Of a stretch of DNA of 64,000 nucleotides, positions 1 through 64,000 are shown piece by piece (position 1 is the first letter of the stretch; the number at the start of each line of letters is the position of its first letter). The notes beneath the pieces were generated by a model. It saw nothing but the letters and a program-made list of their open reading frames with translations, did no database searches and had not been told where the DNA came from. The stretch is from Verrucomicrobiota bacterium (GTDB taxonomy: Bacteria > Verrucomicrobiota > Verrucomicrobiia > Opitutales > Opitutaceae), in NCBI GenBank assembly GCA_018239845.1, contig JAFEGO010000090.1, positions 1-64,000 of the forward strand. Reading direction: 5' to 3'. Position numbers and translations under genes: made by a program.

Positions 1-12
1 CCAGTCTCAGAT

Positions 13-38
13 ATTCGCGACAATTCGCGTGATTCGCG
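13..38. repeat. Short tandem ATTCGCG repeats
   Basis: Three exact copies of ATTCGCG start at 13, 23 and 32, a period of 9-10 bases, just downstream of the rsmB stop. No ORF is supported in the first 58 bases. This looks like a short low-complexity intergenic repeat; it has no hairpin plus T-tract that would make it a terminator. Confidence 0.5.
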
Positions 39-58
39 GGCCCTGCCTTGGTTTTGGC

Positions 59-1390
59 TCAGAGCTTCCGCAGCAAAAACGCCCCGGCGCCGTCGTGCCC
101 CGTTTCCCACGGTTTGCTGACGACGGATTTCTCCAGCGTCCACTGGCCGTGCCGGTCCGCGACGAAGTTTTTCACCACGGCCTCGTTCTCCGCGTGGTCG
201 ATGCTGCAGGTCGAGTAAACCAGGCGTCCGCCATGCAGCACGTGCTTGGCCGCCGCGGCCAGCAACGCCGCCTGCTGCTCCGGGTGCTTTAGAAAATCGC
301 CGTCCTGCAGCCGCCATTTCACATCCACGCGGTGGCGCATGACACCGGTGTTCGAGCACGGTACGTCGATCAGCACGGCGGTGTAGAGTCCGGGCAGGCC
401 GTGCTCCTTGAACAGCGGTCCCGCGCCTTGCAGCAGGTCGCCCTGCACCAGGGCCACGCCCACCGTCTCCGGCACGCGGGAAAGATTTTCCGTCAGGCGC
501 GCGATGCGCGGACCCGCCACGTCGAGGGCGATGACCTTGCCGGCCTTCAGCGTGTCCGCGATCAGCAGGCTCTTGCCGCCCGGGGCGGCGCAGGCGTCGA
601 GGACGACTTCCGTGGCCTGCGGCGCGAGCAACTCGACCGCGAGCCGGGTGCCCGGGTCCTGGAGGTAGATCGCCCCGCTCTTCAGCAGCGGCTCGACCTC
701 GTTCCAACGGCCCGGCGGCACTTCATAAAAGCCCGCCCACGCCGTCGGCTTGAGCCATTCGGGCAACGTCGTGCCCGGCAGCCCGCGCCAGCGCGCATAG
801 ACCGGCGCCGGCTGCTGGTTCCACTCCAGGAGCTTGCGCGTGGCCTCGCCGCCGAACTGCCCGAGCCAACGCCGCACCAGCCACTCGGGGTGCGAGAAAT
901 ATTCCGCCAGCTCCGCCGCGCCGGCATTGGCCGCCGGGGCCGGGGTGGCCAGCGCCACGGCGAGCTTGCGCACCACGGCGTTGACGAGGCGCGCCTCCGC
1001 CGGACTGGCGAGGGCCTTGGTCTGCTCGACCGCGTGGTGGCCGATCTTGGCCGCCATGCCGTCCTCGGGCGGCTTGCCCGCGGCCTCGATCAGTTCGAAA
1101 CCCGCCACATATAGCACCCCGCGCGTCGCAAACCGCGGCGGGTGGGCGATCAGGCGCCCCAGCTCGGCCTCCAGCCGGCCGGCGTGCCGCACCACGCCGA
1201 AGACGAGGTGCTGGCACCGCGCGCGCTCGGGTCCGGCCAGGGACTTGCCGAGCGTTTCGAGGAGTTCGTCGACGCGTTCGTGGCGTTCGAGCCAGCGGGC
1301 AATGAGGCGGGCGGCAGCCGACCAGGCGTTGGAACGGGGCGCGGATGCATTAGCACCCGCGGCGGAGGGATTTGACACACTGTTTGACAA
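59..1390 (-). CDS. rsmB: 16S rRNA m5C967 methyltransferase RsmB-like
   Basis: Cytosolic RNA (cytosine-5)-methyltransferase of the RsmB/NOL1/NOP2/Sun family, expected to methylate 16S rRNA with SAM. The N-terminal ~150 residues look like the NusB-type RNA-binding domain of RsmB. The C-terminal Rossmann domain has the SAM motif LDACAAPGGKS and both family cysteines, in DVPCSNTGVMRH (catalytic region) and STCSIDHAENE (product release). Length, 443 residues, is normal for the family. The first codon is TTG at 1390; a GTG four codons in (1378) is an equally plausible start. It diverges from the Gre-type gene across about 50 bases, so the two probably share a promoter region. The family is clear; exact target specificity is inferred from the family. 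Confidence 0.9.
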   Translation of the reverse strand: MSNSVSNPSAAGANASAPRSNAWSAAARLIARWLERHERVDELLETLGKSLAGPERARCQHLVFGVVRHAGRLEAELGRLIAHPPRFATRGVLYVAGFELIEAAGKPPEDGMAAKIGHHAVEQTKALASPAEARLVNAVVRKLAVALATPAPAANAGAAELAEYFSHPEWLVRRWLGQFGGEATRKLLEWNQQPAPVYARWRGLPGTTLPEWLKPTAWAGFYEVPPGRWNEVEPLLKSGAIYLQDPGTRLAVELLAPQATEVVLDACAAPGGKSLLIADTLKAGKVIALDVAGPRIARLTENLSRVPETVGVALVQGDLLQGAGPLFKEHGLPGLYTAVLIDVPCSNTGVMRHRVDVKWRLQDGDFLKHPEQQAALLAAAAKHVLHGGRLVYSTCSIDHAENEAVVKNFVADRHGQWTLEKSVVSKPWETGHDGAGAFLLRKL

Positions 1391-1442
1391 GGTAAGCCAT
1401 TATGCCCTCAACTTACCCGTTCAGGCCATCACTTTCGCACAC

Positions 1443-3284
1443 ATGAATTCCGAAACCGTTTCCGCGCTCATTGCCAAAAACCCGTCCCTGAAGGCGGCCA
1501 AAGCCAAATTCGAGGCCATGGAGCCGGGCGCGTACGTCGTGCATCGCAGCTGGGGTTTCGGCCAGATCAAGAGCTACGACGAGGCAGCCCAGCGCCTGAT
1601 CATCGATTTCAAGGAGAAGAAGGGCCACCCCATGGACCCGGCGTTCTGCGTCAACACCATGGACGTCCTCCCCGCCAACCATCTCCTCGTCCGCAAGGAG
1701 ACCGAGACGGCCAAGATCAACGACCTCATCGCCAACAATCCCGCCCAGCTGATCGTCGAGGCCCTCCAGTCCTACCCGAATCACGCCACCACCGCCATCG
1801 ACCTCGAGATCACCCTCGCGCAGGTCATCGGTGAGGAGAAGTTCAAGAAGTGGTGGTCCGCCGCCAAGAAGGTCCTCGCCAAGGATTCCCGCATCGCGAT
1901 CCCGGAGAAGAAGACCGAGTGCTACGTCCTCCGCGAGGTGCCCGTGTCCGCCGAGGATGAGATCCTCGAGCAGTTCAACAGCACCCGCTCCGCCCGCCGC
2001 CGCATCGCCCTCGCCGAGGAGCTCATCGGCTCCGTCGGCAAGAAAGAGGTCAAGGCCGACCTCAACGGCATCCTCAAGATCGTCGCCGACGCCGTCCGCG
2101 AGTCCAACCAGCTCGACGCCGCCGAGCGCCTCTACGGCGCCTCCATCCGCGACAATCTCGCCAGCCACATCGGCGCCGATGCCTCCGCCTTCGAGCCTTC
2201 GCAGGCCTCCCTCATCGCCAATGTCCGCGACCTCGCCGGCATCGCCGAGAAGGTCCCGGTCCACTTCCAGTCCTCCTTCCTCGAGCTCGTCAACGCGACG
2301 CACCCGATCGAGAGCCGCGACATCCTCTTCTCCCTGCTGAAGACCTCGCAGGGCAAGTTCACCACCGAGTGCATCAACTTCCTCGTCGAGCAGGGTCACG
2401 CCGATGAGCTCGCCCAGGCCCTCAAGCGCTGGCAGACCGAGCAGAACCTCCGCGCCCCCGTCCTCCTCTGGATCGTCAAGAACCGCCACTCGAAGAAATT
2501 CGCCAAGCTGCTCAACGATCTCATCACCCCCCGCCTCCTCGGCGCCATCTTCTTCGCCATCGATTACGAGGCCCTCCAGGCTTCCAGCGCCCGCCGCATC
2601 CCGCTCGCCGATATCCTCTCCGAGGATACCGACCTCATCGCGGACCTCCTTTCGACGGCCGATCCCGAGACCGCGCGCGATCTCGCGAACACGCTGATGC
2701 TGAACCAGGGCTTCGAGGAGCTCACCAAGAAGTCCCTTCTCGCCCGCTTCATCAAGATCTTCCCCAAGATCCAGTCGCTCGTCGCCGCCGACGCCGAGGG
2801 CAAGGAGGAGCAGCTCCTCGTTTCCCGCGAAAGCTACGACCGCAAGGTCAAGGAGTACGAGCACCTCAAGAGCGTCAAAATCCCGGAGAACAAGACCGCC
2901 ATCGCCATCGCCCGCGAGCACGGCGACCTCAAGGAAAACTCCGAGTACAAGATGGCCAAGCAGGACCAGACCGTCCTCATGGCCCAAAAGACCCTTCTCG
3001 AGCAGGAGCTCGGCCGCGCCCGCGTCACCGAATTCAAGGAGGCCACCACCGCCCAGGTCGGCATCGGCACGATCGTCGAGGTCACCGTTGGCGGGAAGTC
3101 CGCCACCTACACCATCCTCGGTGCGTGGGATGGCGATGCGGACAAGAACATCATCTCCTACAAGACCGCCCTCGGCGTCGCCCTCCTCGGCAAGAAGGCT
3201 GGCGACGTGGTGAAGGTGAAGACCGGCACCACCGAGGAAGACTACACCATCGTCAGCATCGCGCGTTACGCCGACAAAAACTGA
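1443..3284 (+). CDS. Gre-family transcription elongation factor with long N-terminal extension
   Basis: Protein of 613 residues. The last ~160 residues are a GreA/GreB domain: a charged helical coiled-coil (ENKTAIAIAREHGDLKENSEY carries the acidic loop) followed by the FKBP-like globule beginning VGIGTIVEVTVGGKSATY. That domain inserts into the RNA polymerase secondary channel and stimulates transcript cleavage. The first ~450 residues are not part of classical GreA (about 158 residues); they start with a compact region (YVVHRSWGFGQIKSYDEA), then a helical solenoid-like stretch. An upstream-extended reading frame exists, but it overlaps rsmB antisense; ATG 1443 is chosen because protein-like composition starts there and it clears the divergent gene. 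A strong terminator follows. Gre activity is known for the C-terminal family; the role of the extension is unknown. Confidence 0.85.
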   Translation: MNSETVSALIAKNPSLKAAKAKFEAMEPGAYVVHRSWGFGQIKSYDEAAQRLIIDFKEKKGHPMDPAFCVNTMDVLPANHLLVRKETETAKINDLIANNPAQLIVEALQSYPNHATTAIDLEITLAQVIGEEKFKKWWSAAKKVLAKDSRIAIPEKKTECYVLREVPVSAEDEILEQFNSTRSARRRIALAEELIGSVGKKEVKADLNGILKIVADAVRESNQLDAAERLYGASIRDNLASHIGADASAFEPSQASLIANVRDLAGIAEKVPVHFQSSFLELVNATHPIESRDILFSLLKTSQGKFTTECINFLVEQGHADELAQALKRWQTEQNLRAPVLLWIVKNRHSKKFAKLLNDLITPRLLGAIFFAIDYEALQASSARRIPLADILSEDTDLIADLLSTADPETARDLANTLMLNQGFEELTKKSLLARFIKIFPKIQSLVAADAEGKEEQLLVSRESYDRKVKEYEHLKSVKIPENKTAIAIAREHGDLKENSEYKMAKQDQTVLMAQKTLLEQELGRARVTEFKEATTAQVGIGTIVEVTVGGKSATYTILGAWDGDADKNIISYKTALGVALLGKKAGDVVKVKTGTTEEDYTIVSIARYADKN

Positions 3285-3324
3285 CGCCGCTGGGCGTACG
3301 GGCCCGCGCCCGCACCTCAGCCTG

Positions 3325-3356
3325 AAAACCCGCCTACTTTCCCGTGGCGGGTTTTT
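3325..3356 (+). terminator. Rho-independent terminator after the Gre gene
   Basis: Perfect 10-bp inverted repeat: AAAACCCGCC (3325-3334) and GGCGGGTTTT (3346-3355) around an 11-base loop, ending in a run of five T. It lies 41 bases after the Gre stop and before the exporter start, so it separates the two units. Confidence 0.85.
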
Positions 3357-3382
3357 CATTTCCACCCTTCGACCCGCTCTTC

Positions 3383-3997
3383 ATGTCGTCATTCACCCAA
3401 GGTCTCATCTTCGGCTTCGGCATCGCCGTCCCTGTCGGGCCCATCGGCATGTTGTGTCTCCGCCGCTCGGTGAATGACGGGCGCCTGACCGGCCTCATCT
3501 CCGGTCTCGGTGCGGCCACGGCCGACGCCTTGTACGGCATCGTCGCCGCTCTCGGTCTCACCGCGGTCACCGACATTCTGCTGCGCTATCAGCAGGCGCT
3601 GCACCTCGTCGGCGGCCTCTTCCTCATCGGTCTCGGCCTGCTCACCTTCCGCGCCAAGCCCTCGGGCGAGGCGGCCCGCACGCCTACGCCGACGGGCCTG
3701 CTCTCCGCCTACCTCACCGTCTTTCTCCTCACCCTGAGCAATCCGATGACGATCATCACATTTCTCGGCTTCTTCACCTTCACCGGCGTCACGGTTGCCA
3801 CACCCAACATCGCTTCCAGCCTGCTCCTCGTGCTCGGCGTCTTTCTCGGCTCCGCCACGTGGTGGGTGATCCTGAGCTTCACCGCCGGCGCACTCCGCCA
3901 CCGGCTCCAGACCCGCGGCCTCCGTTTCCTCAACATCTTCTCCGGCCTTATCATCACCGCCTTCGGGGTCTGGCAGCTGGCGCAATTCCGCCTGTAA
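3383..3997 (+). CDS. LysE/RhtB family amino-acid exporter
   Basis: Inner-membrane protein of 204 residues with about six hydrophobic segments, the normal size and layout of the LysE/RhtB superfamily that exports amino acids or their analogues. The N-terminus has the family pattern GLIFGFGIAVPVGPIGMLCLRRS (Gly/Pro-rich PVGP turn in the first helix), and a second conserved turn, LTLSNPMTIITFLGFF, lies mid-protein. ATG 3383 is preferred to an earlier in-frame start at 3344, because that start falls inside the preceding terminator and adds 13 residues without family similarity. Substrate cannot be told from sequence. Standalone gene with no coupled regulator, though an ArsR-type gene follows. Confidence 0.85.
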   Translation: MSSFTQGLIFGFGIAVPVGPIGMLCLRRSVNDGRLTGLISGLGAATADALYGIVAALGLTAVTDILLRYQQALHLVGGLFLIGLGLLTFRAKPSGEAARTPTPTGLLSAYLTVFLLTLSNPMTIITFLGFFTFTGVTVATPNIASSLLLVLGVFLGSATWWVILSFTAGALRHRLQTRGLRFLNIFSGLIITAFGVWQLAQFRL

Positions 3998-4000
3998 ACC

Positions 4001-4030
4001 GTGGCATCCCGCCTGCTTGCAGGCGGGCGC
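4001..4030. repeat. Intergenic inverted repeat (CCCGCCTGC hairpin)
   Basis: Between the exporter stop and the ArsR-methyltransferase gene, CCCGCCTGC and GCAGGCGGG form a 9-bp stem with a 2-base loop. The core TCCCGCCTGC recurs in the intergenic element at 34551-34606. There is no T-run on either strand, so it fits a dispersed repeat fragment better than a terminator. A GTG in this hairpin opens a longer in-frame reading of the next gene, which I do not use. Confidence 0.5.
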
Positions 4031-4054
4031 AAACTCCCCCAGCCTCCCTTCCGC

Positions 4055-4987
4055 GTGAACGCCTCCTGGGACATCCTCAAAATCCTCTCCGACCCCACCC
4101 GCCTGCGCCTCCTCGCGCTGCTGATGCGGGAGGAGCTCTCCGTCGCCGAGCTGCAGGAGATCCTCGGCCTCGGCCAGTCGCGCACCTCGTCGCAGCTCGC
4201 CTTGCTCCGCCAGGCCAACCTCGTCTCCGACCGCCGCGACGGCAAAAAGGCCTTCTACTCCCTCCGCGCCTCGCTGCCGCCCCGCGCGCTCGCACTGCTC
4301 CGCGCCGCCGCCGACTCCGTCGCCGAGTTGCCGCAGCTGGAGGAAGATCAGGCCAACCTCGACCGCATCCTCCAAAAACGCCGCCGCACGCAGGAGCAGT
4401 ATTTTAATCTCATCGCCGGCCGTCTCGGCAAAAACTACTGCCCCGGCCGCTCGTGGGAAGCCATCGGCCACCTCGCGCTCCGCCTCACCCCCGCGATCGA
4501 CATCGCGGACCTCGGCGCCGGCGAGGGCCTCGTCTCCCAGCTCCTCGCGCACCGCGCGCGTCAGGTCTGGTGTATCGACAATTCCATAAAAATGGTCGAA
4601 GTCGGCACCGAGCTCGCGAAGAAAAACGGCCTCGCCAACCTCACCTACAAGCACGGCGACATCGAGCACGTCCCCCTGCCCGACCGCTCCGTCGATCTCG
4701 CGATCCTGAGCCAGGCGCTGCACCACGCGCAGCACCCGCAGACCGCCGTCAACGAGGCGCACCGCATCCTCCGTCCCGGCGGCCAGCTCCTCGTCCTCGA
4801 CCTCAACGAGCACACCTTCGAAAAAGCCCGCGACCTCTACGCCGACGTCTGGCTCGGCTTCAAGGAAAGCACGCTCCACACCTTCCTGAAAAAAGCGGGC
4901 TTCCAAAAGGTCGAGGTCAACGCCGTTGCCCGCGAGGACCAGCCCCCGCACTTCGAAACCCTCCTCGCGAGCGGCATCAAGAAATAG
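4055..4987 (+). CDS. ArsR-type HTH fused to SAM-dependent methyltransferase
   Basis: Two-domain protein of 310 residues from GTG 4055. Residues ~3-80 are an ArsR-like winged helix (ILSDPTRLRLLALL, then SVAELQEILGLGQSRTSSQLALLR as the recognition helix region); no metal-binding ELCVCDL box is visible. After a helical linker, residues ~120-310 are a class I methyltransferase with the SAM motif IADLGAGEG, DIEHVPLPDRSVDLAIL and HRILRPGGQLLVLDL. The fusion is known in bacteria, often near methionine or SAH genes, but none is adjacent here. A longer frame opens with GTG 4001, but its first 18 codons lie in an intergenic hairpin, so the later start is favoured. It may sense SAM/SAH status or methylate an unknown small molecule. 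Confidence 0.75.
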   Translation: MNASWDILKILSDPTRLRLLALLMREELSVAELQEILGLGQSRTSSQLALLRQANLVSDRRDGKKAFYSLRASLPPRALALLRAAADSVAELPQLEEDQANLDRILQKRRRTQEQYFNLIAGRLGKNYCPGRSWEAIGHLALRLTPAIDIADLGAGEGLVSQLLAHRARQVWCIDNSIKMVEVGTELAKKNGLANLTYKHGDIEHVPLPDRSVDLAILSQALHHAQHPQTAVNEAHRILRPGGQLLVLDLNEHTFEKARDLYADVWLGFKESTLHTFLKKAGFQKVEVNAVAREDQPPHFETLLASGIKK

Positions 4988-5091
4988 CGGTTCACCGCGC
5001 CCTTCTTTCCTTCCGCGCGGAAAAATCCGCGTTCGGGGATATTTCGGAACTCCGGGCCTTCGCGCCCCACTGTAGGGAGAAAGGATTCCCC

Positions 5092-5796
5092 ATGAAAGAC
5101 GATACTCCCCGTCCTGCTCCGAAGAATACTCCGCCCGCTCCCGCCCCGGCCACGCCCTCGCCGCCGCACCACGCCGGGCGTCCCACCAGCCTCAACAACC
5201 CGGAGGTGATGAAGAATACGGAGCTGGCCAAGCTCCCCAAGAGTTCACCGCTGGCCATCATCGTTGCCGTGCTCGCCATCGCGCTGGTTCTCGTGCTCGT
5301 CTCCGGTTACGGCAAGCTCCACGAGCGCGATGACAAGATCGCCCAGGCCGCCTCCGCGCTCAACCAGAGCCAGGCCGCCGTCTCCGATGCGCAGGCGCAG
5401 CTCGCCAAGGCCAAGTCCGACAACGATGCCACGCGCAAGCAGCTCGCCGACGATCAGAAGACCAACGCCGAATTGCAGGACCAGCTGAAGCAGGCCAAGA
5501 CCGCCACCGACGCGCAGGCCAAGGATCTCGCCGCGGCCAAGGACTCCGCCGCCAAGCTCCAGAGCCAGCTCGACGAAACCACGAAGAAGGTCGCCGAGCT
5601 CGAGAGTCAGCAGAAGGCCAATGCGACTCAAACTGCCTCGCTGCAAAGCCAGCTGGAAAAAGCCAAGGCCGACGCGGCCACCGCCCAGCAGCAGCTCGCC
5701 GAAGCCAACGACCGCGCCGCCCAGCTCGAGACCCGCGCCACCAAGGCCGAAAACGACCTCGCCACCCTCCAGGCCTCCAAGTCCAAGCGGAGATAA
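5092..5796 (+). CDS. Single-pass membrane protein with long coiled coil
   Basis: Protein of 234 residues. A Pro-rich cytosolic-type N-terminus (~45 residues) is followed by one transmembrane helix at ~55-72 (SPLAIIVAVLAIALVLVLV) and then ~160 residues of Ala/Gln/Lys/Asp heptads, a continuous coiled coil ending in basic SKSKRR. ATG 5092 is supported by GGGAGAAAGGA at 5075-5085, one of the few clear Shine-Dalgarno sites in the window. I do not recognise a family; the layout resembles envelope tethers or LPP/TolA-like spacers, but low complexity makes similarity unreliable. It stands alone between the methyltransferase and a convergent antiporter. Confidence 0.75.
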   Translation: MKDDTPRPAPKNTPPAPAPATPSPPHHAGRPTSLNNPEVMKNTELAKLPKSSPLAIIVAVLAIALVLVLVSGYGKLHERDDKIAQAASALNQSQAAVSDAQAQLAKAKSDNDATRKQLADDQKTNAELQDQLKQAKTATDAQAKDLAAAKDSAAKLQSQLDETTKKVAELESQQKANATQTASLQSQLEKAKADAATAQQQLAEANDRAAQLETRATKAENDLATLQASKSKRR

Positions 5797-5810
5797 CGGC
5801 TCGCGCTCTC

Positions 5811-7091
5811 TTACAGAAAGGCCCATCCGATCAGCGCGAGGATCGGGAGGAGCACGGGGAGGCTGTATTTGCCGATGTAGCCGAAGAAGGTCGGGCAGTG
5901 CACGCCGGCGTCGTGCGCGATCGACTTCACCATGAAGTTCGGGCCGTTGCCGATGTAGGTCATCGCCCCGAAAAAGACCGAGCCCAGGCTCACCGCCACC
6001 ACGTACAGCGGATGTCCCGCGAGCAGGGCCGCCGTGCCGTTCGCGCCGGTCGTCGCCTGGGCGAGCTGGAAGAAGTTCGCGTAGGTCGGGGCGTTGTCGA
6101 GGACCGAGGACAGCGCTCCGCTGGCGAAGTAGTACTGCAGCGGATGCGTGAAGCCCAGCGCCGGGCCGTGCGCCGCGAGATAGTCCAGCGCCGGCAGCAT
6201 CGTCGCAAAGATCCCCGCGAAGAGCAGCGCCACCTCCTTGATCGGGCCGAAGCTGAAATGGTTCTCCGCGTGCACCACCTTAGGCGTGAGAAACCAGCTC
6301 GCCACCGCCGCGCCGGCCATCACGGCTTCGCGCAGCAGGAATCTGTCGGGCAGAAACACCGCCCCGATGATCACGAGCAGCAGCAGCACGTTGATCGCGC
6401 CGTCGAAACGCCAGGTCTCCCCTTGTTGCTCGGCCTCCGCCTGCAGTTTGCGCGGCATGTGGCGGAAGCTGCGCCGGTCAAAAAAATAGAAGGCCGCGAG
6501 AACCAACCCGACGGTCGCCAGCCACGGCACCATCACCTGCCCGGCCAGCCAGAAAAATGGCACGCCGCGCAGGTAGCCGAGAAACAGCGGCGGATCGCCC
6601 ACGGGCGTGAGCGCGCCGCCGACATTGGACACGATGAAGATGAAGAAAACGACGTGATACGCGCTGATGCGGATCTTGTTCATACGGATCCACGGCCGGA
6701 TGAGCACCATCGAGGCGCCGGTCGTGCCGATGACATTGGCCGCGATCGCTCCGATGGCGAGAAACACGACGTTGGCCAGCGGCGTGGCCTCGCCGCTCAC
6801 CTTCAGGTGGATGCCGCCCGCCACGATGAAGAGCGAGCCCACAAGGCAGATGAACGAAACGTAGTCGTGCAGGGTGTGCCCCAGCTCCACCGCGCCCCCG
6901 GGCACACGCACCAGGTAGTAGGCGCCGACCAGGGCCGCGAGGCCGAGCGCGACGTGCGGGTAATAGGCGTCCCACCATTTTTTCACCGCGTGGCCGGTGA
7001 GCGGCATCGTGGCGATGAGGAGGAGCAGCAGGCCGAAGGGCGCGAGCAGCAGGGGCGGCACTACATCGGTGGCGAGGAGGGTCAGCGGCAT
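5811..7091 (-). CDS. Sodium:proton antiporter, NhaD-like (ion transporter superfamily)
   Basis: Polytopic inner-membrane protein of 426 residues with about a dozen hydrophobic segments. It resembles the NhaD/CitM/ArsB branch of the ion transporter superfamily: NVIGTTGASMVLIRPWIRMN and the conserved loop SNVGGALTPVGDPPLFLGYLRG, repeated near the C-terminus in weaker form around SSVLDNAPTYANFF and GAMTYIGNGPNFMVKSIA. These paired re-entrant loops are the family's ion path. Likely role: sodium extrusion and pH homeostasis; citrate or another anion cannot be excluded from sequence alone. Same strand as the downstream amt-glnK unit but separated by that unit's terminator, so probably its own transcript. 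Confidence 0.82.
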   Translation of the reverse strand: MPLTLLATDVVPPLLLAPFGLLLLLIATMPLTGHAVKKWWDAYYPHVALGLAALVGAYYLVRVPGGAVELGHTLHDYVSFICLVGSLFIVAGGIHLKVSGEATPLANVVFLAIGAIAANVIGTTGASMVLIRPWIRMNKIRISAYHVVFFIFIVSNVGGALTPVGDPPLFLGYLRGVPFFWLAGQVMVPWLATVGLVLAAFYFFDRRSFRHMPRKLQAEAEQQGETWRFDGAINVLLLLVIIGAVFLPDRFLLREAVMAGAAVASWFLTPKVVHAENHFSFGPIKEVALLFAGIFATMLPALDYLAAHGPALGFTHPLQYYFASGALSSVLDNAPTYANFFQLAQATTGANGTAALLAGHPLYVVAVSLGSVFFGAMTYIGNGPNFMVKSIAHDAGVHCPTFFGYIGKYSLPVLLPILALIGWAFL

Positions 7092-7140
7092 GGCGGGAAA
7101 TAAGCAGTTGGCGGGCCGGGCTTGTCGGCCCGGTGGGGGA

Positions 7141-7177
7141 AAAGCAAACCGCCCCGGCGCAGGCGCGCCGGAGCGGT
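7141..7177 (-). terminator. Terminator of the amt-glnK unit
   Basis: On the minus strand, ACCGC and CCGGCG arms (7148-7152, 7154-7159) pair with CGCCGG and GCGGT (7166-7171, 7173-7177), one mismatch, six-base loop. The strand then reads TTTGCTTTTCC. It lies 21 bases past the glnK stop. Confidence 0.7.
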
Positions 7178-7197
7178 CGTAAGCGGCTTACACGGTC

Positions 7198-7581
<384 letters not shown>

Positions 7582-7917
7582 TCAGGTGGTGACGCCGGCC
7601 TTGAGCTTCGCGCGGAGCTGCTGGAGCAGCATCCACCCGTAGCCCAGGACCACGCCGCCCGAAACCAGCCACTGCGTGCCGTCAACGAACAGGAGCGGGC
7701 AGACCAACTGCACGAGCGCCAGGGCAATCAGGAGGTAGGCGGTGCGCACGCCCGCGCCGGGCATGAGCGACCAGCCGCTCTTGAGCTTGCCTTCGCGCTG
7801 CCTCGCCTCGTTGCGCCGCAGCGCGGCCTGCTGGAGCAGGCCGAACGCCAGGCCGATGACCGCACCGGCGGTGACGCCGGCGATATCCATGAGGAGGTTC
7901 GTGAATTGGAATGACAT
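7582..7917 (-). CDS. Small membrane protein between amt and glnK
   Basis: Unrecognised 111-residue protein with about three hydrophobic segments: LLMDIAGVTAGAVIGLAFGLL, TAYLLIALALVQLVCPLLFV and WLVSGGVVLGYGWMLL. A basic loop between the first two (RRNEARQREGKLKSGW) is probably cytosolic. It lies 30 bases after amt and 45 before glnK on the same strand, so all three should be co-transcribed. That position suggests a link to ammonium transport, for example an Amt accessory or a small channel regulator, but no family motif supports this. Composition matches its neighbours, so it is a real and long-resident gene. Confidence 0.75.
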   Translation of the reverse strand: MSFQFTNLLMDIAGVTAGAVIGLAFGLLQQAALRRNEARQREGKLKSGWSLMPGAGVRTAYLLIALALVQLVCPLLFVDGTQWLVSGGVVLGYGWMLLQQLRAKLKAGVTT

Positions 7918-7947
7918 GACAGTGACTGGTTGGGGTTGTTGGATTGG

Positions 7948-9627
7948 TTAGCGGGCCATGGGGGTCTCGGACTGCTTGTCCATCACCATGCCAGCGTAGC
8001 CGGGCACGCCCATCTCGGGCACGTCGAGGCCTTCGATTTCGACCTCGACGGACACGCGGTTGCCGACCGTCTTCTCGACGATGTAGTAAACGATGATCGA
8101 GAGGATCGAGACGGTGACGAAGCAGGTGGTGACGCCGATCAGCTCGGCCCAGAACTGGCTGAGGCCGCCGCCGTAAAAGAGACCGGCAACATTGCCGGCG
8201 ACGCCGTTGAAACCGTCACCGTACGTACCGTCGGCGAAGAGGCCGATGGAGAGACAGCCCCAGCAGCCGTTCACGCCGTGGACCGCGATCGCACCGACCG
8301 CGTCGTCGATCCGGATCTTGTCGAAGAAGAAGACCGCCTCGACCACGAGGATGCCGGCTACCACGCCGATCACGGCGGCGCCGCCGACGCTCACGAAGGC
8401 ACAGGGCGCGGTGATCGCGACGAGGCCGGCGAGCATGCCGTTGCACATCATCGAGGGGTCGGGCTTCTTGGTCTTGAACCACCAGACGTAGAGCGTGGTG
8501 GCGAGCGCGGCGGTGGAGCCGGCGATCATGGTGTTGACCGCGACGACCGCGATGCGGAAGTCCGTGCCGGCGAGCGTGGAGCCGGGGTTGAAGCCGAACC
8601 AGCCGAAGGCGAGGATGAAGGTGCCGAGCATCACCATCGGGATGCTGTGCGGCGTGATGGGATGGACGAGCTTGCCCTCCTTGTTGTACTTGCCATGGCG
8701 GGGACCGATCAGCCAGGCGAAGATCAGCGCGATCACGCCGCCCTGCATGTGAACCACGGAGGAGCCGGCAAAGTCGAGGTGGCCGTGCCCGAGGCCGAAG
8801 TTGACGCCGAGCTGGGAGAGCCAGCCGCCGCCCCAGACCCAGTTACCGAACAGCGGATACATAACGGTGCCGATGAAGCAGCCGTAAACCATGAAGGCGG
8901 AGAACTTCCAGCGCTCGGCCGCCGCGCCGGTCGGGATCGTCGCCGTGGTGTCCATGAACACCATCTGGAAAAGGAACAGCGAGAAGGCGGCGGTATCGTA
9001 ACCGGCGCCCTTCAGCAGGAAGCCTTTCCAGCCGAGCAGGCCGAAGAAATGTCCGCCGATGGTCACGCCGAGTTCGTTGTTCAGGCCGGCGTAGCCGCCC
9101 AGCGTGCCGATGGCGCCGAGTCCGCCAAACATGAAGGCGAAACCGCACAGGTAGAAGCCGAGCATGCCCATGGGATAGACCATGAAGTTCATGGCCATGG
9201 TATGGCTCGAGTTCTTCGCGCGGCAGAGACCCGTCTCCACCAGCGCGAAGCCGGCCTGCATGAACATGACGAGGAAGCCCGTGACGAGCGTCCACATGAA
9301 GTTGATCGCGACGCGGTTGTGGCCGACGTTGTCGGCGAGCTTCACCGCGAGGGGCTCGAGGGCCGCCTGCTTGGTGTAGTCGTCGGCGGCCTTCTTGGCG
9401 TCGGCGTAGGCCTTCGCCTTGTCCTTGTCCTTCGCATCGTCCGCGCTGAGTTCAGCGGGGGCGGCGACGACGAAGCCCGGGACATCGGCGGCCACGCCGG
9501 TGGCCGCGCCGGAAGGATCGGGTTTGGGATCCTCCGCCCGCAATGCCAGGGCGCCCAAGCTGCAATATAACGCGAGTCCCAGCAGGGACGCACGGAGCCA
9601 TTTCAAGCCTTTGTGTCGAGTAGTCAT
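7948..9627 (-). CDS. amt: Ammonium transporter Amt
   Basis: Protein of 559 residues from ATG 9627. A signal-peptide-like N-terminus (ASLLGLALYCSLGALALRAED) is followed by a ~70-residue Ala/Lys/Asp-rich periplasmic segment not found in E. coli AmtB. The Amt/Rh channel of about 11 helices then starts near NFMWTLVTGFLVMFMQAGFALVETG. Family signatures are visible: AKNSSHTMAMNF, GSSVVHMQGGVIAL with the pore histidine, and FGWFGFNPGS. A frame starting at 9732 exists, but the signal peptide supports 9627. First gene of an amt-membrane protein-glnK unit, preceded by a ~400-base leader rich in inverted repeats. Confidence 0.93.
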   Translation of the reverse strand: MTTRHKGLKWLRASLLGLALYCSLGALALRAEDPKPDPSGAATGVAADVPGFVVAAPAELSADDAKDKDKAKAYADAKKAADDYTKQAALEPLAVKLADNVGHNRVAINFMWTLVTGFLVMFMQAGFALVETGLCRAKNSSHTMAMNFMVYPMGMLGFYLCGFAFMFGGLGAIGTLGGYAGLNNELGVTIGGHFFGLLGWKGFLLKGAGYDTAAFSLFLFQMVFMDTTATIPTGAAAERWKFSAFMVYGCFIGTVMYPLFGNWVWGGGWLSQLGVNFGLGHGHLDFAGSSVVHMQGGVIALIFAWLIGPRHGKYNKEGKLVHPITPHSIPMVMLGTFILAFGWFGFNPGSTLAGTDFRIAVVAVNTMIAGSTAALATTLYVWWFKTKKPDPSMMCNGMLAGLVAITAPCAFVSVGGAAVIGVVAGILVVEAVFFFDKIRIDDAVGAIAVHGVNGCWGCLSIGLFADGTYGDGFNGVAGNVAGLFYGGGLSQFWAELIGVTTCFVTVSILSIIVYYIVEKTVGNRVSVEVEIEGLDVPEMGVPGYAGMVMDKQSETPMAR

Positions 9628-10035
9628 GGTTAAGCGGTCTGGATCAGTTTTCGGAGCTGCGGGGTTGGTGGGTTTGCTACTGGGCCGGCACGAGTTCCCC
9701 GGTGGATTCGCGCAGGCCGGAAAATCCGGCAAGTGGGCGGCCCTCCTGCCTAAGGGAGGGCCGCCCGGTGCCTATGGTTTCCCCGCGGCTCTTCTTATCC
9801 GCGGAGAAAAATACGGTGTGACCCAGGCGACGGGAGCGGTCCGATGCGGACGGCGTTGGGCGGTGGATCGCGGCGGTCATACGGTGCGTTTCAGGCGCGT
9901 GCATTTATGCAGCCGCCATTCCACCGCGCATTGATAGGCCGTTGATAGTTGGCCTATGAATATGAACAAAATATATACAGGCCGGCCGCGCCGGTCCGCC
10001 TAATTCTGTATCAATAAATCAGCGACGCAATGCGC
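9628..10035 (-). promoter_or_regulatory. Long leader or promoter region of amt with several inverted repeats
   Basis: This 408-base gap between kdpE (stop 10036) and amt holds no supported gene. Moving away from the amt start there are a 6-bp stem with 3-base loop (9716-9730), a perfect 12-bp GC-rich stem (9735-9746 with 9755-9766, 8-base loop), paired CCGCGG elements (9783-9788, 9799-9804), and a 7-bp inverted repeat ATAGGCC/GGCCTAT (9934-9940, 9951-9957). An AT-rich stretch at about 9955-9980 could hold the promoter. The three amt-proximal hairpins would be in the transcript leader. I found no clear sigma-54 -24/-12 site by eye. Confidence 0.5.
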
Positions 10036-10746
10036 TCAGGCCGCGTCCGCCGGGTCGCTCAGGAAGCGGTAGCCCACGCCGGACTCCGTCTGGAAGTGCC
10101 GCGGGGCCTCGAGGTCGTCCTCGAGCTTGCGGCGCAGGCGCAGCATGTAGGTGCGCAGGTAGTGCGTCTGGCCCTCGGCCTTCGGGCCCCAGAGCTCGCG
10201 CAGGATCTGCCGGTGCGTGAGCACCTTGTCGCGGTGCGTGATGAACAGCCGCAGCAGCGCGTACTCCGTCGTCGTCAGGTGCAGCGTGTGGCCGTCCCGG
10301 GTGACGCGGCGGGCCGCGAGGTCCACCTCGCAGCGGCCGAAGCGGAACTTGCTGGCGGCCACCGCAGGCTTGATGCGCCGCAGCAGCGCGCGCAGCCGCG
10401 CCAGCAGCTCGGCTTCGCCAAAGGGTTTGGTGAGGTAATCGTCCGCCCCGGCGTCGAGCCCGGCAACCTTGCTGCCCTCCTGGCCGAAGACCGAGAGGAT
10501 GAGGACGGGCGTCGCATTCCACTCGCGCAGCCGCCGCAGCACGTCCACGCCCGGCTCGTCGGGCAGCCCGAGGTCGAGGATGATCGCATCGGGGTTGTGG
10601 CGGAGGATTTCGCCCTGCCCCGCCTTGCCCGTTTCCGCCTCGCGGACGGCGTAGCCGTCCTCCTCCAGGATGAGCCGCAGGAGCCGCCGGATCTGCGGCT
10701 CGTCGTCGATCACCAGCACCTCGGGTTTGGCGGCGTCAGGTTTCAT
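10036..10746 (-). CDS. kdpE: KdpE-like OmpR-family response regulator
   Basis: Response regulator of 236 residues: receiver domain with the acidic pocket VIDDEP, phospho-acceptor D58 (AIILDLGLPDEPG) and the lysine in DYLTKPFGEAE, then a winged-helix DNA-binding domain of OmpR/PhoB type (TTTEYALLRLFITH, RQILRELWG, THYLRTYMLRLRRKLE, GVGYRFL). The GLPDEPG and LILSVFGQE motifs are typical of KdpE. ATG 10746 overlaps the end of the kinase gene by 11 bases, so translation is probably coupled. KdpE usually activates kdpFABC for potassium uptake, but those genes are not in this window. Confidence 0.88.
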   Translation of the reverse strand: MKPDAAKPEVLVIDDEPQIRRLLRLILEEDGYAVREAETGKAGQGEILRHNPDAIILDLGLPDEPGVDVLRRLREWNATPVLILSVFGQEGSKVAGLDAGADDYLTKPFGEAELLARLRALLRRIKPAVAASKFRFGRCEVDLAARRVTRDGHTLHLTTTEYALLRLFITHRDKVLTHRQILRELWGPKAEGQTHYLRTYMLRLRRKLEDDLEAPRHFQTESGVGYRFLSDPADAA

Positions 10747-12367
10747 CGCCGGGGACCGCGCCGTGCGGCGCGTAAGGAAGCTGCAGGGTGAAGAGCGCCC
10801 CGCCTTCGGGACTCCGGCCGGCGGATACCTGGCCGTGCTGCGCCTCCATGAAGCCGCGCACGATCGACAGGCCGAGCCCGAGGCCGCCCGCCCGCGCCGC
10901 CGGGCCGCGCTGGAATTTCTGAAAGAGGGTCGCGTTGATCTCGGCCGGGATGCCCGGGCCGTTGTCCGCCACCTCGAGGCGTACGCACCGGTGCTCCTCG
11001 TCGAGGCCCGCGGTGACCCGGATCGTGGTGCCGATGGGAGTGTGCAGCGCGGCATTGAACAGGAGATTCGCCATGACGTGCTCCATCAGGACGGCGTCCG
11101 CGAGGAACAGCGGCATGTCCGGCGGCACCTCGATCTTCAGCGTGCGTGCCGCCACGGCGTCGCCCGCCGCCCGGCGCGCCGCACCGATGAGGTCGCGGAC
11201 GTCGCACCAGTCCAGCTGCGCCTCCAGCCGGCCGGTCTCAAGGCGCGTCTGGTTGAGCAGGTTGGCCACGAGGTGGTCGAGCCGCCGGGTCGCCGTGCGA
11301 ATTTCGCCGGCAAGGTTCACGCGGCGGTCCGGGTCGTCGGTCGTGAGTTTTTCGCCCGCGGAGCGCAGCACCGCCAGCGGCGTCTTCAGCTCGTGCGACA
11401 CGCTGTCGAGCAGCGTGCGGTGCAGGCGGTCGGACTCCTCCAGCAGCTTTTCCCGCTCGCCCGCCGCGCGCAGCTGCTCGTGTTCCACGAGCAGCGCGAT
11501 CTGCGCCGCGAAGCCCTCGATGAGGTCGCGCTGCGCGGTCGAGAGTTCCGTAAGCTCGGGCGGCAGCTGCACGGCAAACACCCCGAGTGCCTGCCCCGCC
11601 CGCAGCAACGGGAGGTAGAGTCCGTCGCCCGGCAGGATCTCCGTACCGCGCCCCGCGGGCTGACCCCGCGCCCAGGCCACCGCCGCCACGGCCCGCTCCT
11701 GCTCGCCGAGGCGGAAGGTCCCCGCCGGATGCGCTGTCAGCGACCCGTTTTCATCGGGCAGCAACAGCGCGGTGCGGGCGCTGAAAAGATCGTCGGCCTG
11801 ACGCAGCGCGGCGGCCGCCGCCGCATCCATGGTGCGGGCCTCGGCCAGGGCGCGCGTGAGGTGGAGAAATGCCGTGGCCCGCTGCTCCCGCTGGCGCTCG
11901 TGCCGCTCCTGCGCCCGGATGCGGGCGGTGAGCTGCCCGCCGATCAGGGCGGCAAAGAAATACGACCCGAGCATCAGTGTGTCGTCCACATCCAGCACGG
12001 AGAACGACATCCGCGGCGGCATGAACACGAAGTTCCACGTCAGCGCGCTCACCACCGCCGCCACGAGCACCGGCCAGCGCCCCACCCGCAGGCTCAGCGC
12101 GATGACCATCAACAGGTAAAGATAACCGAACACATGGTAGCTCACCGGCGCGGACCAGCCCACCACGGCCACGATGGCGACCACGCCCAGCACCTCCGCG
12201 TACTCCCGGGCCGCCGAGGTCTTGCGGGCCTTCCAGTACTCGCTGCCGGGGATGATCCGCTTGGCCTTGGCCCGGGTCGGCAGGGCCGCCGCCCCGGGCG
12301 CCCCGGCGGGCGGCGCGGCGACATCTTTCCATGGCATGGGCACGGTCATCGCCCCTTGCCACCGCAA
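10736..12367 (-). CDS. kdpD: KdpD-like sensor histidine kinase lacking the KdpD N-terminal domain
   Basis: Sensor kinase of 543 residues against about 890 in full KdpD. After a ~50-residue tail come closely packed membrane helices at ~57-145 (DUF4118-type), a GAF-like domain (~165-290), the HisKA helix with phospho-acceptor H325 in SVSHELKTPL, and the ATPase domain with N box (NLLFNAALHTP), VADNGPGIP and GGLGLGLSIV. The cytosolic N-terminal KdpD/UspA sensing module is absent. The start is uncertain (12367 or the methionines 6-10 codons on). The pair may respond to potassium or turgor, but without kdpFABC its target is open, and short DUF4118 kinases do occur as general sensors. Confidence 0.85.
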   Translation of the reverse strand: MRWQGAMTVPMPWKDVAAPPAGAPGAAALPTRAKAKRIIPGSEYWKARKTSAAREYAEVLGVVAIVAVVGWSAPVSYHVFGYLYLLMVIALSLRVGRWPVLVAAVVSALTWNFVFMPPRMSFSVLDVDDTLMLGSYFFAALIGGQLTARIRAQERHERQREQRATAFLHLTRALAEARTMDAAAAAALRQADDLFSARTALLLPDENGSLTAHPAGTFRLGEQERAVAAVAWARGQPAGRGTEILPGDGLYLPLLRAGQALGVFAVQLPPELTELSTAQRDLIEGFAAQIALLVEHEQLRAAGEREKLLEESDRLHRTLLDSVSHELKTPLAVLRSAGEKLTTDDPDRRVNLAGEIRTATRRLDHLVANLLNQTRLETGRLEAQLDWCDVRDLIGAARRAAGDAVAARTLKIEVPPDMPLFLADAVLMEHVMANLLFNAALHTPIGTTIRVTAGLDEEHRCVRLEVADNGPGIPAEINATLFQKFQRGPAARAGGLGLGLSIVRGFMEAQHGQVSAGRSPEGGALFTLQLPYAPHGAVPGDET

Positions 12368-12413
12368 TAAGCGTACCAGAATCCGTTCCCGCCGCCCGGG
12401 CCGGCCTTTTCCA

Positions 12414-12442
12414 TTGACCGGCCTGCACTTGGGGCATCTTCC
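12414..12442 (+). promoter_or_regulatory. Promoter-like TTGACC-N17-TCTTCC upstream of small membrane gene
   Basis: TTGACC at 12414-12419, exactly 17 bases, then TCTTCC at 12437-12442, preceded by CTTTTCCA. The same pattern with the same spacing occurs at 12889-12917 before the dehydratase gene. The -35 part resembles sigma-70; the -10 part does not match TATAAT. If real, transcription would start almost at the ATG (12447). Confidence 0.35.
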
Positions 12443-12446
12443 TTAA

Positions 12447-12869
12447 ATGGAAACCATGGCGGCGTACGAGAATACAAAAGCCAATTTGGCGTTGGTCGCA
12501 CTTGTCTGCGCAATCTTCGCTGCGATTCTAACTCCCGCCATATTCACCGACAGTGCGTGGCGCTGGTACGTGTGTGGTGGACTTTGCGTTATTGCCTACC
12601 TGTGCATTGCTGCGCATCGAAAAGCCATCAAGGCAGAGCACTCATTGTCCACGCAGCAGGGCAATTCCCGTAAGACAACTTTAAGGCGTCGCCTCATCTC
12701 CGGCCTTGGTCTCATTGTGATCGGGCCGATCTGTGTGCTGCTCTTACGCGAACCCAGGGTAGATCAGCGCATGCTCCTGATTTTAATTGGATTCTTCGCC
12801 CTGTGTGCTGCACTTTTCGCCAGCAGTTTCCACGCGACGAACACGCCACGAGCAAAAGATCAGCCGTAA
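12447..12869 (+). CDS. Small hypothetical membrane protein
   Basis: Unrecognised 140-residue protein with four hydrophobic segments in two hairpins: NLALVALVCAIFAAILTPAIF and WYVCGGLCVIAYLCIAAH, then a basic, hydrophilic loop (residues ~55-82, ending LRRRL), then ISGLGLIVIGPICVLLL and MLLILIGFFALCAALFA. By eye its GC content and codon choice are clearly lower than flanking genes, suggesting recent acquisition or relaxed constraint. It sits alone, divergent from kdpD and ahead of the dehydratase. The start could be the second ATG, three codons on. Confidence 0.6.
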   Translation: METMAAYENTKANLALVALVCAIFAAILTPAIFTDSAWRWYVCGGLCVIAYLCIAAHRKAIKAEHSLSTQQGNSRKTTLRRRLISGLGLIVIGPICVLLLREPRVDQRMLLILIGFFALCAALFASSFHATNTPRAKDQP

Positions 12870-12888
12870 GGCGCGACAGGCTTTTCCG

Positions 12889-12917
12889 TTGACCCGCCAC
12901 CGCCGGGGCGGTCTTCC
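12889..12917 (+). promoter_or_regulatory. Promoter-like TTGACC-N17-TCTTCC upstream of dehydratase
   Basis: TTGACC at 12889-12894, 17-base spacer, TCTTCC at 12912-12917, preceded by CTTTTCCG. Twelve bases separate it from the ATG at 12930. The spacer contains a small GC hairpin, so a weak terminator for the preceding gene is an alternative reading. Confidence 0.35.
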
Positions 12918-12929
12918 TTTGCGCGCCCC

Positions 12930-14108
12930 ATGAAGATTACCCGCATCGAGACCCGCGTGTGCCATGCGCGCATGCGCAATTGGATTTTCGTCAAAGTCAT
13001 CACCGATCAGCCCGGCCTCTTTGGCTGGGGTGAAGCCACCCTTGAGTGGCACACCCGCGGCGTCGTCGGCGCCATCGAGGACCTTGCCCAACTCCTTGTC
13101 GGTGAGGACCCCCGGCGCGTCGAGCACCTCTGGCAGATGATGTACCGCCAGCATTTCTGGCACGGCAACGGCATCGTGCGCGGCACCGCCATCGCCGGCA
13201 TCGATCTCGCCCTCTGGGACATCCTCGGCAAATCCCTCGGCGTGCCCTGCCACCACCTCTGGGGCGGTCGCGTGCGCGACTACGTGCGGCTCTACTGCCA
13301 CCTCGGCGGCGGACGCATGGAGGATTTTTATGAGACGCCTGTGGACGAGGCCAAGCGTTTCGGCGAACTCGCCCAGAAGGCTGTGGCCGATGGCTTCACC
13401 GCCTTCAAGTCCATGCCCGTGCCCGAGCAGGCGATCATCGAGGGCTTGCGCCCGGTGAAATTCGCCGCGGCCTGTGTCGGCGCGATGCGCGAGGCCGTGG
13501 GCGACAGCATCGACATCATGGTCGATTGCCACGCCCGCCCCTCGCCCCGCATGGGCCTGATCTTCGCCAAGGCCCTCGAGCCCTACGGCCTCTATTTCTT
13601 CGAGGAGCCCTGCTGGCCCGAGCACATGGAGGGCATCGCCGAGGTGCAGCGCGCCGTCGCCACGCCCATCGCCACCGGCGAGCGCCTCGTCTCCCAGTAC
13701 GATTTCAAGCAGCTCCTCGAGCTGCGCGCCGCCAGCATCATCCAGCCCGACATCACGCACTGCGGCGGCCTCTCCGAAGTGCGCCGCATCGCGGCGATGG
13801 CGCAGGCCTACGGCGTCGCCGTGGCCCCGCACAATCCCCAAGGCCCCGTCAGCACGGCCGCCTCCATCGAATTCGGCTTCGCCACGCCCAACTACCTCAT
13901 CTGCGAGGCCGTCCACCAGGATGTGCCGTGGCGCGACGAGATCGTGCAGTGGGGCTTCACCGTCGAGAAGAAGGGCCGCATCGTCCGCCCGAACAACAAG
14001 CCCGGTCTCGGCGTCGAGATCGACGAGGCCGCCGTGGCGCGCCACCCCTTCGAACAGGAAGTCCCCCGCCGCAGCTACGCTCCCGACGGCGGTGTGATCG
14101 ACTGGTGA
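12930..14108 (+). CDS. Mandelate racemase/enolase-superfamily dehydratase (galactonate dehydratase-like)
   Basis: Enolase-superfamily enzyme of 392 residues: N-terminal capping domain (1-~120), then the barrel. Metal ligands are recognisable in MVDCHAR (Asp), FFEEP (Glu) and ATGERL (Glu), and the general acid/base histidine in [15 protein letters not shown]. The HNPQGP pattern and overall layout match D-galactonate dehydratases (DgoD-like), which make 2-keto-3-deoxygalactonate; other sugar-acid dehydratases share it. The product would be a keto-deoxy sugar acid. The SDR downstream overlaps or abuts its stop and probably acts in the same sugar-acid or deoxysugar route. Confidence 0.85.
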
Positions 14109-14113
14109 GCGCC

Positions 14114-14893
14114 ATGGCCGCCGACCTGCAAAACACCCCGGCCCCCGCCCTCACCCTGCCCGATCTCCGTGGCAAGGTCGCACTCGTCACCGGTGCCTCC
14201 GCCGGCATCGGCCGCGCCACGATCGAGGCCCTCCTCGCCAACGGCGTCACCTGCTTCGGCCTCGCACCCGACGCACCGACGCTCGCCCACCCGGCCTATC
14301 ACACCCTCGCGTGCGACCTGCGCGACGCGGCGGCCATCACGCGCACCTTTGCCGCGCTGCGCGAAAAGACCGCGCACCTCGACTACGTCGTCAACGTCGC
14401 CGGCATCGACCCCAAGCTCCCGCTGGCCGAGGGCGACGCTGCGCGCTGGGACGAGATCGCCGACCTCAACCTCCGCGGCTACTACCTCGTGATCCGCGAG
14501 AGCCTGCCGCTGCTGCGCCTCGGCCAAGGCCGCTCCGTCGTCAACGTCTCCTCGATCAACTACCGGCTCGGCGTACCCGGCCGGTCGATCTACTCCGCCA
14601 CCAAGGCCGGTATCCTCGGTTTGACTACTGGACTTTCCCGCGAGCTCGGCCGCGAAGGCATCCGCATCAACACCGTCTCGCCCGGCTGGGTCTTCACCGA
14701 CCGCCAGGTCGCCGAATATTTCTCCGGCACCGAGGCCCAGAAACACCTCGCCTACCTCGCTACGGTACAGTCGGTCCCGTGGCGCATCCAGGCCGCCGAC
14801 ATCGCGAACCATATCTTGTTTTACCTCAGCGCCGTGAGCCGCGCCACCACCGGCCACAACGCCGTCGTCGATGGCGGCTGGTTGCTGGAGTAG
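14114..14893 (+). CDS. Short-chain dehydrogenase/reductase
   Basis: Classical SDR of 259 residues: NAD(P)-binding TGASAGIG (26-33), NVAGID in place of NNAG, catalytic serine in VNVSS (S146/S147), Y160 and K164 in YSATK, and the conserved NTVSPGW after the active site. An acidic CDLRD at ~68-72 marks the adenine-binding region. ATG 14114 is used; GTG 14105, overlapping the dehydratase stop as GTGA, is also possible. Probably co-transcribed with the dehydratase and acts on a sugar or sugar acid, though the substrate cannot be read from sequence. The stop codon lies in a fragment of a dispersed intergenic repeat. Confidence 0.85.
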   Translation: MAADLQNTPAPALTLPDLRGKVALVTGASAGIGRATIEALLANGVTCFGLAPDAPTLAHPAYHTLACDLRDAAAITRTFAALREKTAHLDYVVNVAGIDPKLPLAEGDAARWDEIADLNLRGYYLVIRESLPLLRLGQGRSVVNVSSINYRLGVPGRSIYSATKAGILGLTTGLSRELGREGIRINTVSPGWVFTDRQVAEYFSGTEAQKHLAYLATVQSVPWRIQAADIANHILFYLSAVSRATTGHNAVVDGGWLLE

Positions 14894-14902
14894 CGCAGGC
14901 GT
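14890..14902 (+). repeat. Fragment of dispersed intergenic repeat
   Basis: GTAGCGCAGGCGT matches exactly the left end of the element at 34551-34606. It includes the SDR stop codon (TAG). Confidence 0.35.
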
Positions 14903-15975
14903 TACTTCCGCCGCTCGCGCCAGCGGCGCACCGCGAGGCCGAGCGCGCAGAGGCCGGCGCCCCACAGCGCGTACGTCGTGGGCTCCGGCACCAGCACGCC
15001 CGCGACCCCGACGGGCGAAAACGCCGTGTCGTGCAGCTCCGCGTTGCTGTAGCTCAGGCTGGCCGCGACGATCTGGCCGTTGATGGAGGTGTTGTTGGCG
15101 TTGCTCAGGTTCATCTGCGGCGCGAGGATGCTGCCGTAGAACTGGCCGCCGTTGCCCAGGCTCACGCTGCCCGTGCCGCTGATGTTCCAGAGCAGCCGGC
15201 TCGCGACGCCCGGGTCGTTGAAATTGACGCCGTTGCCGAAGATCGTCTTGCCGTTGGCGTTGAGGATATTGACCACCGCCGTCTGGTCCGCGCCGAGGTT
15301 GAAGGCGATGCCGCTGATATTCTGCCCGTTGTAGGTGCCGCTGCCGAGCAGCGCGGCGTCGAGCTGGAAGACCACCACGCCCGAGGTATTGGGATTGTTG
15401 GCGCTGAAGGTGAGCTGCTGGCCGTTGACGCCTACCGTGCCGGTGGGCGCGAGCCCGGAGAGCACGCTCGAGACCGAGATGGCCTGCGCCTGCATGGAGG
15501 CCATGTTCCAATTGGCCGGACCGGGATTGGTGCGCGGGTCGTTGGCGGCGAGCGGATTGGTGGAGTTGACCGAGTAAAGGTTGCCGCTGCCGTTCGAGAG
15601 TTTTTTCTGAACCGAGTCCCACGTCCATGAACCGGTGACATTCGGCGTCGAAGCGTAGCCGTTGTTGAGCTGCACGTCGTTGCTCAGGTTGAGCTGGCCG
15701 CCGACGTAGAGCGTGGGGTCGCTGCTGACATTGGATACGTCGCTGTGGATGGCCACGGCGCCGCCGTTGAGCGTCAGGTTGCCGCCGATCGCGATCGGGC
15801 CCCAGGTGTCGCCGTAGTTGGAGAACGTCGCGTCGCCGAAGGTGATCAGGTTGTACTCGCGCACCAGCGAATCGTAGCTGTTGACCGCCGACGCCGCCTG
15901 CCCATAGGCACGCCCCGCCAACCCCACCCAAAGGAGGGCGAGCAGCGGGATTAGCTTATAGGGTTTAAACCTCAT
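14902..15975 (-). CDS. Choice-of-anchor A family protein with PEP-CTERM sorting signal
   Basis: Secreted protein of 357 residues. ATG 15975 gives a proper signal peptide (MRFKPYKLIPLLALLWVGLA, cleavage near AYGQA). The body, rich in Asn/Gly/Ser/Thr, begins LVREYNLITFGDATFSNYGDTWGPIAIGGNLTLNGG, the typical opening of choice-of-anchor A domains in bacterial surface proteins. The C-terminus is a complete PEP-CTERM signal: VPEPTTY, hydrophobic helix ALWGAGLCALGLAV, then RRWRERRK. Exosortase would cleave near the PEP motif during export to the cell surface or matrix. The exosortase gene is 2 kb away on the same strand, so this is probably a direct substrate. Confidence 0.9.
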   Translation of the reverse strand: MRFKPYKLIPLLALLWVGLAGRAYGQAASAVNSYDSLVREYNLITFGDATFSNYGDTWGPIAIGGNLTLNGGAVAIHSDVSNVSSDPTLYVGGQLNLSNDVQLNNGYASTPNVTGSWTWDSVQKKLSNGSGNLYSVNSTNPLAANDPRTNPGPANWNMASMQAQAISVSSVLSGLAPTGTVGVNGQQLTFSANNPNTSGVVVFQLDAALLGSGTYNGQNISGIAFNLGADQTAVVNILNANGKTIFGNGVNFNDPGVASRLLWNISGTGSVSLGNGGQFYGSILAPQMNLSNANNTSINGQIVAASLSYSNAELHDTAFSPVGVAGVLVPEPTTYALWGAGLCALGLAVRRWRERRK

Positions 15976-16149
15976 TTTCTCTAAAGGAAAAATCTTAGCG
16001 AATTCTGTCAAACGCTATTCTGTGACATTCTGTGTCAGAATTCAGTTTCATGCGGGGATTAAGCATAAATCGCATCACTTTTAAGTGATTCGCAAATAGC
16101 CGTGACCCGATGCACTTAACGGAAGTTTACGAAAAAAACTGCCTTGCCC
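15976..16149 (-). promoter_or_regulatory. Promoter region of the PEP-CTERM gene with repeats and palindromes
   Basis: This AT-richer 174-base gap holds three direct copies of ATTCTGT (16002, 16017, 16027), an 8-bp inverted repeat GAATTCTG/CAGAATTC (16000-16007, 16036-16043), and a palindrome ATCACTT-TT-AAGTGAT (16074-16089). On the minus strand a TTGACA hexamer lies inside the repeats. The arrangement looks like an operator array for the PEP-CTERM gene; the palindrome could also mark the end of the upstream exosortase unit, though no T-run follows. Confidence 0.5.
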
Positions 16150-17898
16150 TCAGTTCGGCGGCAGCCAGCGGACCTTGGCGGCGGCGGTGCGAAGCAATTG
16201 CGTTTCCTCCGACGTGAGATCCTTGCGCCATGCTTGTTGCAGGGCTGTCTGCGCGGTTTTCACCTCCCCCGTGTCCGCCAGCGCCAAGCTGAACCACAGC
16301 CAGACGGCGGGCGGCGCATCGTTCGTCGCCAAGGGCCGCAGGAGCGCCAGCGCGTCCTTCGGCTTGCCCTGCCGCCAGCGGACTGAGGCCAGTGCGATCG
16401 CCGGGCCGGTCGCGCCGGCGGCGTCGCGCTGGAGCGCTTCCGCGCGGGAAACGACTTCCGGTGTCACATGATTCAGGAGACAGGCCAGGGTGACCCAACG
16501 AAGCGCCACCTCGGCGTCATCCGGTATCTGCCGGGCCCAGAGGCCGTGCAGGAGCCAGAGTTTGTTCAGATCCTGCCGCGTGCCATAGAGGTCGCGCAGG
16601 GCGGTGTAGCCCCAGAGGTTTTTCGGCTGCTGCTTGATCACGGTCTGCAGCGCGCTCTCCGCGGCATCGACATCGCGCCACGCGCTGGCGAGCCGCACCA
16701 GCGAGCGCAGGCCGTTGGGCGAATCGCTGCACGCGGTCACCGCATCGGCCCAGGTGGCGCGCGCCGAGGCCTCGCTGAAATACAGCCGCTGCAGGCGCGC
16801 GGCGATCGCGAGCGTCAGGGCGCTGCGCGGCCACTGCCCCCAGGCGCCGGCGCGCAGGCGCTCCTCCAGCCGGTCCAGATCGCCAATGCCGGCACTCAGC
16901 TCCGCGCCGGCATCGGCCACGGCGGGGGCCTTGGCCAGCGCGGCGGGCAGGCTCTCCAGCCACAGCAGCGCCTCGCGGCCCTGCCCGATGTCGGCCAGCC
17001 ACCGCGCCAGCAGGGCCGTGTCGTCCGCCCCACCCTGCGCCGCCGCGTCCTTCATTCCCTCCACCAGCGCCACCCAGCCGGGCAGGCCCGGGCTCGTGAA
17101 ATCCGGCCGGGCTCCGGGAGCGAACCGGCCGAGCAGCAGCGTCATTAATTTAGTGATACGATTCGCGTCGCTCTGGCGGGCCGCCTCCTTCAAGAGCTCC
17201 AGCGCGGCGCGCACGCGCACCGCGGGGTCCGCCGTCAGGGTCTCCAGCTCCTGACGCGCCGCGTCCACCTTCGCCGGGGCGGCGCTCCAGAGACGCACGG
17301 CGGCGTAGTTGAATTTCGCCACCGCGTCCTGCGGGGATAGCTCCGCCACCCGCGCGAGGCTGACCTCCAGGTCATCGCTGCGCCCGGTGGCCAAGGCCAC
17401 CGCGGCCGCGAGCCGGTAAAACGCCGCGTCGCGCTGCGCCGCGCTGTTGATCTCCGCCAGCGTGAGCTGGGCGATGTCGAGGCGGTCCAGCCGCAGCGCC
17501 TCGCTCGCGAGCGCGAGCTTCACCGCGGTGTCGCCGGGCGTGAGGCGTGCGACCTGCTGCCGCGCCAGGAGCGCCTCCGGCGAGCCGATCTCGCTGAGCA
17601 GCTGCGCGGCGGCTTTCCAGGTGGCGGGGTCGTTGGGCGCGAGCTCGATGGCGCGGCGCAGCGCGAGCGCCGCCGCTTGGTAGTCACTGTGGCTCGAAAA
17701 TTGCCGCGCCTGCTGGAGTGCCTCGCCGTGTTGCCAGCGCCGCCACAACGGCCGGCCCCACAGCCAGCCCGCCCCCGCCAGCAACGTCAGCAACAGGCCC
17801 GCCGCGACGAAGCGCAGCAGGTCAAGGTGCTGCTCCGTCATCGCATCCAGATGGGATTTGATCCACGCGCGCAGCTTTTGCCAGAGATCGGAAAACAT
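16150..17898 (-). CDS. Membrane-anchored TPR protein of the exosortase locus
   Basis: Protein of 582 residues from ATG 17898 (seven codons shorter than the longest frame). A short cytosolic N-terminus is followed by one membrane helix (~35-52, FVAAGLLLTLLAGAGWLWG), then helical repeats: the first is a clear TPR (ALQQARQFSSHSDYQAAALALRRAIELAPNDP), later ones are more degenerate. Such TPR proteins commonly accompany exosortase/PEP-CTERM export systems (PrsT-like), where they may aid envelope secretion or assembly. It starts 54 bases after the exosortase gene on the same strand, so co-expression is likely. No catalytic motif seen. Confidence 0.75.
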   Translation of the reverse strand: MFSDLWQKLRAWIKSHLDAMTEQHLDLLRFVAAGLLLTLLAGAGWLWGRPLWRRWQHGEALQQARQFSSHSDYQAAALALRRAIELAPNDPATWKAAAQLLSEIGSPEALLARQQVARLTPGDTAVKLALASEALRLDRLDIAQLTLAEINSAAQRDAAFYRLAAAVALATGRSDDLEVSLARVAELSPQDAVAKFNYAAVRLWSAAPAKVDAARQELETLTADPAVRVRAALELLKEAARQSDANRITKLMTLLLGRFAPGARPDFTSPGLPGWVALVEGMKDAAAQGGADDTALLARWLADIGQGREALLWLESLPAALAKAPAVADAGAELSAGIGDLDRLEERLRAGAWGQWPRSALTLAIAARLQRLYFSEASARATWADAVTACSDSPNGLRSLVRLASAWRDVDAAESALQTVIKQQPKNLWGYTALRDLYGTRQDLNKLWLLHGLWARQIPDDAEVALRWVTLACLLNHVTPEVVSRAEALQRDAAGATGPAIALASVRWRQGKPKDALALLRPLATNDAPPAVWLWFSLALADTGEVKTAQTALQQAWRKDLTSEETQLLRTAAAKVRWLPPN

Positions 17899-17952
17899 GA
17901 TGCGTCTCTCCGATAGCAACGATCCGGTCAGGTTCCGTCCAACCGAAAGGTC

Positions 17953-19488
17953 TTATTTGCGGTGAAAAATCCGCGGCGCCCACTCGCGCAACCGCGCCTG
18001 CGCCGCCGCCTCGTCCGCCTCGGGCACCACGAGCGCGAGATACGCCGCGTCGCCGCGCCGCCGCCCTGCCGCCACGCGCTCCAGCCGCCACGCCGGTACA
18101 TCGACCATGTCCGGCGCCACCGGCGCCCGCGCCCGGCCGAGCCAGGCGTCCCAGTGACAATAAAAGACCCTTTGCCGCCGCTGCCCCTCGATAAACTGCA
18201 TCTCGGTGAAATCCACCGCCACACCATCGAGCTCGATGGTGCAGGTCGTCGGTGCCCCTTCGATGACTGCGCCGGAGGCCGGCAGGCAGATTGTCGGATC
18301 GTGCCACTCTGCCGCCGCGGCGCGCGCCACATCATCCCCCCACGTGACCGCCAGCGCGTAGGCGCGTCCACCATCGGGCTCGCGTCGCACCAGACCCGCA
18401 GTCGTTGAAGCCTGCAACAACTCCTTCGTGCGTGCCGGGATTTCGTAACTTTCCCAGCCGTCCGCCGCGGACGCCAGTTGCCACTGCACGCGCTCACCGC
18501 CCTCATGCGCGCGGTACCAGCCTTCCGGACCCGCCGCCGCTGCGAGCGCCGCGACGACCAAGCCGACCACCACGCCCCGCCGCAAGACCGGCCACAGCGC
18601 CAAGGAATCCGCCTGCGCCGCAGTTTTCTTCCCGCGCGCGAGCCACCAGCCGAGCGCCGCCACGGCCGCGAGCGCGCCGATCAGCTCGATCGTACCCATG
18701 CGGTCGTGCCAGTGCTCGCTGGCCGCGGGGCCGTGCGCCGCTGCGATCCAAGTCAGCGCCGTCGTGCGCAGCCAGTTGGCCGTGAGCGCCGCCGCCACCG
18801 AGCCGACGACGAGCACCACGCGTCGCGTCGCACGCAGCCGCAGCAGCTCGCCGCCAAACCACCCGACCATCCAAACCGCCTGCAATGAGCGCAGTCCGCT
18901 GCACGCCTCGTCGATGCCGACGAAACCGTGCGCCAGTTCGATCACAGCGCCGTGGACCATGGCCGGATGTCCGAGCGCGGACACGGTCTCGGCTGCAAGG
19001 TTGGCGTTCATCGCCACGAGCGCCTGCACCAGCGTATTCGACAACACCGTCGGCCAGGTCAGTGCCGTGGCCGAGAACAGCACGGGAAAGGCGAAATAGC
19101 CCGCCCAGCGCGCCCCACCCGCCAATGCGAGCACCGCCAGTGTCACGCCCGCCGCCGTCAGCCACGCCAGCCATTGGGCCAGCGGCCACAAGGGGTTGGC
19201 CTCCAGCACGGTGAGCAGCACCGGCAACACCAGCAGCGCCGCGATGAGTCCGCCCGTCAGGATTTTTCCCGCCCCTGCGCCGATCGCGCCCGGCGCCGGC
19301 CGACGACGCGCGCGCTCCATGAATAATGCGCCGGCCAGCAGCGGCACGGTCCAGCCGAAGGCCTGCTCGGGAATGATGTTCCACGCCAGCCGCAGCCGCC
19401 AGAGCACCGGCAGCCACAACAATCCGAGCCCGAGGGCCAGCCCGCCCGCGGCGCCGTCGCTGCGTTGCGCTCGCGCCGCGTCGCTCAC
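17953..19488 (-). CDS. Exosortase with C-terminal EpsI-like domain
   Basis: Integral membrane cysteine transpeptidase of 511 residues. Residues ~15-290 form about eight helices with the exosortase triad: C196 in GIDEACSGLRSL, R241 in ANWLRTT and H261 in HWHDRMG. After a further membrane helix (RGVVVGLVVAALAAA), residues ~335-511 are an EpsI-like periplasmic domain (WHDPTICLPASG, FYCHWDAW), a fusion known in several exosortase subtypes. It processes PEP-CTERM proteins at the inner membrane. GTG 19488 overlaps the ptsI stop as GTGA, so translation is coupled; the ATG 12 codons upstream is less likely. Confidence 0.9.
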   Translation of the reverse strand: MSDAARAQRSDGAAGGLALGLGLLWLPVLWRLRLAWNIIPEQAFGWTVPLLAGALFMERARRRPAPGAIGAGAGKILTGGLIAALLVLPVLLTVLEANPLWPLAQWLAWLTAAGVTLAVLALAGGARWAGYFAFPVLFSATALTWPTVLSNTLVQALVAMNANLAAETVSALGHPAMVHGAVIELAHGFVGIDEACSGLRSLQAVWMVGWFGGELLRLRATRRVVLVVGSVAAALTANWLRTTALTWIAAAHGPAASEHWHDRMGTIELIGALAAVAALGWWLARGKKTAAQADSLALWPVLRRGVVVGLVVAALAAAAGPEGWYRAHEGGERVQWQLASAADGWESYEIPARTKELLQASTTAGLVRREPDGGRAYALAVTWGDDVARAAAAEWHDPTICLPASGAVIEGAPTTCTIELDGVAVDFTEMQFIEGQRRQRVFYCHWDAWLGRARAPVAPDMVDVPAWRLERVAAGRRRGDAAYLALVVPEADEAAAQARLREWAPRIFHRK

Positions 19489-21248
19489 TCCGTGATCACG
19501 CGGGCGCGGTAAAACGCCTCGCACTTCGCATAAATCTCGCGCGCCGAACTCATCTTCAGCGCCTCATCGGCGAGGGCCTTCGCCTCCGCCATGGTCATCG
19601 CGCGCACGAGGTATTTCACCGTAGGGATCCACGAGGGCGACATGCTCAGGGCGTCCACGCCGAGGCCGAGCAGGAGCGGCGTATAAACCGGGTCTCCCGC
19701 CATTTCGCCGCACACACTCACCGTGACCTTCTTCTTGTGCGCTTCGTTCACGATGTGTTTCAACGTGCGGATCACCGCCGGGTGCGTGGGCTCGTAGAGG
19801 TGGGCGACGTGGTCGTTCACGCGGTCCACAGCCAGCAGGTACTGGATGAGGTCGTTCGTCCCGATGCTGAAAAACGCACTGTCCCGCGCGAGCAGGTCGG
19901 CCGTCATCGCCGCGCTGGGGATCTCGATCATCGTGCCGACCTCGATGTTTTCATCGAAGGCCTGGCCCCGCTCCTTCAGCTCGGCCATGCACTCGCCGAG
20001 CACGGCGTTGGCGCGCGCGAGCTCCTCGTGGCCGCTGATCATCGGGTACATCAGCCGCACCTTGCCGTACGCGCTCGCCAGCAGGATCGCGCGGAGCTGC
20101 TCCTTGAAGATATCCTGGTGCTCGAGGCAGAAGCGGATCGCGCGGAAGCCCATGAACGGGTTGCTCTCGTGCGGAAACAGATCGGGCTTCGTCGCCATCG
20201 GCTTGTCGCCGCCGAGGTCGAGCGTGCGGATGATCACCGGCTGCGGCGCCACGGCCTCGGCCACGGTCTTGTACGCGAGAAACTGCTCCTGCTCGGTCGG
20301 CACGCGCTGCGAGTTGAGGAAAAGATACTCGGTGCGGAAGAGACCCACGCCTTCCGCGCGGTAGTCATTCGCCATCTTCGCCTCCTCGGGCTTGCCGATG
20401 TTGGCCATCAGCGGGACCGCCACGCCGTCGCGCGTCACGGCCTTCTGCATGTTGGCCTCGAAGAGCTTCGTCTCGAAGCCGCGCTCGCGCTCCTGGATCT
20501 TGCCGTAGCGGAAGAGTGTGGCCTCGCTGGGGTTCAGGATGACCACGCCGTCGTAGCCGTCCACGATGGCCCAGTCGCCTTTCTGGATGCGGCTCGTCAG
20601 GTCGCGTACGCCGACGACGGCGGGCAGCTTCATCGAGCGCGCGACGATCACGGCGTGGCTGGTCTTGCTGCCGGCGTCGGTCACGATCGCGAGCGCGGCG
20701 CTGCGGTCGATGCTCGCGGAGTCGGAGGGCGAGATGTCGTTGGCGACGACGACGCGCTTGTCGGCGAGGCGGCTCAGCGAGTTTTCGGCCTGGCCGAGGA
20801 GATTCTGCAACACGCGTTGCGCCACGTCGCGCAGGTCGCCCGCGCGCTCCCGGAGGTACTCGTCGCCGATCTCGGAGAAGGCTTGGATGTAGCGCGAGGA
20901 GACCTTGTTGAAGCAGGTCTCGATGTTGTTGCCCGTGGTCTCGAATTCCCGGATCGTCTCGTCAATCAGCGCGCGGTCCTCGAGCACGAGCAGGTGCGCA
21001 TCGAAGATCAGCGCCTCGGCCGGACCGAGGTTTTTCTCCACCTCGCCCTGGATCTTCGCGATCTGCTTCCGGGTGGTCACCAACGCCTGGTCGAAGCGGG
21101 CGAGCTCCGCGGCTTTCTTGTCCGCATCCACCTGATACCGCGGTACCTCCACCGTGCTCTGCAAAAAGACAAAGACCTCACCATAGGCGATGCCGCGCGA
21201 AGCGGCGATGCCTTGGATGATGACTTCCTTTTTGTCGGATGAACTCAT
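19485..21248 (-). CDS. ptsI: Phosphoenolpyruvate-protein phosphotransferase (PTS enzyme I)
   Basis: Cytosolic enzyme I of 587 residues, usual length ~575. It passes phosphate from PEP to HPr. The N-terminal HPr-binding and phosphohistidine domains include the active histidine in GSKTSHAVIVARSMKLPAVVG (family GGxTSHxAI); the C-terminal PEP-binding barrel has EGVGLFRTEYLFL, NPFMGFRAIRFCLE, GTMIEIPSAAM, FFSIGTNDLIQY and the catalytic cysteine in VSVCGEMAGDP. ATG 21248 fits the family start. No HPr or EII gene is in the window, so it may serve a regulatory PTS. It lies 80 bases after ispE and overlaps the exosortase gene. Confidence 0.95.
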   Translation of the reverse strand: MSSSDKKEVIIQGIAASRGIAYGEVFVFLQSTVEVPRYQVDADKKAAELARFDQALVTTRKQIAKIQGEVEKNLGPAEALIFDAHLLVLEDRALIDETIREFETTGNNIETCFNKVSSRYIQAFSEIGDEYLRERAGDLRDVAQRVLQNLLGQAENSLSRLADKRVVVANDISPSDSASIDRSAALAIVTDAGSKTSHAVIVARSMKLPAVVGVRDLTSRIQKGDWAIVDGYDGVVILNPSEATLFRYGKIQERERGFETKLFEANMQKAVTRDGVAVPLMANIGKPEEAKMANDYRAEGVGLFRTEYLFLNSQRVPTEQEQFLAYKTVAEAVAPQPVIIRTLDLGGDKPMATKPDLFPHESNPFMGFRAIRFCLEHQDIFKEQLRAILLASAYGKVRLMYPMISGHEELARANAVLGECMAELKERGQAFDENIEVGTMIEIPSAAMTADLLARDSAFFSIGTNDLIQYLLAVDRVNDHVAHLYEPTHPAVIRTLKHIVNEAHKKKVTVSVCGEMAGDPVYTPLLLGLGVDALSMSPSWIPTVKYLVRAMTMAEAKALADEALKMSSAREIYAKCEAFYRARVITE

Positions 21249-21328
21249 GGAGGGGCTTGCGCCGCCTGCATGGATGCGGAGCGGCGCGAGACGATAACGC
21301 GCCAGCGCCCGAGAAGGGTCAATGCGGA

Positions 21329-22219
21329 TTATTGCAACTTCGCCGCAACGCACAGGGCCGACGCGCCCCACGCCCCGCGCACCGCCGCCTCGATCTCCGC
21401 CACCGGCGCATCCTCCGGGAGCAGGGCAAAACACGCGCTGCCACTCCCGCTCATCCGCGCCTCCAACCCAAACCGCCGCCGCAGCACCCCCAGCAGCGTC
21501 GGCAGCGCTAGGTATTTCGCGAAGGCCGCGCCTTCCATGTTGTTATAGAGCAGCCGTTCCGCCGGGGCCGCCGCGTCTCCCAGCCAACCCGCCAGCCGCG
21601 CCTCCGCCTCGGGCGCCGGCAGGTAGCTGCCCGGCGCACCCGCGACCATCCGGCCGTAGGCCCAGGGCGTGGCGATGCCGAAACCGGGTTTAAAAACCAG
21701 CACGCGCCGCCCCCGCAGCCGCGCCGCGCCAGCCGCCGGCAAAGGCTCGACCCGCTCACCGCGGCCGCGCATCACCACCGGGCCACCGCGGAGGAAGAGC
21801 GCGCAGTCCGACCCGAGTTTTGCCGCCAGCTCCTCCAGCGCGGGTGCGCCGAGCGGCTCGCCGGCAAGATGGTTCAGCGCGCGCAGCGCCATCGCGCCAT
21901 TGCTGCTGCCGCCACCGAGGCCTGCGCCCATCGGGATGCGTTTTTGTAAAATAAACTGCGCCCCCTTCGCCCACCCCGTCGCCGCGCGAAACGTCTCCGC
22001 CGCGCGCAGCACGAGATTCGTCCCATCGACCGGCACCGCCGGATCGTCGCACATCAGCGCAAAGCCCTCCCCCGCCCCGCGTAGGTTCACCGTCAGCGTG
22101 TCGCCCCAATCGAGCGGCGTCGCGACCGATACGAGATCGTGAAACCCATCCGCCCGCCGCCCGGTGATGGCGAGGAAGAGGTTCAGCTTGGCGGGGCAGT
22201 GGATTTCGGCGTCGGCCAC
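21329..22219 (-). CDS. ispE: 4-diphosphocytidyl-2-C-methyl-D-erythritol kinase
   Basis: GHMP kinase of 296 residues that phosphorylates CDP-methylerythritol in the MEP isoprenoid pathway. N-terminal CPAKLNLFLAITGRRADGFHDL carries the substrate lysine (K11) and typical IspE start; ATP loop PMGAGLGGGSSNGA at 97-110; C-terminal GHMP motif ARMSGSGSACFAL. Divergent from pyrF and close to ispD and ispF, so three MEP genes lie within 3 kb. First gene of the minus-strand run into ptsI and exosortase. Confidence 0.95.
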   Translation of the reverse strand: MADAEIHCPAKLNLFLAITGRRADGFHDLVSVATPLDWGDTLTVNLRGAGEGFALMCDDPAVPVDGTNLVLRAAETFRAATGWAKGAQFILQKRIPMGAGLGGGSSNGAMALRALNHLAGEPLGAPALEELAAKLGSDCALFLRGGPVVMRGRGERVEPLPAAGAARLRGRRVLVFKPGFGIATPWAYGRMVAGAPGSYLPAPEAEARLAGWLGDAAAPAERLLYNNMEGAAFAKYLALPTLLGVLRRRFGLEARMSGSGSACFALLPEDAPVAEIEAAVRGAWGASALCVAAKLQ

Positions 22220-22285
22220 GGGTAGGAAGGTCGTGAAGAAAACATTGGCGGTAACGCGCCCGGCCCGTCAGCTTTTTTCCACACC

Positions 22286-22978
22286 ATGCCCTGCGAACTC
22301 ATCCTCGTCCTCGACGCCCAATCCCCCCGCGAAGTCACCCCCACCCTCCGCCAGCTCCAGGGCACCGTCCGCTGGGTCAAGGTCGGCCTCGAGATGTTCA
22401 CCGCCTGCGGGCCCGACGCCGTGCGCGAGATCGCCGACCTCGGCTTCGACATTTTTCTCGATCTCAAGCTTCACGACATCCCCAACACCGTCGCCAAGTC
22501 CGTCGAGTCCATCGCGCGCCTGCCCGTGCGCATGACCACGATCCACACCTGCGGCGGCCGCGAGATGATGCAGTGGGCCGTGAAGGCCCAGCAGCAGCAC
22601 GCCCCCAATCTCCTCCTCCTCGGCGTCACCGTGCTCACCTCGATGAGCGCCGCCGGCCTCGCCGAAACCGGCCCGGCCGACTCACCCGAAAAACAGGTCC
22701 TCCGCCTCGGCCGCCTCGCGGTCGACTCCGGTCTGCGCGGCCTCGTCTGCTCGCCGCTCGAGCTCGCTCCCCTCCGCGCCGTGCTGCCCGCCGACGTCGC
22801 CCTCGTCACACCCGGCATCCGTCCGCGCGGTTCCGACGCCGGCGACCAGTCGCGCATCATGACGCCCGGCGAGGCCGCCCGCGCCGGCGCGAGCCACATC
22901 GTCGTCGGCCGCCCCATTTTCAAGGCCCCCGATCCCGTCGCCGCCGCGCGATCCATCCTTGCGGAACTCTCCGCCTAG
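22286..22978 (+). CDS. pyrF: Orotidine 5'-phosphate decarboxylase
   Basis: TIM-barrel enzyme of 230 residues for the last step of UMP synthesis. Active-site residues are visible: D10 (LVLDAQ), K32 (VKVGLEMF), and the D59-x-K61-xx-D64 signature in FLDLKLHDIPNTV. The phosphate site VTPGIRPRGSDAGDQSRIMTP and IVVGRPIFKAPDP are also normal. Starts 66 bases from ispE on the opposite strand and precedes ispD by 27 bases. Confidence 0.96.
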   Translation: MPCELILVLDAQSPREVTPTLRQLQGTVRWVKVGLEMFTACGPDAVREIADLGFDIFLDLKLHDIPNTVAKSVESIARLPVRMTTIHTCGGREMMQWAVKAQQQHAPNLLLLGVTVLTSMSAAGLAETGPADSPEKQVLRLGRLAVDSGLRGLVCSPLELAPLRAVLPADVALVTPGIRPRGSDAGDQSRIMTPGEAARAGASHIVVGRPIFKAPDPVAAARSILAELSA

Positions 22979-23005
22979 CCCTTAAGGCTTGTCGCCCAAC
23001 CTACC

Positions 23006-23689
23006 ATGAGTCGCACCGCCGCCATCCTCCTCGCCGCCGGCAGCGGCACCCGCATGGGCGGCGCCGTCGCCGACAAGGTGCTCGCCCCCCTCGCTGGCCG
23101 GCCGGTCTTCGCCCACAGCGCCGCCGCCTTCATGGCCAGCGGCGTCGCCGACTACTACGTCGTGCTTTACCGCGACCAGCGCCAAATGACCGAGCTCGCC
23201 GCCTACGCGCCCACGCCCTCCGTTCTCGTGCGCGGCGGCCGCGAGCGCCAGGACTCCGTGATGAATGCCCTCGCCGCGCTCCCGGACGACATCGCCTACG
23301 TCTTCATCCACGACTGCGCCCGGCCGCTCGTGCGGCCCGAGCAGCTCGTCGCCCTCCACAAGATCGTCCGCCGCGAAAACGCCGTTGTCCTCGCCCACCG
23401 CGTGACCGACACCATCAAGGAGCACCGCGACGACGCCCGCCTGCGCAACCTCGACCGCTCGCGCCTCTGGGCCATGGAGACGCCCCAGGTCTTCGCCCGC
23501 GACCTCATCGTGCGCGCCTACGCCCGCGTCGCCGCCCGCGGCCTCGCGATCACCGACGACGCCGCGGCGGTCGAAACGCTCGGCCAGCCCGTCGCGCTGC
23601 TCGAAAATCCGCATCCGAACCCGAAGCTCACGACGCCCGCGGACCTGAATTATCTCGAATTTCTGCTCTCGGCGGAATCCCGCGGCTGA
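23006..23689 (+). CDS. ispD: 2-C-methyl-D-erythritol 4-phosphate cytidylyltransferase
   Basis: MEP-pathway enzyme of 227 residues that makes CDP-methylerythritol from CTP. The nucleotide-binding start is AAILLAAGSGTRMGG with the expected downstream lysine (ADKVLAPLAGRPV); the IspD signature VFIHDCARPLVRPE and ETPQVFARDLI are present. Four bases separate its stop from the ispF ATG, giving the common ispD-ispF pair. Confidence 0.95.
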   Translation: MSRTAAILLAAGSGTRMGGAVADKVLAPLAGRPVFAHSAAAFMASGVADYYVVLYRDQRQMTELAAYAPTPSVLVRGGRERQDSVMNALAALPDDIAYVFIHDCARPLVRPEQLVALHKIVRRENAVVLAHRVTDTIKEHRDDARLRNLDRSRLWAMETPQVFARDLIVRAYARVAARGLAITDDAAAVETLGQPVALLENPHPNPKLTTPADLNYLEFLLSAESRG

Positions 23690-23693
23690 CCTC

Positions 23694-24173
23694 ATGCGCT
23701 CCTTCCGCATCGGCCACGGCTACGATATCCACCGCCTCGTCCCCGGCCGCCCGCTCGTGCTCGGCGGCGTGAAGTTCGACACCGACTACGGCCTCGACGG
23801 CCACAGCGACGCCGACTGCCTGACCCACGCGATCTGCGACGCCCTGCTCGGTGCTGCCGCGCTGCCCGACATCGGTCATTTTTTTCCGAATACCGACCCG
23901 GCTTACCGCAACATCGATTCGCAGATCCTGCTCCAGCGCGTCAACGCCGAGATCGTCCGCCTCGGCTACAACATCGTGAACATCGACGCCTCCGTCATCG
24001 CGGAAAAGCCCAAGATCTACCCGCGCCTCACCGAGATGAAGGCCGCCCTCGCCCAGTCCACCGGCCTTTCCCCCGACGAGATCGGCCTCAAGGCTACCAC
24101 CAACGAAGGCGTCGGCGACCTCGGCCGCGGCCTCGCAATCGCGGCCCACGCCGTCTGCCTCCTCTCGCGCTGA
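23694..24173 (+). CDS. ispF: 2-C-methyl-D-erythritol 2,4-cyclodiphosphate synthase
   Basis: Trimeric MEP-pathway enzyme of 159 residues. Metal ligands D11 and H13 are in GHGYDIHR and H45 in GHSDADCLTHAICDALLG; DIGHFFPNTDPAY and the C-terminal KATTNEGVGDLGRG are conserved. Length matches family. It ends two bases before an OppA lipoprotein gene, so that lipoprotein may be read from the same transcript. Confidence 0.96.
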   Translation: MRSFRIGHGYDIHRLVPGRPLVLGGVKFDTDYGLDGHSDADCLTHAICDALLGAAALPDIGHFFPNTDPAYRNIDSQILLQRVNAEIVRLGYNIVNIDASVIAEKPKIYPRLTEMKAALAQSTGLSPDEIGLKATTNEGVGDLGRGLAIAAHAVCLLSR

Positions 24174-24175
24174 CC

Positions 24176-25777
24176 ATGCTCCGCTGCGTCGGCGTCCTGC
24201 TCCTCACTCTGGTCCTCGCCGGCTGCGGTCTGCGCGAGACGCTCGTCGAGCGCGGCAACCGCACCCAGGTCCTCCACCGCGGCATCGGCGCGGACCTCGC
24301 CGACCTCGACCCGCAGTTCGCCACGCAGGCCAGCGACTACACCGTGCTGTCCGCTCTCTTCGAGGGCCTCGTCGGCGAGGATCCCGTCGATCTGCACCCT
24401 GTGCCCGGCGTCGCCGAGCGCTGGACCGTCTCGCCTGACGGCCTCGTGTACACCTTCACGCTCCGCGAAAACGCCCGCTGGAGCAACGGCGACCGCGTGA
24501 CCGCCGGCGACTTCCTCGCCTCGTGGCGCCGCGTGCTCACGCCTTCGCTCGGTGCGCCCAATGCCAGCCTCCTCTTCGTCATCCAAGGCGCCGAGGCGTA
24601 CAACAAGGGCCTCGCCCAATTCTCGCAGGTCGGTCTCGCCGCCCCCGATGCGCGCACGCTTCAGGTCACACTCGAGCACCCGACGCCCTACTTCCTCTCG
24701 TTGCTCAACCACCCCGTGTGGTTCCCCGTACCGCTCGCCACGATTACGAAGTTTGGCAGCCCCACCGAGCGCGGCAATCGCTGGGCCCGCCCCGGCCAGC
24801 TCGTTGGCAACGGTCCCTTCACCCTCGCCACGTGGTCGCCCGGCCAGGAAATCGTCGTCGAAAAATCCGCCACTTACTGGGACGCGAAGGCGGTCCGCCT
24901 GGCCGCCATCCACTTCCACACCATCGACAGCATCGATGCCGAGGAACGCGCCTTCCGCGCCGGCCAGTTGCACGTCACCGAAACGCTCCCGCCCGGCAAG
25001 GTGGACGCCTACCGCCGCGACGCACCCGCGCTTCTCCGGATCGATCCGCTGCTCGGCACCTATTTCTACCGGCTCAACACCACCCGCCCCTTCCTCAGCG
25101 ACGTGCGTATCCGCCGCGCCCTGGCGCTCGCGGTCGACCGCGAAGCCATCGTCGATAAAATCCTCCGCGGCGGCCAGCTGGCCGCCCACGCCTTCGTGCC
25201 GCCCGGCCTCGATGGTTACAAATCGGTCACGACGATTCCCTCCGACTTCGCCGCGGCTCGCCAGTTGCTCGCCGACGCCGGCTACCCAGGGGGCAAGGGC
25301 CTGCCGCCGTTCGAGCTGCTCTACAACTCGTCCGAGACGCACCGGGCCGTCGCCGAGGCCATTCAGGAAATGTGGCGCCGCGAACTCGGCCTCAACGTCC
25401 AGCTCCTCAACCAGGAGCTCAACAGCACCCTCGAGGCGCGCCGCACCGGCAACTACCAGATCCTCCGCTCCGTCTGGACGGCGGACTACGCGGACCCCGG
25501 CTCCTTCCTCGACATCTGGGGCACGGCCAGCGGCAATAACTACACCGGCTGGTCCAGCCCCGCCTATGACGCATTGCTCTTCCGTGCAGCTCGCACCGCC
25601 GATCCCGCCGCGCGTAATTTGCTATTCCAACAGGCCGAAACCCTTTTGCTCGAAGCCGCGCCATGCATCCCGATCTACCACTACACGCATGTGTTCCTGA
25701 TCCAGCCCTCGGTGCGCGGCTGGCACCCCACGCTGCTCGACCACCATCCCTACAAGGCCGTGTGGCTCGAAAACTGA
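24176..25777 (+). CDS. OppA-like oligopeptide-binding lipoprotein 1
   Basis: Solute-binding protein family 5, 533 residues. Lipoprotein signal ends in LVLAGC (C17). The mature part has family features: ADLDPQFATQASDYTVLSALFEGL, the motif ALAVDREAIV, and the late PSVRGWHP. It should sit on the periplasmic face of a membrane and bring peptides to an OppBC-type permease. The next gene encodes a second protein of the same family and length, suggesting local duplication. The window's oppB and oppC genes are ~8 kb away on the other strand; no oppD/oppF ATPase is seen. Confidence 0.88.
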   Translation: MLRCVGVLLLTLVLAGCGLRETLVERGNRTQVLHRGIGADLADLDPQFATQASDYTVLSALFEGLVGEDPVDLHPVPGVAERWTVSPDGLVYTFTLRENARWSNGDRVTAGDFLASWRRVLTPSLGAPNASLLFVIQGAEAYNKGLAQFSQVGLAAPDARTLQVTLEHPTPYFLSLLNHPVWFPVPLATITKFGSPTERGNRWARPGQLVGNGPFTLATWSPGQEIVVEKSATYWDAKAVRLAAIHFHTIDSIDAEERAFRAGQLHVTETLPPGKVDAYRRDAPALLRIDPLLGTYFYRLNTTRPFLSDVRIRRALALAVDREAIVDKILRGGQLAAHAFVPPGLDGYKSVTTIPSDFAAARQLLADAGYPGGKGLPPFELLYNSSETHRAVAEAIQEMWRRELGLNVQLLNQELNSTLEARRTGNYQILRSVWTADYADPGSFLDIWGTASGNNYTGWSSPAYDALLFRAARTADPAARNLLFQQAETLLLEAAPCIPIYHYTHVFLIQPSVRGWHPTLLDHHPYKAVWLEN

Positions 25778-27363
25778 CCGGCCTCCTCGCCGCCGGCCTC
25801 GCCCTCGCCGTCCTCGCCGGATGCAAACCCCACACCGACTCGGCCGAGCCGGCGCAAAGCATCCTCCGCATCAGCCAGCGCAACGAGCCGGCCGACCTCG
25901 ATCCCGCCACCGCCAGCCTGCCGGATGAGTTCTTCATCATCCGCGCCCTGGGCGAGGGCCTGCTCCGGCCCGATCCCGCGGGTGGCGCGCCGCTCCCCGC
26001 CGCGGCCGTGCGCTGGGAGGTTTCGCCCGACGGGCTCACCTATACGTTCCACCTCCGGCCGGGCGCACTTTGGTCCAATAGCGAACCGGTGACCGCGGCC
26101 GACTTCATCGCTTCCTACCGCCGTCTGCTCATGCCCGCCACGGCCGCCCCCAAGGCCGCACTGTTTTTCATGGTGAAGAACGCCCGCGCCTTCGCCACCG
26201 GCAGGGTCGCCGATTTTTCCGCCGTGGGCTTCGCCGCTCCCGATCCCTCTACGCTCGTCGTGACACTGGAGCATCCGATGGCGCAGTTTCCGGTCTATGC
26301 CGCCAGCGGCCCGTGGATTCCGGTCAATCCCGACGTAGTGGAAAAATTTGGACGCGATTGGACCAAGCCCGGAAATTACGTGGGCAACGGCCCGTTCGTC
26401 CTCAGCGAGTGGCGGCCCCACCAGCGGATCTCAGTCCGGAGAAACGTCAGCTACCATGATCCGGCGGCCGTGCGGCTCGACGGCGTGGCTTTCGTCCGCG
26501 CCGACGACAACGACACCGAGGAACGCGCCTACCGCGCCGGCCAGCTCGACGTGACGATGACCGTGCCACAGAGCAAGCTGGAGACCTACGCCCGCGAACG
26601 GCCCGCCGAGCTGCACCGCCAGCTCCTCGCCGAGACCCGCTACCTCGCCTTCAACACCAGCCGCCCGCCACTCAGCGACCGCCGCGTGCGCCAGGCCCTG
26701 TCGCTGGCCCTCAACCGCACCGAGCTGGTCTCGCTCGTCCTGCGCGGCGGCCAGGAGCCCGCCTACCGCCTCCTTCCGCCCGCCCTCCGCCCCACCGGCG
26801 ATGCCGCACCGCACCTGACCGCCACGCCGGCGGAGGATGTTGCGGCCGCCCGTCGCCTGCTGGCCGAAGCGGGGTTTCCCGACGGCCGCGATTTTCCGAA
26901 GCTCGAGCTTTCCACGTGGTCCGGCTCGCCCGTGGTCGAGGCCATCCAGGCCACGTGGAAAAAAGAACTCGGGATCGAGGTCGGCCTCCTCACGCGCGAT
27001 GCCAAGGTCCATCAGGCCGCGCTGCGCGAAGGCGCCTACGACATCGGCTTCATGACCGCCATCCCCGACGTCGCCGATGCGGGCAACCTGCTTGCCGATT
27101 TCGTCTCCGGCTCGCCCGCCAACTATCCGCACTGGTCCGACGCCACCTACGACCAGCTCCTCCGCCGTGCGCAGGCTGCATCCGACCCCGCCACCCGATC
27201 CGCCCTGCTCCGCGCAGCCGAGCAGCGCCTCATGGACGAGCAGCCGCTTGCCCCGCTGTATTTCAATGCCCACAACTGGCTCATGCAGCCGACGGTCCGC
27301 CACTGGCAGGAAGACGCCCTGTGGGTCCGCGATTACCTCGGCACCTCCCTCGATGCGCCTTAG
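25762..27363 (+). CDS. OppA-like oligopeptide-binding lipoprotein 2
   Basis: Second family 5 binding protein, 533 residues from GTG 25762; that start gives a clean lipoprotein signal (AAGLALAVLAGC, C21) and overlaps the preceding gene by 16 bases. A frame 33 codons longer lacks signal-peptide character. Conserved parts: ADLDPATASLPDEFFIIRALGEGL, LSLALNRTELV, QPLAPLYF. Same length and order of motifs as its neighbour, but clearly diverged, so the pair may bind different peptides. Its stop overlaps the serine hydrolase gene by 11 bases. Confidence 0.87.
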   Translation: MARKLTGLLAAGLALAVLAGCKPHTDSAEPAQSILRISQRNEPADLDPATASLPDEFFIIRALGEGLLRPDPAGGAPLPAAAVRWEVSPDGLTYTFHLRPGALWSNSEPVTAADFIASYRRLLMPATAAPKAALFFMVKNARAFATGRVADFSAVGFAAPDPSTLVVTLEHPMAQFPVYAASGPWIPVNPDVVEKFGRDWTKPGNYVGNGPFVLSEWRPHQRISVRRNVSYHDPAAVRLDGVAFVRADDNDTEERAYRAGQLDVTMTVPQSKLETYARERPAELHRQLLAETRYLAFNTSRPPLSDRRVRQALSLALNRTELVSLVLRGGQEPAYRLLPPALRPTGDAAPHLTATPAEDVAAARRLLAEAGFPDGRDFPKLELSTWSGSPVVEAIQATWKKELGIEVGLLTRDAKVHQAALREGAYDIGFMTAIPDVADAGNLLADFVSGSPANYPHWSDATYDQLLRRAQAASDPATRSALLRAAEQRLMDEQPLAPLYFNAHNWLMQPTVRHWQEDALWVRDYLGTSLDAP

Positions 27364-28846
27364 TTTTCTTCTTCTCCTCCTTTTAATTGCTCCGCTCCGC
27401 GCCGCCGATGACGCCCGCATCACCCGCGTGGAAAACGGCCTGCTCCCCGGCGCGCGCATCGCCGGAGCACCAGTGGAAACGTGGAACCTCGCCGACCGCA
27501 TGGCGCATTACCACGTCCCTGGCGTCAGCATCGCCGTGATCGACCACGACGCCATCGCCTGGGCCCGCGGTTATGGCTTAACGCGCGCCGGCGGCACCGT
27601 CGCCGTCACGCCCGATACCTTGTTTCAAGCCGCCTCGATCAGCAAACCCGTCACCGCCGCCGCCGCCCTCTCACTCGTCGAAGCCGGCCGCCTCACGCTC
27701 GATACCGACGTCAACCGCCTGCTCAAATCCTGGCAGCTCCCTGCGTCCGACACCGCCGAGGGTGAGCCGGTCACCTTGCGCGAGCTGCTCAGCCATACCG
27801 CCGGCTTGGGCGTGCACGGTTTCGATGGCTACGCCGCCGGCGCGCCCCGCCCTGCGCTCCTCCAAATTCTCAACGGCACGCCACCGGCCAACTCCCCGCC
27901 CATCCGGATCGACCTGAAACCCGGCACGCTCTGGCGCTACTCCGGCGGCGGCTACTGCATCGTGCAGCAGCTCCTCATCGACACCGCCGGACAGGATTTC
28001 CCCACCTTGCTCCATGACCGCGTCCTCACTCCCGCCGGCATGACAGCGAGCACCTTTGCCCAGCCGCTGCCCGCCCCGCTCGCGGCCAAGGCCGCCGCCG
28101 GTCACGACGACACCGGCCAGCCCATCCCCGGCGAGGCCCACATCTATCCCGAACTCGCGGCCGCCGGGCTCTGGACCACTCCTACGGACCTCGCCCGTTT
28201 CGCCCTCGCTTTCCAGCACTCGCTCGCCGGCCAGCCCGGTCTCTTCTCCCGCAGCACCGCGGAGAAGATGCTGACGGTCCCTCTGCCCGGCAGCGACTAT
28301 GGCCTCGGCCTCGGAGTGAAAGACACGGGCGGCGACCTGCAGATTTCGCACAGCGGCGCCAACGAAGGCTTTCGTGCCCTGCTCATCGCCTACCCTCGCA
28401 GCGGTCGCGGCGCCATCGTGATGACGAATGGGGACAACGGCGGCCTTCTCGCCATCGAACTCATGCGCGCCATCGCTAAGGAATACGGCTGGCCCGATTT
28501 CAAGCCGGTCGAAAAAATCGCCGCACCCCTCGCTCCGGCGGCCTTCGGCAACCTCGCGGGCCGCTACGAGCGCGACGACCATGTGCTCGTTTTCTACCGG
28601 AAGGAGAACCATTTCTACCTCCGCGAAACCGGCCGTCCGCGCGTCGAACTTTTTCCCAAGTCGGACACCGAGTTCTTCCTGCTCGATGATCCCACACTCT
28701 TCATCTTCAAGCGCGGCGCCAACGGCCTCGTAAGCCACGTCATCCGCCGCGGCTCCGGCGCCCCGCAGGTCTATCCCCGGGTCTACGAGGAAGCCCCTCA
28801 GCCCGAGCCTGAACCGCGCCTGCCCAAGGGGCTGAAGAACCTGTAG
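27353..28846 (+). CDS. Secreted serine hydrolase, beta-lactamase/DD-peptidase family
   Basis: Class C beta-lactamase-related protein of 497 residues with a signal peptide (LSFLLLLLLIAPLRAADD). Nucleophile motif S95-x-x-K98 in QAASISKPV, second motif YSGGGYC in place of YxN, third motif HSGANEGF. After ~residue 395 a C-terminal beta-rich domain (NLAGRYERDDHVLVFYRKENHF) resembles the DUF3471-type extension. This family includes D-aminopeptidases, DD-carboxypeptidases and esterases; a true beta-lactamase is unlikely. Translational overlap with two peptide-binding lipoproteins suggests a role in peptide or muropeptide breakdown. Confidence 0.85.
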   Translation: MRLSFLLLLLLIAPLRAADDARITRVENGLLPGARIAGAPVETWNLADRMAHYHVPGVSIAVIDHDAIAWARGYGLTRAGGTVAVTPDTLFQAASISKPVTAAAALSLVEAGRLTLDTDVNRLLKSWQLPASDTAEGEPVTLRELLSHTAGLGVHGFDGYAAGAPRPALLQILNGTPPANSPPIRIDLKPGTLWRYSGGGYCIVQQLLIDTAGQDFPTLLHDRVLTPAGMTASTFAQPLPAPLAAKAAAGHDDTGQPIPGEAHIYPELAAAGLWTTPTDLARFALAFQHSLAGQPGLFSRSTAEKMLTVPLPGSDYGLGLGVKDTGGDLQISHSGANEGFRALLIAYPRSGRGAIVMTNGDNGGLLAIELMRAIAKEYGWPDFKPVEKIAAPLAPAAFGNLAGRYERDDHVLVFYRKENHFYLRETGRPRVELFPKSDTEFFLLDDPTLFIFKRGANGLVSHVIRRGSGAPQVYPRVYEEAPQPEPEPRLPKGLKNL

Positions 28847-28857
28847 GGGGGAGCGCC

Positions 28858-29709
28858 TTAGAGCGAATACAGGTCGCGGTCGCTGAGCGCGGTGATCCCG
28901 CGGTTCTGCCAAGTGAAGAACAGATTGCGGCCGAAGAAGGCCTTGGCCTGCGCGCCGATGCGGCGGAGTTCACGCTGCACCTTGCTTTGATTCTTTCCCG
29001 TCCCCGTGGCCCACGCCGTGGTATAGTCGCTCTGCTGCGGGGCGACCGTGAGACCCGACACCGGCGCCACTTTCTGCGTGATCACGGCGATCTGGAAACG
29101 CCGGCGGCTCGTGTACTCCACGCGGCCCTTGATCTCGGCCGGGTCCGTCACGCGGTACATGCGGCCGCCAGCCTCCATCTCAAACAGGATCACCGCGCGG
29201 GTCTTGAAGCCATTCGGCGCGCTGAAAACGCGGAAGAACAGCTCGGGGCTGATCTGGTAAAATCCGTGGCCCGGCAGGTTGTTGCCCGCCGTGATGCTGA
29301 TGTAGTGGCCGCCGACTTCCACGAGCTTGATCGCGTTGTCGATCGTCTGCGGATATTGGAAAACGTGCTCCGTCGTGCCGCCGTCAAACACGAGGCTGTA
29401 GCGCCCGTGCAGCGCCGCCGGCACCGGCAGGTTCAGATCGTGGATCACCGTCGCCTGCTCGTAGGTCGAGGCGTCCATCGAATCGAGCGTCTGTGCCCCC
29501 AGCGCCTTCAGAAACGGCTCCGAATACCCCTTCGGCAGCGCAGCGATGGCGTCGGCGTCGAGCGGCAGCCCCGAGGCGCGGATCGCGGCGCGGAGCTGCC
29601 CGCTCTTCGGAAAATAACTCTGGCGACCAAAGGTGAGCGTGCGCGTGAAATCCACGCCGGCCTTGCGGGCCGCGAGGAGGACGCGGGCGGACTGGGTGTC
29701 GATGGCCAT
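28858..29709 (-). CDS. Hypothetical protein, possible methyltransferase-like fold
   Basis: Unrecognised 283-residue protein without signal peptide or membrane helix. It starts LLAARKAGVDFTRTLTFGRQ; the middle has SLVFDGGTTEHVFQYPQTIDNAIKLVEVGGHYISIT, which recalls the acidic loop and motif order of SAM-dependent methyltransferases (DxGTxEHV, then a GGxxI strand) and similar unknown proteins in polysaccharide clusters. No GxGxG loop is visible, so activity is doubtful. It follows the GT9 gene by 11 bases on the same strand, so a role in surface glycan or lipid modification is possible. Confidence 0.65.
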   Translation of the reverse strand: MAIDTQSARVLLAARKAGVDFTRTLTFGRQSYFPKSGQLRAAIRASGLPLDADAIAALPKGYSEPFLKALGAQTLDSMDASTYEQATVIHDLNLPVPAALHGRYSLVFDGGTTEHVFQYPQTIDNAIKLVEVGGHYISITAGNNLPGHGFYQISPELFFRVFSAPNGFKTRAVILFEMEAGGRMYRVTDPAEIKGRVEYTSRRRFQIAVITQKVAPVSGLTVAPQQSDYTTAWATGTGKNQSKVQRELRRIGAQAKAFFGRNLFFTWQNRGITALSDRDLYSL

Positions 29710-29720
29710 GGGAGGTTCGC

Positions 29721-30779
29721 TCAGCCTGATACTTTTTCCGTGAGCACCTTGGCGAGACTTTCAAACACGAGCTCCACGCTGAGCATGCGCACGCAGTACG
29801 AGCGGTAGCTATCGTCCTTCACGCAAGGCGTGGGCGCGGCGTCGCCGATGCAGGCGCAGGGCAGCGGGGTTTGCAGCACCACATGCCCCTCGCCCGCGGG
29901 GGCCCACGTCGTGGCATTCTGTGAACTGTAGAGTCCCACCACGCGTGCACCGGCGGCGGCGGCCACGTGCATCGGGCCGCTGTCGTGGCAGAGCATCACG
30001 CCACAGCGCGCGGCCAGCGCGGCAAAGCGGCCGATCGACAGCGCCTCCTCGATGGCCACGAGGTGCGACTGCGCATGCTGCTTGATCGACTGCACGAGTG
30101 CGCGCTCAGCCGGACCGGCGACCAGAATCACCTGCACCCCAAGGCGGTCTTGCAACAGATCGCACACCGCCGCGAACCGCTCCGCCGGCCAGAGCCGGAA
30201 GACGCTGCGGCTGCCGGGATGAATCAGCACGCGCCGCGCGACGCCGCCTTGCGCGGGGCCCGGCGCGATCTGGGCCGCCCATGCCACATCCTTCGCGGCA
30301 GGCACCAGACGCACTTCGCGCGAAACGACGGGCACGTTAAACGCGGAGAGCACCGCCAGGCAGGTCTCAGTGATCGGCTGCGAATCGTAGAAGGCGTTGG
30401 CGACGGGCACCGTGGTCGTGTACGCCCAGCGACCGTGAAACGGCACGCCTTCGCGCGCGTAGGTCGTGCGGTGCGCTGCGCCCGTGAGCCGCGTGATGAA
30501 GGCCGAGCGGTTGGTGTTGTCGTAATCGATGACGTGCGTGAAGCGCGCCCGGCGCAGCTTGCCGATGAAGCCCAGCCAGTCGCCCGTGCTCCGGGGAAAC
30601 GTCAGCGCGGCGTCCACATCGGGATTCATCGTCAGCACGCTGGCGTAGGCGGCCTCGGTCAGCACCGTGATGCGGCCTTGCGGCCAGTGCAGGCGGAGGT
30701 TGCGCAGGACGCTGCCAAGGAGCACGACGTCGCCGAGGTAGCGGCGGCGGATAACAAGAATGCTGGAAGCGTCGGCCAT
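29721..30779 (-). CDS. Glycosyltransferase family 9 (heptosyltransferase-like)
   Basis: GT-B enzyme of 352 residues. The N-terminus SSILVIRRRYLGDVVLLGSVLRNLR is the standard GT9 opening (ILVxRxxxIGDxxLxxP), and the nucleotide-sugar part has VLIHPGSRSVFRLWPAERFAAV and LCHDSGPMHVAAAAGARVVGLYSSQNATTWAP. GT9 enzymes add heptose or related sugars to the LPS core at the inner membrane. A cysteine-rich tail (PCACIGDAAPTPCVKD) is also common in the family. It ends 11 bases before the unknown gene and starts five bases after the MsbA-like gene, supporting LPS or glycolipid assembly. Confidence 0.9.
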   Translation of the reverse strand: MADASSILVIRRRYLGDVVLLGSVLRNLRLHWPQGRITVLTEAAYASVLTMNPDVDAALTFPRSTGDWLGFIGKLRRARFTHVIDYDNTNRSAFITRLTGAAHRTTYAREGVPFHGRWAYTTTVPVANAFYDSQPITETCLAVLSAFNVPVVSREVRLVPAAKDVAWAAQIAPGPAQGGVARRVLIHPGSRSVFRLWPAERFAAVCDLLQDRLGVQVILVAGPAERALVQSIKQHAQSHLVAIEEALSIGRFAALAARCGVMLCHDSGPMHVAAAAGARVVGLYSSQNATTWAPAGEGHVVLQTPLPCACIGDAAPTPCVKDDSYRSYCVRMLSVELVFESLAKVLTEKVSG

Positions 30780-30783
30780 GCGG

Positions 30784-32652
30784 TCAGGCCCCGGCGTGCT
30801 GGCGGTCATAGAGCGACTTGTAGAGCGGGCTGCCGGCGTAAAGCTCGGCATGGCTGCCGGTCGCGGCGATCAAGCCGCGGTCAAAGACGAGGATCTTCGA
30901 AGCATCGCGGATGGTGGAGAAGCGGTGCGCGATGATCAGCACGGTCTTGCCCACGACGAGTTTCTTCAGCGCTTCCTGAATCATCTGCTCGCTCTGCGAA
31001 TCGAGCGCGGAGGTCGCCTCGTCGAGGATTAGCACCGGGGCGTTGCGCAGGAAGGCACGCGCGAGGGCGATACGCTGCTTCTGGCCGCCGGAGAGGAGTG
31101 CGCCGCGCTCGCCCACCATCGTATCGTAGCCCTGCGGCAGACCGCGGATGAAATCGTCGGCGTGCGCATCGACCGCCGCGGCGATCACCTCATCGCGCGT
31201 GGCATCTTGCCGACCGAGGAGGAGATTGTGATAAATTGTGTCGTTGAAGAGGACCGGGTCTTGGGAAACAATCGCGATGTTGCGGCGAAGATCGGCGATT
31301 CGCATCTGACGCACGTCGATGCCGTCGATGGTAACGCGGCCGGCGGTCGCCTCGTAGAATCGCGGCACGAGATTGGCGAAGGTGGTTTTGCCCGCGCCGC
31401 TCGGGCCGACCAAGGCGCAGACGGTGCCGGCAGGAATGTGTGCATTGACCTCACGCAAAACGGGCTCACCGGGCTGATAGGCGAAATCGACGCCCTCGAG
31501 CGCTATGTCGCCGCGGAGGCGGCCGACGGCGACGGGCGAAACCGGGTCGGCGATGGCGATGGGCTGGTGCAGGATTTCCTCAATGCGAGTGAGGGACGCG
31601 GCGCCCTTTGTGAACTGGCTGTGAAGGCTGCCGAGTTTTTTCATCGGCTCGTAGCAGACGAAGAGCGCGCCGAGAATGGAAACGAAGACCGCGAGCGTGA
31701 TGCCCGCGTAGTAGGCGTAGTAGAGCGAGAACGCGATGCCGACCGACGAGATGACCTCGATCGAAGGCGACAGCACCTGCGAATATTTAACGACCTTCAT
31801 CTGGACGCGAAACAGCCGCTGCGTCGTCTGGCGGAAGAGCGTGATCTCTTTCTCCTCGAGGCCGAAGGCCCGGACCTCGCGAGCGGCGGCGAGGTTTTGA
31901 TTCGCGAGATCGGAGATGTCCCCGAGCAGACGCTGGTTTTCCTCGGCGCGCCGGAGAAGCTTTTTACCGATGAACCGGATCGGGAAAACGCACGCCGGCA
32001 CCGCCGCGAGCGACACAAGGAAAAGGCCGACGCCGTGATTTTGCATGGCAACGCTCGCGAGAAAATAAACCGCACCGGCGAGCGTGAGAGGTTGGATGAC
32101 AAGATCACTTGCGCTGCTCGTGATCGTTTGCTGGACGATCTGGGTGTCGGCGGTCAGGCGCGATAACAAGTCGCCGGTGCGATTCCGGCCGAAATAGCTC
32201 AACGGCAAATGCTGGAGCTTGCGGTAGAGTTCCACGCGCAGCGTCTCCAGCACGCCGATGCCGCAGTAGTTCATGAGGTAGTTGTTGAGAAATCCACTCA
32301 CTGCTCGGATGAGGAAGATCAGCGGAATCAGCAGCGCATAGCCGAGAATTTGGCGGCGTGAGAGCGTGCGGTGGGCTTTGATGAGTTCGGTGCGGGCCGT
32401 TTGTTCGGCTGCGGCTGCGGATGAGGGAGACTGGAGCGCATCGGAGACGAAGGGAGCGGCTTTGCCCGATTTCACCGGGGCCTCGGCTGCGGCACCGGAG
32501 GCATCGGTGAAAATGTGCGGGAAAACGTCGTTCATCACCTTCGGCAGGCCCAAACCATAGACGAGACCGCTGATCGCCCCGCAAATCAGCGCAAAGACGA
32601 GCGCGATGCGGCGTCCGCGAAGATAGCTCAGGTAGGGCAGAAAGCGTTTCAT
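30784..32652 (-). CDS. MsbA-like ABC exporter (permease-ATPase fusion)
   Basis: Half-transporter of 622 residues. Six membrane helices (~15-340) with an unusually long Ala/Ser-rich insert between helices 1 and 2 (residues ~50-105). The ATPase domain has Walker A GPSGAGKTT, Q-loop VSQDPVLFND, signature LLSGGQKQR, Walker B VLILDEATSALD and H-loop IAHRFSTI. Family members flip lipid A-core or other lipids at the inner membrane. ATG 32652 is used; the longer open frame runs through oppC antisense-frame sequence. Followed directly by the GT9 gene, consistent with lipid A or glycolipid export. Lipid specificity is inferred. Confidence 0.9.
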   Translation of the reverse strand: MKRFLPYLSYLRGRRIALVFALICGAISGLVYGLGLPKVMNDVFPHIFTDASGAAAEAPVKSGKAAPFVSDALQSPSSAAAAEQTARTELIKAHRTLSRRQILGYALLIPLIFLIRAVSGFLNNYLMNYCGIGVLETLRVELYRKLQHLPLSYFGRNRTGDLLSRLTADTQIVQQTITSSASDLVIQPLTLAGAVYFLASVAMQNHGVGLFLVSLAAVPACVFPIRFIGKKLLRRAEENQRLLGDISDLANQNLAAAREVRAFGLEEKEITLFRQTTQRLFRVQMKVVKYSQVLSPSIEVISSVGIAFSLYYAYYAGITLAVFVSILGALFVCYEPMKKLGSLHSQFTKGAASLTRIEEILHQPIAIADPVSPVAVGRLRGDIALEGVDFAYQPGEPVLREVNAHIPAGTVCALVGPSGAGKTTFANLVPRFYEATAGRVTIDGIDVRQMRIADLRRNIAIVSQDPVLFNDTIYHNLLLGRQDATRDEVIAAAVDAHADDFIRGLPQGYDTMVGERGALLSGGQKQRIALARAFLRNAPVLILDEATSALDSQSEQMIQEALKKLVVGKTVLIIAHRFSTIRDASKILVFDRGLIAATGSHAELYAGSPLYKSLYDRQHAGA

Positions 32653-32690
32653 GAGCTGAGATTGGCGCGTCGGTGCGGCACGACTGCAAT

Positions 32691-33578
32691 TCAATCTTTC
32701 GCCGCCCGGACGTCGAGGGCGTCGCGCAGACCGTCGCCCAGGAAGTTGAGCGAGAAGAGCGTGAGCGAAAACACCCCGCCCGGGAACACCAGCAGCCACC
32801 AGTATTCCTCCATCTTTTCCGCCCCGTCCTTGATCAGCACGCCCCATGAACTCATGGGCGCCTGCACGCCGAGGCCGAGGAAGCTCAGGAACGCCTCCAG
32901 CAGCATCACCGCCGGGATCGTGAGCGTGGCATACACGATGATCGGTCCGAGGATGTTGGGGATCATGTGTCTGAAAATGATCCGCCGCCGGCTGTAGCCC
33001 AGCGAACGCGCCGCCTCGATGTACTCCATTTTGCGCAATGACAGGATCTGGCCGCGCACGATGCGCGCCATCGTCAACCACTCGACCGCGCCGATGGCGA
33101 AGAAAAGCAGGAAGATATTCCGCCCAAAAAACACCATGAGCAGAATGACGAAGATCGTGAAGGGCAGCGCGTACAGGATGTCCACGATGCGCATCATCAC
33201 CGCGTCGGTCTTGCCGCCGAGGTAGCCCGCCACCGCGCCGTAGGTCACGCCGATTACCAGCGCCACGAACGTCGCGATGAGCCCGACCATGATCGAAATG
33301 CGGCCGCCAATCATCATGCGCACGAGCAGGTCGCGGCCAAACTGGTCGGTCCCGCACCAATGCGCCGCCGAGGGCGGACGAAAGGCATTCGCGAGATTCT
33401 GGTCCTCGAAGTTGTAGGCGCTGAACATCGGCCCGAAAGCGCAGATCAGCACGAGCGCCAGCAGCAGAAAGCCGCCGACCATGGAGAAACGGTTTCGCTT
33501 CAGGCGGTGCCAGGCATCCCGGCCAAGGGAGGAGCCGCGGGCGGCAGCGGAGGTCGAAGGTGCGGGCATGGCGGTCAC
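32691..33578 (-). CDS. oppC: Peptide ABC transporter permease OppC-like
   Basis: Permease of 295 residues with about six helices. A cytosolic N-terminal tail carries the OppC-type AWHRLKRNRFSMVGGFLL; the periplasmic loop HWCGTDQFGRDLLVRMMIGGRIS and the EAA loop YIEAARSLGYSRRRIIFRHMIPNILGPI are family hallmarks. GTG 33578 overlaps the oppB stop as GTGA. Needs an ATPase (OppD/F) not present in the window and would take peptides from OppA-like lipoproteins, of which two lie 6-8 kb away. Confidence 0.9.
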   Translation of the reverse strand: MTAMPAPSTSAAARGSSLGRDAWHRLKRNRFSMVGGFLLLALVLICAFGPMFSAYNFEDQNLANAFRPPSAAHWCGTDQFGRDLLVRMMIGGRISIMVGLIATFVALVIGVTYGAVAGYLGGKTDAVMMRIVDILYALPFTIFVILLMVFFGRNIFLLFFAIGAVEWLTMARIVRGQILSLRKMEYIEAARSLGYSRRRIIFRHMIPNILGPIIVYATLTIPAVMLLEAFLSFLGLGVQAPMSSWGVLIKDGAEKMEEYWWLLVFPGGVFSLTLFSLNFLGDGLRDALDVRAAKD

Positions 33579-34492
33579 TCGAGTTTCAGCTTCGGGTTGA
33601 GCCAGACCTGCACGACATCGACCACGAGGTTGAGGGCGATGATGAGCGCGGCGTAGAGGATGACGGTGCCCAGCACCATCGTGTAGTCGCGGCTCAGGGC
33701 CGAGGTCACGAACTCACGGCCCAGTCCGGGAATCTGGAAGATCATCTCGATCACAAACGACCCCGTCAGGATGCCCGCCGTCGCCGGCCCGAGAAACGCC
33801 ACGACCGGCAGCAGGCCGCCGCGCAGCGCGTGGCGGAAGATCACCCGCAACTCCCCCGCCCCCTTGGCCCGCGCGGTGCGGATGAAGTCCTGATTGAGCA
33901 TGTCGAGCAGACCTGCGCGGGTGAGGCGGGCAATGTAAGCCGAATAGAAGAAGCCCATCACGAGGCAGGGCAGCACCCGGTCCTCCGGGCCATACCAGCC
34001 CGAGGCGTTGAACCACCGGAAATGAATCGAGAAGATCAGCACGGCGATCGGCCCGAGCACGAAGGTGGGTACGCAGAGACCGAGCATGCCGACGGACGAG
34101 CCGAGGTAGTCGAGCCAGGTATTGCGCCGGGCCGCGGCCATGATCCCGAGCGGCAGGCCGATCCCGAGGGCGACGAGCAGTGACCAGCCGCCGAGCTCGA
34201 GGGAGGTGGGCAGCTTGTCCGCGATGACCTCGTTGACCGTGCGGTTGGTGTAGCGGAACGACGGACCGAGGTCGCCATGCAGGAGATTGCCGAGGTAGCT
34301 GAAGTACTGCCGGTAGAGCGGTTGATCGAGGCCGTAGTGGGCGTTGAGGTTGCGCAGCACGTCGGCCGACACGGCTTTCTCCGTCGTAAACGGCCCGCCC
34401 GGCACGAAACGGATCATGAAAAACGTCGCCGTCACGATGACGAACATGACCGGGATGGTCTCAAGCAGGCGGCGGACGAAAAAGCGGAGCAT
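33575..34492 (-). CDS. oppB: Peptide ABC transporter permease OppB-like
   Basis: Permease of 305 residues, about six helices. N-terminus RFFVRRLLETIPVMFVIVTATFFMIRFVPGGPF and the substrate-side GLDQPLYRQYFSYLGNLLHGDLG are standard for OppB; the EAA loop is DFIRTARAKGAGELRVIFRHALRGGLLPV. ATG 34492 fits family starts; a 48-codon-longer frame runs through an intergenic repeat. First gene of a minus-strand run oppB-oppC-msbA-like-GT9-unknown. Confidence 0.91.
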   Translation of the reverse strand: MLRFFVRRLLETIPVMFVIVTATFFMIRFVPGGPFTTEKAVSADVLRNLNAHYGLDQPLYRQYFSYLGNLLHGDLGPSFRYTNRTVNEVIADKLPTSLELGGWSLLVALGIGLPLGIMAAARRNTWLDYLGSSVGMLGLCVPTFVLGPIAVLIFSIHFRWFNASGWYGPEDRVLPCLVMGFFYSAYIARLTRAGLLDMLNQDFIRTARAKGAGELRVIFRHALRGGLLPVVAFLGPATAGILTGSFVIEMIFQIPGLGREFVTSALSRDYTMVLGTVILYAALIIALNLVVDVVQVWLNPKLKLE

Positions 34493-34550
34493 GGTGGCGG
34501 CCCCGGATTGGGGCCGAGAGCGCCGCGCGGTGCAAGTCGCGAGCGCATAA

Positions 34551-34606
34551 GTAGCGCAGGCGTCCCGCCTGCAATTGAACGGTGGCCGGCAAGATGCCGG
34601 CGCTAC
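34551..34606. repeat. Intergenic repeat with nested hairpins
   Basis: A 56-base element between cysE and oppB. Outer arms GTAGCG (34551-34556) and CGCTAC (34601-34606) enclose two hairpins: GCAGGCG/CGCCTGC (34556-34562, 34566-34572) and GCCGGC/GCCGGC (34585-34590, 34596-34601). Parts recur at 14890-14902 and 4006-4015. No T-run, so it looks like a dispersed REP/BIME-like element. Confidence 0.6.
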
Positions 34607-34610
34607 CGGC

Positions 34611-35513
34611 TCAGATCGTCCAGTCGTTCTGACCACCGCCGCCGCGGCTGTTCTTGTCGAGGATCTTCACGCCCTGCTCTTCCATCACCACGAGCGAGCG
34701 CGGGGGGACGCTGTGCGTGACGAAGACGTTGCCGGCCACGGTCGAACCCGCGCCGATCACGGTGTCGCCGCCCATGATCGTGGTGCTGGCGTAGATCGTC
34801 ACCCGGTCCTCGATCGTGGGATGGCGCTTCTGGCCGCGCAGGCTCTGGCCGCCGGCCGTGGAGCGCGCGATGAGGGCCACGCCCTGATAAAGTTTCACAT
34901 GCGAGCCGATCTCGGCCGTCTCGCCGATGACCACGCCCGTGCCGTGGTCGATAAAGAAATGGCTGCCGATCTTGGCGCCGGGGTGCAGGTCGGTGCCGGT
35001 ACGCTCATGGCCGTACTCCGTGAGCATGCGCGGCAGGAGCGGCACGCCGAGCCGGTAGAGCACGTGGGCGAAACGTTGCAGCGAAATCGAGAGCACGCAC
35101 GGATACGCGAGAATGATCTCCTCGATGCTGCGCGCAGCCGGGTCGCCGTCGAAAGCCGCGGTGACGTCGGTATGGATGATCCGGCGCAGCTCGGGCAGCT
35201 GGTCGAGCGTGGCGATGGTGAGCTCCTGCGCGCGCTTGGCCGGCGCAGGGTCCTTGGCGAAACGCAGGCTCTTCTCGATCTCCGTGGTAAGGCGGTGCTG
35301 GACCTGCGCGAGGAGCCGGCCCACGAGGACGGGCACATCCTGCTTGGATAGGCCGGTCTCCTCGAAGAAGCCGGGAAAGATCAGGTGCATGTAATCCGCG
35401 GCGAGCTTTTGCACGGAGTCCTGCGTGGGGAGATTGACGCCGTCGACGTGGTTGATGCCGCCGTCGCGCGCGTAGGAGGCCAGCAGGGCTTGCTTGATGT
35501 CGTCCAGATTCAT
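34611..35513 (-). CDS. cysE: Serine O-acetyltransferase
   Basis: Hexapeptide-repeat acetyltransferase of 300 residues making O-acetylserine for cysteine synthesis. Helical N-terminal ~170 residues, then the left-handed beta-helix: HPGAKIGSHFFIDHGTGVVIGETAEIGSHVKLYQGVALI, followed by RHPTIEDRVTIYASTTIMGG and the GAGSTVAGNVFV coils. The pattern HPGA-IG--FFIDHGTGVVIGET is diagnostic for SAT. The tail ends DKNSRGGGGQNDWTI, close to the SAT C-terminus that docks into cysteine synthase. Last gene of the sulfate run. Confidence 0.95.
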   Translation of the reverse strand: MNLDDIKQALLASYARDGGINHVDGVNLPTQDSVQKLAADYMHLIFPGFFEETGLSKQDVPVLVGRLLAQVQHRLTTEIEKSLRFAKDPAPAKRAQELTIATLDQLPELRRIIHTDVTAAFDGDPAARSIEEIILAYPCVLSISLQRFAHVLYRLGVPLLPRMLTEYGHERTGTDLHPGAKIGSHFFIDHGTGVVIGETAEIGSHVKLYQGVALIARSTAGGQSLRGQKRHPTIEDRVTIYASTTIMGGDTVIGAGSTVAGNVFVTHSVPPRSLVVMEEQGVKILDKNSRGGGGQNDWTI

Positions 35514-35576
35514 GCGGGTGACGGGACGTTGGGCGCTGGGCGGGAATTTGCAAACCCGCGGACGGTCTTATGGCCG

Positions 35577-35990
35577 TCAGATGTAGTACATTTCCTCGGG
35601 ACTGCGGGAAACGAACATATCCAAGGTGTACGTGCGGGCCTTCTCGCCGAGGGCGGCGCGCACATCCTGCCAGACCTGCTCCATGCGGCGGCCGGTGCGG
35701 CCCTCGTGGTTGCCGCTCAGCTCAAGGATGTCGCCGTCGATCGTCTCGATGATGTCGAGGAGCGTGATCTGGTCGGGCGGGCGCGCGAGCGCGTAGCCGC
35801 CCTGGATACCGCGGCGGCTGGTGATGAGCCCGCCGTTGCGCAGCTCGCTCAGGATCTGGGCGAGGAAGTTCGCCGGCACCGCCTCGACGCGCGCGAGGTG
35901 GTCGATCTGCGCCAGGCCGGCCGCACCGTGGAGGCGCGCCAGTTCGGCGAGCACCCGGCAGGCATAATCGACCTTGGCGGAGATCTTCAT
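35577..35990 (-). CDS. Rrf2-family regulator (CymR-like)
   Basis: Winged-helix regulator of 137 residues: MKISAKVDYACRVLAELARL, then FLAQILSELRNGGLITSRRGIQGGYALARP, the Rrf2 recognition helix and wing. The three cysteines that hold the Fe-S cluster in IscR/NsrR are absent (only one Cys, near the N-terminus). That matches cluster-free CymR, which controls sulfur and cysteine genes through interaction with cysteine synthase. It starts two bases after cysN and precedes cysE, so it probably regulates this cluster; the palindrome at 40763-40779 is a candidate site. Confidence 0.88.
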   Translation of the reverse strand: MKISAKVDYACRVLAELARLHGAAGLAQIDHLARVEAVPANFLAQILSELRNGGLITSRRGIQGGYALARPPDQITLLDIIETIDGDILELSGNHEGRTGRRMEQVWQDVRAALGEKARTYTLDMFVSRSPEEMYYI

Positions 35991-35992
35991 CG

Positions 35993-37357
35993 TCAGATCG
36001 CGTAGTCCGTGCCCTCGGGCTTCACGAGTTCGAGGGCCGGGTGGAGCATGCCGGCGGCGACGGTGGCGTTGGTCCCCTGCTCGATCAGAATGAACGAGCC
36101 GGTGAGGCGGTTGGCCGCGTAGCCGTCGTAGAACAGCGGGCGGGCGGTGCGGATGCGGATTTCACCAAGGTCGTTGAGGCTGAGCTCGGACGGCGTGGCC
36201 TCAGGCTCGAGGTTGGTGATGTTGAGGCGGTGCTCGATCTCGGTCACCACGGCCTGGACGGTGGCGGAGCCGTGCTTGAGGAGATATTTTTTACCGCGCT
36301 GGAGCGGACGCGGATGCATCCAGCAGACCTTCGCATGAATCTCGGTGCCGGCGCCGGGCAGCTCGTCGAGGCCGACGATCATGCTGCCGCGGCTGATATC
36401 GATGTCATGCTCAAGGACGACCGTGACGGACTGCGGGCAGCAGGCCTGCTCGATCGGGCCGTCGAGCGTCCAGATCTGTTTCACCGTCGAGGTGATGCCG
36501 GCGGGGAGCGCGAGGACCTTCTGGCCGACGCGCACGATGCCGCCGGCAATCTGGCCGCTGAAGCCGCGGAAATCGTGGAGCGCCTCGTTGCGCGGATTGT
36601 TGGGCCGGTTGACCCACTGCACCGGGAGGCGGAAGCCGTTGAGATTCCAATCGCTGGCGATGTGCACGGTCTCCAGGTGGCCGAGGAGCGGCGGCCCGGG
36701 ATACCACGGCGTGTGCGGCGAGGCGGTGACGACGTTGTCGCCGTTGAGCGCGCTCATCGGGATGAACTTCACATCCTTGATATCGAGACGCGGGAGGAAG
36801 GACTCGAACTCGGCGCGGATCTCGTTGAAACGCGCCTCGCTCCAGCCGACGAGGTCCATCTTGTTGATGGCGACGACGAGGTGCGGGATGCGCAGGAGCG
36901 ACGCGATCGCCGTGTGGCGGCGGCTCTGCTCGATGACGCCGGCGCGCGCGTCCACGAGGACGATGGAGACGTTGGCCGTCGAGGCGCCCGTCACCATGTT
37001 GCGCGTGTACTGCACGTGGCCCGGCGTGTCGGCGATGATGAACTTGCGGCGCGGTGTCGCAAAATAACGATACGCGACGTCGATCGTGATGCCCTGCTCG
37101 CGCTCGGCGCGGAGGCCGTCGGTGAGGTTGGCGAGGTTGATCTGGCCGCCGCCGGTGATGTCGGCGGAGCGCTCGAGCGCCTCGATCTGGTCCTCCATCA
37201 GCGACTTGGAATCGTAGAGCAGGCGGCCGATGAGCGTGGACTTGCCGTCATCAACGCTCCCGCAGGTGTTGAAACGGAGCAGATCGACCGGCGCGTGAAC
37301 GTCGGCACTCGTCGGGCGGGTTTCGGAAATCGGAAGAGGATCGGTGGAAACGGACAT
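35993..37357 (-). CDS. cysN: Sulfate adenylyltransferase large (GTPase) subunit
   Basis: Translation-factor-like GTPase of 454 residues that drives ATP sulfurylase. G1 GSVDDGKSTLIGRLLYDSK, the GITIDVAYRYF switch, G3 DTPGHVQYTRNM and G4 NKMD are intact, followed by two beta-barrel domains. There is no fused APS kinase domain (CysC), as the protein ends soon after the second barrel. Pairs with CysD, whose gene ends 15 bases upstream. Confidence 0.95.
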   Translation of the reverse strand: MSVSTDPLPISETRPTSADVHAPVDLLRFNTCGSVDDGKSTLIGRLLYDSKSLMEDQIEALERSADITGGGQINLANLTDGLRAEREQGITIDVAYRYFATPRRKFIIADTPGHVQYTRNMVTGASTANVSIVLVDARAGVIEQSRRHTAIASLLRIPHLVVAINKMDLVGWSEARFNEIRAEFESFLPRLDIKDVKFIPMSALNGDNVVTASPHTPWYPGPPLLGHLETVHIASDWNLNGFRLPVQWVNRPNNPRNEALHDFRGFSGQIAGGIVRVGQKVLALPAGITSTVKQIWTLDGPIEQACCPQSVTVVLEHDIDISRGSMIVGLDELPGAGTEIHAKVCWMHPRPLQRGKKYLLKHGSATVQAVVTEIEHRLNITNLEPEATPSELSLNDLGEIRIRTARPLFYDGYAANRLTGSFILIEQGTNATVAAGMLHPALELVKPEGTDYAI

Positions 37358-37372
37358 GAAAAGGAAAGGAGA

Positions 37373-38275
37373 TTAGAAATAGCCGGCTTTTTTCCGGTCT
37401 TCCATGGCGGCCTCGGAGGCCTTGTCGTCGGCGCGGGAGCCGCGCTCAGTGACGCGCGCGGCGGCGATCTCGGTGATGATGTCGTCGATGTTGTCGGCGG
37501 GCGACTCGACCATGCCGGTGCTGATGATGTCACCGATGGTGCGGACGCGCACGACGAGCTCCTTGACCTGCTCGTTGGGCTTCGGCGGCTGGATGTCGTT
37601 GACCGGGAGCCACTGGCCCTGGCGGCGGACGCAGAGGCGCTTGTGGCTGAAATAGATCGTGGGCACCTCGAGCTTTTCGCGGCGGATGTACTCCCAGACG
37701 TCCATCTCGGTCCAGTTGCTCAGCGGAAACACACGCATGTTTTCGCCGGGATTGAGGCGGCCGTTGTAGAGATTCCAGATCTCGGGGCGCTGGTTCTTCG
37801 GGTCCCACTGGCCGAAGCTGTCGCGGAAGCTGAAGAAGCGCTCCTTGGCGCGGGCCTTCTCCTCGTCGCGGCGGGCGCCGCCGATGCAGCAGTCGAAGCG
37901 GAACTCCTCGATCGCGGCGAGCAGCGTCGGGATCTGGAGCTTGTTGCGGCTGATCTCGCCGGGGGCCTGCAGCGCGATGCCGCTGGCGATGGCGTCCTCG
38001 ACCTTGCGGACGATGAGCTTGCCGCCGAGCTGCTTGGCGCGGCGGTCGCGGAACTCGTTCAGCTCGGGGAAATGGTGCCCGGTGTCCACGTTGAGGAACG
38101 GCATCGGGATCTCCGACGGGCTGAACGCCTTCTCCGCGAGGCGGAGGAGGCAGATCGAATCCTTGCCGCCGGAGAAGAGCAGCGCGGGGCGCTCAAATTC
38201 GCCCGCGACCTCGCGCATGATGTGGATCGCCTCGGTTTCGAGATACTGGAGGTGGTCGAGATGGTAATTGCTCAC
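37373..38275 (-). CDS. cysD: Sulfate adenylyltransferase small subunit
   Basis: PP-loop ATPase of 300 residues that adenylates sulfate to APS. Motifs: LFSGGKDSICLLRLAEKAF, DTGHHFPELNEFRD, and the active region GGARRDEEKARAKERFFSFRD; FPLSNWTEMDVWEYI and ERGSRADD near the C-terminus are typical. Between cysH (24 bases) and cysN (15 bases), same strand. Confidence 0.96.
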   Translation of the reverse strand: MSNYHLDHLQYLETEAIHIMREVAGEFERPALLFSGGKDSICLLRLAEKAFSPSEIPMPFLNVDTGHHFPELNEFRDRRAKQLGGKLIVRKVEDAIASGIALQAPGEISRNKLQIPTLLAAIEEFRFDCCIGGARRDEEKARAKERFFSFRDSFGQWDPKNQRPEIWNLYNGRLNPGENMRVFPLSNWTEMDVWEYIRREKLEVPTIYFSHKRLCVRRQGQWLPVNDIQPPKPNEQVKELVVRVRTIGDIISTGMVESPADNIDDIITEIAAARVTERGSRADDKASEAAMEDRKKAGYF

Positions 38276-38299
38276 GTGATTCGTGCTGCGAAAAAATGA

Positions 38300-38965
38300 T
38301 CAGGCGGTGGCGGCGGCTTTTTTGCCCCAGGCGGCGTGCAGGCCGCACTCGCGCTTCTCGTCGGCCTTGGCCGGGTCGAAGTAGTCCCACTCGTTGGGCA
38401 GCTTGTGCTGGGCCAGGTAGGCCTCCATCTCGTCGTCGCTGAAGTGGAAGACGGGGCTGATCTTCAGCGCGCCGAAATTCGCGTCGGGCGACACGATGTC
38501 GAGCTCGGCGCGGTTGGGATTCTGCACCTTGCGGAGCGCAGTGATCCAGATGGTGGGCGCGAGCTCCTTCATGCCGCGCTGGAACGGCTCGAGCTTCATG
38601 ACGGCGCTGAACTTCTTCAGGCCCTCCTCGTCCTCGGTCGTCGGGATCGGGCCGTAAATCGCATCGCGGTGCGCGGGCGTCATGCGCGGGAGGAACGGCT
38701 TGAGGTTCAAGCCGAGCTGCGCGCGGAGGGCCTCGGCGTGCTTGTAGGTCGCAGGGCGGTTGTAGCCGTGATCAACCCAGAGGACCGGGATGTCGGGCTG
38801 CGCCTGCGTGGCGAGGTGGAGGACAACGGCCTCGTACGGCCGGAAGTTCGTGGAGACGATGGCGCGGCCATTGGCGCGGGCGAGAGCCCAGCGGACGATG
38901 TCGAGCGGGGACTTGTCGCGCAGCTCGCGGTTGGCCGCGGCGATTTCAGCGGGAGAAAGGGACAT
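38300..38965 (-). CDS. cysH: Phosphoadenylyl-sulfate reductase, thioredoxin-type
   Basis: PAPS/APS reductase family protein of 221 residues. It has the modified PP-loop STNFRPYEAVVLHLA, VLWVDHGYNRPATYKHAE, and the C-terminal active cysteine in KRECGLHAAWG. That is the only cysteine in the protein, so the CC and CxxC motifs that bind a 4Fe-4S cluster in APS reductases are absent, pointing to PAPS as substrate. ATG 38965 is used; the 15-codon-longer frame runs through an AT-rich intergenic repeat. The APS kinase required to make PAPS is not in the window. Confidence 0.9.
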   Translation of the reverse strand: MSLSPAEIAAANRELRDKSPLDIVRWALARANGRAIVSTNFRPYEAVVLHLATQAQPDIPVLWVDHGYNRPATYKHAEALRAQLGLNLKPFLPRMTPAHRDAIYGPIPTTEDEEGLKKFSAVMKLEPFQRGMKELAPTIWITALRKVQNPNRAELDIVSPDANFGALKISPVFHFSDDEMEAYLAQHKLPNEWDYFDPAKADEKRECGLHAAWGKKAAATA

Positions 38966-38972
38966 GAAATTT

Positions 38973-38999
38973 TCGATTTTGGATTCTCGATTTTCGATT
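38973..38999. repeat. AT-rich direct repeats between cysI and cysH
   Basis: TCGATT occurs at 38973, 38987 and 38994 in an AT-rich stretch quite unlike the surrounding GC-rich DNA. Read on the minus strand it encodes an IENRESKIEN-like peptide in frame with cysH, which I regard as untranslated spacer. Confidence 0.4.
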
Positions 39000-39016
39000 G
39001 CCGAATACACGCGCGC

Positions 39017-40738
39017 TCAGCTCGCGGGAGCCGCAGGCGCGGCAGGAGCAGCCGCCGCGGCGGCGGCGATCTCGGGCCAGAGGACGCGGGCAGCGAAATC
39101 GCCGAAGCGTTCGCCGGGCAGGCGGTTTTCCTTCCAGCGGAGGAGGACCGGGCGGAGCTCGGTCTCGATGTCGGCCTCCTTGATCGTGTCCTTGAAGACG
39201 CGGTTGAGGCGCGTGCCGGAGGCGTTGCCGCCGAACCAGAGCTGGTAGCGGCCGGGGGCCTTGCCGACGAAGGCGATCTCGGCCATGTACGGACGGGCGC
39301 AGCCGTTGGGGCAGCCCGTGGAGCGGATGATGATCTCCTCGCCGCCGAGGCCGAGCTCGGTGCCGAGTTTTTCGATACGGTCGATCATGCCGGGGAGCAT
39401 GCGCTCCGACTCGGCGAGACCGAGGCCGCAGGTCGGCAGGGACGGGCAGGCCATCGACGCGGCGTGCAGGATGGACGTCTGGTTCTCGACCTTCACGCCA
39501 TGCTTCGCGAGCAGCGCGGTGATGCCGGCGCGGTCGGTCTCCGGGATGTTGGCCAGGATGACATTCTGGTTGGCCGAGAGGCGGAACTCGATGTGCGGGA
39601 ATTTCTCCGCGACCTCGCGGAACGCGGCCTTCTGCGTGTGGCCGGGGACATCCTTGATGCGGCCCGTCTCGACGAAGAGCGTGAGGAACAGCTTGCCGTC
39701 CACCGCGCGGTGCCAGCCGTAGAGGTCGCCCGTGGTGGTGAACTGGTAGGGCTTGGCCGGGGCGAACGTGACGCCGGCGCGACGGCCGATCTCCGCGCGC
39801 GCCCAGTCGAGGCCGCGCTCTTCGATCACGTACTTGAAGCGGGCGTGCTTGCGGTTCGAGCGGTCGCCGAAATCGCGGAAAGTCGCGATCGTGGCCTTGG
39901 TGACCTCGATGACCTGGTCCGGCGTGACGAAGCCGATGACGTCGGCGAGACGGGGGAACGTCTGCACGTTGCCGTGGCTGCGACCCATGCCGCCGCCGAC
40001 CGCAACGTTGTAGCCGAGGAGCTTGTCGCCCTCGACGATGGCGATGAAGCCGAGGTCGTTCGTGAACACGTCCATGTCGTTCACCGGCGGGACGACAAAG
40101 GAGATCTTGAATTTGCGCGGCAGATACGTCTGGCCGTAGAGCGGATCGACGAAGTCCTTGTTGGCCGGGTCGTCGAGGTTGAGCTGGACGTTGTCGATCC
40201 AGATGGAGTGGTAGGCCTTGGTCTTCGGGGCGACGGCGTACACGGTGGCCAGCGCGTCGGCATAGACCTGCTCGCGGGCCTTGGTGTGCGCGGGCGTGGG
40301 AGAGGCGGTGATGTTGCGGTTGATGTCGCCGCAAGCCGCGAGGGTGGAGAGGAGAGAATCGTTGATGCCCTTGATGACCGAGCCGAGGCCGGACTTCAGC
40401 ACGCCGTGAAACTGGATGCACTGGCGCGTGGTGACGCGCAGGGTCTGGTTGCCATACTTCGTGGCGAGGTCGTCGAAGGTGATCCACTGGTTGGCCGTCA
40501 TGACACCGCCGGGGATGCGGCTGCGGATCATCATGATGTACTTCTTGCCGGTCTTGCGAAGGTCGCGGTCATCCTGCTGGTAGATGCCGTGGAACTTCAT
40601 GAACTGCGTATCATCATCCGTGAAGCGATCCAGGGTCGGATCGGCCAGCGTCGCGGCGATGGTGCCAGCGAGCGTCGGGCCGTTTTGCTTGAGGATTTCG
40701 TTACCGGAAACAGGAGCGGGAGAAGCAGTTTGTGACAT
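39017..40738 (-). CDS. cysI: Sulfite reductase hemoprotein
   Basis: Siroheme/4Fe-4S reductase of 573 residues that reduces sulfite to sulfide. Two homologous halves are visible: the first has YIMMIRSRIPGG and TTRQCIQFHGV (siroheme-binding arginines), and the second the cluster cysteines in ACPSLPTCGLG and GCPNGCARP. The last ~20 residues are an Ala/Pro tail of no known function. No CysJ flavoprotein gene is adjacent, so electrons may come from ferredoxin or a distant CysJ. It diverges from cobA, which makes the siroheme precursor. Confidence 0.93.
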   Translation of the reverse strand: MSQTASPAPVSGNEILKQNGPTLAGTIAATLADPTLDRFTDDDTQFMKFHGIYQQDDRDLRKTGKKYIMMIRSRIPGGVMTANQWITFDDLATKYGNQTLRVTTRQCIQFHGVLKSGLGSVIKGINDSLLSTLAACGDINRNITASPTPAHTKAREQVYADALATVYAVAPKTKAYHSIWIDNVQLNLDDPANKDFVDPLYGQTYLPRKFKISFVVPPVNDMDVFTNDLGFIAIVEGDKLLGYNVAVGGGMGRSHGNVQTFPRLADVIGFVTPDQVIEVTKATIATFRDFGDRSNRKHARFKYVIEERGLDWARAEIGRRAGVTFAPAKPYQFTTTGDLYGWHRAVDGKLFLTLFVETGRIKDVPGHTQKAAFREVAEKFPHIEFRLSANQNVILANIPETDRAGITALLAKHGVKVENQTSILHAASMACPSLPTCGLGLAESERMLPGMIDRIEKLGTELGLGGEEIIIRSTGCPNGCARPYMAEIAFVGKAPGRYQLWFGGNASGTRLNRVFKDTIKEADIETELRPVLLRWKENRLPGERFGDFAARVLWPEIAAAAAAAPAAPAAPAS

Positions 40739-40762
40739 ATCGATAGAACATGAGTTGACTAC

Positions 40763-40779
40763 TTTACTAAAGAAGTAAA
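40763..40779. promoter_or_regulatory. Palindromic operator candidate between cysI and cobA
   Basis: TTTACT-AAAGA-AGTAAA: perfect 6-bp arms and a 5-base centre, in the middle of the 55-bp divergent gap. An overlapping CTTTA-C-TAAAG palindrome lies at 40762-40772. Flanking it, GTTTGTGACAT (40728-40738) and ATGTCACAAAC (40794-40804) form an 11-bp inverted repeat that includes both start codons. The Rrf2 regulator in the cluster is the natural candidate binder. Confidence 0.55.
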
Positions 40780-40793
40780 AAGAAAATGCTGTT

Positions 40794-41585
40794 ATGTCAC
40801 AAACCGCCGCGCAAATCTCCTCTCCCACCCCCGGCAAGGTGTGGCTGGTCGGAGCCGGCCCGGGTGCGGCGGATTTGATCACAGTACGCGGCCAAAATAT
40901 CCTAAGCAGCGCTGAAGTGGTGCTTTATGATGATTTAGCCAACGCCGACCTCCTGAACCTTTGCCCCGTCACCTGCGAACGGATCTACGTCGGCAAACGC
41001 GCGGGTTGCCACAGCGCTTCGCAGCGGGAAATCTGTAGTGAATTAGTCAACAAGGCCCGCACCGGCCGCAACGTCGTGCGCCTCAAAGGTGGCGATCCGA
41101 TGACCTTTGGTCGCGCCGGTGAAGAGCTCCAAGCCCTCGCCGATGCCGGCATCGCCTGCGAGATCGTGCCGGGCGTCACCGCTGCGGCCTCGGTCGCCGC
41201 CGTGGCGGAACTGCCCCTCACCCAGCGCGGCATTGCCTCGGCCGTAGTCTTTGCCACGGGCCACGCCTGCGCGGACCGCGGGGCGACCCCGGTCAACTGG
41301 AGGGCGATGGGCGCACTCGGCGCCACTCTCTGCATTTACATGGGCACGCGGCACTTCGGCGTGATCGCGAGCGAACTCATCGCGGGCGGCCTCAATCCGG
41401 ACACCCCGGTCGCCGTCGTGGCTGATGCCACCCTGCCGACGCAGAGCGTGCGTCTCGGCCAGCTCTCCGACGGTGACACGCTCACCGCCGACCCGGCCCG
41501 GCGCCCCGCCCTGATCATCGTCGGCGACGTCGTGCGCTGGCGGGAAATTTCTGCGGCCGCCCCGGCGATGGCCGCTGCGGAGTAA
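40794..41585 (+). CDS. cobA: Uroporphyrinogen-III C-methyltransferase
   Basis: SAM-dependent tetrapyrrole methylase of 263 residues making precorrin-2, the first step toward siroheme. N-terminal VWLVGAGPGAADLITVRG, then DDLAN in the second conserved region, VRLKGGDPMTFGRAGEE and VPGVTAAASVAA are characteristic. No fused dehydrogenase/ferrochelatase (CysG) domain; the chelatase gene follows by 17 bases, but precorrin-2 dehydrogenase is not visible. Siroheme feeds the divergent sulfite reductase, so this is one functional unit. Confidence 0.95.
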   Translation: MSQTAAQISSPTPGKVWLVGAGPGAADLITVRGQNILSSAEVVLYDDLANADLLNLCPVTCERIYVGKRAGCHSASQREICSELVNKARTGRNVVRLKGGDPMTFGRAGEELQALADAGIACEIVPGVTAAASVAAVAELPLTQRGIASAVVFATGHACADRGATPVNWRAMGALGATLCIYMGTRHFGVIASELIAGGLNPDTPVAVVADATLPTQSVRLGQLSDGDTLTADPARRPALIIVGDVVRWREISAAAPAMAAAE

Positions 41586-41602
41586 GCGCCTTTGCGCCTG
41601 CC

Positions 41603-42397
41603 ATGAACGCCGCGCCCCGCGTACTGCTCGTGGACAACGGCTCGCTCGAACCGGCCAGCACCCTGCAGCTGCGCGCGATCGCCGCGGCTTTGGAAAAGCG
41701 CCTGGGCACCGGCCGCGTTGAGCCTGTCTCCCTCGCCCACTCCACCAAGATCCCGACCGGCGAACTCGGCGGCCGGCCCGCCGAGCTGTTCGAGGCCGCG
41801 CTGGAACGCTGCGTACGCGAAGGTGTGAGCGATGTGACGGTAGCGCCGCTCTTCATCGGGCCCTCGCTGGCGCTGACCCGGTTGCTGCCCTCGCTGATCG
41901 CGCAACAACCGGCGCTGCATGTCCGCGTGGCCGAGCCGCTGCAAGTCCCGGGCGCCACTGCGCTCAGCACGATCCTAACCGACCTCGTCCGGGAGCAGCT
42001 CCCCTCCCCCGCCACCCGCATCGCAATCATCGATCACGGCAGCCCGGCCCGCGCGGTCGCCGCGGCGCGCGACGAAGTTGCCGCGCAGGTCCGAGCCCAG
42101 CTCGGCGCCACTGTGCGCGAAGTCACCGCGTGCAGCATGGAGCGCCGCGCGGGGGCCGAATACGATTTCAACGAGCCGCTGCTCGAAACGTTGCTCGCGC
42201 GGCCGGAGTGGCAGAGCGGCCCGGTGATCATCGCCCTGCTCTTTATCGCGCCGGGCCGCCATGCCGGACCAGACGGCGACGTTGCGCAAATCTGCCGTCG
42301 CGCCCGCAGTGATTTCACCGGGGTGAAATTCACCCGCGTGCTCGGCCAGCATCCCCGGTTGGTGGATCTGCTGGCGGAGCGGTGCGGGGCCGCGTAG
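41603..42397 (+). CDS. CbiX/SirB-type sirohydrochlorin chelatase
   Basis: Two-lobed chelatase of 264 residues. Both halves follow the CbiX pattern, but the metal-binding histidines survive only in the C-terminal half: IIDHGSPARAV and FIAPGRHAGPDGDV. In the N-terminal half the matching positions read LLVDNGSLEP and PLFIGPSLALT. One active site should therefore remain. Position after cobA and opposite cysI indicates ferrochelation of sirohydrochlorin to siroheme; cobalt cannot be excluded. Converges on the M28 peptidase gene. Confidence 0.82.
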   Translation: MNAAPRVLLVDNGSLEPASTLQLRAIAAALEKRLGTGRVEPVSLAHSTKIPTGELGGRPAELFEAALERCVREGVSDVTVAPLFIGPSLALTRLLPSLIAQQPALHVRVAEPLQVPGATALSTILTDLVREQLPSPATRIAIIDHGSPARAVAAARDEVAAQVRAQLGATVREVTACSMERRAGAEYDFNEPLLETLLARPEWQSGPVIIALLFIAPGRHAGPDGDVAQICRRARSDFTGVKFTRVLGQHPRLVDLLAERCGAA

Positions 42398-42414
42398 CCC
42401 CGGTTGGGGCCAAC

Positions 42415-44073
42415 CTACTTCGCGGCCGCCATCATCGCGTCGCGGCGGGCTTTGAACTCGTTGCCCTCGCGCCACTGGGGCCAAGTCGTGCCGTTGGCGA
42501 TACGCAGGCCCACTTCCATCAGGAACGCGGTGTCCTGCGCGGCGCCCTCGAAGGTCCAGTCGGGCTGCACCTCGTCGGTGACCTTGTGGTAGCGGTTGGC
42601 GATGTAGTCGTTGATGAGCTGCTCGCCGTAGCCGTCGGGCTTGCCGATGAATTTCACCCCGCTCTTCGGATAATACGACGGCACGCCGACCTTCGCGAAC
42701 TCGAAGTGGTCGCTGCGGTAGTAGGAGCCGCGCTCGGGGTGCGACTCGGGCTGCATGTCGCGCCCCTGGGCGCGGGCGACGGCGATGCCGATGTCGTCGA
42801 TCGTCGAGGCGCCGAAGCCGACCGTGGCCATGTCGCTCGTGGGACCGAACTGGTTGGCGCCGTCCATGTTGATGTTAGCGAGCGTCTTGTTCAGCGGATA
42901 CAACGGATTGTTGGCGTAGTAGCGCGAACCGAGCAGACCCTTCTCCTCCGCGGTCACGGAGAGGAACAGGATGCTGCGCGCCGGTCGCTGGGCGGCGGGG
43001 AGCGCGTGATAGGCCTGCGCGAGCTCGAGGAGCACGGCGGTGCCGGCGGCGTTGTCCGCGGCGCCGTTGAAAATCTGGTCGCCCTTCAGCCGGTTGTCGC
43101 GGCCGAGGTGGTCCCAGTGCGCGGTGTAGATGACGAACTCGTCGCGCAGCTTCGGGTCGGCGCCGGGGAGGAGCGCGACGACGTTCTTCGAGTCCACGTT
43201 GCGGAGCTCGCTGTCGAGGGTGAAAGACGCTGTGGCCCCGAGGGCGACGGGCTTGAACCCGCGCGTGGCGGCGGTCTTTTTCAGCGCCTCGAAGTCATGG
43301 CCGGTGGCGGCGAAGAGCCGCTGCGCGGCGTCGAGCGTGAGCCAGCCCTCCATGGCGAGGTGGCTGGCGTTGCCGTCCGGCGTGCGCAGCTCGAAGTTTT
43401 CCCGGCTGCGGCTGCCGACGATCACGCCGAAGGGATAGGAGGCCGGGCCGGTCTCGTGGACAATGATGCACGCGGCGGCGCCTTTCGCGGCGGCGATCTC
43501 ATACTTGTAGGTCCAGCGGCCGTAGTAGGTCATGGCCTTGCCGCCGAAAACCTTCGGATCGAGCTGGCCGGTCTTGGGATCAACCACCGGCGGATCGTTG
43601 ATCAGCATGACGACGGTCTTGCCCCGCACATCGACGCCCTTGAAATCGTCCCAGCCATACTCGGGTGCCACCGCCCCGTAGCCGACAAACACGACGTCGC
43701 TGGCCTTCACCGCGAGGTGCGCCGCGACGCGGCTGGTGGAGCCGACGAAGTCGTTGATCGGCGTCATGGGCAGCGTCTTGCCGCCGACGTCGAAGCTCAG
43801 GGTCGGGTGCGAGGTGATGCCGACGAGCGGCACGGCCTGGAGGTAGGTGCCGTCGGGATTGCCGGGCGCGAGGCCGATTTTTTTGAATTCGCCGGTGAGG
43901 TAGGCGACCGTTTTTTCCTCGCCCGCCGAGCCGGGCGCGCGGCCCTCAAACTCGTCGGAGGCGAGCACCTTGGTCCGGGCGAGGATGCTCGCGGCGGAGA
44001 TGGCGGGCTGGGGAGCGGCCGCGAGCGCACCGGCGCAGGCGAGCCATGCACAAACAAACAGGGGGTATCGCAT
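42415..44073 (-). CDS. Secreted M28-family metallopeptidase with PA domain
   Basis: Exported zinc aminopeptidase-like protein of 552 residues. ATG 44073 gives a signal peptide ([20 protein letters not shown]). A protease-associated domain lies at ~120-260 ([34 protein letters not shown]). The M28 domain follows with all expected ligands: YTAHWDHLG (His), [10 protein letters not shown] (Asp), [10 protein letters not shown] (Glu pair), INMDG (Asp) and [14 protein letters not shown] (His). Likely releases amino acids from peptides in the periplasm or outside. No operon partner. Confidence 0.9.
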
Positions 44074-44113
44074 GGGGCGAGCATGCCTGCGGCGACGGGG
44101 TTGGCAATACCCG

Positions 44114-44135
44114 GACAAAGACCCCGCGCCGGGGC
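44114..44135 (-). terminator. Possible terminator after the soluble hybrid kinase
   Basis: On the minus strand CCCCG-GCG-CGGGG (44122-44134) is followed by TCTTTGT, one base after the kinase stop. The short T-tract makes this a weak call. Confidence 0.4.
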
Positions 44136-46067
44136 TCACTCCGCCGGGGCGGACGACGGCGGCACGGCAGCATGGATCGCCTCGTGGACGCGCGCCAGGA
44201 GCTGCTCGACGATGAAGGGCTTGTTCACCACCTGCGTGTTGAAGCCCGCGGACTCGCGCGCTTTTTTCAACAGGCCCGCCGAGGCCGCGCCGCTGACCAG
44301 CAGCATGCGCACGTCGGGGTTGATCCGCTTCAGCAGGCGCGACATCGCCACGCCGTCGAGATTGGGCATCTGGACATCGGATACCACCAGGCGCACGTCC
44401 TTGAAATGCTTGGCGTAGAGGATGAGCGCATCGATGCCGTCGGAGGCGACCTGCACCCGGTAGCCGTGGCGGGTGAGCACCGTCGCGACCATGTCGCGGA
44501 TCGTCTCCTCGTCATCGACGATCAAAATGACCTCGCCGTTGCCCCGGAGCTGCGCCGAGGGCTGCGTCGGACGCTGCTGGGTGCCACCGGTGTCGGCGGG
44601 CAGATAGAGGGTGAAGGCGGTCCCCTTCCCCACCTCCGTCCACAGCTGCAGGAAACCGCCGTGGTTGCTGACGATGCCCCGCACCGTCGAGAGGCCGAGC
44701 CCGGTGCCCTTGCCGATCTCCTTGGTGGTGAAAAACGGCTCCCACATGCGCGCGGCCACCTCGGGGGCGATGCCCGAGCCTGTGTCCTCGACGCGCAGCA
44801 TCAGGTACGAGCCGGGACGCCCGCCTTCGATCGCGCCCGCCGCCACCGGGCCCAGTTCGACGTTCTCCGCCTTCAGGCGGAGCGTGCCACCGGCGGGCAT
44901 CGCATCCCGGGCGTTGACGCAGAGGTTGAGCACGACCTGGTGGAGCTGCGTGGCGTTGGCGTTCACGGGCCACAGGCCCGCGGGGATATCCTCCTCCAGC
45001 CGGATGTCCTTGGGAAAGGTCGCGTGGATGAAGCGCACGAGGTCATGGAGCAGGTGCCGGACCTGCATGAGCTGCATCTCGCCGTTGACCCCGTGGGCAA
45101 AACCGAGGATCTGGCGCACCAGGCCGACCCCGCGCTCCGCGCTGCTTTCGAGCGTATCCAGCAATTTGATTCCTGCCGGGTCGGCGACGAAGTCGCGCAG
45201 CAGCGGCACGCCCATCGCGATGGGCGCGAGCATGTTGTTGAGGTCGTGGGCGATGCCGGCGGCGAGAAGGCCGATGTTTTCCAGCCGCTGCGCGCGGAGA
45301 AACTGCTCCTCGAGCCGCTTCCGCTCGGTGATGTCGCCGCAGATGCTGAGCCGCGCCTTGCGCTCGCCGCGCTCGTCGAGGATGCGCGACTGCCGCATCT
45401 CCAGCACCAGCGCGATGCCGCAGCGGTTGCGCACGTGGAGTTCGCCGCGCCATTCGTCCTGACGGGCCGCCTCGGCCCAGACGGCCTGGAACTTGGCCGC
45501 ATCGTCGCCCTCCGGAAATAGCTGCGCGATCAGGCGGCCCTGCGCCTCCGCCGCGGTCCATCTGAAGAGACGCGCGGCACCGCTGTTCCAGTAGATGATG
45601 CGGTCCTCCAGGTCGGTGATGAGGATGGCCTCGTGCGCCTGGTTGAGCATCTCGGCCTGCTCGCGGACCAGCCGCTCGGCCTGCTGGCGGACTTTCTGGC
45701 TGTCTCGGTCCCGCATGACGCGGTGGATCGCCGAGATGAGGCGTTTCATGCGGTCCTTCAGGATATAGTCCTGCGCGCCGCCTTGCAGGGCCTCGATCGC
45801 GCGGTCCTCGCCGATCGTGCCGGAGAGGAAGACAAACGGCGTGTCCGGCAGGCGCTGCCGGGCGAGCTTGAGGGCCTCCAGCCCGCTGTAGTGGGCCATG
45901 CTGAAATCCGACAGGATCAGGTCGCATGGCTCGCGGTCGGCCAGCTCGCGCGCAAAGGCCTCCTCCGTCGAGACCTGCCGCATCACGCAGTCAGGCCACT
46001 CCCCCGCGATCATCGCGTGGATCAGCTCGGCGTCAGCGGGATTGTCCTCGAGGTGGACGATTTTCAT
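44136..46067 (-). CDS. Soluble hybrid histidine kinase, REC-PAS-HisKA-HATPase-REC
   Basis: Cytosolic signalling protein of 643 residues with no membrane helix. N-terminal receiver ([11 protein letters not shown], acceptor D54 in [13 protein letters not shown]), PAS domain ([22 protein letters not shown], then [15 protein letters not shown]), HisKA with [13 protein letters not shown], ATPase domain ([31 protein letters not shown]), and a C-terminal receiver ([30 protein letters not shown]). Receiver-first kinases usually relay from another kinase. ATG 46067 begins the receiver exactly. It starts 17 bases after the YcaO-like gene, so both are probably co-transcribed. Confidence 0.9.
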
Positions 46068-46084
46068 ACGGGCGGCGGTCTTAG

Positions 46085-46972
46085 TTACCAAAAGAAATAG
46101 CGCTCGTCCGGCTCCAGGAATTCCCGCGACGGCGGCTGCAAGGCAAAGCGCCACACCGTGGCGTACTCGGACCACGGGCCCGGGATCTCGCAGTCGCACA
46201 CGACCTCGGGCCGCACGAGCGCGCGGCCGGCGGGCCGCGCCAGGCGTTCCCGGAAAAGCTGATACCCTTCCTCCGACGCAAAAAACAGACAGCGCCGCTC
46301 AAACAGGCCGGTGGGCAGCGTCTTGTCGCCCGCCACGAAACCGAGCCACCAGGCGCGCAGCACCATGTCGTGGCGCGCGAGCTCGACCACCGCGCGCTCG
46401 CAGGCCGCGCCGACGGACTCCTCCGCGCCGTACCCATAGACGTAGCCGCCCCACTGCGCGCGGGCGTAGGCCACGACGCTCACGCCGCCAAACGGCCCGT
46501 CGATCGCCACCGCGGATACGCCCGGCCAGTCGGTCGCGACCTCGTGGCCCTCGGCCAGCCCCTCCCACCAGGAAAGCAGACAATACCGCTCGACGGCCTC
46601 GAGCACGGCCTTGCGCCGCGCATCGCGCCGGAACATGCCGGGAAACGCCGACATGCCGTTCGACGACGGATCGACCTCAAAGCCAAACTCCCCCGCCCGG
46701 CTCGAGCGCACCGTCGCATAATAGGCCCAGCGCTCCAGCGCCTCGGAGATGGCCATATGCCGGGCGATGCCCGCCACCGCGTGCGAGCCCGTGCCATCGG
46801 CATTGCTATAAATTGTTTGCGGCTTTTTTTGCACCAACCCGGTTGTGAGGGTGGCGTTCGCCTGGATCATCTGCCTGCCGCGGACGGTGCAAACCCCCGT
46901 CTCGATGCGCGCAATCGGCCCGCCATGCGCCGCGAGCACATTACGATAGCGAAAAGCAGCTAAGCTTAACAT
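46085..46972 (-). CDS. Compact YcaO-like protein (putative ATP-dependent cyclodehydratase family)
   Basis: Protein of 295 residues, without signal peptide or helix. Three stretches align in order and spacing with YcaO ATP/Mg motifs: residues 59-84 GTGSHAV-AISEALERW (E77, E80, R81), residues 101-136 DPSSNGMSAF-KAVLEAVERYCLLSWW (E125, E128, R129), and residues 180-201 GYGAEESVGAACERAVVELAR (R193, E197). YcaO enzymes activate peptide amides with ATP to form azolines, amidines or thioamides. The Pro-rich tail of azoline-forming YcaOs is absent, and no partner E1-like or TfuA protein is seen. Smaller than usual (~400 or more). A short peptide gene ends 23 bases upstream. Family call is by motif reading only; the start could be a GTG 11 codons on. 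Confidence 0.62.
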   Translation of the reverse strand: MLSLAAFRYRNVLAAHGGPIARIETGVCTVRGRQMIQANATLTTGLVQKKPQTIYSNADGTGSHAVAGIARHMAISEALERWAYYATVRSSRAGEFGFEVDPSSNGMSAFPGMFRRDARRKAVLEAVERYCLLSWWEGLAEGHEVATDWPGVSAVAIDGPFGGVSVVAYARAQWGGYVYGYGAEESVGAACERAVVELARHDMVLRAWWLGFVAGDKTLPTGLFERRCLFFASEEGYQLFRERLARPAGRALVRPEVVCDCEIPGPWSEYATVWRFALQPPSREFLEPDERYFFW

Positions 46973-46980
46973 AGTTCGCA

Positions 46981-46995
46981 GTTAGCGTTGCTAAC
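46981..46995. promoter_or_regulatory. Hairpin between peptide and YcaO-like genes
   Basis: GTTAGC-GTT-GCTAAC: a perfect 6-bp stem with 3-base loop that fills most of the 23-base gap. It could stabilise the peptide message or limit read-through into the downstream gene. No T-run follows it. Confidence 0.4.
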
Positions 46996-47160
46996 TCAGG
47001 CCAAGGCACAGGGTTCGACACAGGGGGCCACGGGCACCCTAGCGCCATTTATAATCAGATGCTCGTCCAGCGGATCGAGACGAGAGGCTGCATGAGCAAA
47101 ACCCAGGGTAAACAGGAGTGTTGAAACGACTCCGAGGATCAGACGTTGGATGGTATTCAT
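46996..47160 (-). CDS. Small secreted-type peptide with CxxxC tail, next to YcaO
   Basis: Peptide of 54 residues from ATG 47160 (11 codons shorter than the longest frame). Residues 1-24 look like a Sec signal: R6, hydrophobic core LILGVVSTLLFTLGF, and a cleavage motif AHA before A25. The predicted 30-residue mature part is acidic to neutral (SRLDPLDEHLIINGARVPVA) and ends PCVEPCALA, with cysteines at 47 and 51. It sits 23 bases upstream of the YcaO-like gene, same strand, so it may be its substrate or simply a small lipoprotein-like or secreted factor. Lower GC than neighbours. Coding status rests on signal-peptide shape and position; no homologue is known to me. Confidence 0.5.
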   Translation of the reverse strand: MNTIQRLILGVVSTLLFTLGFAHAASRLDPLDEHLIINGARVPVAPCVEPCALA

Positions 47161-47207
47161 AACGCCGATAACATCGGGTGGACTTTTGGCCATCCGCCAT
47201 AGTGCAA

Positions 47208-47227
47208 ACTACCGGAAATCCGGTAGT
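47208..47227. promoter_or_regulatory. 20-bp palindrome between divergent peptide/YcaO and sensor kinase units
   Basis: ACTACCGG-AAAT-CCGGTAGT: perfect 8-bp arms with a 4-base centre. It lies 48 bases upstream of the peptide start and 61 upstream of the kinase start, in the middle of the 128-base divergent gap. Good operator candidate for both units; the NarL-type regulator at 51114-51776 could be the binder. Confidence 0.6.
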
Positions 47228-47288
47228 CCGCCCTTTCATCAAATTCGCATCGCCATCCTAGGGAAATCTGCCCGCAATCGCGTGCATC

Positions 47289-49364
47289 ATGACCCGATCG
47301 GTCCTAACGTACTCAACAGCCCGCACCTTACTGCGGGCCTTGATGTTGTTAACCGTCGTCAACCTCGCCGCCAGAATACACGCAGCTTCACCCGGTTACC
47401 CGCTCGTCACCGCATTCTCATTGCACGATATTGGCGGCGATGCCACGACCCGATGCTGGTCTGCAGTGCAGGATCTCGACGGCGTCATGCATTTCGGCCA
47501 CGACGGCATTGTTCACTACGACGGTACCCATTGGAGCATGACACCCGTGCCCGGAGTCTATGCCCTGCGCGGCCTCGATGTGGGCGCCGACGGTCGCCTC
47601 TGGTATGCAGGAAACGGCGACATTGGTTGGCTCGCTCGCGACGGACCGGGCCGCTGGAAACCTCACTCCCTGCGCAGCCAACTGTCAGGGGAAGAAAGTA
47701 ATTTGGGTGAAGTCTGGCAGGTTCTGGCCGAAGGCAATGAGGCGGTCTTTGTGACTGAAGACCGCGTGCTGCGCTGGGACGGCTCGGCCTTCCGCAGCTG
47801 GTATCTGCCCGGGGGCCGTCGCATCGTGGCATCGCGCTGCGGCGGGATCATCTACGTTCATCACGAGTCAACCGGGCTGTACGCCCTCACGCCCGACGGG
47901 CCCAAGCTGGTGATCCCCGCCTCCCTGCTGCATGAGGCGTTCGTGTACGGCATGGAACTTCTCGACCGTGGCTGGCTTCTTGTGACCTCGAAGGGATTTT
48001 TTACTTTTGCAGATGGCCGATTGACTCCGATGGGCCCCGAGGTTTCCAAATACGTCAGTGCCTCCTCATTGGTCGGAGTGACCCGCCTGAATGATGGACG
48101 TTTTGTCTTGGGCACGTATCGCGGAGGCCTCGTCGTCGTGCGGCGCGATGGTAGCCTCGACCGCATTTTGACCGAGCAGGATGGCCTGCCTACGCGGGTG
48201 ATATATTCGGTATTTGCCGATCGTGAAGGTGGCTTATGGGCCACGTCGCCCTCACATATATTCCACGTTGCCCTCAATTCGCCTTCGGCAGTTTTTACCG
48301 AACACGCCGGCTTGCCCAAGCTGCCCGTGCACAGCCTGGCCCGGCAAGACGGACGCTTGTTTGCCGCTACGGACAACGGGGTGTACTCGTTGCAGGACGA
48401 CGGACTGCATTTCCTGCCCGTTGACGGCCTGAATCACCGCGCGGAACTCATGCAATCCTCCGGGCACGGTCTGCTGCTCACGGATCACCGCTACGTGAAT
48501 CTTTTCGTTCCGACATCAGGTCTCCGCAGGCTTTGCTCCACTCAGCTTGGCGCCCAGACGCTATTGTCCTCCTCGAATCAGCCTGGGCAGGTGATACTTT
48601 CAAGCGGACGGGAAATCATCCTCATCGAGGACGAGAACCGCTCTCGAGTACTGGTGAAAAACCTGCCAGACATTCCCACGTCCATCGCCGAAGACGCAAC
48701 CGGCGGGCTCTGGATCGGCACGTCGTTGAACGGCCTTCTTTATGCCCGACCGGAGCCTAGATCTACGGTCGAGGCCTTGCCCGCCGCTGGTCTCCATGGT
48801 CTGCCATCTGGCGATGGCCAATCCATGGTCGTCGCCACCACGCACGGCGATATCATCGCTATTGAGCCAGGCGCTGCTTCGTTCCTACGACACAACACTA
48901 ACAATTTCGAACCTGTTGTGGATTTCCCCAAGCGCAATGTTTCCGTCATGCCTTCGGCCTCGGAAGACGGATCAGTGTGGATAATCCATTCCAGCTCCGG
49001 GAGCCTGCCTGCCACTCTCGCTCGCATAGCCTTGATCGGCAACCACGCCGTATGGCAGCCGCATGCTGCGGAAGGTTTGGCCGCCATTGGCGAGCCACAG
49101 TCTCTGCTAACTGAAGCCATGCCCAATCGAGGCACAGTGGTCTGGGTTGGCGGTACCGACGGGATTCTGCGCAATACCCTTGGACCAAGCCTCTTGCTCC
49201 TGCGCCGCACGCCCCGCTACTCCACGCCTTTGCCCGCCACGCCGAACACTCGGAGCTCGATCCCATCACCGGCACCCTGCCCTACGCCACCGGCTCGGTC
49301 GTCTTCGAGTTCGCCGCGCCGGAATTCTCCGGCTACTCCACGCTGCGGCTGGAGACCCGCATGA
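47289..49364 (+). CDS. Propeller sensor part of a hybrid kinase, frame broken near 49200
   Basis: N-terminal part of a two-component regulator with a periplasmic beta-propeller. Signal peptide (LLRALMLLTVVNLAARIHA), then repeated propeller blades such as FGHDGIVHYDGTHWS, EDRVLRWDGSAFRSW, LFAATDNGVYSLQDDG and GGLWIGTSLNGLLYA. Up to WVGGTDGILRNTLGPSLLLLR (about 49205) it reads as protein; the final ~53 residues are low-complexity Ser/Pro/Arg, a wrong-frame signature. In another frame the same DNA reads LPYATGSVVFEFAAPEFSGY, the Y_Y_Y domain that should follow. One base seems to be missing at about 49190-49215. Base composition upstream of the break is visibly lower in GC than downstream. Confidence 0.7.
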   Translation: MTRSVLTYSTARTLLRALMLLTVVNLAARIHAASPGYPLVTAFSLHDIGGDATTRCWSAVQDLDGVMHFGHDGIVHYDGTHWSMTPVPGVYALRGLDVGADGRLWYAGNGDIGWLARDGPGRWKPHSLRSQLSGEESNLGEVWQVLAEGNEAVFVTEDRVLRWDGSAFRSWYLPGGRRIVASRCGGIIYVHHESTGLYALTPDGPKLVIPASLLHEAFVYGMELLDRGWLLVTSKGFFTFADGRLTPMGPEVSKYVSASSLVGVTRLNDGRFVLGTYRGGLVVVRRDGSLDRILTEQDGLPTRVIYSVFADREGGLWATSPSHIFHVALNSPSAVFTEHAGLPKLPVHSLARQDGRLFAATDNGVYSLQDDGLHFLPVDGLNHRAELMQSSGHGLLLTDHRYVNLFVPTSGLRRLCSTQLGAQTLLSSSNQPGQVILSSGREIILIEDENRSRVLVKNLPDIPTSIAEDATGGLWIGTSLNGLLYARPEPRSTVEALPAAGLHGLPSGDGQSMVVATTHGDIIAIEPGAASFLRHNTNNFEPVVDFPKRNVSVMPSASEDGSVWIIHSSSGSLPATLARIALIGNHAVWQPHAAEGLAAIGEPQSLLTEAMPNRGTVVWVGGTDGILRNTLGPSLLLLRRTPRYSTPLPATPNTRSSIPSPAPCPTPPARSSSSSPRRNSPATPRCGWRPA

Positions 49365-51160
49365 GCGGCGTCGATAACGACTGGGTTCCCGCCGACCCCG
49401 GCGGGCGGCGCGTGTTTACCGCGATGCGCGAGGGCTCCTATCTTTTCCAGGTCCGCGCGGTCGCGGAGACGGGCCGGGCGAGCGAGCCGACGGGGTTCCA
49501 TTTCGAGATCGCCCCGCCTTGGTGGCGCTCCACGCCGGCCGCCCTCGCCGCCCTGTTCCTCGGCGCCGGGGTCATCTACGGGGTCTTCCGCTATCGCGAG
49601 CATACCCTGCGCCGCCGCAATGCCGAGCTGGAGGAGAAGGTCCGCACCCGCACCGTCGAGCTCGAGCTGGCCAGCGCGGCCAAGACCCAGTTCGTGGCCA
49701 ACATGAGCCACGATATCCGCAATCCCCTCAACGGCATCGTCGGCCTCACCCTCGCCCTCGACGACACGCCGCTCGACGCGCGCCAGCGCGAGCTCGTCTC
49801 CACCCTGCGCGAGTGCACCGCCTACCTCGCGACCCTGGTGGACGACGTGCTCGACTTCGCCAGCATCGAGGCCGGCCGGGTGGAGCTGCGGCCCGGCCCC
49901 TTTGCCCCGGCCGAGCTGTTGCGCTCGATCGCCGCCACGCTCCGGGCGGAGGTGGCGCAGTCGGGCGCGGCGTTCGTCATCGAGACCTCGCCCAATCTCC
50001 CCGCGACGGTCACCGGCGACGCCGGCCGGATCCAGCAGATCCTGATCAACTACGCCGGCAACGCCCTGAAATACGCCGGCGGCCGCATCGTTCTCTCCGC
50101 CCACGTCCCGCCGGGCGCACCCGGGGAGATCGAGTTTGCCGTGACCGATTCCGGCCCCGGCATCAGCGAGGCCGACCAGGCCCGCCTGTTCTCCAAGTTC
50201 ACCCGCCTCGCCCAGCAGCCCGGCGCGCAGATCGAGGGCACCGGTCTCGGCCTCGCTTCCTGCAAGCTCCTGGCCGACCTCATGGACGGCTCCGTCGGCG
50301 TCGAGAGCCAGCCCGGCCAGGGGTCGCGCTTCACGCTCCGGCTCCCGCTGGCCGCGGCGGTGGAGGCTCCCCTGCTCCCGGTTGCCACCGCGACCCTGCC
50401 CCCGGCGACCGTCCTCCTCGTCGAGGATACGGATTACAACGCCTGGGCGGCCAACGCCGTGCTCGCGAAGCTCGGGCTCACCGCCACCCGCGCGCACACC
50501 GGCGCCGAGGCCCTCGAACTCTTCGCCACCCAGCGCTTCAACATCGTGCTCCTCGACCGCAACCTGCCCGACCTCGACGGCACCGAGGTCGCGCGGCGCA
50601 TGCGCGCCCTGGAGGAAAACGGCCAGCATGCCCTGCTCCTCGCCGTCACGGCCTACTGTACGGCCGAGGACCGCGAACTCTGCCTCAAGTCGGGCATGGA
50701 TGCCTTCGTCGGCAAGCCCCTCACGCCGGAGAAGCTCCGCCGCGCGCTCCTCGGCACCGGGCGCCAGCTCCTCGCCGCGGCCTCCGTGCAGGAGCCGCCC
50801 GGGCTGCGCAGCCCCGCCTTCGACCTCACCTTGCTCGGCTACCTCTCCGACGGCACCCCGCAGGGGCTGGAGGCCCAGGTGGCGCGTTTCCTCGGCGTCC
50901 TCGCCGAGGCCGCGCAGCAGCTTCAGGTCAGCGCCGCGGACAATGACTTCCACGCTCTGGCCGACACGGCGCACGGCGTGCTTTCCCAGGCCCGGCTCAT
51001 CGGCTGCACCGCGCTCAGCGAGGCGGCGGTGGATCTCGAGCAGGCCGCCCGTGCCAAGCGGCCCGATGCCGTCGGCGAACTCCTCGCGCGCGTGCGCGTC
51101 GAGATCGACGTCGTCACGGCAGCATTGCGCCATCCCCCCCGCGCCCTGAACTCAGAGTGA
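49361..51160 (+). CDS. Hybrid kinase part: Y_Y_Y end, membrane helix, HisKA, HATPase, REC, Hpt-like
   Basis: Downstream part of the broken kinase, 599 residues if started at ATG 49361, which overlaps the stop of the first part as ATGA. The frame is open upstream to at least ~49202 and encodes the rest of the Y_Y_Y domain. Then one membrane helix (AALAALFLGAGVIYGVF), a coiled coil, HisKA (FVANMSHDIRNPLNGI), ATPase domain (NYAGNALKYA, VTDSGPGIS, GTGLGLASCKLL), a receiver (LVEDTDYNA, LLDRNLPDLDG, GKPL) and an Hpt-like end. The Hpt motif reads AHGVLSQARL instead of HxLKGxA. A fused gene would span 47289-51160. Confidence 0.8.
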   Translation: MSGVDNDWVPADPGGRRVFTAMREGSYLFQVRAVAETGRASEPTGFHFEIAPPWWRSTPAALAALFLGAGVIYGVFRYREHTLRRRNAELEEKVRTRTVELELASAAKTQFVANMSHDIRNPLNGIVGLTLALDDTPLDARQRELVSTLRECTAYLATLVDDVLDFASIEAGRVELRPGPFAPAELLRSIAATLRAEVAQSGAAFVIETSPNLPATVTGDAGRIQQILINYAGNALKYAGGRIVLSAHVPPGAPGEIEFAVTDSGPGISEADQARLFSKFTRLAQQPGAQIEGTGLGLASCKLLADLMDGSVGVESQPGQGSRFTLRLPLAAAVEAPLLPVATATLPPATVLLVEDTDYNAWAANAVLAKLGLTATRAHTGAEALELFATQRFNIVLLDRNLPDLDGTEVARRMRALEENGQHALLLAVTAYCTAEDRELCLKSGMDAFVGKPLTPEKLRRALLGTGRQLLAAASVQEPPGLRSPAFDLTLLGYLSDGTPQGLEAQVARFLGVLAEAAQQLQVSAADNDFHALADTAHGVLSQARLIGCTALSEAAVDLEQAARAKRPDAVGELLARVRVEIDVVTAALRHPPRALNSE

Positions 51161-51776
51161 AGCCGTGCTCCACGGCGTAGCGCACGAGCTGGGTGTGGGT
51201 CTTGAGGCCGAGCTTGTTCATGATGTTGAAGCGGTGTTTCTCCGCCGTGCCGCGCGAGATCTGCAGCCGCTCCGCGATCTCGGCGTCCGTCAGCGGCGCG
51301 CCGATCAGCGCGAGCGTGGCGCACTCGCGGTCGGACAGCATCTTGTCGAAGGAAAACGGATCCTCGATCCGCGCCGCCTTCACCTGGCGGAAGGCCTCGG
51401 AGAAATACGTCTGCCCCGCGATCACCGCCGCGATCGCCTGCTTCAGGGAGGAGACCGCGCTGGTGTTCTTGTCCACGAAGCCCTGCACCCGCGCCCGCTC
51501 GACGCGAAACACCGTGTGGTTGTCGCAGTGCGAGGAGAGGATGAGGATGCGCTGCTCCGGCCGCGCATGGCGCAGCGCCGCCACCACGCCAAAGCCGTCC
51601 AGCCCCGGCAGGTGCAGGTCGAGCAGCACCAGGTCCGGCTGGGTCTCGATCACCAGCGGCACCGCGCTCCGCCCGTCCCCCGCTTCGCCGGCCACGACCA
51701 GCCCGAGATCCTCCGCGCAGACCTTGCGCAGCACTTCGCGGAACATCAGGTGGTCTTCGACAATGACAACTTTCAC
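51114..51776 (-). CDS. NarL/LuxR-type response regulator
   Basis: Response regulator of 220 residues from GTG 51776. Receiver: VIVEDHLMFREVLRKV, acceptor D53 in LVLLDLHLPGLDGFG, and GFVDKNTSA in the lysine loop. LuxR-type DNA-binding domain: LSDRECATLALIGAPLTDAEIAERLQISRGTAEKHRFNIMNKLGLKTHTQLV. It converges on the hybrid kinase and overlaps its 3' end by 47 bases. Likely partner of that kinase, or of the soluble hybrid kinase, as both lack their own DNA-binding domain. Confidence 0.9.
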   Translation of the reverse strand: MKVVIVEDHLMFREVLRKVCAEDLGLVVAGEAGDGRSAVPLVIETQPDLVLLDLHLPGLDGFGVVAALRHARPEQRILILSSHCDNHTVFRVERARVQGFVDKNTSAVSSLKQAIAAVIAGQTYFSEAFRQVKAARIEDPFSFDKMLSDRECATLALIGAPLTDAEIAERLQISRGTAEKHRFNIMNKLGLKTHTQLVRYAVEHGFTLSSGRGGDGAMLP

Positions 51777-51830
51777 GGCTGCACGATGAGCCCTATTTTT
51801 TCCGGCGCAAGATTGCCGCGTGCCATCAAC

Positions 51831-51847
51831 GCCCCCGAATTGGGGGC
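51831..51847. repeat. GC-rich inverted repeat upstream of the response regulator
   Basis: GCCCCC-GAATT-GGGGGC, 6-bp arms, 55 bases upstream of the regulator start. Possibly part of the regulator's control region or the base of the adjacent terminator; no T-run directly follows on either strand. Confidence 0.35.
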
Positions 51848-51850
51848 CCC

Positions 51851-51909
51851 TGAAAAAACAAACCGCGCCTGGCATCCCGGCGTGACAATCACGCGGGCGC
51901 CGGCGCGGT
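51851..51909 (-). terminator. Terminator of the BON-domain gene
   Basis: On the minus strand an 8-bp outer stem (51862-51869 with 51902-51909, ACCGCGCC/GGCGCGGT) encloses an inner stem CGTGA-CAA-TCACG (51881-51893) and is followed by TTTGTTTTTT. It begins 22 bases after the BON gene stop. Confidence 0.75.
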
Positions 51910-51930
51910 CTGGTGGAAGAGCGGACTGAC

Positions 51931-52677
51931 TCAGCCCTTGACGGTCATGTTGTTGCTGACCGACTTCACGCCGCGGACGCTTTCCGCGAGCTTCGTCACG
52001 AGGGAGACCTCCGCGTCGGAGTCCGCTTCGCCGGTGATGTTGACCACGCCTTCGAGGGTGGTGACCTTGGTCTTGAGCGCGCTGGTCGCGCGGTGCGTGA
52101 GCAGCTCGTACTTGACCTGCGCGGTGATCGAGGCGTCATCGACCTTGTCACCCATGGTGCGATCCTCCGGCTGGGCCGGTTCCTGGATGACCATGTTGTT
52201 GTTCACCGACTTCACGCCCTCGATTTCCTTCGCATAGAGCGTGGTCAGCTCCTTTTGCGCGGCGTTGCCGGCCGTGCCGGTAAGGGTCACGACGCCGTCA
52301 ACCACATCGACTTTCGTCGCGGTGGCACTGACGTTGGCCTTCACGAGGAGGCGGCCGCGGATCTTCAGGGCGATCCAAGAGTCGGAGTGTTCCGGATACT
52401 CGGACTTGACCTTGATCTCGTTGCGCACGGCGGTGACGCCCGGGAGGTTTTCCACGGTGTCCTCGGCGAGCGCCTTGTCGCTTGAGTCGGCCACGGTGCC
52501 CGTGAGCGTGACCACGCCGTCCTTGGCGTGGACCTTCACATGGTCTTCGAGCACGGTGCGGTAGTTGTAGGAGGCCTTGGCGGCGTCCTCGATCTTGCGG
52601 TCGGCGGCGGTGTTGGCGAACAGCGCGAGAGGGCTGGCGAGCAGCAGAAGCAGGGCGGACAATTGTTTGGCTTTCAT
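51931..52677 (-). CDS. Periplasmic protein with three BON domains
   Basis: Protein of 248 residues. ATG 52677 gives a signal peptide (KQLSALLLLLASPLALFANTA). Three BON repeats follow, each with the GVVTLTGT-type strand and a conserved end: VHAKDGVVTLTGTVADSSDK, VVDGVVTLTGTAGNAAQK and LEGVVNITGEADSDAE, with VKSVNNNM and VKSVSNNMTV closing the last two. BON domains bind phospholipid or outer-membrane partners; OsmY-like proteins respond to osmotic stress. Divergent from the PhyH gene; a GCGGTGA/TCACCGC inverted repeat (52697-52716) lies in its leader. Confidence 0.88.
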   Translation of the reverse strand: MKAKQLSALLLLLASPLALFANTAADRKIEDAAKASYNYRTVLEDHVKVHAKDGVVTLTGTVADSSDKALAEDTVENLPGVTAVRNEIKVKSEYPEHSDSWIALKIRGRLLVKANVSATATKVDVVDGVVTLTGTAGNAAQKELTTLYAKEIEGVKSVNNNMVIQEPAQPEDRTMGDKVDDASITAQVKYELLTHRATSALKTKVTTLEGVVNITGEADSDAEVSLVTKLAESVRGVKSVSNNMTVKG

Positions 52678-52841
52678 GGGAGTTTTTGTGGGTCGGGCGG
52701 TGAGGGATTTCACCGCTGAGCGTCACGGACCGATGTTTTGGCCACTGGTTCGCGGGTGACGGGAAATAGCGTTGACCGCACCGGGCGCGGTGCCCTGATA
52801 AATCACACCCGCCAGCCCACCCCGGCACTGGTTACCCCGCC

Positions 52842-53789
52842 ATGAATGCGACCTACCCCAGGCTCCTCGCGAAAGGCCACGAACTCGACTCCTCCGACGC
52901 CTCCTTCGGCGAACTCCGCCGCTCCGACGACGCCGTGCACGACCTGGCCGCGTTGCGCGCGCGCTTCGCCGAGGATGGCTACCTCTACCTCCCCGGCTTC
53001 CTCGACCGCGCCGATGTGCTGGAGGCCCGCCGCCACATCGCCGGCGTCCTCGCGGCCAAGGGCATCCTCGATCCCGCGCACCCCGTCATCGACGCGGTGA
53101 AAAAAGAGGGCGCCGATCTCTCCTTCCTCTCCGATCCGCGGCTCGCCGTGGAGTTCATGAACTCCATCGCGAAGCAAAATCCCGCGATGCAGCGCATCAT
53201 TTACTCGGGGAAAATCATCCAGCTGTTCACCGATTTCTTCGGCGAGAGCATCCGGCACTTTGATTTCACCTGGGTGCGCACGATGGGCCGCGGCTTTGGC
53301 ACCGACCCGCACTGCGACACCGTTTACATGGGCCGCGGCAGCTCGCGTCTCTGCACGCTGTGGGTGCCGTATGGCGATATCACCTACGACATCGGCGGCC
53401 TCATGATCCTCGAAGGCTCGCACCGCCAGGAGCAGCGCCTGAAAAACTACCTGAGCCGCGACGTTGATCTCTACTGCGAAAACCGCCCCGAGGCCGCCAA
53501 GATCCGCTCCGGCGAGATCCCCTGGAAATGGGGCGGCGTCCTCTCCAACAACCCGCAGAGCCTGCGCACCCACCTCGGCGGCCGCTGGCTCAGCGCCGAG
53601 TACCGCATGGGCGACGTCCTCTTCTTCGGCATGCGAACCGTGCACGCCAGCCTCGACAACCAGTCGCCGTATTTCCGTTTCTCGACCGACACCCGCTACC
53701 AGCCCGCCTCCGAGCCCATCGACGGGCGCTGGATCGGGGAGAATCCCATCGGCCACGGCCTCGCCGCCAAGCGCGGGATGATCTGCTGA
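52842..53789 (+). CDS. Phytanoyl-CoA dioxygenase (PhyH) family protein
   Basis: Fe(II)/2-oxoglutarate-type oxygenase of 315 residues. The double-stranded beta-helix iron site is readable: H-x-D in TDPHCDTVYMG and the distal His in FFGMRTVHASLDN; a later arginine in RFSTDTRYQP would bind 2-oxoglutarate. PhyH relatives hydroxylate many small molecules, and several occur in Opitutaceae-type carbohydrate loci, but the substrate is unknown. A promoter-like TTGACC (52772-52777) lies 65 bases upstream. First gene of the plus-strand run. Confidence 0.86.
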   Translation: MNATYPRLLAKGHELDSSDASFGELRRSDDAVHDLAALRARFAEDGYLYLPGFLDRADVLEARRHIAGVLAAKGILDPAHPVIDAVKKEGADLSFLSDPRLAVEFMNSIAKQNPAMQRIIYSGKIIQLFTDFFGESIRHFDFTWVRTMGRGFGTDPHCDTVYMGRGSSRLCTLWVPYGDITYDIGGLMILEGSHRQEQRLKNYLSRDVDLYCENRPEAAKIRSGEIPWKWGGVLSNNPQSLRTHLGGRWLSAEYRMGDVLFFGMRTVHASLDNQSPYFRFSTDTRYQPASEPIDGRWIGENPIGHGLAAKRGMIC

Positions 53790-53814
53790 GCTGCGCCCCT
53801 CGTCCCGGCCACTC

Positions 53815-54648
53815 GTGATCTCCCTCCCGCCCCGCGTCGCGCTGCTGCTGTGCAGCCTCGCCGCCACGGCCTTCGCCGTTTCCCCGCCGCTGCGCGAAAC
53901 GAAGCGCGGCTGGACCGATCTCCTCCAGCTCGACCCCAATGCCGCGCGCCAGGCCTTCGCCGCCGCGCAAACGGTCCGCCCCTCCGACCGCGAGGCCCGG
54001 CTCGGCGAAGCCCTTGCCCTGCTCGGCACCCAGCCCCGCACCGACGCCAATATCGCCCGCGCCGGTGAATTGCTCGCCGCGCTGCAGGCGGAAAACCCCG
54101 GCGACGATCCCGGCATCGCCGCCGCCTACTACGCGGCGCGCATCACGCAGCTCCACGCCCCCGCACCCGATGCGCCTGCCGCGCTGGCCGCCTACCGTGC
54201 GCTCATCGCCGCGCATCCAAATAATGCTTACGCGCAGCTCGCCGCGCCCAAGCTCGCGATCTTGCTGCTCTACGCCAACGTGCCGCCCGCCGAGTGGGAG
54301 CGCCGCGCCGCGGAGGCCGAGGCCCTGCTCGCGCACGCCACCGCGCCTGAGGCGGTCCGCGACCTCCAGCTCATCCTCGCCGACGCCTACCTGCGTCTCC
54401 GCCGTGACCACGCCCGCGCCCTGCCCCTGCTCGAGCGGTGTCTGGCCGACGCCCTGCCCCTGCGCTCCGCGCACCTCGACACCGTGCTCATCGCCGCCGC
54501 CGAGTCGGCCCGTGTCCTCGGGCGCAAGCCGGAGGCCATCGGCTACTACGAGCGCTACCTCGCCGAGTTCCCCCGCAACGTGAAGGTCGATGAAATCCGC
54601 CGCCGCATCGCCGACCTGGCCGCCGGCGGCACCGGGGACCCGCGATGA
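53815..54648 (+). CDS. Secreted TPR-type protein
   Basis: Protein of 277 residues from GTG 53815, with a signal peptide (RVALLLCSLAATAFAVSPP). The rest is Ala-rich helical repeats with TPR spacing; the last (ARVLGRKPEAIGYYERYLAEFPRN) is a clear TPR. No enzyme motif. Its stop overlaps the binding-protein gene as ATGA, so the two are translated together, and it may help hold that transporter component in the periplasm. Function unknown. Confidence 0.75.
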   Translation: MISLPPRVALLLCSLAATAFAVSPPLRETKRGWTDLLQLDPNAARQAFAAAQTVRPSDREARLGEALALLGTQPRTDANIARAGELLAALQAENPGDDPGIAAAYYAARITQLHAPAPDAPAALAAYRALIAAHPNNAYAQLAAPKLAILLLYANVPPAEWERRAAEAEALLAHATAPEAVRDLQLILADAYLRLRRDHARALPLLERCLADALPLRSAHLDTVLIAAAESARVLGRKPEAIGYYERYLAEFPRNVKVDEIRRRIADLAAGGTGDPR

Positions 54649-56231
54649 AATTTTCCCGGGCCCGCCTCCGCCGCATCGGTTTCCGCCTCCTCCTCGTCGC
54701 GTTTCTCCTCGCGGCGTGGCGGCTGGCCACGCACACCGTGCAGGAGCGCGATGCGCGGCGGGTCACACTGCGTTTCGCGCACTGGCAGATGGAGCCCGGC
54801 ATCCGCGAGGCGCTGGATGTGCTCGCCCGGGATTACGAGCGGCTGCACCCCGATGTGCGCGTCGAGCAGATGCTCATCCCCGAATCGATCTACGTGAGCT
54901 GGGCCACCACGCATGTGGCCGGCGGCTCGGCGCCCGACCTCGTGGAGATCGGCCGCGGCATCCTCGGCAACGAATACTACCGCTACTTCGACCCGATCAC
55001 CGACGAGATCAACGCCCCCAATCCCTACAACCGCGGCACCGCGCTCGAGCACGTCCCCTGGCGCAATACCTTTGTGGACGGCCTCGCGAACGGTCTCGAG
55101 CCGCGCACCCTCGAGTTCTACGGGGCCTCGCTCTTCGCCTCGACGACGCGCCTCTATTGCAACGAGGCCCTGCTGCGCGAGATCACCGGCCGCACCCAGC
55201 TGCCGCGCACGCTCCCCGAGTGGATGGAGCTGTGCCAGCAGGTCCGGGTGTTCGCCCAGCGCACCGGGCGCGAGATCACGCCGCTCATCGGCTCGCCCCA
55301 CATCCTGACGAACGAGATTTTCAACGGCCAGATGCAGCGTATCGCCACCGCCGCGAATCCCCGGGGCGCGTTTCCCGCCGAGCACAACGACCTGTTTATC
55401 TCCTATCTCAACGGCGGCTGGTCGCTCGACGACCCCGCGGTGCGCGATGCGGCCGAGCTGTCCCGGCTCGTCGGCGGCCAGCTCCCGCCCGGCGTGATCC
55501 AGCTCGGCCGGGCCAGCACGCTGTTTCAATTCGTGCAGGGCCACGCCCTGATGTACCTAGCCTACAGCCAGGACTCGACCGGCGTCCTCAAACAGGCCTC
55601 GTTTCCCATCAGCGTACTGCGCCTGCCGCTCCCCGGCCCCGCCACGCCGCGCTACGGCGCGCATATGCACGGCCCCAGCAGCGAGGGTGCGCTCGCCACC
55701 TACGGTTCGTTTGGCATCGTGCGCTCCTCGGCCCACCGCGAGGTGGCGCTCGATTTCCTCCGCTTCATCACCAGCCGCGCCTCCGACGAGAAATTCTCAC
55801 GCGTCAGCGGCTCGCTGCCGGTCATCGTCGGCATCGAGCCTTCCGGCTTCATCCGGCACTTCATGCCCGACAGCCACGGTTATCCGCCTGCGCCCACGCT
55901 GCAGCTCTGGGAAACCGGCCGCGCCTTCTCCCGTTCGCTGCACTATCTTTACGGCGCCGAGGCCAGCAGCGCGGCCTTTCTGGCCGACCTGAAGACTGGT
56001 CTCGCCGACGCCATGCGCACCGATCTCACGCGGACCATCGGCGCCACCCGGCGCGACTTCGCCACCAGCGACCCCGCCATCGAGGGCGCACGGCAGCTCC
56101 TCCAGGCCAATCCCGCCGATGCCGCCCTCCGCGCCAAATACCAGGCGCTCCTCGAAACCCAGAACGAGCAGGAAGCCCAGTCCTACTACACCGAGCTGCG
56201 CCTGAAACAATCCGCGTCCGGCTCACCCTGA
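54645..56231 (+). CDS. Membrane-anchored extracellular solute-binding protein (family 1)
   Basis: Sugar-type ABC binding protein of 528 residues. An uncleaved N-terminal helix (IGFRLLLVAFLLAAWRLA) replaces the usual lipobox. The body shows the family 1 pattern: VTLRFAHWQMEPGIREALDVLARDYERLHPDVRVEQ, GSAPDLVEIGRGILGNEYY, and a late SFGIVRSSAHREVALDFLRFITS. It is longer than usual because of a ~80-residue helical tail. No ABC permease or ATPase lies nearby; it may serve a distant transporter or act as a sensor. Located before the heparinase-like lyase, suggesting a polysaccharide-derived ligand. Confidence 0.82.
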   Translation: MKFSRARLRRIGFRLLLVAFLLAAWRLATHTVQERDARRVTLRFAHWQMEPGIREALDVLARDYERLHPDVRVEQMLIPESIYVSWATTHVAGGSAPDLVEIGRGILGNEYYRYFDPITDEINAPNPYNRGTALEHVPWRNTFVDGLANGLEPRTLEFYGASLFASTTRLYCNEALLREITGRTQLPRTLPEWMELCQQVRVFAQRTGREITPLIGSPHILTNEIFNGQMQRIATAANPRGAFPAEHNDLFISYLNGGWSLDDPAVRDAAELSRLVGGQLPPGVIQLGRASTLFQFVQGHALMYLAYSQDSTGVLKQASFPISVLRLPLPGPATPRYGAHMHGPSSEGALATYGSFGIVRSSAHREVALDFLRFITSRASDEKFSRVSGSLPVIVGIEPSGFIRHFMPDSHGYPPAPTLQLWETGRAFSRSLHYLYGAEASSAAFLADLKTGLADAMRTDLTRTIGATRRDFATSDPAIEGARQLLQANPADAALRAKYQALLETQNEQEAQSYYTELRLKQSASGSP

Positions 56232-56233
56232 AA

Positions 56234-58150
56234 ATGGCCATCCACCTCAGCGACTTTCCGCCGCGCTCCCTCCTCACCCGCGCCTGCGACGGCACCACGC
56301 TCCGCCCGCTCCTCCGGTCCGCCGCCGAGTTCCACCCCTTCCCCACCGCCGCCGAGCGGCCCGTGTGGGAAAGGCTGCCTGCCGATCTCCGCACCGCCAT
56401 GATCGCCACCGGCGAGCAGCGCCTGTCCGAGCCTTGGGAAACCCTGCATGTCTCGGTGCTGCTCGGCTACGTGCGCACGGGCAACCGCCGCGATTACGAG
56501 ACGCCGATGTTTGCCCGGCGCAACCGCCTGCGCGACCTCGTGCTCGCCGAATGCGCCGAGGACCGCGGGCGCTTTCTCGACGCCATCGCCGACGGGCTCT
56601 GGCTCATCTGCGAGGAATCGTCGTGGAGCCTCCCGGCCTGCCTTTTCATGCAGCGGCGCGGCGACGGCTTGCCCGATATCACCGAGCCCGTCGTCGATCT
56701 CATTGTCGGCGAGACCGCCGCGCTCCTCGCGTGGACGCACTACCTGCTCGGCGAAAAACTCGACGCCGTGCATCCGATGATCCGTGAACGCATCCGGCTC
56801 GAACTCGACCGCCGCGTGCTGACCCCTTGCCTCAATCGCGACGACTTCTGGTGGATGGGCTGGCACCGCGACGGTCGCCACGTGAACAACTGGAATCCCT
56901 GGACCGCCTCCAACTGGCTCACCTGCGCCCTCCTGCTCGAAACCGACCCCGACCGCCGTGTCCGCGCCGTCCACAAGGTGATGCGCATCCTCGATATCTT
57001 CATCGATTACGCCTCGCCCGACGGCGGTTGCGACGAGGGTCCGGGCTATTGGTCGCGCGCCGCGGCCAGCTTGTTCGACTGCCTCGAATTGCTGCACGCG
57101 GCCACCGGCGGGCAGATCGACCACTACGGCGATCCCATCATCCGCGCCATGGGCCGCTTCGTGATGAATGCGCATCTCCATGGCCCGTTGTATGTCAATT
57201 TCGCCGATGCCTCGATGACCGCGCACCTCGAGCCCGCCGTGGTCCATCTCTACGGACGGCGCACGGGCGATGCCGAGCTCGCGGCGTTTGGCGCGTGGCT
57301 GTTCCACCAGCGCCCGCCTAACGCCGATCTCGGCGGCTCGCTGGGCCGGGTGCTGCCCGCCCTCTGGCTGCAGGAGGAGTTGCGCGCCGCACCCGCCGCC
57401 GCGCCGTTGCTGCGCGATGTCTGGCTGGCGCATTTGCAGATCATGATCGCGCGCGACACCGCCGGCACGGGCGAGGGTTTCTTCGTCGCGGCCAAGGGCG
57501 GCCACAACCACGAGAGCGGTCACAATCACAATGACTGCGGCACGCTCATCGCCGCCCTCGACGGCTGGCCGCTCCTGCTCGACCTCGGCGTCGAGACTTA
57601 CACGGCCAAGACCTTCAGCCCGCAGCGTTACGAGATCTGGGCCATGCAGTCCCAATGGCACAATCTGCCCACGGTCAACGGGGTCATGCAATCCGACGGC
57701 CGCGAGTTCGCCGCGCGCGATGTCGTTTACTGTGTTAACGAGACCGAGGCGTCTTTGTCCCTCGACCTTGCCCGCGCCTACCCCGCGGAAGCGGCCATTA
57801 TCGCGTGGCACCGCACCATCACCCTGCAACGCGGCCGCGCCCTCGTCATCTCAGATGGCTGTGAGCTATCGGCTGCACGCATCCCGACCGTCTTTAATTT
57901 CATGACCAACCGCCCGCTCGACCTCGGCACGCCGGGGTTGGTCCGTTTCGGGGCCTATCCGCTGGCCGGTGGTCCGAGCCGCGGGGCCGAGCTTGCCTAC
58001 GATGCCGCCGCCCTCACCGCGGCCGTCGATCGTGTGGAGCTCGCCGACCCGCAGCTCCGCAACGCGTGGGGCCCCGTGGTCTTCCGCCTCCGCCTCACCG
58101 AGCGCAGCCCCGTCACCAGCGCGAGGCGCGAATTTAGATTTTCCTCCTAA
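56234..58150 (+). CDS. Heparinase II/III-like polysaccharide lyase
   Basis: Protein of 638 residues with no signal peptide from ATG 56234, two bases after the previous stop. An (alpha/alpha) toroid (~60-400: NRDDFWWMGWHRDGRHVNNWNPWTASNWL, DGGCDEGPGYWSRAAASLFDCLELL) precedes the beta-sandwich with the Hepar_II_III motif GGHNHESGHNHNDCGTLIAALDGWPLLLDLGVETY. NNWNPW and GYW motifs match oligo-alginate/heparin lyases; the catalytic Asn/His/Tyr probably come from these. Substrate is unknown (glycosaminoglycan-like, alginate or other uronic acid polymer). Upstream frames extend but overlap the binding-protein gene. Confidence 0.85.
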   Translation: MAIHLSDFPPRSLLTRACDGTTLRPLLRSAAEFHPFPTAAERPVWERLPADLRTAMIATGEQRLSEPWETLHVSVLLGYVRTGNRRDYETPMFARRNRLRDLVLAECAEDRGRFLDAIADGLWLICEESSWSLPACLFMQRRGDGLPDITEPVVDLIVGETAALLAWTHYLLGEKLDAVHPMIRERIRLELDRRVLTPCLNRDDFWWMGWHRDGRHVNNWNPWTASNWLTCALLLETDPDRRVRAVHKVMRILDIFIDYASPDGGCDEGPGYWSRAAASLFDCLELLHAATGGQIDHYGDPIIRAMGRFVMNAHLHGPLYVNFADASMTAHLEPAVVHLYGRRTGDAELAAFGAWLFHQRPPNADLGGSLGRVLPALWLQEELRAAPAAAPLLRDVWLAHLQIMIARDTAGTGEGFFVAAKGGHNHESGHNHNDCGTLIAALDGWPLLLDLGVETYTAKTFSPQRYEIWAMQSQWHNLPTVNGVMQSDGREFAARDVVYCVNETEASLSLDLARAYPAEAAIIAWHRTITLQRGRALVISDGCELSAARIPTVFNFMTNRPLDLGTPGLVRFGAYPLAGGPSRGAELAYDAAALTAAVDRVELADPQLRNAWGPVVFRLRLTERSPVTSARREFRFSS

Positions 58151-58191
58151 CCGGATCGCCACCGGCGCAGTGCAAACGTATTGCTATTTTA

Positions 58192-58243
58192 ATCACGTGA
58201 TAAGCGTTGAGTTTGCCGTATATGTCGTGCTTTTTTGCGACAT
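58192..58243 (+). promoter_or_regulatory. AT-rich promoter region of the PEGA lipoprotein gene with palindrome and hairpin
   Basis: The 120-base gap 58151-58270 is AT-richer than its surroundings. It has a perfect 10-bp palindrome ATCACGTGAT (58192-58201) and a hairpin ATGTCG/CGACAT (58222-58227, 58238-58243) with a T-rich loop. Confidence 0.4.
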
Positions 58244-58270
58244 CCGGTTCGCCAACTCACTTCTTACCCC

Positions 58271-59155
58271 GTGATAAAACTTCGTCTCCCTGCCCTCCTC
58301 CAAGTCACTGTTGCTTTGCTCCTTGCTTCCTGCGCCCTGCTCTCCAGCGGCTGCGCCTCAATCGTCAAAGGCAGCACCCAGAACATCCCCATCTCATCCA
58401 ACCCCACTGGGGCCACGGTGCGGCTCGACGGCAACAATGTCGGCCAGACACCCACCAGCATCACAGCCAAGCGCAAAGGCGATCATCTCATCACCATTGA
58501 GAAAGCGGGGTATCAGCCGGAGAGCATTGCACTCACCCGCAATGTCGGCGGCGCCGTGTTCGGCAACATCCTGGCCGGCGGTCTTATTGGCTGGGGTGTG
58601 GATGCCATGAGTGGTGCGCAGTACAACCTCAGCCCGGCCACCATCAACATCACGCTGCAACCGGAGAAACCCACCGGTGAAACCGCGCAAAAGCAAGACG
58701 CTGAAGTTTTCATCCAAGAGCTCCGCAAGCTCGACCAACTGCATGAATCGAAAACGATAACCGATGAGGAATATGCCAGGACCCGCCTGGGTTTGATCGA
58801 AAAGTACACTGGCGTGCCCCAACCCAAGGTCACCCCCACCGCAGACGCCAAGACCTCGTCCTCTCCTGCCGTCACGGCGGTTGATCCAGCCAAGCCCGCC
58901 GCCAATCCGGGCAAGCTCGGCTTGGTTGTGAAGGCCGTGGGCGGAAAGATTCTGGTTGAGACGGTCCAGCCTGACTCTGCCGCCGCGACCTTGAAGATCG
59001 AGCCGGGGGACGAAATCTTGGCCTATAACGACGCAAAGCCGGATAACGCCGGCGGAGTTCTAGCCGGTGTGATCAATGCGCCCATCGCCCACTCCGCCAA
59101 GCTGGCTTGGCGGAATAAGGCGGGCGTTGAGCAGACCACTGAAGCCGCCTGGTAG
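58271..59155 (+). CDS. Lipoprotein with PEGA, SHOCT-like and PDZ-like domains
   Basis: Lipoprotein of 294 residues from GTG 58271; lipobox LLSSGC. Residues ~25-80 form a PEGA domain (IPISSNPTGATVRLDGNNVGQTPTSITAKRKGDHLITIEKAGYQPE). A glycine-rich hydrophobic stretch (GGAVFGNILAGGLIGWGVD) follows, then a SHOCT-like helix pair (ELRKLDQLHESKTITDEEYARTRLGLI), and a C-terminal PDZ-like region (VETVQPDSAAATLKIEPGDEILAYNDAKPDN). PEGA lipoproteins usually act at the outer membrane. GC is lower than in neighbours, so it may be acquired; no functional link to flanking lyase and mannosidase is evident. Confidence 0.8.
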   Translation: MIKLRLPALLQVTVALLLASCALLSSGCASIVKGSTQNIPISSNPTGATVRLDGNNVGQTPTSITAKRKGDHLITIEKAGYQPESIALTRNVGGAVFGNILAGGLIGWGVDAMSGAQYNLSPATINITLQPEKPTGETAQKQDAEVFIQELRKLDQLHESKTITDEEYARTRLGLIEKYTGVPQPKVTPTADAKTSSSPAVTAVDPAKPAANPGKLGLVVKAVGGKILVETVQPDSAAATLKIEPGDEILAYNDAKPDNAGGVLAGVINAPIAHSAKLAWRNKAGVEQTTEAAW

Positions 59156-59218
59156 GTCGGCGACGGAACGCCGTCATTCTCCCATTGCGGCGATCGTGCT
59201 GGTCGCCTCAACTGCGGC

Positions 59219-61966
59219 ATGCCCCAACCCCGGAAACGCCGCGTCCACTATGTCCCCAGCACGCACTGGGATCGCGAATGGCACACGCCCCTCATGGGCT
59301 TTCGCCCCGGTCTCGTCCGGCTGCTCGATCGCGTGATCGAGGCCTTGGAGAGCGGCGCCCTGCCCGGCCCGTTCCAGACTGACGGCCAGTCCATCTTGCT
59401 CGAGGATTACCTTGAGATTCGTCCCGACCGCCGCGAGCGCGTGGAAAAACTCGCCCGCGCCGGGAAGCTCGCCGTTGGCCCGTGGTACTCCATGCCCGAC
59501 GAGTTCACCGTCTCGGGCGAGGCCATCATCCGCAACCTGCTCGTCGGCCGCGCGCAGGCCCGCGCGTACGGCGCCGAACCCGCCTGCGCCGGCTACATCC
59601 CCGACATGTTCGGGCACAACAGCCAGCTCCCGCAGATTTTCGCCGGCTGCGGGGTCACGTCGTTTCTCCTCTGGCGCGGCGTCAACGACGACACCCATCG
59701 CAACTTCCTCTGGCGCGGGGCCGACGGCACCGTCCTGCCCGGCCACAAGTTCGGCAAAATGGGCTACGGCACCTTCCAGGCGGAGGTCGGCCGCAGCCAT
59801 GAACCGCTCCGCCGCATCGAGGACGAGCCCGCGGAGTTCGCTCGGCTCGTCGCGGCCTTCCTCGCCCAGGAGGCCGCCGCCACTGACGTATCCGATATTC
59901 TTATTCACGACGCCTGCGACCATCAGGAATGGAGCCCGCGCCGTCACGCCCTGCTCGTCGCCGAGCTCGCGAAGCACCCGGATCGCTTCGAACTCGTCCA
60001 CTCGTCGCTGGATGGCTACATGTCCGCCCTCATCGCCCAGCGCGCGAAGATCAAGACCCGCCTCACCGGCGAGCTGCGCGAGCCCGGCCGCGCCGTCTAC
60101 GGCGACACTCCCCTCGGGGCCTGCAACCAGTGGGTCATCCCCGGCGTGCTCTCCAGCCGCGTGCGCCTGAAGCAGGCCAACGCGCGCTGCCAGACGCTGC
60201 TCACCGCATGGGCCGAGCCGTTCACCGCGTTCGCCAGTGCCGCACTCGGCGAGGAGTTCGCCCCGGGCTTCCTCGACCTCGCGTGGCGCCGCCTGCTGCA
60301 GAACCACGCCCACGATTCGATGGACGGCTGCAGCGTCGATCAGGTGCACGCCGACATGGAGCACCGTTTCGACGAATGCCGTGTCATCGCCGAAAAGCTC
60401 ACGGTCGAGGCCACCAGCCGCCTCGCCGCCAGCGTCACCGGCGATGTCGGCGACCAGGAGCTGCGCGTCACGGTCTTCAATCCCCTCGCCCGGGACTTCT
60501 CCGGCGTCACCGAAATCAAACTTGAGATCCCGACGACGTGGCCGGGCTTCAATGAATTCTTCGGCTTCGAGGCCAAGCCCGGTTTCCGTATCTTCGGCCC
60601 CGACGGCGCCGAGCTGCCCTATCAGCGCCTCGCGCAGGCGATGAACCGCATCCGGTCGCGCATTCGCGAAACCAAGTTCGCTGAGCCGGTCACGAGCCAT
60701 CACATCACCGTCGCGCTGCGCCTCGCCGTCCCCGCCCTCGGCTACACCACACTCACCGTGCGCGCCGTCAAACCCGACACGCCCACGCGGCACCCCGCCG
60801 TCCCCGGCCTCGCTACCGGCGACCGCAGCATGGCCAACGAGCACCTGGCCGTGCAGATCGAGGCCAACGGCACCGTCACGCTCACCGACCGCCGCACGCG
60901 CCGCGTTTACCGCGATCTCCTCACCTTCGAGGACCGCGCCGACATCGGCGACGGTTGGTACCACGGCGTCGCGGTCAACGACCAGGTCTTCACCTCCACC
61001 GCCTGTCGCGCCGACGTCGCCCTCGTGAGCGACGGCCCGCTGCTCACCACGTTTCGTATCCGTACTGTCATGTCAGTACCGGCGGAGTTTCACTTCGACC
61101 GCATGGTGCGCTCCGAGCGCTTCACCGACCTCGTCCTCGACACCCTTGTCAGCCTGCGGCCCGGCCAGACGCACCTCGACGTGCAGACCACCGTCGCCAA
61201 CACCGCCGACGACCATCGCGTGCGCGTGCTCCTGCCGAGCGGCACCGATGCCGCAACCTATCTCGCCGACACGCCCTTCGACGTTGTCGAGCGCCCCATC
61301 GCCCTGCGCCCCGACAACCACGAGTACCGCGAACTCGAGGTGGAGACGAAGCCCCAGCAGACGTGGACCGCCGTCCACGGCCTCCGGCACGGCCTGTCGG
61401 TTGTGTCCGATGGTGTTCAATTGGAATCCGCCGTGCGCGACCTCCCCGGCCGCCCGATCGCGCTCACGCTCTTCCGCGGTTTCCGCCGCACCGTCTTCAC
61501 CGACGGCGAGCCCGGCGGCCAGTCGCGCGGCCCGCTGAGCTTCCGCTACGCGATCGTCCCGCTCGCCGGCGCGCCCGACCGCACCGCCCTCTGCGAACTC
61601 GGCCAGCGTCTCGCCGCCGGCCTGCGCGCCGTGCAGCTCCGCGCGGCCGACGTCGCCATTTTCCGCGGTGCCCGCGCGCTGCCCGCCACGGCGGGTTGGT
61701 TGCGCATCGATGGTCCCGCGGTCGTCAGCTCGCTCCGTCATGTCGGCGGGAGTTGCGAGATCCGGTTTTTCAATCCGCACCCCCGCGCCATCACCATCCA
61801 GCTCCGCCTCCCCGCCTCCGCCGATCGCGCGGCGCATACCGATTTCGAGGGCAATGTCCTTAAAACCCTCCGCATCGTCCGCGGCGCGGTTACCCTCGCG
61901 CTCAAGCCCAAGCAGATTGCCACCGTCCGGGTTAATTCCTTGCCCCTTTCCCTCGCCCTCCGATGA
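59219..61966 (+). CDS. Alpha-mannosidase, glycoside hydrolase family 38
   Basis: Protein of 915 residues, within the usual range for bacterial GH38, no signal peptide. N-terminal catalytic domain: zinc ligands H16 and D18 in STHWDREWH, nucleophile D129 in GYIPDMFGHNSQLPQI, and a later zinc His in QNHAHDSMDGCSVDQVHADM. Then a beta-rich C-terminal region with RMVRSERFTDLVLDTLVSL. It hydrolyses alpha-mannosides by a retaining mechanism, probably on imported glycans or N-glycan-like oligosaccharides. Its stop overlaps the esterase ATG (ATGA), so the two are co-translated. Confidence 0.92.
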   Translation: MPQPRKRRVHYVPSTHWDREWHTPLMGFRPGLVRLLDRVIEALESGALPGPFQTDGQSILLEDYLEIRPDRRERVEKLARAGKLAVGPWYSMPDEFTVSGEAIIRNLLVGRAQARAYGAEPACAGYIPDMFGHNSQLPQIFAGCGVTSFLLWRGVNDDTHRNFLWRGADGTVLPGHKFGKMGYGTFQAEVGRSHEPLRRIEDEPAEFARLVAAFLAQEAAATDVSDILIHDACDHQEWSPRRHALLVAELAKHPDRFELVHSSLDGYMSALIAQRAKIKTRLTGELREPGRAVYGDTPLGACNQWVIPGVLSSRVRLKQANARCQTLLTAWAEPFTAFASAALGEEFAPGFLDLAWRRLLQNHAHDSMDGCSVDQVHADMEHRFDECRVIAEKLTVEATSRLAASVTGDVGDQELRVTVFNPLARDFSGVTEIKLEIPTTWPGFNEFFGFEAKPGFRIFGPDGAELPYQRLAQAMNRIRSRIRETKFAEPVTSHHITVALRLAVPALGYTTLTVRAVKPDTPTRHPAVPGLATGDRSMANEHLAVQIEANGTVTLTDRRTRRVYRDLLTFEDRADIGDGWYHGVAVNDQVFTSTACRADVALVSDGPLLTTFRIRTVMSVPAEFHFDRMVRSERFTDLVLDTLVSLRPGQTHLDVQTTVANTADDHRVRVLLPSGTDAATYLADTPFDVVERPIALRPDNHEYRELEVETKPQQTWTAVHGLRHGLSVVSDGVQLESAVRDLPGRPIALTLFRGFRRTVFTDGEPGGQSRGPLSFRYAIVPLAGAPDRTALCELGQRLAAGLRAVQLRAADVAIFRGARALPATAGWLRIDGPAVVSSLRHVGGSCEIRFFNPHPRAITIQLRLPASADRAAHTDFEGNVLKTLRIVRGAVTLALKPKQIATVRVNSLPLSLALR

Positions 61967-62871
61967 AACTCCGCGCGCTTCTCTTTCTCATGACTCTCCT
62001 TTCTGCTTCCGCGCAGTCCGCACCTGATATCATCCCGCTCTGGCCCGAGGGCGTCCCCGGCAAGATCCACGCCGGCACACCCCCGGAGGAAAACGTCAAC
62101 GGCAGCGTCTCGCACGTCCACGTGCCTACGCTCACGCACTACGCACCCTCCGCTCCGGCCAACGGCACCGCCATCATCATCTGTCCCGGCGGCGGCTACA
62201 CCCATCTCTCGATGGAGCATGAAGGCTCCGTCATCGCGGCGTGGCTCGGCCGTTTCGGCGTCACGACTTTCGTTTTGAAATACCGCCTCGGCGACTGGGG
62301 TCACCCCGCGCCGTTGCAGGACGTGCTGCGCGCCGTACGCATCGTGCGCTCGCGCGCCAAGGACTTTGGCGTCGAGGCCGGCCGCATCGGCGTCCTCGGC
62401 AGCTCCGCGGGCGGCCATCTCACCGCCTCCGCCGGCACGCTCTTCGCCTCGCCCGCCGGCAAGACCGGCGCGCCGCTCGACGCCGTCAGCGCCCGTCCCG
62501 ATTTCATCGTGCTCCTGTATCCCGTGATCACCATGCACGATCCGTTCGCCCACGCCGGCTCGCGCCGCCATCTCCTCGGCGACCATGTCACGCCCGAGGC
62601 CGCCGCATTCCTCTCGGTGGACGAGCAGGTCACCGCCGACACTCCGCCCGCGTTCATCATCCATACGCAGGAAGACAAGACTGTGCCGGTCGAAAACAGC
62701 CTGATGTTCTACCAAGCCCTGCGCCGTAACAATGTCCCCGCCGAGCTGCACCTTTACGAAAAGGGCCCGCACGGCATCGGCATCGATCGCGGTCCCGGCG
62801 CCACCGCCGAGTGGCCCAAGCAGGCCGAGGCCTGGCTCCGCGCCCGCGGTTTGCTCTCGCCAAAAAACTGA
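61963..62871 (+). CDS. Secreted alpha/beta hydrolase, carbohydrate-esterase-like
   Basis: Exported hydrolase of 302 residues; signal peptide (LRALLFLMTLLSASAQS). Alpha/beta-hydrolase motifs: oxyanion region IICPGGGYTHLSMEHEG, nucleophile in VLGSSAGGHL, Asp in HTQEDKTVPVEN and His in YEKGPHGIG. The opening PLWPEGVPGK is typical of the BD-FAE/acetylxylan-esterase group that deacetylates plant polysaccharides. Translational overlap with GH38 suggests joint action on an acylated mannose-containing glycan. Substrate is not determined. Confidence 0.87.
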   Translation: MKLRALLFLMTLLSASAQSAPDIIPLWPEGVPGKIHAGTPPEENVNGSVSHVHVPTLTHYAPSAPANGTAIIICPGGGYTHLSMEHEGSVIAAWLGRFGVTTFVLKYRLGDWGHPAPLQDVLRAVRIVRSRAKDFGVEAGRIGVLGSSAGGHLTASAGTLFASPAGKTGAPLDAVSARPDFIVLLYPVITMHDPFAHAGSRRHLLGDHVTPEAAAFLSVDEQVTADTPPAFIIHTQEDKTVPVENSLMFYQALRRNNVPAELHLYEKGPHGIGIDRGPGATAEWPKQAEAWLRARGLLSPKN

Positions 62872-62895
62872 CCTGCCGCCCTCGTCCCTCACCCC

Positions 62896-63426
62896 GTGGA
62901 CGATTCCGCCGAGCAATCCCGCTGGTTCGCCGCCGAGCTCCAACCCCACGAGCCCGCCCTCCGCGCCTACCTGCGCAGCCAGTTTCCCGACGTCCACGAT
63001 GTCGATGACATCGTGCAGGAGAGCTACGTGCGCGTCCTCAAGGCCCGGCAGACCGGCCCCATCGCCTCCGCCAAGGCCTACCTTTTCACCACCGCTCGCA
63101 ACGCCGCCCTGAGCATCTTGCGCCGTCCGCGCATTTTCTCCGAAAAACCTGTAACTGATTTTGCCGTCCAGAGCGTCCCCGAGGATAAGCCCAATGCCGC
63201 CGATATCGTGACGCTCCGCCAGGAAACCGCCATTCTCCTCGACGCCATCGACGCCCTGCCTGACCGCTGCCGTGAAATTTTCATCCTCCGCAAACTTCAG
63301 GGGGTCTCCCAAAAGGACATCGCCGCCCGCCTCGGTCTCTCCGAACAGACCGTGCAGGTCCAGATCGCGCGCGGCGCACAAAAATGCGCCGACTACCTCC
63401 GCCGTCACGGCGTGAGCCATCCCTGA
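62896..63426 (+). CDS. ECF-type RNA polymerase sigma factor
   Basis: Sigma-70 family factor of 176 residues, GTG start at 62896. Region 2: LRAYLRSQFPDVHDVDDIVQESYVRVLKA and AKAYLFTTARNAALSILRR. Region 4: DALPDRCREIFILRKLQGVSQKDIAARLGLSEQTVQVQIARGAQKC. This matches FecI-like ECF groups that are paired with FecR anti-sigma factors for nutrient uptake. It ends two bases before the FecR gene. Confidence 0.93.
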   Translation: MDDSAEQSRWFAAELQPHEPALRAYLRSQFPDVHDVDDIVQESYVRVLKARQTGPIASAKAYLFTTARNAALSILRRPRIFSEKPVTDFAVQSVPEDKPNAADIVTLRQETAILLDAIDALPDRCREIFILRKLQGVSQKDIAARLGLSEQTVQVQIARGAQKCADYLRRHGVSHP

Positions 63427-63427
63427 C

Positions 63428-64000
63428 ATGAGCCGCAACGTCATTCCCTTTCCCTCCGGCCCCGGTCCGCACGACGCGGCCGCCGCGCGCTGGCTCGCGC
63501 GCCGCGATGCCGGGCTCACGCCCGCCGAGCAGGCCGAGTTCGTCGCCTGGCTCGCCGCCGATCCCGCCCACGAGGCCGCGTGGCATGCCGTGGACGCCGC
63601 GTGGCGCGCCTTCGATACTCCGCGCGACCACGGCCTCGCCGATGGCATGGTACTCGCCCTCGCCTCGCGCCGCCGCCAGCGGCGCCAGAAACGCACTTTC
63701 GTCCTCTGGTCCGCCGGCCTCGCCGCCGCCGCGTGCCTCGCGGTGGTATTTCTCCTGCGCCCGGCCCCGACTCCGCCGCCCCTCGCCGTCGCGCCGACGC
63801 CGTCTCATCCGGTCTCACCGATCTCCTCCACAGCCCCTGCCCCCGTCGCACCGCCGGTCGCCCAGCCCGCGGATCCCACCTTGGCTCTCGTGATCAAGGC
63901 TCCCCGCCAAACCCTCGAGGACGGCACGGTGGTCGAGCTCAACGGTGACGCCGAGATCGCCGTGCACTACATGGCGGAAAAACGCTCCGTCCGCCTCATC
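63428..64000 (+). CDS. FecR-family anti-sigma factor (truncated by window end)
   Basis: The first 191 residues are present. N-terminal DUF4880-type domain with ARWLARRDAGLTPAEQAEFVAWLAADPAHEAAW, then a membrane helix (FVLWSAGLAAAACLAVVFLLRP) after a basic patch RRRQRRQKR, a Pro/Ala-rich periplasmic linker, and the beginning of the FecR beta domain (LEDGTVVELNGDAEIAVHYMAEKRSVRLI). It should control the ECF factor just upstream and usually precedes a TonB-dependent receptor gene, which would be outside this window. ATG 63428 chosen. Confidence 0.9.
   Translation, partial: MSRNVIPFPSGPGPHDAAAARWLARRDAGLTPAEQAEFVAWLAADPAHEAAWHAVDAAWRAFDTPRDHGLADGMVLALASRRRQRRQKRTFVLWSAGLAAAACLAVVFLLRPAPTPPPLAVAPTPSHPVSPISSTAPAPVAPPVAQPADPTLALVIKAPRQTLEDGTVVELNGDAEIAVHYMAEKRSVRLI

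Follow-up and report, generated by a model that had tools for sequence, protein, structure and literature searches.

A peptide gene, a YcaO gene and a divergent kinase

In the window, as we call the whole 64,000-nucleotide stretch of Opitutaceae DNA analyzed here, the gene of a short precursor-like peptide lies upstream of the gene of a stand-alone YcaO-family protein, with exactly 23 nt between the peptide frame and the YcaO ATG, and a hybrid histidine kinase is encoded divergently on the other side of a palindrome that is a candidate operator (Table 1). A preliminary description of this DNA had reported a 54-residue peptide ending 23 bases before a 295-residue frame on the minus strand, and both frames are as it described them. 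The stretch that it delimited, 46085-47160, holds real frames but covers only part of a conserved unit that spans about 44136 to 51875. Its pairing of peptide and YcaO is borne out by what follows, but it overlooked the divergent kinase, the LuxR-type regulator, the palindrome, and the organization of the peptide into a leader and a hypervariable tail, with tandem cores in some relatives. The PAS hybrid kinase at the other end of the unit is kept in only part of the relatives and is probably an accessory or operon member.

Table 1. Features of the conserved unit, in positions of the window
Feature	Position	Strand	Remarks
PAS hybrid histidine kinase (REC-PAS-HisKA-HATPase-REC)	44136..46067	minus	17 nt downstream of the YcaO stop
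YcaO-family protein, stand-alone, 295 aa	46085..46972	minus	ATG 46972, stop 46085-46087
Precursor-like peptide, 54 aa, MNTIQRLILGVVSTLLFTLGFAHAASRLDPLDEHLIINGARVPVAPCVEPCALA	46996..47160	minus	ATG 47160, stop 46996-46998
Palindrome ACTACCGGAAATCCGGTAGT, core TACCGGAAATCCGGTA at 47210-47225	47208..47227	none	candidate operator
Hybrid histidine kinase, sensor part	47289..49364	plus	signal peptide and Reg_prop beta-propellers; first ORF of frame-broken gene
Same kinase gene, second ORF	49361..51160	plus	TM, HisKA, HATPase_c, receiver, Hpt
Response regulator	51114..51875	minus	convergent with the kinase; a relative's orthologue is REC plus GerE/LuxR DNA-binding domain

The YcaO-family protein and its peptide

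The 295-residue protein is a genuine stand-alone YcaO, though a divergent one. Its match to PF02624 scores 27.0 bits in hmmscan against a gathering cut-off of 25.7, and 16 of 20 homologs match the family independently (E<=0.01). A six-frame PF02624 search of its own genome missed the gene, the protein hmmscan score being barely above the cut-off, and neither phmmer nor profile searches against the sequences of the PDB returned a match to the protein, so its kinship to solved YcaOs is visible by Pfam and fold alone. The AlphaFold2 model (20 homologs; pLDDT 91.3, pTM 0.88) has E. coli YcaO and McbD as its two best Foldseek matches, and on the DALI-like scale of VIA its Z scores are 17.4 to 6gos, 16.6 to 6ci7, 16.4 to 4v1t, and 12.3 to 4q86. 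The range from Z 17.4 to 9.8 is occupied by McbD, Methanopyrus YcaO, a LynD-type heterocyclase, a YcaO peptidase, Methanocaldococcus YcaO, E. coli YcaO, and TruD. No PDB structure other than YcaOs and cyclodehydratases scores above Z 6.2, the value of the first unrelated one. The profile search and structure comparison proposed in the preliminary description have thus returned YcaOs, as it had supposed, and the three blocks that it took for YcaO-like motifs (ALERW, AVERY, ERAVVE) are indeed such motifs, since SEALERW, LEAVERY, and ERAVVEL align with GEYFERL, SNGMSAG...SEVFERY, and ALERTVTEL of E. coli YcaO. A direct hhalign comparison with the single E. coli sequence is weak (probability 15%, E 0.0017) and aligns the correct motifs.

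E77/E80/R81, E125/E128/R129, and E197 of the window's protein align with E75/E78/R79, E199/E202/R203, and E290 of E. coli YcaO, positions that we take to be the Mg/ATP site, and these Glu/Arg residues are retained in 79-81 of 81 homologs. Published work in E. coli has made use of an E202A variant (PMC13063428). Two residues of the E. coli protein, K61 (the GKG lysine) and S184, are without counterpart, the Opitutales family having T/S and mostly A there, and because these two positions are changed, the nucleotide contacts may differ. ATP-dependent backbone modification is the activity that we would predict. That the protein is instead a non-enzymatic, leader-binding chaperone or adaptor for an unmodified signal seems to us very improbable given the retention of the Glu/Arg site in 79-81 of 81 homologs, even if the change of the K61 and S184 positions across the whole family would suit such a role, as would one homolog (locus L115) that has lost E80, E128, and E197 and still keeps a two-core peptide. 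The peptide of this locus (L115 / L015) has two copies of AWEQPPGVPP[C/R]PGGGIIIK, and its YcaO is a possible case of natural loss of catalysis.

The protein also appears to be without the usual partners, as the preliminary description had held: TfuA (PF07812) has no match in seven cassette-bearing genomes, and the conserved neighbors in the cluster include no E1-like/RRE partner and no dehydrogenase. A PqqD-type RRE occurs in two of the seven genomes, remote from the cluster, and nitroreductases are likewise remote.

YcaO homologs are found in 69 of 200 family genomes and in 28 of 49 genera, among them the named isolates Coraliomargarita sp. SDUM461004 and Cerasicoccus strains, and in a sample of the phylum they are confined to the order Opitutales (14/388). 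They are 36-69% identical to the window's protein, with the conserved peptide upstream; a locus search with the single YcaO protein found nothing, and the same search with an alignment found 80 loci. A leader HMM, which matches the window's peptide at E 3.7e-18 as the sole copy in its genome, finds a related leader peptide directly 5' of the YcaO gene in 73 of 81 loci, and five more leader peptides are recognizable by eye (L059, L115, L116, L118, L119). Three YcaO loci are left without a peptide; two of them start at contig ends (L103, L117) and the third has a degenerate YcaO (L104). The leader peptide is therefore found 5' of YcaO at all testable Opitutales loci except one, and the pairing anticipated in the preliminary description, which had called for a neighborhood survey, is conserved in relatives. 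In a separate profile search, the number of peptide copies equaled the number of YcaO copies (1/1 in G000, 1/1 in G016, and 2/2 in G023), and the peptide was absent from nine genomes without an intact YcaO. That the peptide is the YcaO substrate is strongly implied. In some relatives the arrangement is more elaborate: at L079, L082, and L077, two different leader peptides stand in tandem 5' of a single YcaO, the second with a Cys-poor tail, and at L073 a further, short leader peptide is encoded some 1 kb past the start of the YcaO gene.

The window's peptide has a conserved hydrophobic leader to about A25, followed by ..LDP and a variable tail that ends in APCVEPCALA. Across the family, the leader has fixed positions at G20 (97%), A25 (96%), and D29 (95%), after which conservation ends, and where the YcaOs are about 90% identical the leaders are still 64% identical and the tails 35%. 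The tails contain 11% Pro and 6% Cys, with "PC" in 47 of 73 peptides. Six peptides have tandem cores, with two to five repeats in the tail, an arrangement that occurs in 0 of 1480 shuffled tails; examples are five copies of KSSAFSELPCQFS in L110, three of AFTETVCNF in L098, and three of DTCTWPCE in L120. Multi-core precursors of RiPPs or pheromones are built in this way. A short precursor, a conserved leader, a variable core, and an adjoining modifying enzyme are the general marks of a RiPP, and they are found together here.

The same tails invite two readings in which the product acts on something other than a cognate receptor. YcaO RiPPs are often antibacterial, and core diversification of this kind is compatible with an arms race, so a narrow-spectrum modified bacteriocin under two-component control might be envisaged; we regard this as quite unlikely, as the cluster has no conserved gene for immunity, a dedicated ABC exporter, or a protease. 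Somewhat less remote, yet still unlikely, is a YcaO-modified exported peptide that binds a metal such as copper or serves in stress, a counterpart of the bufferins made with MNIO enzymes, with the kinase and regulator sensing metal or envelope state rather than the peptide. C..PC and PC motifs are frequent, and copper-binding, Sec-exported, Cys-modified RiPP precursors are known (PMC12452194), but the cores are hypervariable among close relatives, some have a single Cys (L098, L110) or none (L071, L073), and no metal transporter or chaperone is among the conserved neighbors.

Export would proceed by Sec. The preliminary description had been uneasy about a Sec signal on the substrate of a cytosolic enzyme, a worry that is eased by the bufferins, a group of RiPPs with precursors that pass through the Sec machinery and have a Sec signal peptide instead of the typical leader (PMC12452194). 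A clean AxA site is missing in several lineages, and the cassette showed no protease or transporter of its own. The Cerasicoccus precursors (L116, L118, L119) are only 39 aa long, with a tail of the type KA[PY]PT[YWF]P[TC]EV, and show no clear Sec signal.

The sensor kinase, the regulator and the palindrome

Of 76 testable loci, 73 have the divergent hybrid kinase beside the peptide-YcaO pair, and in 51 of 59 the kinase is followed by the regulator, in which a receiver is joined to a LuxR-type DNA-binding domain; peptide quorum-sensing systems are likewise recognized by a linked sensor kinase and response regulator. The kinase comprises Reg_prop propellers, Y_Y_Y, HisKA, HATPase_c, and receiver domains, plus Hpt in the window's copy. 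In the window the gene shifts frame at about 49181-49193, although it is one ORF in nearly all relatives; L057 and L058 break at a comparable place. This may be a real inactivation or a sequencing error, and with the gene frame-broken near 49185, the window's strain could be blind to the signal, or else the assembly could be in error.

The model of the sensor (pLDDT 88.8) has the double-propeller periplasmic domain of BT4663 as its best structural match (4a2l, Z 29.6, 665 residues). This closest solved sensor responds to heparin/heparan sulphate, so a glycan ligand is possible for the kinase as well. The locus might accordingly combine two separate functions that have a divergent promoter region in common: the pair that modifies the peptide, and a kinase that senses a glycan. 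The match to BT4663 speaks for this, as does a comparison of core and sensor that gave no clear sign of coevolution (partial r 0.09, p 0.09), the core having tracked YcaO distance better; we nevertheless find the idea unlikely in view of a linkage that persists in 73 of 76 loci, even where the YcaOs are only 36-40% identical. We infer instead that the peptide is the ligand of the hybrid kinase. A single clade of YcaO-linked kinases had been expected, and a FastTree phylogeny of the kinase domain shows none that is exclusive, which counts against the signalling reading. The flanks of sampled orphan propeller kinases contain no leader peptide.

The palindrome, TACC-N8-GGTA, stands 49 nt before the ATG of the peptide and 63 nt before that of the kinase. 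Of 73 peptides, 26 have a 16-nt TAC..GTA palindrome in the 140 nt before them, where about 0.02 would be expected (0.0003 per search interval, from 2 occurrences in 830 kb of flanks). In the window's clade it stands 47-49 nt from the peptide; a second clade, with the spacer TTTTAAAA, has it at about 71 nt. The window's genome contains six exact copies and none of the reversed pattern. Among the family genomes, YcaO is present in 11 of 15 with the palindrome versus 57 of 185 without it (Fisher p 0.0015, uncorrected for relatedness), and the palindrome is present without YcaO in four genomes.

Other copies point to a candidate regulon of regulators, secreted proteins, a glycosyltransferase/FabA-ACP cluster, and CheW, a composition that again argues against a metal or stress peptide. 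In the window's genome, the palindrome lies 53 and 60 nt upstream of the genes of two paralogous secreted proteins of about 205 aa that belong to no Pfam family (L154:4281-4898 and L156:7153-7785), a homolog of which in G175 (L204) has it too. A further LuxR-type regulator has it upstream as well, as do several receiver proteins and PAS kinases of relatives. At L157:4087-8057 in the window's genome it is located between a divergent glycosyltransferase gene and a FabA-like/acyl-carrier gene, with a ketosynthase-like ORF beyond the latter, possibly a regulated biosynthetic cluster. One further copy in this genome falls just past the 3' end of a gene that resembles a REP-associated (RAYT-like) transposase gene (L155:7946-8942). 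The nearby RAYT-like gene raised the question of whether the palindrome is a REP element, which is less likely given that it keeps a fixed spacing in promoters, is present in few copies, and has clade-specific variants in which the symmetry is preserved. The cluster's LuxR-type regulator would be the protein that binds it, and its place in the promoter is suggestive of autoinduction by an extracellular peptide.

A probable peptide-signalling cassette and its relation to known systems

A variable peptide and its modifying enzyme beside a sensor kinase and a DNA-binding partner have the look of cell signalling, and on balance we favor the reading of precursor, YcaO, sensor, and regulator as a peptide-signalling cassette of the Opitutales; the conserved cassette lends support to the modified signalling peptide guessed at in the preliminary description. 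The adjacent stand-alone YcaO would recognize the conserved N-terminal segment of the precursor and use ATP to alter the backbone of its Cys/Pro-rich C-terminal core, for which a thiazoline at Pro-Cys is our guess at the simplest chemistry. The peptide would be exported by Sec and cut near the A/LDP junction, so reaching the periplasm or the medium, where the periplasmic double propeller of the divergent hybrid kinase could sense it. Phosphate would pass from the kinase to the LuxR-type regulator, which in turn would bind TACC-N8-GGTA before the peptide gene, closing an autoinductory loop, and at other genomic sites. Whether this amounts to Gram-negative peptide quorum sensing, in which a YcaO-modified, Sec-exported, hypervariable, and sometimes multi-core pheromone is read by a double-propeller hybrid kinase and a LuxR-type regulator, is a more demanding proposition that we advance only tentatively.

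If true, the cassette would represent a new class of peptide-based signalling for Gram-negative bacteria and give YcaO chemistry a role in cell-cell signalling. Direct tests would also become possible on stand-alone YcaOs that are compact and diverse and have short natural substrates, and double-propeller hybrid kinases, which are known for glycan sensing, would gain a peptide ligand. A survey of the open-licence literature returned no description of YcaO in Verrucomicrobia, of quorum sensing in Opitutaceae, or of YcaO signalling.

The cassette shares parts with several known systems. With the YcaO superfamily (PF02624; McbD, LynD/TruD, Methanopyrus, and E. coli YcaO) it has in common the fold and the Mg/ATP Glu/Arg residues, but its YcaO has only 295 aa and 14-18% identity, a changed GKG lysine and S184, and an FFW C-terminus. 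Unlike McbD and LynD it has neither an E1-like partner nor a fused leader-binding domain, and it differs from the YcaO-TfuA thioamidating pair in that the seven cassette genomes are without TfuA. Closer are the RiPPs of stand-alone YcaOs, bottromycin and streptamidine, with an unfused YcaO and a small adjacent precursor; the bottromycin YcaOs act without a partner, and in relatives of streptamidine the precursor motifs occur one to three times (PMC8442711). These clusters have extra tailoring or transport genes, whereas the Opitutales have a sensor kinase, a regulator, and a signal-like precursor leader. Bufferins resemble the cassette in their Cys-containing precursor, encoded 5' of the enzyme gene (PMC12452194), but use the MNIO enzyme family, while the cassette has a YcaO, no MNIO partner, a kinase and regulator, and variable cores.

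The logic of precursor, modifying enzyme, kinase, and regulator is that of Agr and ComQXPA. Agr has a precursor, a modifying enzyme, a sensor kinase, and a response regulator, and the same set makes up ComQXPA (PMC4008528). Both are Gram-positive systems with AgrB or ComQ (an isoprenyl transferase) and a polytopic receptor, in place of which the cassette has a YcaO and a periplasmic double propeller. That sensor fold and the hybrid kinase layout are shared with the Bacteroides hybrid two-component systems (BT4663, BT4673, BT3049), although the cassette has a separate LuxR-type regulator and is linked to peptide and YcaO rather than to polysaccharide-utilisation genes. As a YcaO-RiPP, then, the cassette would be a variant of an established type; as modified-peptide signalling in a Gram-negative lineage, it would be new.
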